From Roseburia sp. (GTDB lineage Bacteria; Bacillota; Clostridia; Oscillospirales; Ruminococcaceae), in contig JAMPCH010000021.1 in assembly GCA_023666265.1 (NCBI GenBank), forward strand, positions 1 through 43,661: DNA of 43,661 nt, read 5' to 3'. Shown here piece after piece: positions 1 to 43,661 of the stretch; position 1 is the stretch's first letter; every line of letters begins with the position of its first letter. A program made the position numbers and the translations under genes. The notes under the pieces are model-generated. The model ran no database searches. It saw nothing but the letters and a program-made list of their open reading frames with translations, and was not told where the DNA came from.

Positions 1-1231
1 GCCGCCCGCCCGCCGCGAAAGCCTCGGAGCGCGCGCGGATCGCCGCGTAGCCGTCGCCGAGGATAAATTCCCCCGCGCCCATGACGAGGCTCCCGACCCC
101 GGGGAAGTACGCCCCGCTCCACTTTTTCGCGGAGGAGAAGGGGACGACCCTCTCGGCGACCCTGTCGCTCTTTTGATCCCATTTTTCCCGAACGGCGAGG
201 AGGGTCGGGTTCACGTCGGTGAGGGCGCTCGCGAGCGCCCTCATCTCGTCGTCGATCGGCTCACCCGAGAAGGAGCAGACCTCCTCGACCGCCATTTTCC
301 CTTCCGTGATCGTCCCCGTTTTATCGAGACAGAGCGTATCGACCCGCGCGAGCGTCTCGATACAATAGAGGTCTTGGACGAGCGTTTTATTTTGGGCGAG
401 GCGGATCGCGCTCACCGCGAGGACGACGCTCGAGAGGAGGACAAGCCCCTCGGGGATCATACCGATCACGGCGGCGACGGTACTCGTCACCGCGCGGCTA
501 AACGTTTGGCTCGGGTCGGAGATCGCGTTAAAAAACAACAGCCCCATGATCGGGAGGATACAGATCGCGATCCCCTTTAAGATGAGGTTGATCGCGTCCA
601 TCATCTTTGATTGAGGCTTTTTGACGTATTTTACGCCCTCGGTCATACGGCTCGTGAAGCTCTCCTTCCCGAGCGCGGTCACGACCGCCTTCGCCTCGCC
701 GCTGACGATAAAGCTCCCCGAGAGGATCTTTTCGCCCGGGGTCTTATAGATCGGGTCGCTCTCGCCGGTGATGAGACTTTCGTTGACCTCACATTCTCCC
801 TCGACGACCGTACAGTCCGCCGCCGCCTGTCCCCCCGTCCGAAAGATCACGAGATCGTCGGCGACAAGCTCGCCTGTCGCGATCTCGCGCTCCTCGCCGC
901 CGCGTAAGACGCGCGCCTTTGGCGCGGAGACGAGCGTTAGGCGGTCGATCGTCCGCTTGGCGCGAAGCTCTTGAAAGATCCCGATCCCGGTATTAAACAC
1001 GATCACAAGGGCGAAGAGCGCGTTTTTAGGCGAGCCGACGAAAAAGACGAGCGCCGCGAGGACGACGTTGATGAGGTTAAAAAAGGTAAAAACATTCTCC
1101 GCGAGGATCTGTTTGACCGATTTCGTCTTTACGTTTTGGTCGCCGTTGACCCTCCCGAGCCTTACACGCTCGGCGACCTCCTCGTCGCTCAGTCCGCGCC
1201 GAGGGTCGGTCATCGCGGGCTTGTCGTTCAT
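1..1231 (-). CDS. P-type cation-transporting ATPase, N-terminal part (cut by window start)
   Basis: Membrane ATPase that moves a cation using a phospho-aspartate intermediate. The visible 410 residues carry the actuator-domain TGES motif (155-158), a PEGL motif in a membrane segment (260-263) and the phosphorylation motif DKTGT with D303. Hydrophobic segments lie near 49-65, 70-87, 217-236 and 251-275. The start is the ATG at 1231, preceded by a GGGAGGTGA ribosome-binding site. The nucleotide-binding, hinge and C-terminal membrane parts lie outside the window. The N-terminus has no heavy-metal-binding CxxC domain, and the PEGL context resembles calcium/magnesium-type exporters such as the CtpE group, but the ion is uncertain. 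It lies 90 bp downstream of the sseB-like gene on the same strand, with a terminator between them. Family is certain; substrate is inference. Confidence 0.9.
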   Translation of the reverse strand, partial: MNDKPAMTDPRRGLSDEEVAERVRLGRVNGDQNVKTKSVKQILAENVFTFFNLINVVLAALVFFVGSPKNALFALVIVFNTGIGIFQELRAKRTIDRLTLVSAPKARVLRGGEEREIATGELVADDLVIFRTGGQAAADCTVVEGECEVNESLITGESDPIYKTPGEKILSGSFIVSGEAKAVVTALGKESFTSRMTEGVKYVKKPQSKMMDAINLILKGIAICILPIMGLLFFNAISDPSQTFSRAVTSTVAAVIGMIPEGLVLLSSVVLAVSAIRLAQNKTLVQDLYCIETLARVDTLCLDKTGTITEGKMAVEEVCSFSGEPIDDEMRALASALTDVNPTLLAVREKWDQKSDRVAERVVPFSSAKKWSGAYFPGVGSLVMGAGEFILGDGYAAIRARSEAFAAGGR

Positions 1232-1267
1232 ATCGTTCACCTCCCGATTTTATCGCCTTCACAAAAC

Positions 1268-1308
1268 AAAAATCGAAAAACGCCCGATACGCTTTCCGCT
1301 GTCGGGCG
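1268..1308 (-). terminator. Rho-independent terminator after sseB-like gene
   Basis: Read on the minus strand: a perfect 7-bp stem (CGCCCGA with TCGGGCG, 1302-1308 and 1281-1287) followed by a T-rich run with two T5 tracts (1268-1280). It separates the sseB-like gene from the P-type ATPase gene. Confidence 0.7.
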
Positions 1309-1321
1309 AGTTCGTCGCGTT

Positions 1322-2152
1322 TTACGCTTCCTTTTTATAAAAGGGCTCGGTCACCTTCGGCGCGTTCTCGCCGAGCGGCGAGCGAAGCGGCGCGGAGATC
1401 ACCGGGAATTTTGAGAGAAAGAGCCGCGCCGACGCGCAGAAGGAATCCGCGATCTTTTTGAGCGGCTCGTTCTCGAGGTCGCTGTCAAAGACGAAGAGAT
1501 AATGCTCGCGCTCGTCCTGCTTCATCATCAGGAAGTAGACCGCCCGAAGCTCGGGGCTGCGCGAGAGGGTCTTACGAAACGCGTCGAGGACGGTATCGGG
1601 GATATTCGCGGGCTTACCAAAGAGGATCTTGACCTGTTCCTTCGGCGGCTCGGGGCGGTTCGCGGTCTGTTCGAGGTGCTTCATAAGGCTGTCGATCAGC
1701 TCATGCTTAAAGATGAGGTTCTGACCCATCGGGTTGAGGACGAGACCGCCCGTTTCGTCCTTTTTTTTGGCGGCGAGCTTGACCATTTGGGGGAAGGTCA
1801 CGACGATCGTCTTGATCTTCTCCTCCTTATTCCATTTTTGAAACTCGGGAATATCGGTAAAAAGCGGGAAAAACTGTTCCCCGTCCATATTCCTAATAAG
1901 GCGGAAGTTAAATTTCGCGTCGCCGGGGATCTGCATTTTCCCCGTCCCCTCGATCGGTACGTCGTTGGCGTCGAGGATATTGACGGGCGCGAAATAGCTC
2001 GCCCCGAGCGCGGCGGTGACAAAGGCGGTCTGGGTTTCGGGGTTCTCGTTCTCCTTGATCTTATTCATCGCCTCGACAAGCGCCTCGTTTTTAAGGTCGG
2101 GGAAGATATTCTCCTCGGCGGTCTCTTTTTTTTCGTTTTTTTGTTCTGCCAT
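1322..2152 (-). CDS. SseB family protein
   Basis: 276-residue soluble protein resembling SseB (enhanced serine sensitivity) proteins: an N-terminal SseB-type domain with the phrase ILDANDVPIEG (about 60-70) and a C-terminal domain with a FGKPANIPD stretch. SseB proteins have no well-established biochemical role. I chose the ATG at 2152 because GAAAGGAAA lies just upstream; a longer reading to 2269 would put the start beyond the promoter's transcription start. The leader begins with a lysine/glutamate-rich stretch, so there is no signal peptide. It is transcribed from a clear sigma-A promoter at 2258-2286, divergent from the XRE gene pair. Confidence 0.75.
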   Translation of the reverse strand: MAEQKNEKKETAEENIFPDLKNEALVEAMNKIKENENPETQTAFVTAALGASYFAPVNILDANDVPIEGTGKMQIPGDAKFNFRLIRNMDGEQFFPLFTDIPEFQKWNKEEKIKTIVVTFPQMVKLAAKKKDETGGLVLNPMGQNLIFKHELIDSLMKHLEQTANRPEPPKEQVKILFGKPANIPDTVLDAFRKTLSRSPELRAVYFLMMKQDEREHYLFVFDSDLENEPLKKIADSFCASARLFLSKFPVISAPLRSPLGENAPKVTEPFYKKEA

Positions 2153-2257
2153 TTTTGTGTGGTTTCCTTTCGTGCCGACGGTTCGTCGGGGGCGGTTTCG
2201 TCTTTTATTTTTTGGGGAAGGGATCGCCCGGCGGCGATCTGCTCCTTCTCTTTTTAT

Positions 2258-2286
2258 AGTATACCACAAAATTTTCCGTTTTTCAA
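2258..2286 (-). promoter_or_regulatory. Sigma-A promoter of sseB-like gene
   Basis: Minus strand: -35 TTGAAA (2286-2281), 17-bp spacer, extended -10 TGG-TATACT (2263-2258). It sits about 105 bp upstream of the chosen start and faces away from the XRE promoter. Confidence 0.75.
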
Positions 2287-2353
2287 TAGGGAGAGGGGAA
2301 AATTCTGTGAGGCGCGGGTGGAAAACGAAAATACCGGGATACGATCATTTTCC

Positions 2354-2382
2354 TTGCATTTTCCCGATCGCCGTGTTATAAT
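2354..2382 (+). promoter_or_regulatory. Sigma-A promoter of the XRE regulator pair
   Basis: -35 TTGCAT (2354-2359), 17-bp spacer, consensus -10 TATAAT (2377-2382). The predicted transcription start near 2389 falls beside the inverted repeat at 2390-2402. Confidence 0.8.
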
Positions 2383-2389
2383 GTAACGG

Positions 2390-2402
2390 GATAAGCGTTA
2401 TC
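2390..2402 (+). promoter_or_regulatory. Possible operator overlapping the XRE transcription start
   Basis: Inverted repeat GATAA-GCG-TTATC with extra AAC/GTT arms outside it. Its position at the predicted start of transcription of an XRE gene suggests autoregulation; this is inference from position only. Confidence 0.35.
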
Positions 2403-2438
2403 GTTGGACGGTAAAACGGGAAGGGAAGAACAGAAACG

Positions 2439-2756
2439 ATGGACACAAACGAGCGGTTAAACCGCCTCTTAAAGGAGCGCGGCTGGACATATTATCGGCT
2501 TTCAAAAAACAGCGGGCTATCGGAAAGCACGGTAACGAACATTTTTAAACGAAACACGATCCCGTCGATCCCGACTTTAGAGCTGATCTGTCAAGGCTTC
2601 GGGATCACGCTTTCTCAATTTTTCGCGGACGGCGAAACGGTCGAGCTGACCCCCGAGCTTCGGCGCATATTTGACGGCTGGGTAAACCTCACCGTAAAGC
2701 AGAAAGACGCGGTCTTACAGATGATCGAGGCGATGAGGAACGATAGCGAGGTTTAG
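2439..2756 (+). CDS. XRE/Cro-family transcriptional regulator
   Basis: 105-residue DNA-binding protein. Residues about 5-62 form a typical XRE helix-turn-helix (the run LSKNSGLSESTVTNI is the HTH core, with the following segment PSIPTLELICQGFGI typical of Cro/CI proteins). The C-terminal 40 residues are helical and could mediate dimerisation. The ATG at 2439 follows GGAAGGGAAG. It is the first gene of a two-gene unit with another XRE protein 24 bp downstream. Target genes are unknown; the inverted repeat at its own transcription start suggests self-control. Confidence 0.88.
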   Translation: MDTNERLNRLLKERGWTYYRLSKNSGLSESTVTNIFKRNTIPSIPTLELICQGFGITLSQFFADGETVELTPELRRIFDGWVNLTVKQKDAVLQMIEAMRNDSEV

Positions 2757-2780
2757 CTTTTCCGAGGGGGGAGTGATTAT

Positions 2781-3044
2781 ATGGAAAACGCGGTCACGAT
2801 CATAACGATCAAGGATTACGGGAAAATAGACGTTTGTCTGAAGGAAATCTTGGACGAGCGCGGCTTAACGCGGAACTATCTCGCGAAGGCGTCCAACACG
2901 CGCTTTGAGGTGATCAATAAGTGGTATTCCAATAAGGTCGAGAAGCTCGACTTAGACGTGTTGGCGCGGATCTGTTATGTCCTGAACTGCTCCCCGAGCG
3001 ATATGATCAGGTATCATAATATCGATCCGAAATCAAAACCGTAG
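2781..3044 (+). CDS. Small XRE-family (HTH_26-like) regulator
   Basis: 87-residue helix-turn-helix protein of the YozG/HTH_26 kind: LKEILDERGLTRNYLAKAS followed by a recognition-helix region and LDVLARICYVLNCSPSDMI, the characteristic end of these short regulators. The ATG at 2781 follows a GAGGGGGGAG site. It lies 24 bp after the first XRE gene and is probably co-transcribed with it. No effector domain is present, so any signal must act by protein interaction or dosage. Target unknown. Confidence 0.85.
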   Translation: MENAVTIITIKDYGKIDVCLKEILDERGLTRNYLAKASNTRFEVINKWYSNKVEKLDLDVLARICYVLNCSPSDMIRYHNIDPKSKP

Positions 3045-3401
3045 ACAAAAAACTATGTAAAACCGCATAGATCCCGGCTTTGGCTTGATTTTGGCGGGTT
3101 TTAATCATAGCGGTAAAAATAAAACAGGCTCTCCGCTCGATCGGAGAGCCTGTAATACTATAATCCGTTTAAAAGCGGATGACCCGCTTTTCGGTCTTGT
3201 CGTCTGTCGGGGAATTTATAAATTTGCCCGCGATTATCCGCGTCGGTTACGTCGATCAAAGCGGAGACGTGGTATACTGTAAAAAGAAACAAAAGGGTGG
3301 GGAGTATCGCTCCTTCCCCCAAAAAATAAAAAAGAAATTTTTTCAAAAAAACTCTAAAATTCCCGCTTTGTCTCGTCTAATGTTATGAAGGGGGCGAAAA
3401 C
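3045..3401. other. Intergenic region with several hairpins and an extended -10 promoter
   Basis: Contains four elements. A 12-bp stem (3124-3135 with 3142-3153) has a T-rich tail only on the minus strand. AAAAGCGG/CCGCTTTT (3171-3178, 3184-3191) is a weak plus-strand terminator candidate for the XRE pair. TG-G-TATACT (3270-3278) is an extended -10 element that could drive the sigma-factor gene. An imperfect G-rich/C-rich hairpin spans 3295-3320. No convincing coding sequence was seen. Confidence 0.5.
3113..3153 (-). terminator. Terminator-like hairpin reading on the minus strand
   Basis: Perfect 12-bp stem with a 6-nt loop (3124-3153). Its T-rich tail (3123-3113) lies on the minus strand. 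There is no minus-strand gene upstream of it, so what it terminates is unclear. Confidence 0.45.
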
Positions 3402-3968
3402 TTGAACAACGGTACCGACAGCATCGCCGAGCTGTTTCAAAAATACGGCGACGAAGTATTCCGAACCTGTCTCCTTATCTTAAAAAACCGCGAGGCGGCG
3501 GAGGACGCGGCGATGGAGACCTATCTCCGCGCTATGCGGACGATCTCGGGCTTTTGCGGCGGCTCGTCCGAAAAAACGTGGCTGATACGGATCGCGGTCA
3601 ATCTCTGTAAGGATACCCTCCGCTCCCCGGCGGTACGCCGAAATCTCGGGAGCGAGCCGCTCGAGAGCCTCGCGGGGCGGGACGAATACGCCGCCCGCGA
3701 CGATCGGCTCACGGTCTCGGCGGCGATCGGGGCGCTAAAGCCCATCTACCGCGAGGCGGCGGTTCTCTGCTTCTATAACGGCTTCACCGTGAAGGAGGCG
3801 GCGCGGCTCGCCGGCGTACCTCAGACTGCGATGGCGTACCGCGTCCGTCGGGCGCGGGAGCTTCTCCGCGAGAGCCTCGGCGCGGAATACTTCGGCGAAG
3901 ACCCACAGGCGGGGGAGCGGCGCGCGTCCCCCGAAACACCCTTAACGGGAAAGGAACGGTCATCATGA
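3402..3968 (+). CDS. ECF-type RNA polymerase sigma factor
   Basis: 188-residue extracytoplasmic-function sigma factor. Region 2 (about 9-75) has the pattern VFRTCLLILKNREAAEDAAM and ends with the WLIRIAVNLCKD signature. Region 4 (about 105-160) includes the helix-turn-helix VKEAARLAGVPQTAMAYRVR. The start is a TTG at 3402 with GAAGGGGG upstream; the nearby ATG at 3385 is out of frame. The final 25 residues form a charged tail beyond region 4. Its stop overlaps the start of the next gene (ATGA), so the two are translationally coupled, the usual arrangement of a sigma factor with its regulator. Regulon unknown. Confidence 0.9.
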   Translation: MNNGTDSIAELFQKYGDEVFRTCLLILKNREAAEDAAMETYLRAMRTISGFCGGSSEKTWLIRIAVNLCKDTLRSPAVRRNLGSEPLESLAGRDEYAARDDRLTVSAAIGALKPIYREAAVLCFYNGFTVKEAARLAGVPQTAMAYRVRRARELLRESLGAEYFGEDPQAGERRASPETPLTGKERSS

Positions 3969-5014
3969 TGAAAAATATACGTGAAGAGATCGATCGGGAG
4001 CTCTCCGCCTATACCTTCGACGAGATCGATCGGGGGCGGGTCGGCGAGCCTCCCCAAAAACGAAAGGAAAGAACCATGAAAATCGGTAAAAAAGCAATCA
4101 CGGGGCTTGTCGCGGCGGCGGTCGCGGCGGGCGTAACGATCACGGCGGGCGCGGTCTCGGAATGGGACTACGGGCGGCTCGTCAGCGGACTTTTCGGTCA
4201 TCAGGAGGAGCCGGCGCAGGATCGCCTCGATCCCATGCTCGCGAACGCGGAGGTGATCGAGAATACGTTTACAAATTACGACGTTCGCCTCGACGGCGCG
4301 GTCTACGACGGGATGGTCTTGATGCTCTCCGTCAATATCTCGGATAAAAACGGCGAACCCTTCGCCGAGGGACACGACTATTCGAGTACCTTCATGGCGG
4401 AGGAGATCTCTCAAAGCGGTCACCAGTGGTGGCGCGTCAACGACGACGGGACGCTCCAAGCCTACTGCGTTTACGACCATGTGGAGAAGGACAGCTCGCC
4501 CGAGGAGGTCACGGTGACGTATTATTACGTCCTGCGCGATTCGGGTATGCTAAAGCTCCAGCCCGTCGAGGAGCTGTCCCCCGAAGAAGTCCTCGACCCC
4601 GGCTCGATCACCTTTAAGGTCGCGCTCGACGTTTCCCCCGAGAGTAAGGACGTCGAACTTAAAAACGCGGACGGCGTAACGGTCTCGGCGCATATCACCC
4701 CGATCAGTATCGAGCTCGTCTATGATAAGGAATGGCTCGGCGACCGCGAGATCGTAAGCCTCGACGTCCCGAAATTCGTCGAAATTTACGGGAAGGACGG
4801 CGAACCCCTCATCGGCTATGGCGATTACAACGGCGGCGTGGGCGACGAAACGGGGCGCGGCTATAAGGGTGTACCCTATTACCTCGCGACCTTCTCAAGG
4901 ATCATCGACGTAAACGAGATCGCGGGTATCCAAAGCGAGGACGGCTCATTCACCTACGGCGCGATCCCCGAGGAGGACGCGAAGGAGGACGCGGGAGAAA
5001 AGAAAGAGAAATAA
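3965..5014 (+). CDS. Membrane partner of ECF sigma factor, putative anti-sigma factor
   Basis: 349 residues: a short charged cytoplasmic N-terminus (1-43), one membrane segment (about 44-64), then a long extracytoplasmic, acidic, beta-rich region of the type seen in DUF4179-like proteins. This suits an anti-sigma factor that holds the ECF protein at the membrane. The start overlaps the sigma stop. There is also a good internal start: ATG at 4076 preceded by GAAAGGAAAG, in frame, giving a product whose N-terminus looks like a signal peptide (MKIGKKAITGLVAAAVAAG). Both forms could be made. No zinc-binding anti-sigma HxxxCxxC motif is visible. Function is inferred from context and topology. Confidence 0.65.
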   Translation: MMKNIREEIDRELSAYTFDEIDRGRVGEPPQKRKERTMKIGKKAITGLVAAAVAAGVTITAGAVSEWDYGRLVSGLFGHQEEPAQDRLDPMLANAEVIENTFTNYDVRLDGAVYDGMVLMLSVNISDKNGEPFAEGHDYSSTFMAEEISQSGHQWWRVNDDGTLQAYCVYDHVEKDSSPEEVTVTYYYVLRDSGMLKLQPVEELSPEEVLDPGSITFKVALDVSPESKDVELKNADGVTVSAHITPISIELVYDKEWLGDREIVSLDVPKFVEIYGKDGEPLIGYGDYNGGVGDETGRGYKGVPYYLATFSRIIDVNEIAGIQSEDGSFTYGAIPEEDAKEDAGEKKEK

Positions 5015-5416
5015 AAAATTATTTGTGGGGACGCTGTCCCGCAAGCAGGAGGCTTGCAGGTGAACGCCCCAAGCGCCGCACGGACGCGGCGCAAGCAAAG
5101 CGTTCACCCAGACCCCCTGCAACCCTTTGAAAAGAGTTGATCTAAACTTTAATAATCTTATTTCAATCTTTTCATAAATTTAAACTTTTCTTCTATTTGT
5201 CAATTTGGGTATTTGTAAACCCAAAAACGAAAGTCTGTACGATTATTCAAGCATCTAATCTTGCCTAATCGTGCAGACTTTTTATTTTCATTAAATGAAA
5301 TAAAGCAATATTAAAAGTTTAGGTCAAGCCTTTTCAAAGGCTTGCAGGGGGTTCGGAGGACGGCGTCCCCCGCCTAAAATATTCTTTCTCTTAAAAATCT
5401 CTCAAAAAATCTCTCG
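5015..5416 (+). repeat. Mosaic palindromic intergenic repeat, copy 1
   Basis: Non-coding element filling the whole gap between convergent genes. It shares a 29-nt module (5317-5345, from GTTTAGGTCAAGCC to AAAGGCTTGC) with the other three copies. It also has a 50-nt palindromic module (5059-5108, GGTGAACGC to GCGTTCACC), and an inverted copy of the 29-nt module on its left side (about 5122-5149). An internal hairpin with a T-rich tail (about 5230-5285) could act as a terminator. The ends are AT-rich with TCTC/GAGA repeats. No open reading frame. Closest in layout to copy 4. Confidence 0.85.
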
Positions 5417-6363
5417 TTAAATCTCCTCAACAGCGGCGATTGAGGCGGTACATCTTCCCGCGCCGAACTGTTCGCTGTACGCGAGGGAGATGTCCTTTAG
5501 GGTAACGGTCACGCGGCGCTCGCTGTAACCGGTCTCGTCGCCGAACATTCGCTCCAGCTCCTTCAGAACGTCTTCGTCGATCTTCACCGAGATGTACTCG
5601 CCGGTCTCCGCGTCAAAGGTCGACTGTCCCCACTCCGCGCCCGTGAAGAGATTCCCGACGCGAAAGCCGTTCATCAGCTCGCTGTAAACGCCGAGATCGT
5701 TGAAGAAGGAGGGGTCGCCCCGAAGCCGAGCGGGACGGGGAAGTCGGTCAGCGGCTCGGCGGGGAAGAACTGGATCTCGCCCGCGCCGATCATATAGTCC
5801 TCCTCATAAAAGAAGCGAAGCACGCCCGTAAAGGTATATTCGCCGTCGAGCTCAAAGCCGTTCTCGATGATTGTGTTCTCGCCATAGCCCATATCCGTCG
5901 GTGCGATCATGGTCTTCGCCGACTTGATCCGATAGCCGCCAACGGAGTCACCCGCGCGGATCTCAAAAGGCTCGGCGGCGCGATATTCCTCGGCGGGGTC
6001 ATATCGATAGCTCGCGACGTCAAAGCGCTCGGGGTGAAGCTCGCTGTCGTCGTACACGCTCGTCCCGAAGGCGTAGGCGTAGTCGAAGGAATAGAACCCG
6101 CTCACCTCCTCCGCCTCGTTTTTGTAAAAATTCAGGAGCGCGGGGTCGACCTCGGTGTAGTAGAAGCTCGCGACTCCGACGTCGATCCGTTCGCCCCGAT
6201 CCGCCATCGTCTCGGGGGGCGGGGTCGTCTCGGGCTCGGTCGTCGTTTCGGCGGGAGGAGTCGTTGTTTCGGCGGGAGGGGTCGTCGTCTCCGTCGGCGT
6301 TGTCTCCGCCGCGCAGGAGGCGAGGAGCGCGACTGCGGCGATAAGTGCGATCGTTTTTTTCAT
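5417..6363 (-). pseudogene. Secreted lipoprotein gene interrupted by a frameshift
   Basis: Two reading frames join into one protein of roughly 315 residues. The 5' part (6363 to about 5718) starts MKKTIALIAAVALLASC, with a lipobox LASC (C17), then a Thr/Pro/Glu linker made of TTTPPAE-like repeats (about 20-52) and a globular domain. The reading then leaves frame at a run of four C (plus strand 5718-5721) and continues in another frame to 5417. Read across the run, the downstream frame continues GDPSFFNDLGVYSELMNGF without interruption. One missing base restores the frame. This is either a real lesion or a sequencing/assembly error in a homopolymer. I do not recognise the family. It lies downstream of the M23 membrane protein (63 bp) and could belong to that sigma-factor operon. 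Confidence 0.75.
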
Positions 6364-6426
6364 AATAAGATCATCCTTTCCGTTTTGTTTTTGATTTTTT
6401 TGTTTTTCTTTTTGTGAAGGTGTACG

Positions 6427-8910
6427 TTATTCCCCGTTTTCGGCGATCAGGTGATATTCTTCGATCTCCACCTCCCCGTTTAAGTAGGGGGTCGGGTCGA
6501 TCGGCGTGCCGTCCTTTCTCATCTCAAAGTGAAGGTGTGCGCCCGTCGAATAGCCGCTGTTCCCGGCGGCGGCGACGATCTCGCCCTGTTTTACCGCCTG
6601 CCCCTCGGTAACATAAAGCTCGGAGCAGTGAGCGTAAAGCGAGATCAGCCCGTCTCCGTGGTCGAGGGCGATACAATTCCCATAGCCGACCGGCTCGTTC
6701 GCCGTACTTATAACGACCCCGTCGGCGACCGCGTCGCCCTCCGCCGCCGCAAAATCGAGCCCCGCGTGATCATACTCGAGCCACGGGTCATAGTTATAGC
6801 CCGCACAGATCCATACCCCGCGCGCCCCCGCCTCGGGGAGGAGCGGGTTTGGGGTGACCGCGAGATAAAGGGCGTTCTCGCCCATGAAGTCGCGGACGAA
6901 GGTCGTCTTTGTCTCCTCGGTCGCGCCGTACTCCGAATAAGGCGCGATCCGCGTCAAGTGGTGCGCGGCGGCGTATTCGGCGATCGGGCTGTCCTCCGTA
7001 TGGGTGAGATCGGCGTTGTGATAGCCGATATAGAGCGTTTCCCCGTCCGTGAGGGCGGTATAATCCGAGTCCGCGAAAAGCTCGAGCGATTCGAGGTATT
7101 CGTCCCGATAGAGGTTTACCCCGTCGGTATGCCAGAGGTAGAGATACGCCTTCCGTAAAAGCGGCGCTTTATATTCATAGGCTTGGAGCGCGGGATTTTC
7201 GTCGATCATACGCCGAACGTCGTTAAGTAGGTCATATCCGTTGAGCCTTAGCGCCGCGAGTTCGGTCAGCGAAGCGTAATAGATCCCCGTGCCGCTGACG
7301 TTGGTTACGCCGTATTGCGCTGTGGCGAGCGCCGTTTGGAGCGTTTCGGGGAGCGGCGGCATCTCGACGAGCGCGTCGTCCGCCGCCAGCGCCCCGCCGT
7401 CGAGCTTATCGGCGGTAAGAAGGCGGATCTCCCGATAGTATTCGACCTTTTGGCGGAAGAATTCTTTTTGCATCCCCTCGAGCGCGTCCTCGAGCCGCTG
7501 TAAGTATTCCGAACTCAGATCAGCGTACCCGAGCCACGCCGAGACGGGCGCTTCATAAATTTCCGCCCCGCTGAGCCATACGCTCCCGAGTGCGTTTTCC
7601 TCGGAACAAAACGTATAGGGGCTGAGGAAAATTTCTTCAAATTCCTGATCCGTCCCATAAAGGATCGTCTCGAGCGTCGCGGCGGAATAAAGCGCCGCGC
7701 CCGTCTGACCATAATAATGGCGGTCGATCATATTGAGCGCCTCGGCGAGCCGATCGGGGGTGATGTTAAGGCTCTCGATCGTGAGTAGGCGGCGATAGCT
7801 CGGGATCGTCGCGCGGTTTGATATACCCGCCGCGCCGCCGATCGCGGTCTCATAGGTTTTTTCATCGGGGGCGCTGTCTTTAACGAGCTTTAAGACGTAG
7901 TTATAGATCTCGACGCCGCCGAGGTCGATCGTTTCGTTAAAGTCGGACACGGCGGGGTCATAGATCGCGTAAAGCTCCGAGCCTTCCGCGAGGGAGGGGC
8001 GGCTTTGTTCAAAGAGCGCCGCCGAGACGAGGAGCGACTTTCGCTCGACCGCCGCCGTATAAACGTCGTCGCCGAGGGTCTCCGCCCATTCGCGTAGGAG
8101 CGCGAGCGCCTCGGGCGGTCGGTCGGCGGGTACGCCCAGCTCGACGAAGATCGCGGTCAGCTCGTCCGAGGACATCTCGTATAGGTTCTCCATGGTGTAG
8201 AAGAAAAATCCCTCTTCCCCGGCGCGAAGGAGCGGCAGCTCGTCGCTCACGAAGAGGCGGCGGCATAAGCTCTCGTCGCGCCCCGCGATCGCCCCAATCT
8301 CCGACTCATTAAAGCCGCCTCGGGCGGCGAGAAGCCGCCGCGCTTCTCCTTCGTCGATCTCGAAGTAGGTCACGAAGGAGAGGAGGTTCGGGTTATTATA
8401 AAAGGTATAATAGGGGGGATCGGCGACGAAATGATCCCGCCACGCGGCGAAGGCGTCCGTCCCGACCGCCTCGATCAGCGCGTCGCCGAAGGTCGTAAAG
8501 CGGGCGGAGAAGGGCGCGGAGCGCGTCTCATTATCCTTCAGCGCGGGCATACGCTCGTATACGTCGGGCGAATGGTCGAGCTTCGGCGTAGCGAGCTCGC
8601 CGACGGTATTTTTCCCGGGCGCGAGCGCGGGCGAGCCGCCGCCGAGATCGGGATACTCCGACGCGGTCACGACGATCGAGCGCTCCTCGGCGAAAAGGCT
8701 TCGTAAAAAGCCGCCGCCCGCGATGATGAGCGCAAAAGCCGCCGCCGCGCCCGCCGCCCCGAGAAGGATCGGGGCGAGGCGCAGTCTATGCTTCGCGACG
8801 GAGCGCTTTTTCGCCTCGTCCGCCTCGCGGACGGAATCCATCACGCGCTTTTTAAAAGCCTCCGTCGCGCGGATCCCGTCAAACGCCTTTTTATAATCCT
8901 TAATATTCAT
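6427..8910 (-). CDS. Membrane protein with anti-sigma-like N-terminus and C-terminal M23 peptidase domain
   Basis: 827 residues. Residues 1-44 are charged and cytoplasmic, about 45-68 form one membrane segment, and the rest faces outside. A long central region of about 600 residues has no domain I recognise. The C-terminus (about 700-805) is an M23/LytM endopeptidase domain with the zinc and catalytic residues visible: H715 and D719 in HAGLD, H761 in YAH, and H792/H794 in HLH. M23 enzymes cut peptidoglycan cross-bridges or stems. The start is the ATG at 8910 with AGGAGG just upstream; the gene overlaps the preceding ECF sigma gene by 11 nt. Coupling to a sigma factor suggests an anti-sigma/sensor protein tied to the cell wall, which is unusual for M23 proteins. 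Confidence 0.8.
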   Translation of the reverse strand: MNIKDYKKAFDGIRATEAFKKRVMDSVREADEAKKRSVAKHRLRLAPILLGAAGAAAAFALIIAGGGFLRSLFAEERSIVVTASEYPDLGGGSPALAPGKNTVGELATPKLDHSPDVYERMPALKDNETRSAPFSARFTTFGDALIEAVGTDAFAAWRDHFVADPPYYTFYNNPNLLSFVTYFEIDEGEARRLLAARGGFNESEIGAIAGRDESLCRRLFVSDELPLLRAGEEGFFFYTMENLYEMSSDELTAIFVELGVPADRPPEALALLREWAETLGDDVYTAAVERKSLLVSAALFEQSRPSLAEGSELYAIYDPAVSDFNETIDLGGVEIYNYVLKLVKDSAPDEKTYETAIGGAAGISNRATIPSYRRLLTIESLNITPDRLAEALNMIDRHYYGQTGAALYSAATLETILYGTDQEFEEIFLSPYTFCSEENALGSVWLSGAEIYEAPVSAWLGYADLSSEYLQRLEDALEGMQKEFFRQKVEYYREIRLLTADKLDGGALAADDALVEMPPLPETLQTALATAQYGVTNVSGTGIYYASLTELAALRLNGYDLLNDVRRMIDENPALQAYEYKAPLLRKAYLYLWHTDGVNLYRDEYLESLELFADSDYTALTDGETLYIGYHNADLTHTEDSPIAEYAAAHHLTRIAPYSEYGATEETKTTFVRDFMGENALYLAVTPNPLLPEAGARGVWICAGYNYDPWLEYDHAGLDFAAAEGDAVADGVVISTANEPVGYGNCIALDHGDGLISLYAHCSELYVTEGQAVKQGEIVAAAGNSGYSTGAHLHFEMRKDGTPIDPTPYLNGEVEIEEYHLIAENGE

Positions 8911-9379
8911 ACGCTTCCTCCTCAATCACAAGCTTTAGCCGCTCTCTTCCGCGCTTTAGCCACGTTACGACCGTGTTTGGCGGAACATGATAAATTTCGG
9001 CGATTTCCGTTGTCCGATAGCCCTCGTAATAATGAAGGTAGAGGGCGTTTCGATACTTTGGGTCGAGCTTACCGATAAGCTCTAAGACATTCGTTTGTGC
9101 CTCGTCCCGCCTGACCCACGCGTCCTCAAGCGGGACCTCTCTTCGCCGCTTGGCGCGGCGAAGCTCATTGACACAAAGATTTGAGGTCACATGGATCAGC
9201 CAAGATTTGATATGCTCGCGCGATTCGAGCGAGCCTTGTTGTTGCAGCCGTAAAAACGCGTCTTGGACGATGTCCTCGGCGTCCTGTTGGTTTTTAACGT
9301 GCTGAAACGCGAGCCGAAGCAACATATCCGCGTAAAGATCAAAGCTCCGCTCGATCTCCGCCGCGTTTAATTCCACCAT
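8900..9379 (-). CDS. ECF-type RNA polymerase sigma factor
   Basis: 159-residue sigma factor with region 2 (DAEDIVQDAFLRLQQQ, then IKSWLIHVTSNLCVNELRR) and region 4 (LDPKYRNALYLHYYEGYRTTEIAEI followed by the recognition helix PPNTVVTWLKRGRERL; listed here in two parts). It is close in pattern to SigV/SigW-like proteins of Firmicutes. The ATG at 9379 follows AGGGGGGAT. It is translationally coupled to the M23 membrane protein, its likely partner. The upstream region is very AT-rich; I could not place a confident promoter, which would fit an ECF-dependent autoregulated promoter. Confidence 0.92.
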   Translation of the reverse strand: MVELNAAEIERSFDLYADMLLRLAFQHVKNQQDAEDIVQDAFLRLQQQGSLESREHIKSWLIHVTSNLCVNELRRAKRRREVPLEDAWVRRDEAQTNVLELIGKLDPKYRNALYLHYYEGYRTTEIAEIYHVPPNTVVTWLKRGRERLKLVIEEEAYEY

Positions 9380-9499
9380 ACGATCCCCCCTAACGAGCCT
9401 GTCCTTTAAAACCCTCTACTTATAATACAATTCACAATGCCAAATTATTGCATCGTTCAAAAAAATTTTTTAAATTTTTTTAAAATTTTTTCTTTTTTT

Positions 9500-9613
9500 T
9501 AATTTTGGGAAAGCGCGGAGCGCTCCGCCTCTCATAAAAACGGCGGTTTCAGACGTAGAGGACAGTCGCCGTTTTATCATAGGTCGCGGGAAACCGCGCC
9601 TTCCCAAAATTAA
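9500..9613. repeat. Long nested inverted repeat
   Basis: The outer arms match over about 19 nt with one mismatch (TAATTTTGGGAA...GCGCGG against its complement). The inner arms AAAACGGCG/CGCCGTTTT and the stretches beside them also pair, so the whole block can fold into one stem. It may be a degenerate terminator or a small non-coding repeat. Confidence 0.55.
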
Positions 9614-9632
9614 AAAAACGCCCCAAACGGTT

Positions 9633-9660
9633 ACCCCCTCTCGCCGAGGCGAGAGGGGGT
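9633..9660 (-). terminator. Strong hairpin after the ABC transporter operon
   Basis: Perfect 13-bp stem ACCCCCTCTCGCC/GGCGAGAGGGGGT with a 2-base tip, 43 nt after the permease stop on the minus strand. A T7 run follows about 15 nt later rather than directly, so it may be a terminator or an RNA-stabilising end. Confidence 0.5.
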
Positions 9661-9702
9661 TCATCTATATACCGTGTGTTAGAGTAAATTTATATATCTT
9701 TT

Positions 9703-10575
9703 TTAGCCCTTTACCGCGCCGAGCGTAACGCCCGCGACGATAAATTTAGAGAAACAGAAGTAAACGATCATAACGGGTAAGATCGCGAGCGCGAGTACCA
9801 TATAGACCTCGCCGAAGTCGTTATGCGCCGCCTCGCGTCCGCGCACATACGCGATCCAAAGAGGCATGGTCTTCATATCGGCTTTGTCCAAAATTAAAGC
9901 GGGAAGGAAGTAGTTATTCCACGACGAGGTGAAGGCGAAGATCGCCTGAACCGCGAACGCCGGCTTTAAGATCGGGAGGATAATCTGATTATAGGTACGA
10001 AACTCGTTAGACCCGTCCATACGCGCCGCCTCAACGATCTCGAGCGGGAGCGAACCGTCCATATATTGCTTCATAAAGAAGAATACGGAGGGCGCCGCGA
10101 TCGAGGGTACGACGAGCGGTATGTAGTTGTTTAACAGCCCCCAGCTCGTCATCTGGTTATAAAAACCGAGCGCCGAGATCTGAGTCGGGATCGTCATAAT
10201 GATCAGGATAAAGGTAAAAAGCGCGTTCTTCCCTTTAAAGTTATAGACGTGGATACCGTAAGCGGTCATTCCCGAGAAGTAGATCGAGAAGATCGCCGAG
10301 AGCCCCGCGATAATGAGCGAGTTTAAGAGCCCGCGAAGGATCTGGATATTCTCGTCCGCCATAACCTTATTAAAGTTATTGATAAGACTCCCGCCGGGGA
10401 GGAAGGAGAGCGACGTTTGGATCGCGTTATGTGAGCGGGTCGCGTTGATAAAGAGCAGGTAGACAAAAAGGAGCGCTAAGATCGCGAAGATCGAGAGAAC
10501 CACATAACATACGATCCGATGGATCGTCAAGGACATGCTTTTTTCTTCGTCATAAGGATTCATTTTAGAAGCCAT
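9703..10575 (-). CDS. Carbohydrate ABC transporter permease, MalG type
   Basis: 290-residue inner-membrane permease with about six membrane segments. The EAA loop that docks on the ATPase is visible as EAARMDGSNEFRTYNQIILP (about 190-210). The C-terminus ends GVTLGAVKG, the typical end of this family. It starts one base after the upstream permease gene (ATG at 10575 with GGGGGTAA upstream), so the two are co-translated. With the partner permease and the binding lipoprotein it forms a CUT1-type sugar importer. No ATPase gene is present; such systems usually borrow a shared MsmK/MsmX ATPase encoded elsewhere. The sugar is unknown. Confidence 0.92.
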   Translation of the reverse strand: MASKMNPYDEEKSMSLTIHRIVCYVVLSIFAILALLFVYLLFINATRSHNAIQTSLSFLPGGSLINNFNKVMADENIQILRGLLNSLIIAGLSAIFSIYFSGMTAYGIHVYNFKGKNALFTFILIIMTIPTQISALGFYNQMTSWGLLNNYIPLVVPSIAAPSVFFFMKQYMDGSLPLEIVEAARMDGSNEFRTYNQIILPILKPAFAVQAIFAFTSSWNNYFLPALILDKADMKTMPLWIAYVRGREAAHNDFGEVYMVLALAILPVMIVYFCFSKFIVAGVTLGAVKG

Positions 10576-10576
10576 G

Positions 10577-11557
10577 TTATCTTACCCCCTTTGCCGCGGC
10601 TCTTTTCATCTGCTTCTTTTCGCGGCGAGACGTCCCCGCGTCGGTAAAGAAGTAGAATACGACTAAGCTCAGCGCCGCACAGATAATAAAGATACATACC
10701 GATACCGCGCCGCCCGCGCCATAGTTCTTAGACCGTGTGATGAGCTGATTTAAGTACATAATGAGCGTCATGGTCGAGTTATTCGGGCTACCGATCCCGT
10801 TCGTTAAGATCGAGGGTACGTCATACATCTGTAACCCGCCGATCAGCGACGTGATCAATACATAGACGAGGATCGGTCGAATAAGCGGCATCGTGATCTT
10901 AGTAAAGATCTGAGTCGAGGTACAGCCGTCGATCTCCGCCGCCTCGATGAGCGACGCGTCGATCCCCATCATCGCCGCCATTAAGAGGATCGTCGTATTC
11001 CCGAACCACATCAAGAAGTTCATCAGCGCGACGAGCGCTCGGGCGGAGGTAGGATGGAAGAGGAACTGGTAAGCTTCTCCGTTATTGACCGATTTAATGA
11101 TCGAGTTGATCGGACCGATGTCGTTAAAGAGCATCATAAACATCATAGAGAACGCCGCCGCCATGATGAGGTTCGGCATATACATGACCGTTTTAAAAAA
11201 GCCGAGGGCTTTTAAGCGTAGCCGCGCACTCGTAAACCAGTACGCGAAAAGGAGAGAGACCGCGATCTGCGGGATAAAGCCCATGACCCACATGATCATC
11301 GTGTTTCCGAGGAACTGGAAAATTCTTCCCTCGGAGAAGATCGTTACATAATTTTTAAAGCCTACGAACTGTTCGATCTCTTCCCAGGTGGCGGTGTTCG
11401 TATACTTCTCGAAGAAGCTGTAATAGAACGTTTCCACGAGGGGGACGAGCTGGAACACAACGAAGACGATGATAAACGGCGCGATAAAGAAATAGCCCCA
11501 TTTCTCATAGCTGATGCTTTTTCTCTTAGTCGTAGCCGCCGCGCTTTTATTCGCCAT
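10577..11557 (-). CDS. Carbohydrate ABC transporter permease, MalF type
   Basis: 326-residue inner-membrane permease of the MalF/UgpA group: an N-terminal membrane segment (about 19-38), then five more, with the EAA loop EAAEIDGCTSTQIFTKITMP in the C-terminal half. I chose ATG at 11557 (AGAAAGGTGG upstream); the longer open frame to 11725 runs into the hairpins and lacks a ribosome-binding site. It sits between the binding protein gene (260 bp upstream, with an intercistronic hairpin) and the MalG-type permease. Confidence 0.9.
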   Translation of the reverse strand: MANKSAAATTKRKSISYEKWGYFFIAPFIIVFVVFQLVPLVETFYYSFFEKYTNTATWEEIEQFVGFKNYVTIFSEGRIFQFLGNTMIMWVMGFIPQIAVSLLFAYWFTSARLRLKALGFFKTVMYMPNLIMAAAFSMMFMMLFNDIGPINSIIKSVNNGEAYQFLFHPTSARALVALMNFLMWFGNTTILLMAAMMGIDASLIEAAEIDGCTSTQIFTKITMPLIRPILVYVLITSLIGGLQMYDVPSILTNGIGSPNNSTMTLIMYLNQLITRSKNYGAGGAVSVCIFIICAALSLVVFYFFTDAGTSRREKKQMKRAAAKGVR

Positions 11558-11707
11558 AACGCCGAAGCCCACCTTTCTGATTGATTTACCTCCCTCGGCA
11601 ATCGCCGCAACGCCGACCCCAACGGTCTCGAACGTATCCGATCTTGATCGATTTAGACAGATTTTTTTAACAAACCGACCGATCTTTTTACGGTTCGACG
11701 CTCCGGC

Positions 11708-11727
11708 GGTTGCCGAAGTCGGCAACC
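11708..11727. other. Intercistronic hairpin
   Basis: Perfect 8-bp stem GGTTGCCG/CGGCAACC with a 4-nt loop in the gap between the binding-protein gene and the permease genes. Confidence 0.5.
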
Positions 11728-11739
11728 TTGTACAAAATA

Positions 11740-11772
11740 GGGAGTAAGAAGTTTTTTCACATACTTACTCCC
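11740..11772 (-). terminator. Intercistronic hairpin or attenuator after the binding-protein gene
   Basis: A 9-bp perfect stem GGGAGTAAG/CTTACTCCC with a 15-nt loop, 45 nt after the binding-protein stop. On the minus strand it is followed by TATTTTG, a weak T tract; on the plus strand by T5. Such hairpins commonly reduce read-through so the binding protein is made in excess over the permeases. Confidence 0.5.
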
Positions 11773-11817
11773 TTTTTGTTTAATCAATATTTTTTACGAA
11801 ATCCTTCGTAAGCCTGA

Positions 11818-13308
11818 TTACGCCTCGGGAACGGTAAGCTCGGGATAGGTGTCCTTCATCATCTGATAGAAGTTGTTGAGCGCCTGTTCCTTGGTAACTT
11901 CGCCGTTGAAGTAGTCGTGCATGCAGGTCTGGAGATTTTCGTTCGCGAGCTGGTCATACGCCGAGATGTTCGAGCAGTCGATGTTCGGCGCGGCTTCCGC
12001 GAAGAGCGCGATGTGGTTCTGACCGCCGAGGAACGAAGAACCGTAGTTCGGATCGTTCGCGATCGAGTTCATACCCACAACGGTGTTGGTGTAATCCTGA
12101 GTGTCGATGGTGATCTGCTTCTGAGTCTCGGAGTCACAGGTCAGTCTCTTCATAACGTTCGCGACGAGAACCGCGTTATCCGTGCCGGTCGCGGCGCAGA
12201 TCCAAGTACCGCCCCAGTAGTAAGGCGCGGGACCTTCACATACCGCGTAGTCGCCGTAGATACCGTTGCCGACTTCTTCCTTACCGCCGTCCGCTACCGC
12301 GGTCTCGAGCGAGTTGCCGAGAAGCGTGAAGTTGATGCCCCAAGTCGAGTAGAAGAAGCCGAAGCTCTTACCGCTCGGACCCTGTTCAGCCGCCCAAGCG
12401 GGATCCCAGAGCTTTACCTTGTTGTTATAACCCTTTTCGGTGTAGTCCATGGTCTGATCTACCCAGTTCATGATGTTCGGGTCGATCTCGAGCTTTCCGT
12501 CAACGACCCACGGTCTCGAAACGTTATTGGAGAATACACGATAGCTGTCGTCAAAGCCCGCGAGCATGTAGTAGCCCGCTTCCTTCATCTTAGCGGCGGT
12601 CTCGTCGAACTTATCCCAGTCCGCTACTGCCTTCTGTACTTCCGCCGGGTCGTCCGTCCCGAGTACCTCGGTCGCGATCGAGCGTCTGTAAGCGAAAAGA
12701 CCGGGGGTAGCCTGCCAAGTAACGCCCTTTAACTGACCGTTCGCGGTAACGATCTCCTGAGTATACTTATACTGGTCGGAGAGATCCGCGCTCGTGATCC
12801 CGAGGTCGGAAATGTTCATCGCGTAGGGAGAACCCGTGTACTTTAACGCGTAGTCCGCCTCGATCAAGAAGATGTCGACCTTATCGTCGTCAGCCGCCGA
12901 GGACTGAGCCTGGAGCGCGCTGTCGAGAGCCTGCTGATAAACGCCGCCCTCGTTGGTGTTGATGACCCAGTTTACGGTCACGTCCGCCGGAACGAGATCC
13001 GCCGCGTAGCCGTTAAATCTCTGTTGGAATTCATCGTTCCAGCAGTAGATGTTTAACACCTTACCGGTATCGGCGGAGGTGTCGCCGTACTCAACGGTAT
13101 GCTTGTCGGCGTCGTCCGTCGCGTCGCTCGCGGTGTCGTCCGGCGTATCGGGCGTGTCCGCGTTGTCGTCCGCCGCCGCAGGGGTCGTCGTGCCGTTCGC
13201 CGCAGGAGCCGCCGTCGTCGTGGTGGTCGTCTCCGTGCTGGAATCACAGCCGGCGATCGAGAGAAGCATAGCCGACGCCAAAAGCGTTGTCATTATTCTC
13301 TTCTTCAT
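11818..13308 (-). CDS. Sugar ABC transporter substrate-binding lipoprotein
   Basis: 496-residue extracellular solute-binding protein of the carbohydrate (family 1) type. The N-terminus is a lipoprotein signal ending in the lipobox IAGC (C21), followed by a Thr/Ala/Asp-rich linker (about 22-70) and a two-lobe binding domain beginning with KVLNIYCWNDEFQQRF. It tethers to the outer face of the membrane and delivers sugar to the two permeases downstream. The start ATG at 13308 follows TTGGAGGAAA. A sigma-A promoter lies about 110 bp upstream. Substrate cannot be read from the sequence. Confidence 0.92.
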   Translation of the reverse strand: MKKRIMTTLLASAMLLSIAGCDSSTETTTTTTAAPAANGTTTPAAADDNADTPDTPDDTASDATDDADKHTVEYGDTSADTGKVLNIYCWNDEFQQRFNGYAADLVPADVTVNWVINTNEGGVYQQALDSALQAQSSAADDDKVDIFLIEADYALKYTGSPYAMNISDLGITSADLSDQYKYTQEIVTANGQLKGVTWQATPGLFAYRRSIATEVLGTDDPAEVQKAVADWDKFDETAAKMKEAGYYMLAGFDDSYRVFSNNVSRPWVVDGKLEIDPNIMNWVDQTMDYTEKGYNNKVKLWDPAWAAEQGPSGKSFGFFYSTWGINFTLLGNSLETAVADGGKEEVGNGIYGDYAVCEGPAPYYWGGTWICAATGTDNAVLVANVMKRLTCDSETQKQITIDTQDYTNTVVGMNSIANDPNYGSSFLGGQNHIALFAEAAPNIDCSNISAYDQLANENLQTCMHDYFNGEVTKEQALNNFYQMMKDTYPELTVPEA

Positions 13309-13337
13309 AACTTTTTTCCTCCAAATAAATTGTCGTT

Positions 13338-13353
13338 CGGTTTTTAAAAACCG
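13338..13353. other. Perfect 16-bp palindrome in the binding-protein leader
   Basis: CGGTTTTTAAAAACCG, centred about 40 bp upstream of the binding-protein start, inside its predicted 5' leader. Could be an operator or an RNA hairpin; role unknown. Confidence 0.4.
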
Positions 13354-13418
13354 TTCGGTTGATCTTTGATCACGGCGGCGGGTGACCCCGTCCTTACTTT
13401 CCGTGATCTTCATTTGTA

Positions 13419-13447
13419 ACTATATCACAAAATTTATAATTTTGCAA
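13419..13447 (-). promoter_or_regulatory. Sigma-A promoter of the sugar ABC transporter
   Basis: Minus strand: -35 TTGCAA (13447-13442), 17-bp spacer, -10 TATAGT (13424-13419). Transcription would start near 13412, giving a leader of about 105 nt. Confidence 0.75.
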
Positions 13448-13483
13448 GTCTTTTTTTCAAATTTTTTTGCCACGCGTCGGAGA

Positions 13484-13491
13484 AAACGTTT
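13484..13491. promoter_or_regulatory. Possible LacI/CcpA-type operator upstream of the ABC promoter
   Basis: An AAACGTTT palindrome within GGAGAAAACGTTTCC, about 40 bp upstream of the -35 element. The central CG flanked by A and T runs resembles catabolite/LacI-family operators. No LacI repressor gene with a DNA-binding domain lies nearby, so this is a weak call. Confidence 0.25.
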
Positions 13492-13848
13492 CCAAAATTT
13501 ATTTTTTTCGTCGATTTTAGTAAAAATCACGAACCCCCCGTCCGCGCCCCCCGACGGGATCGGTCCTATCCGCTCGACTCGGGTTTTTCCGCTGAAATCG
13601 GCGCTTCACGCGCGGAGCGATCCGTCGGAAAAAATAAGATGAAGCGATTTTTGACGACAAAATTTTCTCAACTCGTGGAACGTATTTGGTGAAAATGACG
13701 AAATATTTTCCTTCGGGATAAAATCGCCCCCTCGGCGTTAAAACACTCGGATCGTATCCGAGCTGTAACCGACCGCCGCCGTTTCCCCTTCCTTTTCCCG
13801 TTCTTTTTGGGGCGCGGAAAAAAAGTAAAAAAATTTTCGCGAAAAAGC
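13492..13848. other. Intergenic stretch with no recognisable gene
   Basis: Frames here lack ribosome-binding sites and family motifs. Small hairpins are present (for example CTCGGAT/ATCCGAG near 13747-13763). Nothing else supported. Confidence 0.6.
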
Positions 13849-13877
13849 TTGAATTTACGGCGGAAATATTGTACAAT
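13849..13877 (+). promoter_or_regulatory. Sigma-A promoter of a short transcript
   Basis: -35 TTGAAT (13849-13854), 17-bp spacer, -10 TACAAT (13872-13877). Predicted start near 13884; the transcript would end at the terminator at 14030-14066, about 180 nt. Confidence 0.7.
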
Positions 13878-13950
13878 AGAGGTGGGTCAAGCGGCGGGTC
13901 GCCTCGGCTCGGTTTTATTATTTTATATGGTATGGTTCGGGGTGATTGAT

Positions 13951-14028
13951 ATGCGCGATATGCTTGGATTAAAAAGATACGGGCTTAGTTTGTCGCGCGT
14001 GGGCGGCTCAAACGGGGGAATAGCATAA
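13951..14028 (+). CDS. Possible 25-residue peptide
   Basis: Short frame reading MRDMLGLKRYGLSLSR then VGGSNGGIA. It has a GGGGTGA site 5 nt before its ATG, its own promoter (13849-13877) and a terminator straight after the stop. The first 16 residues are basic and amphipathic; the tail is glycine-rich. No family recognised. The same unit could instead be a small regulatory RNA. No immunity, transport or processing gene lies beside it. Confidence 0.35.
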   Translation: MRDMLGLKRYGLSLSRVGGSNGGIA

Positions 14029-14029
14029 A

Positions 14030-14066
14030 AACGGCTATGCGTTTTTCGCACGGCTTTTTTATTTTT
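14030..14066 (+). terminator. Terminator of the short transcript
   Basis: GGCTATGCG can pair with CGCACGGCT (with wobbles and one mismatch) around a T5 loop, followed by TTTTTTATTTTT. It ends the short unit and insulates it from the purine promoter at 14116. Confidence 0.65.
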
Positions 14067-14115
14067 CGGCGGCTCTGGCGGTTGATTTTTTGGGGAAGGT
14101 CGTTTGAGCGGCGAG

Positions 14116-14144
14116 TTGACTTCGTAAAAATCGGGTTATATAAT
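14116..14144 (+). promoter_or_regulatory. Sigma-A promoter of the purine cluster
   Basis: -35 TTGACT (14116-14121), 17-bp spacer, consensus -10 TATAAT (14139-14144). The predicted leader (about 14151-14262) can form GCGCC/GGCGC and GTTTGT/ACAAAC hairpins. I see no known purine, ZTP or PRPP riboswitch consensus in it. Confidence 0.85.
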
Positions 14145-14262
14145 AAAGGTGAGACAATGCGCCCTTCGGCGCGGAAAGGGTAGGTAAAGTTTGTGCCTCG
14201 GCGCAGCAAAGCCGCACTTCTCGGAACAAACTGCCTCCATAAGGAAAGGAATGGTCATAAAA

Positions 14263-14775
14263 ATGAAAAAAATAGGGATCGTTATGGGGAGCGACAGCGA
14301 CCTCCCGATCGTGAGAAAGGCGGCGGAGGTCTGCGCCTCGTTCGGCGTGCCGTTTGAGCTTCGCGTCCTCTCGGCTCACCGCTCGTCCGCCGAGACGGCG
14401 GCTTTCGCCAAAGCCGCGCGGGATAACGGCTTCGGCGTCCTAATCGGGGCGGCGGGTATGGCGGCGCATCTCGCGGGGGCGCTAGCGGCGAATACCGACC
14501 TCCCGGTGATCGCCCTCCCCGTTAAGGCGAAGGCGCTCGAGGGGGTCGACGCGCTTCTCTCGTCGGTGATGATGCCGCCCGGCGTGCCGGTGGCTTGTGT
14601 GGGGATCGACTGCGCCGCGAACGCGGGCTATCTCGCCGTCCAGATCCTCGCCGTCGGCGACGAGGCGCTCGCGGCGAAATACGCGGACTTCCGCGAGGCT
14701 CAACACCAAAAAAACCTCGCCGCCGATGAGAAGCTCCAAAGCGCGGCGGAGGAGATCCGAAACGGGGTTCATTAA
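14263..14775 (+). CDS. purE: N5-carboxyaminoimidazole ribonucleotide mutase PurE
   Basis: 170 residues, full length for PurE. Catalyses the carboxyl shift that makes CAIR in de novo purine synthesis; a soluble octameric enzyme. The motif GSDSDLPI (about 8-15), SAHRSS (about 41-46) and GAAGMAAHLAGA (about 66-77) are the class I PurE signatures. I chose ATG 14263 rather than 14251 because AAGGAAAGGA touches the earlier ATG too closely and other genes here use the same spacing (mmcQ-like gene, purD). Class I PurE normally needs PurK to make N5-CAIR, but no purK is in this window. First gene of the purine cluster, 148 bp before purC. Confidence 0.95.
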   Translation: MKKIGIVMGSDSDLPIVRKAAEVCASFGVPFELRVLSAHRSSAETAAFAKAARDNGFGVLIGAAGMAAHLAGALAANTDLPVIALPVKAKALEGVDALLSSVMMPPGVPVACVGIDCAANAGYLAVQILAVGDEALAAKYADFREAQHQKNLAADEKLQSAAEEIRNGVH

Positions 14776-14922
14776 AAGCTTATCCGTCCCTCGGAAAACG
14801 CCGCCGGCTTTCCCCTTATGCCGGGCGCTGAAACACACGGAAAAAGCGGGGGCTACCGCCCCTTCACAAAATAAAAAACAAAAAACGAAACGACCAAAAG
14901 TCAAAGAAAGGAAGTACACACC

Positions 14923-15630
14923 ATGGAAAAAAGAGAACAGCTTTACGAAGGAAAGGCGAAGAAGGTCTTCGCCACGGACGACCCCGATCTCGTCATCGTC
15001 TCGTATAAGGACGACGCGACCGCCTTTAACGGTCAGAAGAAGGGGACGATCGTCGGGAAGGGCGCGGTCAATAACCGTATGACGAACCGTATGTTCGGCT
15101 TACTCGAGAAGGAGGGGATACCGACCCACCTCGTCGAGGAGCTGAGCGACCGCGAGACGGTCGTAAAAAAGGTCGAGATCGTCCCGCTCGAGGTCATCGT
15201 CCGTAACGTCGCGGCGGGGAGCTTCTCAAAAAAGCTCGGGATCGAGGAGGGGCGTAAGCTCTCTTGTCCGACGCTCGAATTCAGCTATAAAAACGACGAC
15301 CTCGGCGACCCCTTTATCAACGACTATTACGCGCTCGCGCTCGACCTCGCGACGAGGGAGGAGCTTGACACGATCGCGAAATACGCCTTCGCCGTCAATG
15401 ATTTTATGCTCCGCTTTTTTAAGGAGGTCGGCGTCGACCTCATCGACTTTAAGATCGAGTTCGGGCGTTTTCACGGGAAGATCCTCCTCGCGGACGAGAT
15501 CTCGCCCGATACCTGTCGCTTTTGGGACGCAAAAACGCACGAGAAGCTCGATAAAGACCGCTTTCGCCGCGATATGGGCGGCGTAGAGGACGCGTATCAA
15601 GAGATGATGAAGCGGGTATTCGGCGAATGA
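14923..15630 (+). CDS. purC: SAICAR synthase PurC
   Basis: 235 residues, full length. Joins CAIR and aspartate using ATP to give SAICAR. Family features seen: the start YEGKAKKVF (9-17), the ATP-site region and the [13 protein letters not shown] signature (about 87-99), and [12 protein letters not shown] (about 191-202). ATG at 14923 follows GAAAGGAAG. It follows purE after 147 nt that hold only hairpins, and precedes the purF-like gene by 34 nt. Confidence 0.97.
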
Positions 15631-15664
15631 GCGGGTCTTGACCGCAGAAAGGAGATTTCACACG

Positions 15665-17086
15665 ATGGGAGGATTTTTCGGAGCGGCTTCCAAAAACGAC
15701 TGTATCAGCGACGTATTTTTCGGTACGGACTATCATTCCCACCTCGGGACGAGGCGCGGCGGTATGGCGGCGTATTCGCCCGAGCGCGGCTTTCAGCGCT
15801 CGATCCACAGTATCGAAAATTCCCCGTTTCGGACAAAGTTTGAGGACGACGCGGCGGGTATGAGCGGTAGACTCTGTCTCGGCTGTATCAGCGACACCGA
15901 CCCTCAGCCGATCCTCGTCACCTCAAAGCTCGGGCTTTACGCGATCACGAGCGTCGGGATCATCCGAAACGCCGACGCGCTCTCAAAAGAGCTTTTGGAC
16001 AGCGGGTGCGCCAACTTTGAGGCGATGAGCAGCGGGCATATCAATTCCGGGGCGCTGATCGGCGCGCTCATCGCCCAAAAAGAGAGCTTCACCGACGGGA
16101 TACGATACGCTCAAGATAAGATCGAGGGGACGATGTCGCTCGCGATCCTCACCCCCGACTCGATCATCGCCGCGCGGGATAAGCGCGGGCGGTTACCGAT
16201 CCTCGTCGGGCGGCGGGAGGACGGCTACTGCGTTTCCTTCGAGTCCTTCGCCTATCAAAAGCTCGGCTATACGACGGCGAAGGAGCTTAGCCCCGGCGAG
16301 ATCGTGAGTATCACGTCCGAGGGGTGCGAGGTGCTTTCGCCGGGGGGCGAGGATATGAGGATCTGTTCCTTCCTCTGGACATACTACGGCTATCCGACGG
16401 CGGTCTATGAGGGCGTGACCGTCGAGGCGATGCGGACGCGTAACGGCGAGATCATGGCGGAGACGGACATCAAAAACGGACGGCTTCCCGACGTGGACTA
16501 TATCTGCGGGATCCCCGACTCGGGGACGCCCCACGCGATCGGCTACGCCAACCGAAGCGGGATCCCCTTCGCGCGACCCTTTATAAAATATACGCCGACG
16601 TGGCCGCGAAGCTTTATGCCCCAAAACCAGTCGATGAGAAATCAGGTCGCGAAGATGAAGCTGATCCCGGTACACGAGCTGATCGAGGGGAAAAAGCTCT
16701 TATTCGTCGACGACAGTATCGTGAGGGGAACGCAGATGCGCGAGACGGTCGAGTTTCTCTATGAGAACGGGGCAAAGGAGGTTCATATGCGCTCGGCTTG
16801 TCCGCCGATCATGTACGGCTGTAAGTATCTCAACTTCTCGCGAAGCACGTCGGAGATGGAGCTGATCGCGCGTCAGATCATCGACGAGCTCGAGGGCGAC
16901 GAGGGAACGAGATACATACGGGAATACAGTACCTCCGAGACCGAGCGCGGGCGTAAGCTCCGCGACGAGATCTGTCGCCGCCTAAAGCTGACCTCGCTCG
17001 AGTTTCAGACGCTCCCGGGAACCGAGCGGGCGATCGGGCTACCCGCCGACCGGCTCTGTACCTACTGTTGGGACGGGAAGGAGTAA
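15665..17086 (+). CDS. Amidophosphoribosyltransferase-like protein with a degenerate glutaminase domain
   Basis: 473-residue PurF paralogue. The C-terminal phosphoribosyltransferase half keeps the PRPP loop LLFVDDSIVRGTQMRE and cysteines in the places of the iron-sulfur ligands (near SACPP, GCKY and CTYC). The N-terminal Ntn glutaminase half is altered: it begins MGGFFG where PurF has CGVFG, so the nucleophile cysteine is replaced by glycine, and the segments equal to RYGTTG, HNGNL and SDTEV in the neighbouring PurF are not conserved. It therefore probably cannot hydrolyse glutamine; it may use ammonia, act on PurF, or do something else. ATG 15665 has AAAGGAGAT upstream. It lies 6 nt before true purF. 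Similar tandem paralogues occur in other anaerobes, from memory. Confidence 0.85.
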   Translation: MGGFFGAASKNDCISDVFFGTDYHSHLGTRRGGMAAYSPERGFQRSIHSIENSPFRTKFEDDAAGMSGRLCLGCISDTDPQPILVTSKLGLYAITSVGIIRNADALSKELLDSGCANFEAMSSGHINSGALIGALIAQKESFTDGIRYAQDKIEGTMSLAILTPDSIIAARDKRGRLPILVGRREDGYCVSFESFAYQKLGYTTAKELSPGEIVSITSEGCEVLSPGGEDMRICSFLWTYYGYPTAVYEGVTVEAMRTRNGEIMAETDIKNGRLPDVDYICGIPDSGTPHAIGYANRSGIPFARPFIKYTPTWPRSFMPQNQSMRNQVAKMKLIPVHELIEGKKLLFVDDSIVRGTQMRETVEFLYENGAKEVHMRSACPPIMYGCKYLNFSRSTSEMELIARQIIDELEGDEGTRYIREYSTSETERGRKLRDEICRRLKLTSLEFQTLPGTERAIGLPADRLCTYCWDGKE

Positions 17087-17092
17087 GGGCGT

Positions 17093-18538
17093 ATGTCGGG
17101 AACGATCCATGAGGAATGCGGGGTCTTCGGCGTTTATTCCCCCGCGCGGGGAAACGCCGCCCTCACCGCCTATTACGGCTTATACGCCCTCCAACATCGG
17201 GGACAGGAGAGCTGTGGCATCGTCGTAAACGACGACGGGCTTTTTAACGCGTATAAGGACGTCGGCTTAGTGAACGACGTTTTTACCCCAACGGTCTTAG
17301 AGACCCTCGGGAAGGGGAATATGGCGGTCGGTCACGTCCGCTATGGGACGACGGGGGCGAACGCCCGCCTCAACGCCCAGCCGATCCTCGTCAATCATAT
17401 CAAAGGGCGTATGGCGCTCGCCCACAACGGAAATCTCGTCAATACGTATGAATTGCGGCGCGAGCTCGAGCTTCAGGGTTCGATCTTTCATACCACGAGC
17501 GACACCGAGGTGATCTCTTATCTTATAACGAAGGAGCGGCTCACCGCGCCGTCGATCGAGGAGGCGCTGAATCGCGCGATGGGGCGGATCAAGGGCGCTT
17601 ATTCGCTCGTCGTGATGTCCCCCGCGAAGCTCATCCTCGCGCGGGACGAGAACGGCTTTCGCCCTTTATGCTTTGGAAGGCGCGAGGACGGGACGTATAT
17701 CGCCGCCTCCGAGAGCTGTGCGCTCGACGCGGTCGGCGCGGAGTTTATCCGCGACGTCGAGCCGGGCGAGATCGTCGTATTCGATAAAAACGGCGTTCGC
17801 TCGCTCCGCGACCACTGTGGGAAAAGGGAAAAGGCGCTCTGTGTCTTTGAGTATATCTATTTCGCCCGCCCCGACTCCGTGATCGACGGGGCGTCGGTCC
17901 ACGAGGCGCGGCTTCGCGCGGGGGCTTTCCTCGCGCTGGAGCACCCGGTACAGGCGGATCTCGTGATCGGCGTACCCGATTCGGGGATCGACGCGGCGGT
18001 CGGCTACGCCCGCCAGTCGGGGATCCCCTACGGGATCGGCTTTATCAAGAATAAGTACATCGGGCGGACGTTTATCTCCCCCGGTCAGTCGAGCCGCGAG
18101 GATAAGGTAAAGATCAAGCTGAACCCGATCGCGAGCGTCATTCGGGGGAAGCGGATCGTCATGATCGACGACTCGATCGTCCGGGGGACGACCTGCGGTC
18201 GGATCGTTCGCCTCCTTCGCGAGGCGGGCGCGTCGGAGGTACACGTCAGGGTCTCCGCGCCGCCGTTTCTTAATCCCTGTTACTACGGGACGGACATCGA
18301 TTCGCGCGAGAGCTTGATCGCCTGTCACCATACCGTCCCCGAGATCGCGGAACTGATCGGCGCGGATTCGCTCGGCTATCTGAGCGTCGAGAACGCCAAA
18401 AAGCTCGCGGTCTGTCCCGAGGGCGGAGACTGCGGCTATTGTACCGCCTGCTTCAACGGCGAGTACCCGGCGGGCGTACCCGCCGAGACCGGGAAAAACC
18501 GCTTTGAACAAAAGATCGGCGAACGGAAGGGAACGTGA
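17093..18538 (+). CDS. purF: Amidophosphoribosyltransferase PurF
   Basis: 481 residues. Transfers the amide nitrogen of glutamine to PRPP, the committed step of purine synthesis. A short propeptide precedes the nucleophile C9 (EECGVFG), as in the Bacillus-type enzyme. Glutaminase residues are present: RYGTTG, AHNGNL and TSDTEV. The PRPP motif MIDDSIVRGTT is near 357-367. Cysteines near CVFEYIYF, NPCYYG and CGYCTAC match the four iron-sulfur ligands of oxygen-sensitive PurF. It starts 6 nt after the purF-like gene and is followed by repeat copy 2. It is expected to be feedback-inhibited by nucleotides, as in the family. Confidence 0.97.
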   Translation: MSGTIHEECGVFGVYSPARGNAALTAYYGLYALQHRGQESCGIVVNDDGLFNAYKDVGLVNDVFTPTVLETLGKGNMAVGHVRYGTTGANARLNAQPILVNHIKGRMALAHNGNLVNTYELRRELELQGSIFHTTSDTEVISYLITKERLTAPSIEEALNRAMGRIKGAYSLVVMSPAKLILARDENGFRPLCFGRREDGTYIAASESCALDAVGAEFIRDVEPGEIVVFDKNGVRSLRDHCGKREKALCVFEYIYFARPDSVIDGASVHEARLRAGAFLALEHPVQADLVIGVPDSGIDAAVGYARQSGIPYGIGFIKNKYIGRTFISPGQSSREDKVKIKLNPIASVIRGKRIVMIDDSIVRGTTCGRIVRLLREAGASEVHVRVSAPPFLNPCYYGTDIDSRESLIACHHTVPEIAELIGADSLGYLSVENAKKLAVCPEGGDCGYCTACFNGEYPAGVPAETGKNRFEQKIGERKGT

Positions 18539-18888
18539 GAGAGACGCGAGAGAGAGGACGCGTGAGAGAAGACGCGAGAGAAAAAAATGATTTCGGGGCG
18601 TTGCCCCGAACCCCACTTCCTTTTGTGCCAAAAGGAAGCGAAAATCAATATCCGATTATACAAATTATTATAAGAATTGGAAAATTGCAATTCCACACAA
18701 GTTCTGTGCAGAATATGCGAATAGATGAAAGGCGTTATTTTGTACAGAATTGAAAAAAGATCATAGAAGTTTAGGTCAAGCCTTTTCAAAGGCTTGCGGG
18801 AGTCCGAGGGCAGCGCCCTCGATAAAATATATTCTTCTCTTAAAAATTCTCAAAAAAATCTCTCTAACAAAAACAGAAAGGAACAATT
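18539..18888 (+). repeat. Mosaic palindromic intergenic repeat, copy 2
   Basis: Fills the gap between purF and purM. The left edge is a purine-rich direct repeat of GACGCGAGAGA type (18539-18583). Next comes a 52-nt two-hairpin module (18594-18645: CGGGGCG/TGCCCCG then CTTCCTTTT/AAAAGGAAG), a variable AT-rich centre, and the 29-nt shared module (18769-18797). An AT-rich TCTC end runs into the purM ribosome-binding site. It lacks the 50-nt palindrome of the other copies. Confidence 0.8.
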
Positions 18889-19926
18889 ATGGAAAACAGT
18901 TTTTCGGAAAGCTATAAAGCGGCGGGCGTAGACGTGACCGCAGGGTATGAGTCGGTGAGGCTCATGAAAAAGGACGTGGAGCGCACCAAGATCCCCGGCG
19001 TGGTCGACGGGATCGGCGGCTTCGGTGGCTTATTCGCGCCCGATCTTACGGGGATCGAAAAGCCCGTTTTTGTCTCGGGGACGGACGGGGTCGGGACGAA
19101 GCTCAAGCTCGCCTTTCTCCTCGACCGCCACGACACGATCGGGATCGACGCGGTGGCGATGTGTGTGAACGACATCATCTGTTGTGGGGCGAGACCGCTT
19201 TTTTTCCTCGATTATATCGCCTGTGAAAAAAACATCCCCGAAAGGATCGCCGAGATCGTGAAGGGCGTGGCGGACGGGTGCGTTCGTTCGGGTTGCGCCT
19301 TGATCGGCGGGGAAACGGCGGAGCATCCCGGTATGATGCCCGTTGGGGAATATGACATCGCGGGCTTTAGCGTCGGGGTCGTCGACGAGAAGAAGATCGT
19401 CGACAACAACACGGTCGAGGCGGGGGACGCGATCCTTGGGCTGGCTTCGACGGGGGTACATTCCAACGGCTTTTCGCTCGTGAGGAAGGTTTTTGGGATC
19501 GACAACCGCGCCGTCCTCGACGAGACGCTCCCCGACGGGCGGACGCTCGGCGAAACGCTCCTCGAGCCGACAGCGATCTACGTTAAGCCGATGCTCGCGC
19601 TCCTCGAAAGCGCACATGTCAAGGCGGTGAGCCACATCACGGGCGGCGGATTTAACGAGAATATCCCGCGCTCGATCCTCGACGGCTATACGGCGGTCGT
19701 GAATAAAAGCGCCTACGACGTTCCGTATATCTTCCGCTATCTCCAAGAAAAGGGCGACATCTCGGAGCACGATATGTACAACACCTTTAATATGGGGATC
19801 GGGATGTCGGTCGTCCTCCCTCGGTCGGAGACGGCGGCGGCGATCGCCCTCCTAAAAGAACACGGGATCGCGGCGTATGAGATCGGCGTGATCGAGAAGG
19901 GCGAGGAAAAATTAAGGTTAGAATAA
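18889..19926 (+). CDS. purM: Phosphoribosylformylglycinamidine cyclo-ligase PurM
   Basis: 345 residues, full length for AIR synthetase, which closes the imidazole ring of FGAM using ATP. Family features: AGVDVTAGYESV near the start, GTDGVGTKLKLAF (about 64-76), DAVAMCVNDI (about 86-95), GGETAEHPGMM and SHITGGGFNENIPR (about 249-262). The ATG at 18889 follows GAAAGGAAC. It comes just after repeat copy 2 and before purN, with a strong hairpin (19933-19966) between them. Confidence 0.97.
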   Translation: MENSFSESYKAAGVDVTAGYESVRLMKKDVERTKIPGVVDGIGGFGGLFAPDLTGIEKPVFVSGTDGVGTKLKLAFLLDRHDTIGIDAVAMCVNDIICCGARPLFFLDYIACEKNIPERIAEIVKGVADGCVRSGCALIGGETAEHPGMMPVGEYDIAGFSVGVVDEKKIVDNNTVEAGDAILGLASTGVHSNGFSLVRKVFGIDNRAVLDETLPDGRTLGETLLEPTAIYVKPMLALLESAHVKAVSHITGGGFNENIPRSILDGYTAVVNKSAYDVPYIFRYLQEKGDISEHDMYNTFNMGIGMSVVLPRSETAAAIALLKEHGIAAYEIGVIEKGEEKLRLE

Positions 19927-19932
19927 CTTTTT

Positions 19933-19966
19933 AATTTACGGAAGGCGTGCCGCGCGGCACACCTTC
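19933..19966 (+). other. Intercistronic hairpin between purM and purN
   Basis: GGAAGG and GTGCCGC pair with GCGGCAC and CCTTCC, giving a 13-bp stem with one mismatch. It is followed by ATAAATAAAAAAG rather than T residues, so it is probably not a plus-strand terminator. Similar GGAAGGCGTGC...GCACGCCTTCC hairpins recur in other gaps of this window. Confidence 0.5.
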
Positions 19967-20010
19967 CATAAATAAAAAAGAAAGCATAAAAAAGAAAGGA
20001 GGCGGTCGGA

Positions 20011-20643
20011 TTGAAAAATATCGTCGTTCTCGTCTCGGGCGGTGGGACGAATTTACAGGCGCTCATCGACGCGCAGGGGCGCGGCGAGCTCGGGAGCGGT
20101 CGGATCACCCGCGTGATCTCGTCGAGGGCGGACGCTTACGCCCTCGAACGGGCGAAAAAAGCGGGGATCGGGACGCTCGTCCTCGCGCGGAAGGACTATC
20201 CCGACGTCGCCGCGTACAGTAAGGCGATGACCGAGGCGCTAAAGGCGGAGAACGCCGACCTCGTGATCTACGCGGGGTTTATGACCATTCTCGACGAACA
20301 GGTCTGCCGCGCGTTCCCGTACAAAATGATCAATATCCACCCCGCGCTGATCCCGTCCTTTTGCGGGAAGGGCTTTTACGGGCTACACGTCCACGAGGCG
20401 GCGCTCGCGAAGGGGGTCAAGCTCAGCGGCGCGACGGTTCATTTCGTGACGGAGGAATGTGACGGCGGACCGATCATTCTCCAAAAGGCGGTCGCGGTCG
20501 AGGAGGGCGACACCCCCGAGACGCTCCAGCGGCGCATTATGGAACAGGCGGAGTGGGAGCTTCTCCCCAAAGCGGCGCGGCTCTTTTGCGACGGGCGGAT
20601 CACGGTCGAGGAGGGGAGGGCGGTCGTTCATGCCGAGGATTAA
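20011..20643 (+). CDS. purN: Phosphoribosylglycinamide formyltransferase PurN
   Basis: 210 residues. Transfers a formyl group from 10-formyltetrahydrofolate to GAR. It begins NIVVLVSGGGTNLQALID, the phosphate-binding start of the family, and contains the catalytic Asn and His of INIHPALIPSFCGKG and the Asp of the later ECDGGPI segment. The start is TTG 20011 with AAAGGAGG upstream. The stop overlaps the next gene by 14 nt. Confidence 0.96.
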   Translation: MKNIVVLVSGGGTNLQALIDAQGRGELGSGRITRVISSRADAYALERAKKAGIGTLVLARKDYPDVAAYSKAMTEALKAENADLVIYAGFMTILDEQVCRAFPYKMINIHPALIPSFCGKGFYGLHVHEAALAKGVKLSGATVHFVTEECDGGPIILQKAVAVEEGDTPETLQRRIMEQAEWELLPKAARLFCDGRITVEEGRAVVHAED

Positions 20644-21181
20644 CTTTTCGGACGGGACGACGGTGCGGCTCTCCTGTCCGACCTGTGGGAGGGTACAGCG
20701 GGAATGTGCCGTCACCGAGTACCGCTACGGGTCGCCGCTCAAGACCTGCCGCAACAAAAAATGCGGCGCGCGCTATCTCGACCCGTATATCCACGAGCTC
20801 GCCGCCGAGCCGCCCGCGCCCGACGCTTTCAGCGTCAAGTCAAAGCTGATCGGGTTCGGGCTTATGGTGCTGTTTTTCGCGATCTCGGGCGGCTTCCTCT
20901 GGCTCGAGCTGAATTACGACAACGGCTATCACATGGCCCTCCCCTTTATCATGGTCGCTTCGGCGGTCGGCGCGGTCGCCTTTCTCGTCGAGATCGTCCT
21001 GATCAAGGCGGGCTTTAAGGAGCGGCGCACCGCGCGGCTTCGCCGCGAGTCAGAGGAGCGGCTGAATAACCCCGTTTACGCGCGGGAGCTGAAAAAGCTC
21101 GGCTATCCCGTCCCGGCGGAGTATCTCGGCGAGGAGGCGACCGAGGCGGATAAGACCGCCCCGCCGGATTTTATTTTTTGA
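20630..21181 (+). CDS. Zinc-ribbon membrane protein of unknown function
   Basis: 183 residues. The N-terminal zinc-ribbon-like fold has C16xxC19 and C40xxxxC45. Two membrane segments follow (about 72-92 and 102-125), then a charged C-terminal tail. The ATG at 20630 lies inside the end of purN and has GAGGGGAGGG upstream, so the two are translationally coupled. I do not recognise the family. Its fixed place between purN and purO suggests only co-expression, not a role in purine chemistry. Confidence 0.75.
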   Translation: MPRINFSDGTTVRLSCPTCGRVQRECAVTEYRYGSPLKTCRNKKCGARYLDPYIHELAAEPPAPDAFSVKSKLIGFGLMVLFFAISGGFLWLELNYDNGYHMALPFIMVASAVGAVAFLVEIVLIKAGFKERRTARLRRESEERLNNPVYARELKKLGYPVPAEYLGEEATEADKTAPPDFIF

Positions 21182-21259
21182 TTTTAAGGCAGGCGTGCGG
21201 GAACGCACGTTTTCGTTCCTTTTACAGTACGGTATAAGGGGCGTTGGAAAGGCAGTTAT

Positions 21260-21285
21260 GCTTGAAAATCGAGAATTTTTCAAGC
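21260..21285 (+). other. Intercistronic hairpin before purO
   Basis: GCTTGAAAA pairs with TTTTCAAGC across an 8-nt loop. A nearly identical hairpin (GTTTGAAAA/TTTTCAAAC, 25286-25312) stands between the hemerythrin and YjbR-family genes. A second hairpin, CGTGCG-GGAA-CGCACG followed by T4, lies at about 21194-21213. Confidence 0.45.
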
Positions 21286-21310
21286 TTTGATGTAAGAAAG
21301 GAGATCTCAA

Positions 21311-22027
21311 ATGACCGTAAAAACCATTTCGGAGGAGCTGAAAGCGCTCGCCTATCACGGGCGGGGGATCATGATCGGGAGGTCGCCCGACGGCGAAAAA
21401 GCCGTGATCGCCTATTTTATTATGGGGCGGAGCGTCAACAGCCGCAACCGCGTTTTTGTCGAGGACGGCGAAGGACTTCGGACGAAAGCATTCGACGAGT
21501 CGAAGATGACCGACCCTCATCTTGTGATCTACGCCCCGGTACGCGTTCTCGGGAATAAGACGATCGTCACGAACGGTGACCAGACCGACACGATCTATGA
21601 GGGAATGGATCGCCAGCTCACGTTTGAGCAGTCGCTTCGTACCCGCGAGTTTGAGGACGACGCGCCGAATTATACCCCCCGTATCTCGGGGATCGTCCAC
21701 CGCGACGGCGGCGAGATGAATTTCGCCATGTCGATCTTAAAGAGCGCCGAGGGCGACCCCGCCTCCTGTGAGCGCTATACCTACGCGTACAGCGACCCGC
21801 TCCCCGGTCGGGTGAAGTTTATCCATACCTATAACGGCGCGGGCGACCCGCTCCCGAGCTTTGAGGGCGAGCCAAAAACGCTCGCGCTCCCCGATCTCGC
21901 GATCGACGACCTCGCCGACCTGATCTGGACAAACCTCAACGAGGAAAATAAGGTCTCGCTCTTCGTCCGCTATATCGACCTCCCCACCGGTAAAACCGAG
22001 ACCCGGATCGTGAATAAGAACGTGTAA
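21311..22027 (+). CDS. purO: IMP cyclohydrolase, PurO type
   Basis: 238 residues, similar in size and pattern to the archaeal-type IMP cyclohydrolase PurO, which closes the purine ring of FAICAR to IMP. Seen: YHGRGIMIGRSPDG near the start, IMGRSVNSRNRVF (about 38-50), RISGIVHRDG, and a C-terminal TYNGAGDPLPSFEGEP segment typical of this family. The ATG at 21311 has AAGAAAGGAGAT upstream. It replaces the IMPCH domain that is missing from the transformylase gene downstream, which supports the assignment. Repeat copy 3 lies between the two genes. Confidence 0.88.
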   Translation: MTVKTISEELKALAYHGRGIMIGRSPDGEKAVIAYFIMGRSVNSRNRVFVEDGEGLRTKAFDESKMTDPHLVIYAPVRVLGNKTIVTNGDQTDTIYEGMDRQLTFEQSLRTREFEDDAPNYTPRISGIVHRDGGEMNFAMSILKSAEGDPASCERYTYAYSDPLPGRVKFIHTYNGAGDPLPSFEGEPKTLALPDLAIDDLADLIWTNLNEENKVSLFVRYIDLPTGKTETRIVNKNV

Positions 22028-22472
22028 GAGATTTTTAAGAGAGATTAAAAGAGAATTTAAAGAATGAATATATTTAGCCGGGGCGTTGCCCCGAACCCCA
22101 CTTCCTTTTGTGCCAAAAGGAAGCGAAAATCTGTATTGCGTAATAAAGTATCACCGGATTTGAAAATCCGCAATCTTATACAAGTCTTGTGCAGAATTGA
22201 CGAATAGAAGAAAGCTACAATTCACATCAACGCCGAAAAATGATTATAAAAGTTTAGGTCAAGCCTTTTCAAAGGCTTGCGGACGGGTCTCGGTGAACGC
22301 TTTGTTTGCGCCGCGTCCGTGCGGCGCTTGGGGCGTTCACCTGCAAGCATCCTGCTTGCGAGGACAGCGCCCTCGGTCATAAATATTTTTCTTTCTTAAA
22401 ATTCTCTTAAAATCTTTTAAACAATCTCAATAAATCTCTCAAAAAATCTCTCGTAAAGAAAGGACAAACACA
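22028..22472 (+). repeat. Mosaic palindromic intergenic repeat, copy 3
   Basis: Fills the gap between purO and the AICAR transformylase gene. Starts right at the purO stop with AT-rich GAGA repeats, then the 52-nt two-hairpin module (22079-22130, as in copy 2), a variable centre, the 29-nt shared module (22252-22280) and the 50-nt palindrome (22292-22341), and ends in TCTC-rich DNA. Its right half matches the reverse complement of the left half of copy 4. Confidence 0.85.
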
Positions 22473-23651
22473 ATGAATGAAATAGAACTGAAATACGGCT
22501 GTAACCCGAACCAAAAGCCGTCGAGAATTTACATGGAAAACGGCGGCGATCTCCCGCTCGAGGTACTGAACGGGAAGCCGGGCTACATCAACTTCATGGA
22601 CGCGCTCAACGGCTGGCAGCTCGTCAAAGAGCTGAAGGCGGCGACGGGACTACCCGCCGCGACCTCGTTTAAGCATGTTTCCCCGGCGGGGGCGGCGGTG
22701 GGGCTACCGCTGACCGACGTACTGAAAAAGATCTATTGGGCGGAGGATCTCGGCGAGCTGTCGCCGATCGCGTGCGCCTACGTAAGGGCGCGGGGCGCGG
22801 ATCGGATGTCCTCCTACGGCGACTTTATCGCGCTCTCGGACGAATGTGACGAATCCGCCGCGCGGGCGATCCAGCGCGAGGTCTCGGACGGGATCATCGC
22901 CCCGGGCTACAGCGACAAGGCGCTCGAAATATTAAAATCCAAGCGTAAGGGGACGTATAACATTATTAAAATCGACCCCGCGTATACGCCCGAGCCGATC
23001 GAGCGCCGTAAAATTTACGGGATCACCTTTGAACAGGGACGAAACGAGCTGAAGATCGGGGACGAGCTTTTCGCGAATATCGTCACGAAGGAAAAACACC
23101 TCCCCGAGAGCGCGAAAATCGACCTCGCGATCTCGCTCATCACCCTAAAATATACCCAGTCCAACTCGGTTGCCTACGCCTGCGGCGGTCAGGCGATCGG
23201 GATCGGCGCGGGTCAACAGTCGCGGATCCATTGTACCCGTCTCGCGGGACAAAAGGCGGATAACTGGTATTTACGGCAATCGCCCAAGGTCCTCGACCTC
23301 GAGTTTGTGGACGACATTCGCCGCGCCGACCGCGACAACGCGATCGACCTCTATATCGGCGACGACTATATGGACGTCCTCGCCGACGGCGAGTGGCAGA
23401 AAATATTCAAGAAAAAGCCCGCCGTCTTTACCCGCGAGGAGAAGCGCGATTGGCTCGACACGATGACGGACGTCTCGCTCGGCTCGGACGCGTTCTTCCC
23501 CTTCGGCGACAACATCGAGCGGGCGCATAAGAGCGGCGTTCGCTATATCGCCCAGCCCGGCGGCTCGATCCGCGACGACAACGTGATCGAGGTCTGTGAT
23601 AAATACGGGATCGTGATGGCGTTTACGGGGATACGACTGTTTCACCATTAA
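22473..23651 (+). CDS. purH: AICAR formyltransferase without an IMP cyclohydrolase domain (PurV/PurH-C type)
   Basis: 392 residues. Formylates AICAR to FAICAR using 10-formyltetrahydrofolate. It opens directly with ELKYGCNPNQKPSRIY, the start of the transformylase part of PurH, and includes SFKHVSPAGAAVGLPL (about 66-81, the catalytic Lys-His region), then TQSNSVAYACGGQAIGIGAG (about 229-248). The usual 200-residue N-terminal IMPCH domain of bifunctional PurH is absent, and PurO upstream supplies that step. This stand-alone form has been called PurV. ATG 22473 follows GAAAGGAC. It precedes the M50 gene by 15 nt. Confidence 0.93.
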   Translation: MNEIELKYGCNPNQKPSRIYMENGGDLPLEVLNGKPGYINFMDALNGWQLVKELKAATGLPAATSFKHVSPAGAAVGLPLTDVLKKIYWAEDLGELSPIACAYVRARGADRMSSYGDFIALSDECDESAARAIQREVSDGIIAPGYSDKALEILKSKRKGTYNIIKIDPAYTPEPIERRKIYGITFEQGRNELKIGDELFANIVTKEKHLPESAKIDLAISLITLKYTQSNSVAYACGGQAIGIGAGQQSRIHCTRLAGQKADNWYLRQSPKVLDLEFVDDIRRADRDNAIDLYIGDDYMDVLADGEWQKIFKKKPAVFTREEKRDWLDTMTDVSLGSDAFFPFGDNIERAHKSGVRYIAQPGGSIRDDNVIEVCDKYGIVMAFTGIRLFHH

Positions 23652-23666
23652 GGAGAAAATTCGGAA

Positions 23667-24836
23667 ATGGACAAGAATAAGATCAAGACCGCCAAAAACA
23701 CCAAAAACACCGTCCTCACGGCGCTGAACCTGATCGTGACGGTCGGCTTTATGATCCTCGTCGGGCGCGAGGTCGGGCTTTTTCCCGACCTCGCCGCGCC
23801 CGAGGCGGGGGCGGGGGCGTCGGCGGGGCTTCTCCTCCTCGGGTTCGCCCTGTTCTTTCTCTTTTACCTTTTGACGATCCTCCTTCATGAGGCGGGGCAT
23901 CTCGTTTTTGGATTATTAACGGGCTGGCGGTTTACGTCCTTTCGGGTCGGGAATTTGACGCTCATTCGGCGCGGGGGGAGGTTTCTCCTTCGCCGCGCGA
24001 ATCTCCCGGGGACGGCGGGGCAATGCCTGTTAGAGCCGCCCGACGGCGGCTATGAGAATTGCCCGTCCGCGCTCTATCACCTCGGCGGCGGGCTGATGAA
24101 CCTCATCGTCGGGGCGGTCGCGCTCGCGATCGCCTTCGCCCTCCCGCCCGTCGCGGGGAGCGTCTTACGCGTCCTCGCTTTGGTGAATTTCGCGGTCGCC
24201 GCCTCAAACCTGATCCCGACGAGCCGAAAGGGCATGACGAACGACGGCTATCTCGCGGCAGAGCTAAAAAACGACCCGCGAAGCCGCGAGGCGAGCTACC
24301 TTCTTTTAAAGGCTTACGCCGCGCTGATCCGCGTTACTTATTTTAATGAACTGCCCGAGGAGCTGGTACGTGATATTCTCGGCTATGAATGCCGCGATCT
24401 TACGAGCGTTTCCGAGGCGAACGTTTATTTTTACCGTTCGGATTTCGCCCTTTATCGCGGGGATTACGCCGACGCGAAGGCGGTCTCGGAGCGCCTCGCC
24501 TACGGCGAGGGGGTACTCGAGATGTTTCGGAAGGAGGCGCGGGAAAAGCTCCTCTACTTCGCGCTCATGGACGGCGCGCCGAGGGAGGAGATCGAGCGGC
24601 TCTATGACCCGGCGCTCAAGGAGCATCTCAAAAAGAAGCCCGATATCCCCGCGACAAGGCGGCTCATGTACGCGATCAAGCTCTTATATGAGAAGGACGA
24701 GGCGGCGGCGGAGCGGGAATATCAAGCGCTCTTAAAAATGCCCGAGACCGCCGTCTGCGCGGCGGAGGCATACGCCGAAATCAATGAGGCATCACGCCTC
24801 CGCGAAAAAGCGAACACGCTCTCCCCCGAGGGCTGA
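23667..24836 (+). CDS. M50-type (site-2 protease-like) membrane metallopeptidase
   Basis: 389 residues. Membrane segments near 14-34, 52-80, 140-162 and 165-183. The zinc motif HEAGH is at 74-78 inside a membrane helix, and a downstream NDG (192-194) after NLIP matches the third metal ligand region of M50 peptidases, although the motif is not the standard LDG. Residues beyond about 200 are helical and soluble, resembling tetratricopeptide-type repeats. It may cleave a membrane-bound substrate. It lies in the purine cluster with short gaps, and a paralogue lacking the active site is two genes downstream. Substrate unknown. Confidence 0.75.
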   Translation: MDKNKIKTAKNTKNTVLTALNLIVTVGFMILVGREVGLFPDLAAPEAGAGASAGLLLLGFALFFLFYLLTILLHEAGHLVFGLLTGWRFTSFRVGNLTLIRRGGRFLLRRANLPGTAGQCLLEPPDGGYENCPSALYHLGGGLMNLIVGAVALAIAFALPPVAGSVLRVLALVNFAVAASNLIPTSRKGMTNDGYLAAELKNDPRSREASYLLLKAYAALIRVTYFNELPEELVRDILGYECRDLTSVSEANVYFYRSDFALYRGDYADAKAVSERLAYGEGVLEMFRKEAREKLLYFALMDGAPREEIERLYDPALKEHLKKKPDIPATRRLMYAIKLLYEKDEAAAEREYQALLKMPETAVCAAEAYAEINEASRLREKANTLSPEG

Positions 24837-24886
24837 ACCGTGCGGGTCGCACGCCTACCCAAAATAAAAGAAAGGATGAGTTTAAG

Positions 24887-25285
24887 ATGAAGTATGAACT
24901 GACAAAGGATCTCGAGACCGGGAACGCGGTCATCGATCAGGAACACCGCGAGCTTCTCGGCGCGGTCAACCGCTTAGTCGAAGCCTGTGGGCGCGGCGAG
25001 GGGCGCTCGTCGATGGATTCGGTGATCGACTTTCTCGTGAAGTACGTCGACCGCCACTTCGCCCACGAGGAACAGCTGATGAAGACCGCCGGCTACGCGG
25101 GTCTCGCCCCTCACCGCGCCTTTCACGAGGAGTATAAGCGTAAGCTCGGCGAGATCGTCGCCAAGATCCCGCCCTCGGGCGCGTCGATCGGCGACCTCGC
25201 GCTCATTAACGGGCATATCGGGCTTCTCGTCACCCATATCCGTACCGAGGATAAAAAGCTCGGGAAGTATTTACAGGAGAAGTAA
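24887..25285 (+). CDS. Bacteriohemerythrin
   Basis: 132-residue di-iron oxygen-binding protein. All expected ligands are visible: H20 (DQEHRELL), H57 and E61 (HFAHEEQLM), H76 and H80 (PHRAFHEEY), H117 and D122 (HIRTEDKKL). In anaerobes such proteins bind or scavenge oxygen. ATG 24887 follows AAAGAAAGGATG. Its place in a purine cluster that contains an iron-sulfur PurF is suggestive (oxygen protection) but this is inference. Confidence 0.93.
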   Translation: MKYELTKDLETGNAVIDQEHRELLGAVNRLVEACGRGEGRSSMDSVIDFLVKYVDRHFAHEEQLMKTAGYAGLAPHRAFHEEYKRKLGEIVAKIPPSGASIGDLALINGHIGLLVTHIRTEDKKLGKYLQEK

Positions 25286-25312
25286 GTTTGAAAAACCGAA
25301 GATTTTTCAAAC
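25286..25312 (+). other. Intercistronic hairpin
   Basis: GTTTGAAAA/TTTTCAAAC, 9-bp stem. A second one follows directly: GTTTGTGC-CTCG-GCACAAAC (25318-25337). The sequence GTTTGTGCCTCGGC also occurs in the purE leader near 14189. Confidence 0.5.
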
Positions 25313-25367
25313 ACGTTGTTTGTGCCTCGGCACAAACCGACTCCGAAGGAAAGGAATGACCATAACG

Positions 25368-25742
25368 ATGAAATGCGATGAAATTTATCCGACCCTCGTC
25401 GACGACCTTATGGCGCTCAGGGGCGTCGAGCGGGACTATAAGCCCGAATGGGACTGGGTGCGCTTTTCGCTCCGGGGGAAGATGTTCGCCGCGATCTGTG
25501 CGGACGGGACGGACAGCGCCCTCTTAAACATCAAAGCCCAGCCCGACTATAACGAGACGATCCGCCTCCTCCACGAGGATATCAACGAGGGCTATTACAT
25601 GAATAAGGAGCATTGGAACAGCGTTCGGCTCACCGGCTCTGTCCCCTATGAGGTCGTAAAGGATATGTACCTTCGCGGGTATAACCTCGTCCTAAGGAAG
25701 CTCCCGAAAAAGGCGCAGCACGAGATCCTCGAGGACATCTGA
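25368..25742 (+). CDS. MmcQ/YjbR family protein
   Basis: 124-residue protein of the YjbR (CyaY-like fold) family. Recognised by the central phrase FAAICADGTDSALLNIKA and the end SVPYEVVKDMYLRGYNLV followed by LRKLPKK. Members may bind DNA; their role is not settled. I chose ATG 25368 because AAGGAAAGGA stands at the same distance as in purE; ATG 25356 in the same frame is an alternative. Between hemerythrin and the inactive M50 paralogue. Confidence 0.82.
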   Translation: MKCDEIYPTLVDDLMALRGVERDYKPEWDWVRFSLRGKMFAAICADGTDSALLNIKAQPDYNETIRLLHEDINEGYYMNKEHWNSVRLTGSVPYEVVKDMYLRGYNLVLRKLPKKAQHEILEDI

Positions 25743-25769
25743 TCCCGAGATCGGAAGGAGAGTGCTTCA

Positions 25770-26891
25770 ATGAAAAGCTTTGAAAGCGGCGCTTTGCGGG
25801 TCGTCGGGCGGATCGGGCATCTGCTCTTGATCTGGGCGGCGGCGTTTCACGGGGTCTACGCGGTCTTTCCTTATTTTTATGTCGATCTTACCCTCGGCGG
25901 CGGGGTCGTCCTCGCGTTCGTCCCGACGATCCTCCTGCTTCTTATCGCGGTGTTTGTCTCGGGCCGGGTCTTTCGGCTGATCGGCGAGCTTTCGCGGCTG
26001 ATCGCCGTCCCCGTCGCGGGCTGGCGGTTCGTGTCCTTTCGTTTTGGGAAGGCGCGGGGGTCTCGCTGTCTGTTAGACCCGCCGCCGCTCGTAAACGGGG
26101 AATGTTCGTGCGTTTGTTACCTGCTCTGTCACGGGCTGTCGCTCGCATTGCTCGGGCTGATCCTGATCCTCCTCGGCTTCCCCTTCCCGGAGGGAGCGTA
26201 TTTCCTGCGGTTTTTCGGGCTGTTGGCGATCGCCTTCGCGTGGCGGTGTCTGTATCCCGGGGTCTACGGCGGGACGGGGAACGACGGATTACAGCTCCTT
26301 CGGCTGAAAAAAGACCCGCGCTGGAGCGCGGTGATTTGGCTCATACGGCGGGTCACGGTCGACATGGAGCGGGCGGCGACCTTCGGCGATTTCTCCGAGG
26401 AAACGGTGAACGCGCTCATGGACTATCGGTATACCGACCCCTCGCGCGGGGAGGAAACCGTTTTAATGACCTATCGGGCGGCGATCCTATTCGATCGGGG
26501 AGAGGTCGAGGCGGCGCTCGCGGTCTATCAAGAGATCGCCGACAGCGCCGCGCCCGAGCTGTTAAAGGGGCGGGCGTACAACGAGCTTCTCTACGGGGCG
26601 ATCCTACGCGGCGCGTCGGAGGAGGAGCTAAAGCTCCGCCTTAATCTCGTCAACGCGAGTATTTCGCGAACGAGAGCGCCGGACAGTACCGGGCGGCGGC
26701 GCGTGATGCTCGCGCTTCGGCTCTTGATCCAAAAGGACGAGACGCGGGCGGAGGAGGAATATGACGCGCTCCTGGCGCTCGCGAAAAACGCGCCGTTTCG
26801 CGCCCAAGCGGCGCTCGACCTCCGCGAGGCGAAGCGGGTCAGAGAGATTTACAGAAACGAGGCGGGGTCAACTCCTGCCCTAAAGGAATAA
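25770..26891 (+). CDS. Inactive paralogue of the M50-type membrane protein
   Basis: 373 residues, about the same length and layout as the M50 gene product at 23667-24836: membrane segments near 17-35, 45-65, 118-137 and 144-160, then a helical soluble domain. Both share GWRF-SFR after the first motif and a GNDG/TNDG motif, and their C-terminal domains align throughout. In this protein the zinc motif HEAGH is replaced by GELSR (72-76): both histidines are lost and only the glutamate remains. It therefore should not be a peptidase; it may bind substrates or regulate the active paralogue. ATG 25770 follows GGAAGGAGAG. Confidence 0.75.
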   Translation: MKSFESGALRVVGRIGHLLLIWAAAFHGVYAVFPYFYVDLTLGGGVVLAFVPTILLLLIAVFVSGRVFRLIGELSRLIAVPVAGWRFVSFRFGKARGSRCLLDPPPLVNGECSCVCYLLCHGLSLALLGLILILLGFPFPEGAYFLRFFGLLAIAFAWRCLYPGVYGGTGNDGLQLLRLKKDPRWSAVIWLIRRVTVDMERAATFGDFSEETVNALMDYRYTDPSRGEETVLMTYRAAILFDRGEVEAALAVYQEIADSAAPELLKGRAYNELLYGAILRGASEEELKLRLNLVNASISRTRAPDSTGRRRVMLALRLLIQKDETRAEEEYDALLALAKNAPFRAQAALDLREAKRVREIYRNEAGSTPALKE

Positions 26892-26909
26892 GAAAGGAAT
26901 GGTTGTTAC

Positions 26910-28193
26910 ATGGATATTTTGGTAGTAGGCGGCGGCGGGCGCGAACACGCGATCCTCGCCGCGCTCAAAAGATCGCCGCGCGTTGGGCGGCTTTACGCCG
27001 CGCCGGGGAACGGCGGGATCGCCGCCCTCGCGGAATGTTACGACGTTAAGGCGACCGACCTCGACGGGGTCGTCGCGCTCGCCGAGCGGCTAAAGCCCGA
27101 CTATGTCTTCGTCGCGCCCGACGATCCGCTCGTCATGGGTCTCGTCGATCGGCTCGAGGAGCGGGGCTTTAAGACCTTCGGTCCGCGCGCGAACGCCGCG
27201 ATCTTAGAAGGGAGCAAGGTCTTCTCAAAAGCGCTCATGAAAAAATACGCGATCCCGACCGCCGCTTACGAGACCTTCACCGACGCGGAGAAGGCGATCG
27301 CCTATATCCGGGAACAAAATCGCTATCCCGCCGTGATCAAGTGCGACGGCTTGGCCCTCGGGAAGGGGGTCGTCATCGCGGCGAACGAGGTGGAAGCCGA
27401 GGCGGCGGTACGCTCCATGCTTGTCGACGGGAAGTTCGGAAAGAGCGGCGCCGAGATCGTCGTCGAGGAGTTTATGACGGGTCCCGAGGTGACCGTCCTC
27501 GCCTTTACCGATGGCGTATCGGTGAAGCCGATGGTCTCGTCGATGGATCATAAGCGGGCGCTCGACGGCGATAAGGGGCTGAATACGGGCGGTATGGGGA
27601 CGATCGCGCCGAACCCGCTCTATACGCCCGCGATCGCGAAGGAATGTATGGATAACATCTTCCTCCCGACGATCCGCGCCATGGCGAAGGAGGGTCGTCC
27701 CTTTAAGGGCTGTCTCTACTTCGGCTTGATGCTGACCCCGGAGGGGGCGAAGGTCGTCGAGTATAACTGCCGTTTCGGCGACCCCGAGGCGCAGGTCGTC
27801 CTCCCGCTCCTTAAAACCGACCTGACCGAGATCATGGACGCGATCCGCGAGGAGCGGCTCGGGGCGCTCGAGGTCGAATGGGAAAAAGGCGCTTGCGCTT
27901 GTGTCGTACTGGCGAGCGGGGGCTATCCCGAGAAGTACTCGGGCGGTTACCCGATCGCGGGGTTGGACGAAAAGGGACAGCTCCCCGGCGGCGAGGCGTA
28001 TATCTATCACGCGGGAACGAAGCGCGACGGGAACGCCTATCTCACGGCGGGCGGGCGCGTCCTCGGCGTGACCGCCTCGGCGGAGGAGCTGTCAAAGGCG
28101 CTCGAAAAAGCGTACCGCGCCGCCGAAAAGGTATCCTTTGACAAAGTCCATTATCGGAAGGACATCGGAAGGCGAGCGCTCGACAAGGCGTGA
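26910..28193 (+). CDS. purD: Phosphoribosylamine-glycine ligase PurD
   Basis: 427 residues, full length. Joins phosphoribosylamine and glycine with ATP to give GAR. Rossmann-like start MDILVVGGGGREHAILAAL, ATP-grasp residues including VIKCDGLALGKGVVIA (about 143-158) and the metal-binding FGDPEAQVVLP (about 289-299); GLNTGGMGTIAPNP is also typical. ATG 26910 follows AAGAAAGGAAT. It is the last purine gene; the preQ1 aptamer array starts 20 nt after its stop. Confidence 0.97.
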   Translation: MDILVVGGGGREHAILAALKRSPRVGRLYAAPGNGGIAALAECYDVKATDLDGVVALAERLKPDYVFVAPDDPLVMGLVDRLEERGFKTFGPRANAAILEGSKVFSKALMKKYAIPTAAYETFTDAEKAIAYIREQNRYPAVIKCDGLALGKGVVIAANEVEAEAAVRSMLVDGKFGKSGAEIVVEEFMTGPEVTVLAFTDGVSVKPMVSSMDHKRALDGDKGLNTGGMGTIAPNPLYTPAIAKECMDNIFLPTIRAMAKEGRPFKGCLYFGLMLTPEGAKVVEYNCRFGDPEAQVVLPLLKTDLTEIMDAIREERLGALEVEWEKGACACVVLASGGYPEKYSGGYPIAGLDEKGQLPGGEAYIYHAGTKRDGNAYLTAGGRVLGVTASAEELSKALEKAYRAAEKVSFDKVHYRKDIGRRALDKA

Positions 28194-28213
28194 CCTTCCC
28201 AAAAGAAAATACG

Positions 28214-28397
28214 GTGAGTCAGAGAAAACCTCACGCAAATCAAAACTTCGTGAGTTGGAGAAAACCTCACGCAAATCAAAACTTCGTGAGTTGGAGAAAA
28301 CCTCACGTTAAACAAAACTATGTGAGTTCTAGAAAACCTCACATTAAATAAAACTATGTGAGTCCCAGAAAACCTCACATAAATCAAAACTAAGGGG
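28214..28397 (+). promoter_or_regulatory. Tandem array of five preQ1-I riboswitch-like aptamers upstream of queT
   Basis: Five head-to-tail units with an exact 36-nt period begin at 28214, 28250, 28286, 28322 and 28358. Each has GTGAG, an 11-nt loop ending in AAAAC, CTCAC, and a 15-nt A-rich tail with AAAACT. This is the layout of the roughly 34-nt preQ1-I aptamer: P1 stem GTGAG/CTCAC, ligand-pairing C as the last loop base, an A-rich L3, and a pseudoknot between loop and tail. Loop bases TTCTAG (unit 4) match the loop of the Bacillus aptamer. Loop and tail vary together: GGAG with CTTC (unit 2), CTAG with CTA.G (unit 4), CCCAG with CTAAGGGG (unit 5); units 1 and 3 pair less well. No promoter was seen between purD and the array. 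Confidence 0.85.
28358..28397 (+). promoter_or_regulatory. preQ1-I aptamer 5, translation-controlling unit
   Basis: The last unit. Loop TCCCAG can pair with tail CTAAGGGG, so the pseudoknot would hide the queT Shine-Dalgarno bases (GGGG, 28394-28397; ATG at 28407). This matches the known translational mechanism of Thermoanaerobacter-type preQ1-I riboswitches: with preQ1 bound, translation is off. Confidence 0.8.
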
Positions 28398-28406
28398 TAA
28401 AAGAAA

Positions 28407-28919
28407 ATGCAAGCAAACACAAACAACAACAGAAACGGTAAGGCTTTATTTTTGGTACAGGCGGCGCTCATCGCCGCGCTCTACGTCGTATTCACGTATT
28501 TGGCGGCGCTCCTCGGGCTCAGTAGCGGGACGATCCAGATCCGCTTCTCCGAGGCGCTGACGATCCTCCCCTATTTTACGCCGGCGGCGATCTCGGGGCT
28601 TTTTGTCGGGTGCGTGATCGCGAACCTCACGACGGGGGCGATCCTCTGGGACGTGGTATTCGGGAGTATCGCGACCTTGATCGGCGCGGTCGGGACATAT
28701 CTCCTTCGGCGGCGGTCAAAATGGCTCTCGCCGCTCCCGCCGATCCTCGCGAATACGCTGATCGTCCCGTTTGTTTTGACCTACGCCTACGGCGTACCCG
28801 ACGGCGTGCCGTTTTTGATGCTGACCGTCGGGGCGGGCGAGGTGATCTCCTGCGGCTTCCTCGGGCTGGCGCTCTTAAAAAGCCTCGAAAAATATCGAGC
28901 GAGGCTTTTTGAGCGCTGA
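28407..28919 (+). CDS. queT: QueT family transporter (queuosine precursor ECF S component)
   Basis: 170-residue membrane protein with about five to six membrane segments. Family features: AALIAALYVVFTYLA, then IRFSEALTILPYFTPAAISG (about 45-64), then DVVFGSIATLIGA and PPILANTLIVPFVL. QueT is the substrate-binding subunit of an energy-coupling-factor transporter that imports a queuosine precursor such as preQ1; the shared EcfA/EcfT part is encoded elsewhere. ATG 28407 with AAGGGG upstream, inside the riboswitch pseudoknot. The end of the gene forms a hairpin terminator. Regulation by preQ1 is strongly implied by the array. Confidence 0.92.
   Translation: MQANTNNNRNGKALFLVQAALIAALYVVFTYLAALLGLSSGTIQIRFSEALTILPYFTPAAISGLFVGCVIANLTTGAILWDVVFGSIATLIGAVGTYLLRRRSKWLSPLPPILANTLIVPFVLTYAYGVPDGVPFLMLTVGAGEVISCGFLGLALLKSLEKYRARLFER
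28869..28919 (+). terminator. Hairpin terminator overlapping the end of queT
   Basis: Long stem inside the last codons: GCGCTC (28869-28874) with GAGCGC (28911-28916), and AAAAAGCCTC with GAGGCTTTTT. The T5 run is in the right arm, so termination is plausible but not classical. Confidence 0.5.
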
Positions 28920-28944
28920 TTTACCGCTTTTTTGAAAAAAAGGC

Positions 28945-28973
28945 TTGACAAACGGCGGCGGACGTGATAAAAT
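28945..28973 (+). promoter_or_regulatory. Sigma-A promoter of the rplU operon
   Basis: -35 consensus TTGACA (28945-28950), 17-bp spacer, -10 TAAAAT (28968-28973). Predicted start near 28980. Confidence 0.82.
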
Positions 28974-28979
28974 AATAAA

Positions 28980-29252
28980 GCCGCGTATGACGGGCTGTTT
29001 TAAGTGTGCTTATTTTTAAGGCTACACCGCATAATTATTGTCGTTCTAGTGGCAGTCAGATTTTTCGTCAGATTGTACAGAATTTTTGCGGGAAGGCTTT
29101 GTGCCTTTCAAAAAAATTATGTGCGATATGGCGGAAAATATGGCTGTCAATGGGACGGCAAAGCCGTAGGCGGTAATTGTGCGGTGTTGCCTTAGTGGAA
29201 GGTGAGCGCCGCCCGCCGATAGCGAGACTTATGAAAAGAGGGAAAAATAAAA
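28980..29252 (+). ncRNA. Long structured leader, putative ribosomal protein L21 leader
   Basis: About 270 nt of untranslated RNA between the promoter and rplU. Contains hairpins such as ACGGC-AAA-GCCGT (near 29155) and GC-rich pairs around 29170-29225, ending GATAGCGAGACTTATG. Its position before rplU-prp-rpmA fits the Firmicutes L21 leader, an autoregulatory RNA that binds a product of the operon. I infer the class mainly from position. Confidence 0.45.
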
Positions 29253-29561
29253 ATGTACGCAGTCATTGAAACGGGCGGTAAACAGTATCAGGTTCGGGTC
29301 GGCGACGAGATCTTCGTCGAGAAGCTCGGCGTAGACGAGGGCGAGGTCGTATTCGATAAGGTCGTCCTGATCGGCGGAGACGGGAGCGTTACTGCGGGGA
29401 CGCCGTATGTCGGCGGGGCGACGGTAAAAGCGACCCTACTCAAAAACGGGAAGGGGAAAAAGATCACGGTCTTTACCTATAAGCCCAAGAAGGGCGAAAA
29501 GCGCTGTATGGGTCACAGACAGCCTTATAGTAAGGTCAAGATCGAAGCGATCAACGCGTAA
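29253..29561 (+). CDS. rplU: Ribosomal protein L21
   Basis: 102 residues, normal length. Starts [25 protein letters not shown] and contains the RNA-binding end [24 protein letters not shown] (given in parts: [14 protein letters not shown]). Part of the large ribosomal subunit, contacting 23S rRNA. It has a long leader with a strong promoter, and its stop overlaps the start of prp (TAATG). Confidence 0.97.
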
Positions 29562-29908
29562 TGATCAAGGCGGAATTTTTAAGCTATAGCGGCGGGTACG
29601 TCGGCTTCTCGATCACGGGACACGCGGGCGCGGGCGAATACGGACACGACATCGTCTGCTCGGCGGTCACGTCGGCGGTGATGCTGACGGTGAATATGAT
29701 CACGGACTATCTCTTCTCCGAGGCGGAGGCACAGGTCGGAAAGAATAAAGTCCTTTTTGTCTTAAAGAAGCCCGAATCCGCTACCTCGATCGCCGCGCGA
29801 CAGGTCATCGCCTCGTTTAAGGCGCACCTCGCCGAGATCGAAAAAGACAGTCCGGGGACGATCCGGATCACGGAAAAAGAGGCGAAAGCCCGGAAAGGAA
29901 GAGAATAA
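29561..29908 (+). CDS. prp: Ribosomal-processing cysteine protease Prp
   Basis: 115 residues (YsxB family). Cleaves the N-terminal extension of ribosomal protein L27. The catalytic pair is visible: H21 in TGHAG and C33 in [11 protein letters not shown]. Starts on the last base of the L21 stop codon and ends 2 nt before rpmA, whose product carries the matching cleavage site. This rplU-prp-rpmA order is typical of Firmicutes. Confidence 0.93.
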
Positions 29909-29910
29909 TC

Positions 29911-30192
29911 ATGATTAAGTTAGATTTACAGTACTTCGCGCATAAAAAGGGAATGGGCTCGACGAAGAACGGACGCGACAGCGAGTCGAAGCGGCTCGGC
30001 GTTAAGCGCGCGGACGGTCAGTTCGTCCTCGCGGGGAATATCCTCGTAAGACAGCGCGGGACGCATATCCATCCCGGTAAAAACGTCATGAGAGGCTCGG
30101 ACGATACCTTGTTCGCCGTCGCCGACGGGACGGTCAGGTTCGAGCGCTTGGGGAAGGATCGCAAGCAGGTAAGCGTTTACGTTTCCGAGTAA
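29911..30192 (+). CDS. rpmA: Ribosomal protein L27 with cleavable N-terminal extension
   Basis: 93 residues. The N-terminus [14 protein letters not shown] carries the Firmicutes extension that Prp removes between F9 and A10, giving the mature end [18 protein letters not shown]27 reaches the peptidyl-transferase centre, so removal is needed for function. The rest ([23 protein letters not shown], shown here in short as [12 protein letters not shown]) is standard. Followed by a clear terminator. Confidence 0.97.
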
Positions 30193-30196
30193 GAAT

Positions 30197-30229
30197 AAAA
30201 AGGCGGGAGCTTCACTTTCCGCCTTTTTT
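30197..30229 (+). terminator. Rho-independent terminator after rpmA
   Basis: 10-bp stem AAAAAGGCGG/CCGCCTTTTT with a 12-nt loop, ending in T6. It closes the rplU-prp-rpmA operon. Confidence 0.88.
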
Positions 30230-30282
30230 ATTTCAAGATCGGTTTTATGGAGAAAAAACGGGTAAAATAAGGGGGTTCGCCG

Positions 30283-31560
30283 ATGTTCGTCGATATAGTT
30301 AAAATTACGGTCAAAGCGGGGGACGGCGGGAACGGCGCGGTCTCTTTTCACCGCGAGAAGTATGTCAACGCCGGAGGTCCCGACGGCGGGAACGGCGGTA
30401 AGGGCGGGGACGTCGTCTTTCGGGCGAAGGACAGCCTCTCGACCCTCATCGACTTTCGCTATAAAAAGAAATACACCGCCGAGAACGGCGCGCCCGGCGC
30501 GGGAAAGCGAAGCTCGGGGAAGTCCGCGCCCGATACCGTGATCTATGTCCCGCGCGGGACGCTCGTCCGCGATACGGCGACGGGGCGCATTTTAGCCGAC
30601 CTCTCGGGCGACGATCCCGTGATCGTCGCCAAGGGCGGTAAGGGCGGGAAGGGGAATATGAACTTCGCGACCCCGACCCGCCAGATCCCGCGCTTCGCGA
30701 AGCCCGGCTATCCCGGGGAACAGTATGACCTCACCCTCGAGTTAAAGCTCCTCGCGGACGTGGGCTTGGTCGGCTTCCCGAATGTCGGGAAGTCGAGCCT
30801 CATCAGCGTCGTGAGCGCGGCGAAGCCCGAGATCGCGAACTATCACTTCACGACGATCACGCCCGTCCTCGGCGTGGTCAAGTTTGAGGAGAAGTCCTTC
30901 GTCATGGCGGATATCCCGGGGCTGATCGAGGGGGCGAGCGACGGCGCGGGTCTCGGTCACGCGTTTTTACGCCATGTCGAGCGCTGTCGCCTAATCCTCC
31001 ACATCGTCGACGTATCGGAGAGCGAGGGGCGCGACGCAGTCGACGATCTCATAAAGATCGAGCGCGAGCTTGAGCGTTTTTCCCCCGCGCTCGCGGAGCG
31101 ACCGCGTATGCTCGCGGCGAATAAGGCGGATCTCGCCTCGGCGGAACAGATCGAGCGCTTACGCGCCTACGCGGCGGAGCGCGAGATCCCGTTTTTCGTC
31201 GTCTCCGCCGCGACGACGGCGGGGACGCGCGAGCTCGTCGCGGCGGTCGCCGCGCGGCTCGATACGCTCCCGCCGATGCTCCGATATGAGCCGGAGCCGC
31301 CGACCCTCGCCGAGCTCGATAAGATCGAGAAGGAGAAACGCGCCTTCACCGTTAAAAAGGCGGACGCGCATTACTTCCTCGTGGACGCGCCGTGGCTCGC
31401 GCCGATCTTAAGCTCGGTCAATATGGAGGATTACGAGAGCCTCCAGTATTTCCAGCGCGTCCTACGCGGGAGCGGGATCATCGACGCGCTCGAGGCGGCG
31501 GGGATCGAGGAAAAGGACACCGTCGCGATCTTTGACTTTGAGTTCGACTATGTGCGATAA
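30283..31560 (+). CDS. obgE: GTPase Obg (CgtA)
   Basis: 425 residues. Essential GTPase that binds the 50S subunit and links assembly to growth and stress. Glycine-rich Obg fold at 1-158 (GGPDGGNGGKGGDVVF), G domain from about 159 with GFPNVGKSSL (G1), the later DIPGLIEGAS (G3) and NKAD (G4), and a C-terminal OCT domain (about 345-425), the Firmicutes form. ATG 30283 follows TAAGGGGG. It has its own transcription unit or reads through from the rpmA operon. Confidence 0.97.
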   Translation: MFVDIVKITVKAGDGGNGAVSFHREKYVNAGGPDGGNGGKGGDVVFRAKDSLSTLIDFRYKKKYTAENGAPGAGKRSSGKSAPDTVIYVPRGTLVRDTATGRILADLSGDDPVIVAKGGKGGKGNMNFATPTRQIPRFAKPGYPGEQYDLTLELKLLADVGLVGFPNVGKSSLISVVSAAKPEIANYHFTTITPVLGVVKFEEKSFVMADIPGLIEGASDGAGLGHAFLRHVERCRLILHIVDVSESEGRDAVDDLIKIERELERFSPALAERPRMLAANKADLASAEQIERLRAYAAEREIPFFVVSAATTAGTRELVAAVAARLDTLPPMLRYEPEPPTLAELDKIEKEKRAFTVKKADAHYFLVDAPWLAPILSSVNMEDYESLQYFQRVLRGSGIIDALEAAGIEEKDTVAIFDFEFDYVR

Positions 31561-31657
31561 AGAAGGGGTGAGCGGAGCGGCACGCCTTCCCAAAAAATAA
31601 AGAATATTTCTTTTTGAGAATTTTGTCCCCGGGGGACGAAAAATTTCGTTTCCTATT

Positions 31658-32065
31658 ATGGAGGAACCAAGATCGGAACTTATGGAAGCAATGACAAAAG
31701 CGGAGGCGAAGCGGCTCAGCCCCGCGACGCTCGCCTTTTACGGCGACTGTGTTTATGAGCGGCTCGTCCGTCGGCGGGTCGTCGCGGCGGGGAGTCGCCC
31801 CTCAAACGAGCTTCATAAAGCCTCGGTCGAGCGGGTACGCGCGTCTTTTCAGTCCGTCGCCTTTGACCGCCTCCTTCCCCTTTTGAGCGAGGAGGAGCGC
31901 GATATTTTAAAGCGCGGGCGGAATACGACGGGGCTTAACGCGCCGCGCTCGAGTAACTCCGCCGAATATCACCGCGCGACGGCGGTCGAGGCGCTTTTCG
32001 GCTATCTCGATCTCGTCGGCGAAACGGCGCGGCTCGAGACGCTTTTTAACGCAATTTATGAGTAA
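31658..32065 (+). CDS. mrnC: Mini-ribonuclease III
   Basis: 135 residues as drawn. RNase III catalytic domain without a double-stranded RNA-binding domain; in Bacillus it matures 23S rRNA. Seen: LSPATLAFYGDCVYERLVRR (about 20-39), the E/D-rich LLSEEERDILKRGRN, and the closing VEALFGYLDLVG. The start is uncertain: ATG 31658 has no ribosome-binding site before it (GGAGGAA lies just after it), and ATG 31682 or 31691 in the same frame are possible, giving 127 or 124 residues. The downstream gene begins 13 nt after its stop. Confidence 0.9.
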   Translation: MEEPRSELMEAMTKAEAKRLSPATLAFYGDCVYERLVRRRVVAAGSRPSNELHKASVERVRASFQSVAFDRLLPLLSEEERDILKRGRNTTGLNAPRSSNSAEYHRATAVEALFGYLDLVGETARLETLFNAIYE

Positions 32066-32078
32066 AGGAGATCACTCG

Positions 32079-32981
32079 GTGAAAAAACGACTGGCGGACG
32101 TCGTCCTGATCCTGATCGGGGCGATCCTTTACGCGGCGGGGATCAACTGTTTCACCGCGCCGAACGACATCGCGCCGGGCGGGGTCGGCGGTCTCGCGAC
32201 CGTGATCAGCTCGCTCTCGGGCGGGGCGCTCAGTATCGGTCTGATCTTTGGGCTGATGAATATCCCGCTCGTGATCGCGGGCTTTCTCCGCCTCGGGCGA
32301 CCGCTCATGCTGAGGACGCTGATCGCCGTGGCGGTCACGTCGGTCTGTACCGACGCGCTGAGCTTTCTCTTCCCCGCTTATGTCGGCGATCGGATCATCG
32401 CCGCCGTCTTTGGCGGCGTCCTGATCGGCGCGGGACTCGGGACGGTCTATCTACGCGACGGGACGACGGGCGGGACGGACATCGTCAATAAGCTGATCCA
32501 ACAGGTCAAGCCCCATTTGAGCCTCGGGACGATCATGATGGCGACCGACGCTTGCGTTGTCCTCGTCTCGATCCTCGTTTACGGGAATCTCGAGTCGGGT
32601 CTTTACGCGATCATCGCGATCTTCGTCAGCTCGCGGGTGATGGATCTCCTCCTCTACGGCGGACGCGGGGGTAAGGCGCTCTTGATCTTCTCGGAGAGGG
32701 CGGACGAGATCGGCGAGGCGATCATCGACGATATTTCGCGCGGGGCGACCTATCTAAAGGGGACGGGCGTATACTCGGGGACGGATAAAAACATCATCTG
32801 CTGCGCCGTCCAAAAAAACGAATACGCCAAGCTCAAGCGGATCGTGAAGGAGATCGACGAGCGTGCCTTCCTTATCACCGTGACGGCGGACGAGATCCTC
32901 GGGAAGGGCTTTCGCGAGATCGACGCGGGCGAACCCGGGGGTAAGAAAAAGGCGAAAAGCCCCAAAAATCCCGATCGATAA
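32079..32981 (+). CDS. YitT family membrane protein
   Basis: 300 residues with about five membrane segments (1-210) and a C-terminal cytoplasmic DUF2179 domain (about 215-285: LLIFSERADEIGEAIIDDIS). The start FTAPNDIAPGGVGGLATVIS and the DGTTGGTDIVNKLI phrase are typical of YitT proteins, whose transport role is not settled. I chose GTG 32079, 8 nt after AAAGGAG; the longer in-frame ATG at 32058 overlaps the stop of mrnC and lacks a site of its own. Confidence 0.9.
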   Translation: MKKRLADVVLILIGAILYAAGINCFTAPNDIAPGGVGGLATVISSLSGGALSIGLIFGLMNIPLVIAGFLRLGRPLMLRTLIAVAVTSVCTDALSFLFPAYVGDRIIAAVFGGVLIGAGLGTVYLRDGTTGGTDIVNKLIQQVKPHLSLGTIMMATDACVVLVSILVYGNLESGLYAIIAIFVSSRVMDLLLYGGRGGKALLIFSERADEIGEAIIDDISRGATYLKGTGVYSGTDKNIICCAVQKNEYAKLKRIVKEIDERAFLITVTADEILGKGFREIDAGEPGGKKKAKSPKNPDR

Positions 32982-33031
32982 AAGCTTCCTCCCAAAGAAC
33001 GAAAATATGCTTTAATCTTTTAGAGCAGGCG

Positions 33032-33058
33032 CGGATACCCGCGATTTTCGTTTAAACA
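33032..33058 (+). terminator. Possible terminator after the YitT gene
   Basis: CGCGG-ATAC-CCGCG stem followed by ATTTTCGTTT. Short stem, weak T tract. Confidence 0.4.
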
Positions 33059-33075
33059 GGAAAGGAACACGAAAA

Positions 33076-34833
33076 ATGAAACAGATGTCAGCGAAATTCA
33101 CAAAAGCGAAAAAGAAGCTCTTATTTACCGCGCTCGCGGTCGTTATGATCGTGACCTCGCTCGTTATCCCCGTTTATGCCGATAACGAGACGGCGGAGCG
33201 CTATGACGCGCGAATGAGTACGCTCACCGCGCTTTTAGCGGAGGATCAAAAGACCCTCGCCGCCGTCGAGGAGCTGGGGAAGGCGATCGCCTTCCTCTCG
33301 GTGTCGGACGGCGAGAGCCGCGCGACGACGGTCTATGCGTCGGGAAATCGGCTCGAGACCGCGCTCGAACGCGTCCTCGTAAGGGCGAAATACACCGGGA
33401 TCGAGCCGAAATGGCTCAAGCTCGACGTTGTCACCTCAATCGAGGAAAAGTCCTACGCCGAGTTTCGCGATTATTACGCCGAGGGGCGGCGCGGCGGCTC
33501 GCTCAGGAAGGGGATCGCGTTCAACGATTACTTCGGGCGGGCGATCCTCGAGTCCGAACTCAACAGCGGGGGATACTTCTCCTATGAGACGGGCGAGCTG
33601 GATCTAAAGGCGATCAATACATATTTTAAGGCGAACCATAAAAAGCTCCTCGATCGGATCCCCGAGACGATCTGGCTTTTTGAGACAAAGGGCTACTTCA
33701 CCGACGGCGAGGCGTATCCCCTCTTAAACGGGAAGAACAACACCAAGGCGCGGCGCGACTACGCGACCGACCCCGAGGGGCTAACGGAGCTGATGAAGAT
33801 GTCGTCGGCGTATCTCGGCGGACTGGTCGGCGAGGACGGACGCTTTATCTACGGCTATTACCCGATCGCGAATACCGAGATCGAGGGGTACAGTATCATT
33901 CGCCACGCGGGTACGGTCTGGAACATGGTCTTACAATACGACGTGACGCGCGACCCGACGCTCCTTAAAGCGATCGACCGCGCGATGGGGTATCTCCTGA
34001 CCCAGTTACAGTATAAGGATCAAAAGACAGCCTTCCTCGTAAGCGGGAACGAGCTCAACATCGGCGGGAACGGGATCACCCTCCTCGCCCTCACGAGCTA
34101 CGCCGAGATCGTCGGGACGGATCGCTATAACGCCGAGATCGAAGCGCTCGCCAACGGCGTGCTGTATATGCAGAAGGCGGACGGGAGCTTTACCCACGCG
34201 ATGCGGGCGGACGATTACACCGTTTCGCGCGATTATATCATCGTCTTTTTTGACGGCGAAGCGATGTATGGGATGTTAAAGGCTTACGGCGTTCTCGGGA
34301 AGTCGAAATATCTTAACGGCGCGAAAAAAGCGGCGGACTATTTTATCGCGAATAACTATGAGGAACAGCACAGCCACTGGATCGCCTACGGCTTTAACGA
34401 GTTGACGAAATACGCCCCGCTCGAGAAGTACTTCGCTTTTGGGCTGAGGAATGTCTCGACGGACGACTATCTGACCTCCGTGAGAAAGACGAAGAGCGGC
34501 TCGCCGACACGCGCCGAGACGATGGGCGCGGCGTTTGAGCTATACGACCGCCTTGTCGAGAGCGGGATCGAATGCGACGAGCTGGCGAATTTCAACGCGG
34601 CGGGTCTGATCGAGGCTTTCGAGGCGCGGATCGACTATGGGCTGAATTATTTTATGTTTCCCGAGTACGCGATGTACTTCGCCAACCCGACGACCGTCTT
34701 GGGCAGCTTCGCGATCCGCGAGGATCTTTTCCGTATCCGGATCGACGATATCCAGCATTTTATGGGCGGGTATTATCTTTATTATAAAAATTACGACCGG
34801 GTACAGCAATATAAGGAAAACAACGCGCAATAA
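33076..34833 (+). CDS. Secreted protein with a predicted all-helical (alpha/alpha toroid-like) domain
   Basis: 585 residues. A signal peptide covers about 1-35 (basic start, hydrophobic 15-33, end PVYA). The body has repeated helical pairs with phrases such as IIRHAGTVWNMVLQYDVT, AIDRAMGYLLTQL and NGITLLALTSYAEIVG; these resemble the helical-barrel proteins found among glycoside hydrolases and uronyl epimerase-like proteins. I do not see a catalytic motif that would fix the family. ATG 33076 with AAAGGAAC upstream. Stands alone between yitT-like and yebC-like genes. Confidence 0.6.
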   Translation: MKQMSAKFTKAKKKLLFTALAVVMIVTSLVIPVYADNETAERYDARMSTLTALLAEDQKTLAAVEELGKAIAFLSVSDGESRATTVYASGNRLETALERVLVRAKYTGIEPKWLKLDVVTSIEEKSYAEFRDYYAEGRRGGSLRKGIAFNDYFGRAILESELNSGGYFSYETGELDLKAINTYFKANHKKLLDRIPETIWLFETKGYFTDGEAYPLLNGKNNTKARRDYATDPEGLTELMKMSSAYLGGLVGEDGRFIYGYYPIANTEIEGYSIIRHAGTVWNMVLQYDVTRDPTLLKAIDRAMGYLLTQLQYKDQKTAFLVSGNELNIGGNGITLLALTSYAEIVGTDRYNAEIEALANGVLYMQKADGSFTHAMRADDYTVSRDYIIVFFDGEAMYGMLKAYGVLGKSKYLNGAKKAADYFIANNYEEQHSHWIAYGFNELTKYAPLEKYFAFGLRNVSTDDYLTSVRKTKSGSPTRAETMGAAFELYDRLVESGIECDELANFNAAGLIEAFEARIDYGLNYFMFPEYAMYFANPTTVLGSFAIREDLFRIRIDDIQHFMGGYYLYYKNYDRVQQYKENNAQ

Positions 34834-34920
34834 CCGCCCGCTTCCACGCCTTCCCTAAATTTGATTTATTTTGAGAAGGCGCGGAGAGGGCGAGAATAAC
34901 AAAAGTAAAGGAGACTAACT

Positions 34921-35649
34921 ATGTCGGGACATTCAAAATGGAGCACCATCAAGCGGAAAAAGGGCGAAAAGGACGGCGCGCGCGCCAAGATCTTCACAAA
35001 GGTGAGCCGTGAGATCATCGTCGCGGTCAAGGAGGGCGGCGGCGACCCGAGCTCTAACTCAAAGCTCGCCCAGCTCATCCAAAAGGCGAAGGCGAACAAC
35101 ATTCCGAACGATAACATCGACCGCCTCATCAAAAAGGCGAGCGGCGACGGCGAAAAGAATAACTATGAGACCTGTGTCTATGAGGGCTACGGACCGAACG
35201 GGGTCGCCGTCATCGTCGAATGTCTCACCGATAACCGAAACCGTACCGCCGGCGAGATCCGCCATTATTTCGATAAGTTCGGCGGAAATCTCGGGACGTC
35301 GGGCTGTGTCTCCTTCCTCTTCTCCGAGAAGGGGGTCGTCGTCCTCGATAACGAGGACGGCGCGATCGACGAGGATAAGGCGATGGAGGATATCCTTGAG
35401 GCGGGCGGCGACGATTTCTCATTTGACGACGGTCTCGTCGAGATCGTGACCGACCCCGCGAGCGTCGCCGAGGTCGGGAACGCCCTCGCCGCGAAGGGCT
35501 ATACCGTCCTCTCCGCCGAGGCGGCGCAAGTCCCCTCGACCTATACCGCCCTCACCGACGAGGAGCATATCAAAAAAATGGGTCTCCTTCTTGACGCGCT
35601 CGACGATAACGACGACGTCCAAAACGTCTACCATAATTGGGAAGAGTGA
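34921..35649 (+). CDS. YebC/PmpR-family regulatory protein
   Basis: 242 residues, full length. Opens MSGHSKWSTIKRKKGEKDG, the family signature, with FTKVSREIIVAVKEGG and GYGPNGVAVIVECLTDNRNR. Family members are reported as transcriptional regulators and, more recently, as factors for translation of proline-rich stretches. Preceded by AAAGGAGA. Followed by repeat copy 4. Confidence 0.95.
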   Translation: MSGHSKWSTIKRKKGEKDGARAKIFTKVSREIIVAVKEGGGDPSSNSKLAQLIQKAKANNIPNDNIDRLIKKASGDGEKNNYETCVYEGYGPNGVAVIVECLTDNRNRTAGEIRHYFDKFGGNLGTSGCVSFLFSEKGVVVLDNEDGAIDEDKAMEDILEAGGDDFSFDDGLVEIVTDPASVAEVGNALAAKGYTVLSAEAAQVPSTYTALTDEEHIKKMGLLLDALDDNDDVQNVYHNWEE

Positions 35650-36199
35650 TTTTTTGAGATTTATTTGAGAGAGAATTTTTGAGAGAATTATAAGAGAAAA
35701 AATATATTTAGCGGGGGACGCTGTCCCGCAAGCAGGATGCTTGCAGGTGAACGCCCCAAGCGCCGCACGGACGCGGCGCAAACAAAGCGTTCACCGAGAC
35801 CCGTCTGTAACCCTTTGAAAAGGGTTGACCTAAACTTTAATAATCTTATTTCAATCTTTAAATAGATTGAACCATTTCTTCTATTCGTCAATTTTGGCGA
35901 TACTGTTTATTCGTAAACCGACAAAACACGGAAGCCTGTACGATTACGCAAGCACCTGATCTTGCCTAATCGTACAGACTTTTTGTTTTCATAAAACAAA
36001 ATAAAGCAATATTAAAAGTTTAGGTCAAGCCTTTTCAAAGGCTTGCGGGAGTCCGAGGGCAGAGCCCTCGGTCATATATATTTTTCTCTTTAAATTTTCT
36101 TTTATTTCTCTTAAAATTCTCTCAAAAAGTCTCTTCAAAAATCCGATCCGTCGTTTTTACCAAAAAAATCGGTCGTTTTTCGGTGAAGATTAGAAAAAA
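35650..36199 (+). repeat. Mosaic palindromic intergenic repeat, copy 4
   Basis: Fills the gap between the yebC-like gene and typA. GAGA-rich left end, the 50-nt palindrome (35746-35795), an inverted 29-nt-module relative (about 35808-35840), an internal hairpin (CTGTACGATTA/TAATCGTACAG near 35936-35980, followed by T5), the 29-nt shared module (36018-36046) and a TCTC-rich right end. The left half matches the reverse complement of the right half of copy 3. The right boundary is approximate. Confidence 0.85.
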
Positions 36200-36205
36200 A
36201 CGGGA

Positions 36206-36234
36206 TTTCCTTTCGTCCGAAACGGGTGTATAAT
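36206..36234 (+). promoter_or_regulatory. Promoter of typA
   Basis: -10 consensus TATAAT (36229-36234) with a 17-bp spacer to a weak -35 TTTCCT (36206-36211). It sits just after repeat copy 4. Transcription starting near 36241 rules out the longer reading of typA. Confidence 0.6.
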
Positions 36235-36276
36235 AAATAGTTGTGTAAAACGAACAGGAAAGGAACGAAAAAAGGC

Positions 36277-38103
36277 TTGAAAAGAGAAGATCTAAGAAAC
36301 ATCGCGATCATCGCCCACGTCGACCACGGTAAGACCACGCTCGTCGACGAAATGTTAAAGCAGGGGGGCGTCTACCGCGAAAATCAGGCGGTCGTTGAGC
36401 GCGTCATGGACAACAACGCGCTCGAGCGCGAGCGCGGGATCACCATTCTCGCGAAGAACACTGCCGTAAGGTATAACGGCGTAAAGATCAACATTGTCGA
36501 TACCCCCGGTCACGCGGATTTCTCGGGCGAGGTCGAGCGCATTTTAAAAATGGTGAACGGGGTACTCCTCCTTGTCGACAGCTTTGAGGGGACGATGCCC
36601 CAAACGCGCTTTGTTTTAGAGAAGGCGCTCGAGCTCGGGCATAAGGTGATCGTCGTCGTCAATAAGACCGACCGTCCCGACGCGCGCCCCTCCGAGGTGG
36701 TCGACGAGGTGCTGGAGCTGTTGCTCGACCTCGACGCCACGGAGGAACAGCTCGAGAGCCCGGTCGTATTCTGTTCGGGGCGAAACGGGACAGCATCCTA
36801 CTCCCCCGACGTCCCGGGGACGGACTTTGTCCCGCTCTTTGATAAGATCCTCGAGCATATCCCCGCGCCCGAGGGCGACGAGGACGGGGAGCTTCAGGTC
36901 CTCGTCTCGTCGATCGACTATAACGACTATGTCGGGCGGATCGCGGTCGGGCGCGTCGAGCGCGGCGTGATCCGCCAAAATCAAGAGGTCACGGTCTGTG
37001 ACTATCACGGGGCGGTCACGCCCTTTCGCGCGAAGATCGTGAGTCTCTACGCCTTTGAGGGACTGGAAAAAACGCCCGTGACCGAGGCGCGGGTGGGGGA
37101 CATCGTCTGCTTCTCGGGGATCGAGGGCGTTACGATCGGTCAGACGATCTGTTCGCCGAACGCGGTCGAGCCGCTCCCCTTCGTTAAGATCAGCGAGCCG
37201 ACGGTCGAGATGACCTTCGCCGTGAACGACAGCCCCTTCGCGGGGCGGGAGGGGAAGTTCGTCACCTCGCGCCAGATCCGCGAGCGGCTCGAGCGCGAGC
37301 TTTTAAAGGACGTCTCCCTCCGCGTGAAGGAGAGCGAGGTTCGCGACGCTTACGACGTCGCGGGTCGCGGGGAAATGCATCTCTCGATCTTGATCGAGAC
37401 GATGCGGCGCGAGGGGTATGAGATGTCGGTGAGTACGCCGCGCGTCCTCTTTAAAGAGATCGACGGGGTAAAATGCGAGCCGATGGAGCGGCTCGTTATC
37501 GACGTCCCCGAGAGCGCCGTCGGCGCGGTCATGGAAAAAATGGGAGTACGTAAAGCCGAGCTTCTCGAGATGAACCCCGTCGGGTCGCGGACGAGGCTCG
37601 AGTTTAAGATCCCCTCGCGCGGCTTATTCGGCTATCGGAGCGAGTTTTTGACCGACACAAAGGGCGAGGGCGTATTAAACACCGTCTTTATGGGCTATGA
37701 GCCGTATATCGGCGAGATCCCCGTTCGGACGAACGGCTCGCTCGTCGCCTTTGAGACGGGGACGGCGAGCGGCTATGGGCTGTGGAATTCCCAAGAGCGC
37801 GGCGCACTTTTTATCGGGGCGGGGGTCGAGGTCTATGAGGGGATGATCGTCGGGGTATCGCCCAAGGCGGGCGACATCAACGTCAACGTCTGTAAGAAAA
37901 AACACCTCACGAATACCCGCGCGAGCGGGAGCGACGAGGCGCTCCGCCTGATCCCCCCACGCCACATGAGCCTAGAGGAAAGCCTCGAGTTTATCTCGGA
38001 CGACGAGCTCGTCGAGGTCACGCCAAAAAATATCCGCCTTCGTAAGCGTATCCTCGACCACGAGAACCGCGCCAAGGACGAGGCGAGACGTAAGGGAAAA
38101 TAA
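36277..38103 (+). CDS. typA: Translational GTPase TypA/BipA
   Basis: 608 residues, the usual length. Ribosome-binding GTPase used in stress adaptation and 50S assembly. G1 AHVDHGKTT (13-21), RERGITI (G2 region), [11 protein letters not shown] (G3), [10 protein letters not shown] (G4), then domains typical of elongation-factor GTPases and the BipA-specific C-terminus with [20 protein letters not shown]. The start is TTG 36277 (AGGAAAGGA upstream); the frame begins earlier at 36241 but that lies at the transcription start. Convergent with the diguanylate cyclase gene. Confidence 0.95.
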
Positions 38104-38109
38104 GTCGAT

Positions 38110-38172
38110 ATAAATATTTTAGGGCAGGCGTACAGACCCGAGGGGTCGTACTCCTGCCCTAAAATATTTTTA
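38110..38172. terminator. Bidirectional terminator between typA and the diguanylate cyclase gene
   Basis: Long imperfect stem TTTTAGGGCAGG...CCTGCCCTAAAA with further pairing of GTAC and GACCC/GGGTC inside; A/T-rich on both sides, so it can stop both convergent transcripts. Confidence 0.75.
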
Positions 38173-38187
38173 AAAGAAAGGTTTGCT

Positions 38188-40140
38188 TTAATTCTGTCTC
38201 GTCTTATGGTGCTGTTCCTTTTGTTTATACATGATCCCGTCGGCGATCTCGATGAGGCGGTCGATATTCTCGACGTTTTTGGGCTTTGTGACGGTGAGAC
38301 CGACCGAGGCGCTGATCTTATAGGGCTTCTCGGTGATCTCGTTATACGCGTCGATCTTACGGTTGAGCTTCTCGGTGAAGTCGGCGGCGTAAGCCTCGCC
38401 GTCGGCGTTAAAGGCGGCGACGATAAACTCGTCGCCCCCAAAGCGGGCGATGATCGCGTCCTCCTCGTCCGCCGACTGAGAGAGGAGCATGGCGAGCGCC
38501 TTGATCGCGACGTCGCCCTCGTTATGACCATAGGTATCGTTGATCTTTTTTAGCCCGTCCATATCGACCGAGACGATGATCATATCCTGTTCGGTATGGG
38601 CGAGGCGCTCGAGCCGCGGCTTGATCCGCGTATAAAAGCCGCGCCGGTTATAGAGCGTCGTCATAAAGTCGCGGACATACATCGTCTTTAGCTGAGAGAC
38701 GGCGGTGATGATAAACGCCTTTTGCATCACCATTTCAAACGTCATATTGAGATAGCTCATAAACTGAGCCGCGAATTTCAAATTCGGGTTCTCGAGCGCG
38801 ACACACATCCCGATATACCCCTGCGGCTTCCCGCTGTAAAAGATCGGCGCGAAAAAGATCGCGTCGTGGTCGCCGAGCTTCTCCGCGAGGTTCGGGAGGA
38901 TCTCCGTCCGCTCAAACTCGAGATCGACGGGGATATAATCCTGACCGTAAGACCAAGAAAAAACGTTTTTGAGGTGCGCCCCCTCATAAAAGCGGGTCTC
39001 GGGCATCTGGATCGTCGATTCGTCGGACAGCTCCTCGGAGGTCAGCTCGCGCCGAACGTAGGCGTCCGCCGACATACAGATCCAAGCTTTCCCCGCCCAG
39101 CTCGAGGAGATATAGCGGTTTAAAAGGCGACAAAAGCTGTCAAAATCGTTCGCCTTACTGAGGCTCGACGCCATATCGTTCATGTCGTTTTGAAAGATCA
39201 TAAGCTCCGTCATATCGGAATAAAGATCGGAGATCTTACGGTTGAGCGCGGTGAGATTGACCTTTTTACAGCCACAGGACTCGGAAACGATCATCTCGGA
39301 TTTTACGACGATGTCGCGCGACGGCTCCTTCCCCTCGCGGAGGAGGTCAAAGACCTCGATCGTCTTACGCGCCGTCTCGTCCCAGTCGGTGACGGCGGTC
39401 GTCAAGCGTGGGGAATGATAGCGCTCGGCGTGGATCCCGTCGTGACCCGTCACGATCACGTCCTCCGGGATGCGATAGCCGTATTCCGAGAGCTTGACAC
39501 AGGCGGCGAGCGCCATCGAGTCGTTCGACGCGATGATCGCGTCGGGCTTACCGAGCGAGCCGTCCTTGAGCCAGCGATCCATCAGCTCATAGGTCGGGTT
39601 TTCCCAAAATTGACCATAACCGATCCAGCGCTCGTCGACCGCGAGCCCGTGCTTTTCCATTTCCTCGCGATAACAGTTGACGCGCTCCTCCGAGAAGGAG
39701 TTTCCCTCGATCCCGCCGATAAAAAAGATCCTTTTACATTGATGACGCTCGATGACGTGGCTGATGATCGCGCGGAAATTCTCGCGGTAGTCAAAGGTGA
39801 TATTATACGCCCCCTCCGCCGGGGTCACGACCGAGACGACGGGTACGTCGCGCTCCCTCGCCCGCGCGAGGACGTCCGCGATCACGTCGGGGCTTTTGAT
39901 GCTCTCGGTCATAAGGATGATCCCCGCGAGAATATCATAGTTGATGATCCGATAGATCGACTTCATCGGGTGATCGGGGTGATCGTCCACTCCAAAATCA
40001 TTCGTCGAGTTAAAAACGAGGAGCTTATACCCGCTTTTTTTCGCGTATTCCGCGACCCCGCGGAGATAGTCGGCTTTGGATTCGTCGTGCGCGTAGGCGC
40101 AGATCACCGCCAAGATCCTCGTATCGCCCTGATTGAGCAT
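38188..40140 (-). CDS. Diguanylate cyclase with an N-terminal LacI-type sensor domain
   Basis: 650 residues. Residues about 8-300 look like the sugar-binding (periplasmic-binding-like) domain of LacI repressors (ILAVICAYAHDESKADYLRG; YNITFDYRENFRAIISHVIE; DAIIASNDSMALAACVKLSE) but without a helix-turn-helix. A linker and a GAF-like region follow, and a GGDEF domain (about 485-640) ends the protein, with the signature GGDEF at 568-572 intact, so it should make cyclic di-GMP. No RxxD inhibitory site is present. No signal peptide: it is probably cytoplasmic and senses a small sugar-like ligand. ATG 40140 follows AGGAAAGGCGG. Divergent from a chemoreceptor gene. Confidence 0.88.
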   Translation of the reverse strand: MLNQGDTRILAVICAYAHDESKADYLRGVAEYAKKSGYKLLVFNSTNDFGVDDHPDHPMKSIYRIINYDILAGIILMTESIKSPDVIADVLARARERDVPVVSVVTPAEGAYNITFDYRENFRAIISHVIERHQCKRIFFIGGIEGNSFSEERVNCYREEMEKHGLAVDERWIGYGQFWENPTYELMDRWLKDGSLGKPDAIIASNDSMALAACVKLSEYGYRIPEDVIVTGHDGIHAERYHSPRLTTAVTDWDETARKTIEVFDLLREGKEPSRDIVVKSEMIVSESCGCKKVNLTALNRKISDLYSDMTELMIFQNDMNDMASSLSKANDFDSFCRLLNRYISSSWAGKAWICMSADAYVRRELTSEELSDESTIQMPETRFYEGAHLKNVFSWSYGQDYIPVDLEFERTEILPNLAEKLGDHDAIFFAPIFYSGKPQGYIGMCVALENPNLKFAAQFMSYLNMTFEMVMQKAFIITAVSQLKTMYVRDFMTTLYNRRGFYTRIKPRLERLAHTEQDMIIVSVDMDGLKKINDTYGHNEGDVAIKALAMLLSQSADEEDAIIARFGGDEFIVAAFNADGEAYAADFTEKLNRKIDAYNEITEKPYKISASVGLTVTKPKNVENIDRLIEIADGIMYKQKEQHHKTRQN

Positions 40141-40262
40141 AATGTTCCGCCTTTCCTCTCTTTTCGGGTTCGAAAGCTTTTTTCGAGCGAAAAAAATTGT
40201 GTCGTGTTTTTGAGCCGGTGCGTTTTGTGGGGGCTTTTGATTTTTTATTTTTGGGAAGCCGC

Positions 40263-40314
40263 CGCGAGCCACCGGTAGGGGAAAGCTCGCGCCCGTGTTT
40301 CGGGCTTTCGCGAG
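40263..40314 (-). promoter_or_regulatory. Alternative hairpins in the diguanylate cyclase leader
   Basis: On the minus strand, CTCGCG (40314-40309) and GCCCG can pair with CGGGC and CGCGAG (about 40295-40286). The same CGCGAGC (40291-40285) can instead pair with GCTCGCG (40269-40263). The two structures exclude each other, as in RNA switches. No known riboswitch class recognised. Confidence 0.35.
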
Positions 40315-40349
40315 AGCCTTTACACTTTCGTTACAGTTTACTTATATAA

Positions 40350-40378
40350 ATTATAACATATGAAAATGTTTTTTTCAA
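40350..40378 (-). promoter_or_regulatory. Sigma-A promoter of the diguanylate cyclase gene
   Basis: Minus strand: -35 TTGAAA (40378-40373), 17-bp spacer, extended -10 TGT-TATAAT (40355-40350). Leader about 200 nt. Confidence 0.78.
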
Positions 40379-40478
40379 CAAAAAGTAAAAATTTCGTCAA
40401 AATGTTTAAAAAAGCTTATCAAAAATTCAGCAAACCTCCAAAAAGCGGGTGGAGAGACCGAGTTTCGTTTTCTTTTGG

Positions 40479-40507
40479 TTGACAAATAAATGGATTTGTG
40501 ATAAAAT
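40479..40507 (+). promoter_or_regulatory. Sigma-A promoter of the chemoreceptor gene
   Basis: -35 consensus TTGACA (40479-40484), 17-bp spacer, -10 TAAAAT (40502-40507). The leader is about 213 nt. Confidence 0.82.
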
Positions 40508-40627
40508 AACTGTGGATACTTTACGGTATTGCCGGATTTTTTATTTAAAAGCTTACATAAAATAACAAAAAATTCGTTTTTAGGCGGATTTGAGCGATTT
40601 TTCCGTATGCGGCCTAAAATTCGGTAT

Positions 40628-40656
40628 CCCCCCTTCGGCTCTCGGCGAAGGAGGGG
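40628..40656 (+). other. GC-rich hairpin in the chemoreceptor leader
   Basis: CCCC and CCTTCG pair with CGAAGG and GGGG, with a one-base bulge. No T tract follows. I could not match it to the cyclic di-GMP riboswitch consensus. Confidence 0.4.
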
Positions 40657-40726
40657 AGGAGGCACTTTTCCCGATCACATCAACATTTATCCGGCGTTAT
40701 CGACCGGGTAGGAAAAGGCGGAGCAT

Positions 40727-42703
40727 ATGAAAACCATACGGCGAAAAATCATCATCAGTATGACCTTTATCACGGCGGGATTTTTGATCATTCTCGGGAT
40801 CGTCGCCTGTTCCCTCACCTCTATGGGGACGATCGATACCGTCGAGTCGGATATGAAAAGTCTCGTCTCGATCGTCGCCGAGCGGGTACATTGGGAGTGC
40901 GCCGCTTATTTAAACGTCGCCGAGGTCGCGGGTATGAACCCCTCGCTCTCAAACGCGGAATATCCGGCGGCGGATCGCGTCAGGCTCTTAAATATCATCG
41001 CCGAGGCGAACGGTCTCACGCGCGGGGTGATCCTCGACGAAAACGGGATCAATATCGAGACGAGCGTCGATATGTCCGACCGCTCGTATTATAAGGCGGC
41101 GATGCGCGGCGAGTCCGAGATCTCGGAGCCGCTCGTCTCCCGCGTGACCGGGACGATGTCGATCATTATCGCCGCCCCCCTTTGGGAGAACGGCGCGGCG
41201 AATACGCGGGTCGTGGGGTGTGTTTACGTCGTCCCCGATACCGAGTTTCTTGACGAGATCGTTAATTCGATCAAGATCAGCGATACCGCGACCGCCTATA
41301 TGATCGATGCGTCGGGGAATACGATCGCCGATATAACAAAGGATACCGTCCTCGAGGGCGAGAATATCGAGGCGATCGCCGAGACCGACGACGGCTACGT
41401 CGAGCTCGCGGCGCTCCACGCTAAGGTACGCGCCGGGGAAACGGGCTTTAGCTCGATCGTCGAGGACGGGATCGCCGAGTTTATCTGTTATGCCCCGATC
41501 GAGGGGACGAACGGCTGGTCGGTACTTATTACGGCGGATCAGAGCGACTTTATGGAGCATACCCAATTGGCGATCATCGCGACGATCCTCGTGATCCTCG
41601 TGAGCCAAGTCCTCGTTACCTTCATCTCGATCAGGATCGGTCGCGGGATCGGCGTACCGATCCACGCGAGCGCGAAGCGCCTAAAGGCGCTCGCGGCGGG
41701 CGACCTCACGAGCCCCGTCGCCTCGGTAAAGGCGAAGGACGAAACGGCGATGCTCGCCGACTCGACGAAACAGCTCGTCGAGGACATCAATACCATCATC
41801 ACAGATATGAGCCGTATCTTAGGCGAAATGGCGAACGGGAACTTTAACGTATCGCTCGAGGAGAATAGCCGCGTCTACGCCGGCGACTTCGCGGGGCTTC
41901 TCCGCTCGGCGGAGGAGATCAATAAGCGCCTGAGCGGGACGCTCCGTCGGATCGACGACGCGGCGGATCAGGTCGCGAGCGGCTCGGATCAGGTCTCGGC
42001 GGGCGCACAGGCACTCTCTCAGGGGGCGACCCAACAGGCGAGCTTGATCGAGGAGCTCGCCGCGACGCTCAACGAGATCGCCGACCATATCGTTAAGACC
42101 TCTCAAAGCTGTGAGGAGGCGAAGGAGAACACCGACGCCGCCGAGAACGCGCTAAGCTCGGCGAACGAACAGATGAAGCGTCTCGTCGACGCGATGGATA
42201 AGATCAATCGCTCCTCCGACGAGATCGGTAAGATCATTAAAACGATCGAGGACATCGCCTTTCAGACGAATATCCTCGCGCTCAACGCGGCGGTCGAGGC
42301 GGCGCGCGCGGGCGAAGCGGGGAAGGGCTTCGCCGTCGTCGCCGACGAGGTACGTAACCTCGCGAGTAAGTCCGCCGAGGCGGCGAGCAACACGACCGTA
42401 CTGATCGAGGAGTCGATCGCGGCGGCGCGTAACGGGAGCGCGATCGTAAACGACGCCGCTCAGATCATGGTCGACGTCTCGGAGTCGTCGGCGAAGGTCA
42501 CGGAGCTGATCGCGGGGATCGCCAAGGCGAGCCGCGAACAGGCGGATTCCGCCGAACAGGTCACCGTCGGGATCGACCAGATCTCCGCCGTCGTACAGAC
42601 CAATTCCGCGACCGCCGAGGAGAGCGCCGCCGCGAGCGAGGAGCTGTCGGGTCAGTCGGCGACGTTAAAGGGTCTCGTCGATACCTTCTCGCTTCGGAGC
42701 TAA
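40727..42703 (+). CDS. Methyl-accepting chemotaxis protein
   Basis: 658 residues. Membrane segments near 9-31 and 280-302 enclose an extracellular dCache-like sensor (about 32-279, with [20 protein letters not shown]). A HAMP domain follows (about 303-355), possibly a second HAMP-like stretch, and a C-terminal signalling domain whose hairpin tip reads [20 protein letters not shown] (about 512-531), the site that contacts CheA/CheW. Ligand unknown. ATG 40727 has AAAGGCGGAG upstream. Divergent from the cyclic di-GMP synthase, hinting at shared control of motility. No other chemotaxis gene is in the window. Confidence 0.95.
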
Positions 42704-42714
42704 ACGAGATCGAT

Positions 42715-42744
42715 ACGGGAGAGGCGATCGTCCGCCTCTCCCGT
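42715..42744 (+). terminator. Hairpin terminator after the chemoreceptor gene
   Basis: Perfect 12-bp stem ACGGGAGAGGCG/CGCCTCTCCCGT with a 6-nt loop, then TATATTT. Good stem, weak T tract. Confidence 0.65.
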
Positions 42745-42837
42745 TATATTTGGGGCGTTATCTTTGGATAATTCGACGGTTTTTGGCGGACTGTGTGCCG
42801 CGTTTTGTGCAATAGGGCGAATTTCGGCGCTTTCCGA

Positions 42838-42866
42838 TTGACAACCCCGCGAATATTTGATATAGT
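42838..42866 (+). promoter_or_regulatory. Sigma-A promoter of the last gene
   Basis: -35 consensus TTGACA (42838-42843), 17-bp spacer, -10 TATAGT (42861-42866). Confidence 0.78.
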
Positions 42867-42943
42867 TATTATTTAGGGAAGGAGTGCCGCTTCTCCGCTC
42901 TCCGATATGATGGGGGCGAGGTAAGACGAAAGGGGACAGGAAT

Positions 42944-43661
42944 ATGAAAATAAAAATGAAGTATCTCGCGGCGGCGACCTCGGCGGTCGCGGCGGCGTTT
43001 AGCCTCACAGCGACGGCGGCGGCGTATCTCGACGTACCCGCGACAAAGGCGGATCTTTTAAACGCGACCGCCGATAACTGGAAGCTCACGATCCGCAGCA
43101 GCTATGGGGTCGATTACAGCGAGGTCGAGACGCTCCGCGCCGTCGTCGAGGTCACCGACCCCGACTTGTATGCGTCGGAGAAGGACGGCGGCTTTTACAG
43201 CGACGGCGCGACCGAGTTCACCGATTTTACCGGGGCGCTATCCTTCGGCGGGGCGGAGTGGCTACAGTACAGCTTTGACGGACTGGCGGATACCGACTAT
43301 GCGACGGAGACCGCCGAGATCCGCTCGCTCGGCGGCGGGAGCTATCTCTTAACGGCGTACTTCGACGGCGCACCCGAGCCGAGCCCGCTTCTAACGACGC
43401 TCAGTATCGCCGAGTGGGGAAATCGCTCGCCCGATTATACCCTTCGTTTAAGCTCGATCGGGCTTTACGGCGCGGGGGACGAGCCGGTGATCGTCTTTGG
43501 CGAGGACGGCGAACAGATCGCCGACCCGCCCGCGCTCCCGACCGTGGGTGAGGCGGCGGACGACGCCGACGAGACGGCGGAGGAGGGACCCGCCGAAACG
43601 GCGGCGGAGGAGGACGAGCCGGCGGAGACCGCGCCTGCCGAAACAACGACCGGGACGGCGG
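42944..43661 (+). CDS. Secreted protein of unknown function, N-terminal part (cut by window end)
   Basis: 239 residues visible. A signal peptide (about 1-27: MKIKMKYLAA then an alanine-rich core ending TATAAA) is followed by a globular region rich in beta-forming residues (about 28-190) and an acidic Ala/Glu/Thr/Pro linker (from about 195) that continues past the end. The linker type is common in cell-surface proteins with a wall or membrane anchor, but no anchor can be seen. ATG 42944 follows AAAGGGGACAGG, with a clear promoter 78 bp upstream. I do not recognise the family. Confidence 0.7.
   Translation, partial: MKIKMKYLAAATSAVAAAFSLTATAAAYLDVPATKADLLNATADNWKLTIRSSYGVDYSEVETLRAVVEVTDPDLYASEKDGGFYSDGATEFTDFTGALSFGGAEWLQYSFDGLADTDYATETAEIRSLGGGSYLLTAYFDGAPEPSPLLTTLSIAEWGNRSPDYTLRLSSIGLYGAGDEPVIVFGEDGEQIADPPALPTVGEAADDADETAEEGPAETAAEEDEPAETAPAETTTGTA

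What the first reader, a model, noticed from the sequence alone, without database searches (positions are those of the whole stretch)
28214..28397. Five tandem preQ1-I riboswitch aptamers in front of queT
Seen: five units with an exact 36-nt period and no linkers. Each has GTGAG, an 11-nt loop ending AAAAC, CTCAC, then an A-rich tail with AAAACT. Known: preQ1-I aptamers are about 34 nt, made of a 5-bp P1, a loop whose last C pairs with preQ1, an A-rich strand and a loop-tail pseudoknot; QueT imports queuosine precursors. Loop and tail bases vary together in units 2, 4 and 5, supporting the pseudoknot. The fifth unit covers the queT ribosome-binding site. In units 1-4 the pseudoknot may use the first G of the next P1, so neighbours could be coupled. 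I know of no described array of this size. Possible outcomes: a steeper or broader dose response, preQ1 buffering, or reduced ribosome access to queT within the purine transcript.
Basis: partly seen in the sequence, partly recalled or inferred. Interest (0 to 1): 0.92.

Follow-up and report, generated by a model that had tools for sequence, protein, structure and literature searches.

The report
Five-fold preQ1 riboswitch array before queT
A bacterium carries five head-to-tail copies of a tiny RNA sensor for a vitamin-like molecule (preQ1) in front of the gene that imports it, where its relatives carry one copy; chains of this sensor seem not to have been described before.

Summary
In detail: five 36-nt units without linkers at 28214-28393, the last running into the queT Shine-Dalgarno (SD) sequence. 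Rfam's preQ1-I model gives at most 13.4 bits (cutoff 39), but none of 10 tested relatives' loci passes it either. A model built only from relatives' single queT-leader aptamers has the five units as its five best hits in this genome (E 5e-9 to 3e-3; next 0.24). Of 29 close queT orthologues in the genus, 27 have one aptamer; no other array turned up in sampled genomes of genus, order, class and phylum. Those relatives are type I (UC before P1); all five units are type II-like (AC). TGT was found, QueC and QueF were not, so import probably feeds queuosine. Loop-tail covariation is weak (16 of 120 permutations do as well). Because all P1 strands are identical, upstream copies can capture the last unit's P1: predicted ligand-free P1 formation is 1.00 alone, 0.09 in context. 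A 2022 survey lists preQ1-I among classes not found in tandem. Likely an OFF switch at unit 5; the role of units 1-4 is untested.

The parts
28214..28249 (+). Aptamer unit 1 (P1 GTGAG/CTCAC, loop TCAGAGAAAAC)
   Evidence: relatives-only model 21.3 bits, E 0.0033 in the whole genome
28250..28285 (+). Aptamer unit 2 (loop TTGGAGAAAAC; pseudoknot GGAG/CUUC possible)
   Evidence: 27.9 bits, E 2.8e-5
28286..28321 (+). Aptamer unit 3 (loop as unit 2, pseudoknot tail as unit 4; weakest pseudoknot)
   Evidence: 27.8 bits, E 3.0e-5, but only 6.5 bits in the window-only run
28322..28357 (+). Aptamer unit 4 (loop TTCTAGAAAAC; UAG/CUA pseudoknot; its P1 3' strand can pair with unit 5's P1 5' strand)
   Evidence: 28.1 bits, E 2.4e-5
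28358..28397 (+). Aptamer unit 5, with the SD AAGGGG (28392-28397) in its pseudoknot (CCC/GGG)
   Evidence: 39.8 bits, E 4.8e-9
28407..28919 (+). queT, queuosine precursor transporter
   Evidence: PF06177 E 3.8e-46
26910..28193 (+). purD, directly upstream; probably on the same transcript (no promoter-like + strand site between its start and queT)
   Evidence: GARS domains; promoter scan of 26700-29300

Best explanation
The region is a chain of five preQ1-I aptamers (type II-like, AC before P1), most likely derived from the single queT-leader aptamer of the genus. Unit 5 is the output: preQ1 binding closes its pseudoknot over the SD and stops QueT translation when preQ1 is plentiful. Units 1-4 keep the predicted contact positions and probably bind preQ1 too. 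Because all P1 strands are identical, a free upstream unit, unit 4 above all, can capture the P1 strand of unit 5 and keep the SD open; when preQ1 fills the chain, every unit folds on its own and unit 5 shuts the gene. The chain would thus turn a pre-folded aptamer into a preQ1-dependent one with a moderately steeper response. Shown: repeat, homology, gene, no second array in the samples searched. Inferred: ligand, OFF direction, strand exchange.
For: Relatives-only model R2 has the five units as its top five hits in the genome. 27 of 29 close queT orthologues in the genus have a single aptamer at the same place. SD inside unit 5's CCC/GGG pseudoknot. No change among the units in P1, loop U1, A5, G6, the specificity C or AAAACU. 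Predicted ligand-free P1 of unit 5: 1.00 alone, 0.09 with 150 nt upstream, with unit 4-unit 5 strand pairing at 0.77-0.85; of 61 single aptamers with P1 at 0.9 or more alone, 3 fall to 0.2 or less with 150 nt upstream. With a ligand bonus on all units, midpoint slope 1.25-1.72 for 2-5 units. TGT found; QueC and QueF not found.
Against: Rfam RF00522 at most 13.4 bits against a cutoff of 39, and the array is not among the 11 weak RF00522 matches listed for the genome. Pseudoknot matching not significant; unit 3 forms only two pairs. Ligand-free P1 below 0.5 is not special to the array: 26 of 108 single aptamers show it even in short context. The folding model ignores pseudoknots and co-transcriptional order, in which each P1 hairpin would form first and could stay. 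One genome, no strain variation, no data on ligand binding. The predicted steepness is modest and does not grow with unit number beyond two (coarse grid).
Confidence: 0.5

Rival explanations
1. Only unit 5 regulates queT. Units 1-4 are recent slippage or recombination copies that cost little and have no role.
For: Unit 5 scores best (39.8 bits) and alone has the SD. Units 1 and 2 are 34 of 36 identical, and unit 3 looks like a hybrid of a unit 2 head and a unit 4-like tail, as recombining repeats do. Array found in one genome only in the samples searched.
Against: All 10 variable columns avoid P1, the specificity C and AAAACT. Idle copies are predicted to disturb unit 5's P1, so they are unlikely to be neutral.
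Confidence: 0.3
2. Units 1-4 act indirectly: ligand-bound pseudoknots in a row block a ribosome standby site, alter RNA decay or pausing, or bind up preQ1.
For: The A-rich tails between hairpins would be open to 30S/S1 when unbound (inference from the sequence); ligand-dependent effects on pausing and on translation without strong SD burial are known for single preQ1-I riboswitches (PMC11625349 section 9 part 1).
Against: No direct evidence here; buffering by five sites on one mRNA would need high transcript numbers (inference).
Confidence: 0.13
3. The units are not preQ1 aptamers but protein-binding RNA or DNA repeats.
For: Rfam cutoff not reached; tandem identical hairpins would also suit a multimeric binder (inference).
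Against: Best five hits of a relatives-only preQ1-I model, same gene, same position relative to the SD.
Confidence: 0.05
4. Assembly artefact: one aptamer was multiplied in a draft genome.
For: Draft assembly of 98 contigs, no reads at hand.
Against: There are four distinct loops and four distinct tails among the five units, and the array is 180 bp, within short-read reach (inference).
Confidence: 0.02

Closest known systems
preQ1-I type II riboswitch (Thermoanaerobacter tengcongensis, Bacillus subtilis)
   Same: 5-bp P1, AC before the 3' P1 strand, loop G able to pair with the C of AAAAC (the G11-C30 ceiling pair), A-rich tail, SD in or next to the pseudoknot (type II rule from PMC11625349 section 4)
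   Different: Described as single aptamers; here five overlapping units, and an Rfam score far below cutoff
preQ1-I type I single riboswitch of queT in the same genus and order
   Same: Same gene; in many the same P1 (GTGAG/CTCAC); tail ending in AAAACU; same place before the SD
   Different: One unit, mostly UUCG loop and UC before P1, in many an extra hairpin; type I binds two stacked preQ1 per aptamer (PMC11625349)
Tandem glycine riboswitch (homologous aptamers, one expression platform)
   Same: Several like aptamers feed one output
   Different: Two aptamers per platform there; five here, no linkers, neighbours share bases
Pseudo-cooperative tandem riboswitches (c-di-GMP-I, TPP, glutamine)
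   Same: Repeated aptamers for one ligand in one leader
   Different: Those are independently working riboswitches (PMC9481103 passages); here only unit 5 has a visible output

Membership tests
preQ1-I riboswitch (RF00522) | Reaches Rfam gathering score (39 bits) | tested here: not met
   0 hits in the window; best 13.4 bits on unit 4, 10.8 on unit 5. 0 of 10 relative loci pass either; in a loose search of 8 relative loci RF00522 was listed for 5, at 19.4-31.6 bits
preQ1-I riboswitch (RF00522) | Homology to preQ1-I aptamers | tested here: met
   Relatives-only model R2: the five units are the five best hits in the genome (150 of 1481 first-look candidates scored)
preQ1-I riboswitch (RF00522) | 5-bp P1 closed by a loop whose last base is the specificity C | tested here: met
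   5 of 5 units
preQ1-I riboswitch (RF00522) | Loop-tail pseudoknot P2 | tested here: inconclusive
   Strong in unit 5, possible in 2 and 4, poor in 1 and 3; 16 of 120 permutations do as well
preQ1-I riboswitch (RF00522) | Lies before a queuosine gene | tested here: met
   queT, PF06177 E 3.8e-46
preQ1-I riboswitch (RF00522) | Binds preQ1 and controls the gene | not testable with these tools
   Needs ITC, in-line probing and reporters
preQ1-I type I | UC before the 3' strand of P1 | tested here: not met
   0 of 5 units; 27 of 27 single aptamers before the close queT orthologues of the genus have it
preQ1-I type II | AC before the 3' strand of P1, and loop G able to pair with the tail C | tested here: met
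   5 of 5 units; rule and numbering from PMC11625349 section 4
Pseudo-cooperative tandem riboswitch | Each aptamer has its own expression platform | tested here: not met
   SD only at unit 5; no + strand terminator-like site in 26700-29300 by the simple scan
Cooperative multi-aptamer riboswitch (glycine type) | Several aptamers with one platform and cooperative binding | tested here: inconclusive
   Anatomy fits; binding not testable here; model slope 1.25-1.72

The most novel reading that the evidence does not exclude
A five-site chain of mutually coupled minimal aptamers. Neighbours are linked twice: the pseudoknot of each unit can use the first G of the next unit's P1, and every P1 strand can swap partners with its neighbours. 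preQ1 binding spreads folding along the chain to the last unit, giving a multi-site switch built from one 36-nt module, with a change from type I (two ligands in one pocket) to five one-ligand pockets.
Probability: 0.27. Interest if true: 0.9.

Novelty: new variant of a known kind. Interest (0 to 1): 0.72.

Why it matters
The one dedicated survey of tandem riboswitches that I saw (PMC9481103: passages and one section) lists preQ1-I among classes not found in tandem, and the largest same-class stacks in the passages that I saw are quadruplet glycine aptamers. A natural series of five 36-nt aptamers, with a one-aptamer state in close relatives, makes the question of what extra aptamers buy directly testable by removing units. 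It also suggests that Rfam's cutoff hides preQ1-I aptamers in this order of bacteria.

Tried and rejected
Rfam as the deciding test: set aside, because the single aptamers of relatives that I tested fail it as well. A general two-unit pattern over genome contigs (84,980 species by the tool's description): 87 stretches, and 20 in viral contigs. Of 108 matches outside the window, 24 had at least 4 of 5 P1 pairs and were printed, 6 had all 5, and none of the 24 showed a second unit by eye; the other 84 were not printed. The genome scan may leave out the window's own or very near records, and its pattern allows one loop length only. Covariation of loop and tail as proof of the pseudoknot: not significant. 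A ligand model with Vienna hairpin motifs responded in the last unit only, so I took it that one motif alone was kept, and replaced it. A first regex missed the units because it kept one loop length per start; replaced. A leader peptide or coding role: of the ORFs of 60 aa or more listed in 25000-32000, those that cross the array are on the minus strand and follow from a period divisible by three; not pursued. The published sequences of the T. tengcongensis and B. subtilis aptamers were not found in PMC3905878 (passages), so my alignment to them rests on the residue numbers in PMC11625349 and on recall.

Full report
What is there. Five units of exactly 36 nt without linkers fill 28214-28393 on the + strand. 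Each is GTGAG, an 11-nt loop ending AGAAAAC, CTCAC and an A-rich tail with AAAACT. The last unit runs into AAGGGG (28392-28397), the SD of the gene at 28407-28919, which is QueT (PF06177, E 3.8e-46). purD ends at 28193, and no promoter-like + strand site was found between purD's start and queT, so the array is probably in a purD-queT transcript (inference).

Is it a preQ1-I aptamer? Rfam at its cutoff finds nothing in the window; with a loose threshold RF00522 gives 13.4 bits for unit 4 and 10.8 for unit 5 against a cutoff of 39. A loose whole-genome search lists 11 weak matches, best 16.4 bits, none of them the array (150 of 686 candidates scored). This test is weak here: of 10 relative loci, 9 with a single aptamer and one (L265) by its R2 match, 0 pass the cutoff; in a loose search of 8 relative loci RF00522 was listed for 5, at 19.4-31.6 bits, still above our units. 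I therefore built a model (R2) from 17 single aptamers of relatives, none from the window. In the whole genome its five best hits are the five units (39.8, 28.1, 27.9, 27.8, 21.3 bits; E 4.8e-9 to 0.0033); the next has E 0.24. In the window alone with filters off, units 5, 2, 1 and 4 are the top four and unit 3 scores only 6.5 bits in a trimmed form, probably because matches may not overlap and neighbours share tail bases.

Relatives. The array as DNA, searched in 71 genomes of the genus, matched in full only here; the next best were single-unit stretches (E 3.3e-5). A QueT search of the same 71 genomes gave 50 matches; 29 besides our own are close (E 1.3e-59 or better), 20 are distant. 27 of the 29 carry one aptamer before queT; in L166 and L170 none was seen. 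All 27 end the loop in UC (type I). The nearest in form, L036/L037, has the same P1 and a tail like unit 3's, but loop TTCGCAAAATC. The closest QueT proteins (73-74% identity, L010, L011, L154) have P1 GCGAG, a 12-nt loop and an added hairpin. All five window units instead read AAC at the end of the loop, with G at loop position 6 able to pair with the C of AAAAC, as the review gives for type II (G5-C16, C7+-G11-C30; PMC11625349 section 4). AC-type leaders do occur in the genus before the distant QueT group (seven loci), but with a different loop and tail. So copy number and subtype both changed in this lineage, or the unit came from elsewhere. The motif AGTNNNAGAAAACCT followed by AAAACT occurs in 1 of 398 genomes of a phylum sample, five times, all in the array.

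Is the array unique? A two-unit model from the array (R1) matched 2 of 394 sampled genomes of the order, ours and one with a single aptamer, and 1 of 391 of the class, ours. R2 matched 224 of 394 genomes of the order; ours alone had five matches, no other more than three. I searched 125 chosen loci with R2 (65, 20 and 40; some cover the same place twice): apart from our own, no array of complete units. L019, L020 and L253 gave split hits at an inserted hairpin, L165 and L270 a weak extra hit. The further matches of genomes with two or three were not all listed, so I did not check all of them for adjacency. Searches over 40 genomes use stricter filters and can miss weak units; a single-unit model scores few candidates per genome there (15).

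Pseudoknot and selection. Ten of 36 columns vary, with at least 13 changes. None lies in the ten P1 columns, the first loop U, the specificity C or AAAACT. By hypergeometric arithmetic done by hand, ten variable columns would all miss the 17 columns P1 + U + C + AAAAC with a chance of about 4e-4; but units copied from one another are not independent, and I chose the column set after seeing the alignment, from known contacts. Pseudoknot pairing is good in unit 5 (CCC/GGG beside G-C and A-U), fair in units 2 and 4, poor in 1 and 3; matched loop-tail pairs score 42 against a permutation mean of 35.4, reached by 16 of 120 permutations, or 12 of 120 by duplex energy. Beyond the five pairs of P1 a sixth pair is C-G in units 2 and 3, U-A in 4 and 5 and broken in 1. 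The tail G that 102 of 109 single aptamers have (the other 7 have A) is, in units 1-4, the first G of the next unit's P1, so neighbours overlap.

How it may work. Single preQ1-I riboswitches before queT repress translation when preQ1 binds (PMC11625349 section 9 part 1; L. monocytogenes queT, PMC12519234 passages). Unit 5 fits this. For units 1-4 I tested strand exchange in silico. Alone, unit 5's P1 forms with probability 1.00; with 150 nt upstream it falls to 0.09, while unit 4's 3' strand pairs with unit 5's 5' strand at 0.77-0.85. As controls, of 108 single aptamers P1 reaches 0.5 in 82 in short context and 84 with 150 nt upstream; 61 have 0.9 or more alone and 3 of these drop to 0.2 or less with upstream sequence. 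So a loss on adding upstream sequence is rare, though a poor P1 as such is not. With a ligand bonus on all units, midpoint slopes are 1.72, 1.25, 1.30 and 1.36 for 2, 3, 4 and 5 units on a coarse grid; the model predicts a threshold and a mild rise in steepness, mostly from the second unit. These runs ignore pseudoknots and folding during transcription. The leader 28205-28430 folds more stably than shuffles (z -2.15; 2 of 200 as good).

Physiology. The genome (99.8% complete) has TGT; no match to QueC (the same search rings in 12 of 14 control genomes) or QueF (8 of 14) was found, so it probably imports preQ1 or a later form through QueT rather than making it (inference).

Literature. Sherlock et al. 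2022 (PMC9481103; passages and the section on classes without tandems) list preQ1-I, II and III as not found in tandem, and report glycine quadruplets. Searches: 'tandem preQ1' gave 0 papers; 'preQ1' with 'riboswitches in tandem' gave that paper only; 'preQ1', 'tandem', 'riboswitch' gave 61 papers, 30 listed, and a five-term search from 2022 gave 9, none with a preQ1 array in title or start of abstract; a queT-preQ1 search gave 7, 6 listed, likewise. In PMC8752633 and PMC11625349 the passages with 'tandem' do not concern preQ1 aptamer arrays. The library lacks most subscription papers and all preprints.

Noticed in passing
L026-L032, just upstream of a more distant QueT-like gene in seven other species of the genus: A different conserved leader: stem like GGTG/CACC, in most a loop with CTTGATAAC, tail AAAACAAGGAG, so CUUG can pair with CAAG at the SD. 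It looks like a type II preQ1-I riboswitch for a second queT lineage.
   Followed up: partly
L250 and L251 (two genomes of another genus of the family), L268-L270: Single aptamers with unusual specificity ends: TCGCAAGAAC (AC) and TCGCAATTCC (CC) instead of UC. CC could mean altered recognition.
   Followed up: no
L253:501-566, minus strand: A single aptamer whose inserted hairpin (GGGCG..CGCCC) plus the common tail itself scores 39.5 bits against the full model R2, so it may offer two alternative P1 stems for one tail.
   Followed up: no
many loci of the genus, e.g. L012-L019 and L161-L165: Between P1 and the tail these single aptamers hold an extra hairpin of variable sequence that is absent from L036, L037 and from the array.
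   Followed up: no
window 28877-28910: Arms AAAAAGCCTCG and CGAGGCTTTTT overlap the 3' end of queT, a possible + strand terminator inside the coding region by eye (the scan did not call it on that strand); a strong promoter-like site (TTGACA-17-TAAAAT with TG) at 28945-28973 precedes the L21 gene.
   Followed up: no
RF00522 in general: Rfam's preQ1-I cutoff of 39 bits is missed by 10 of 10 tested loci of this order, so censuses based on Rfam may undercount type I aptamers.
   Followed up: partly
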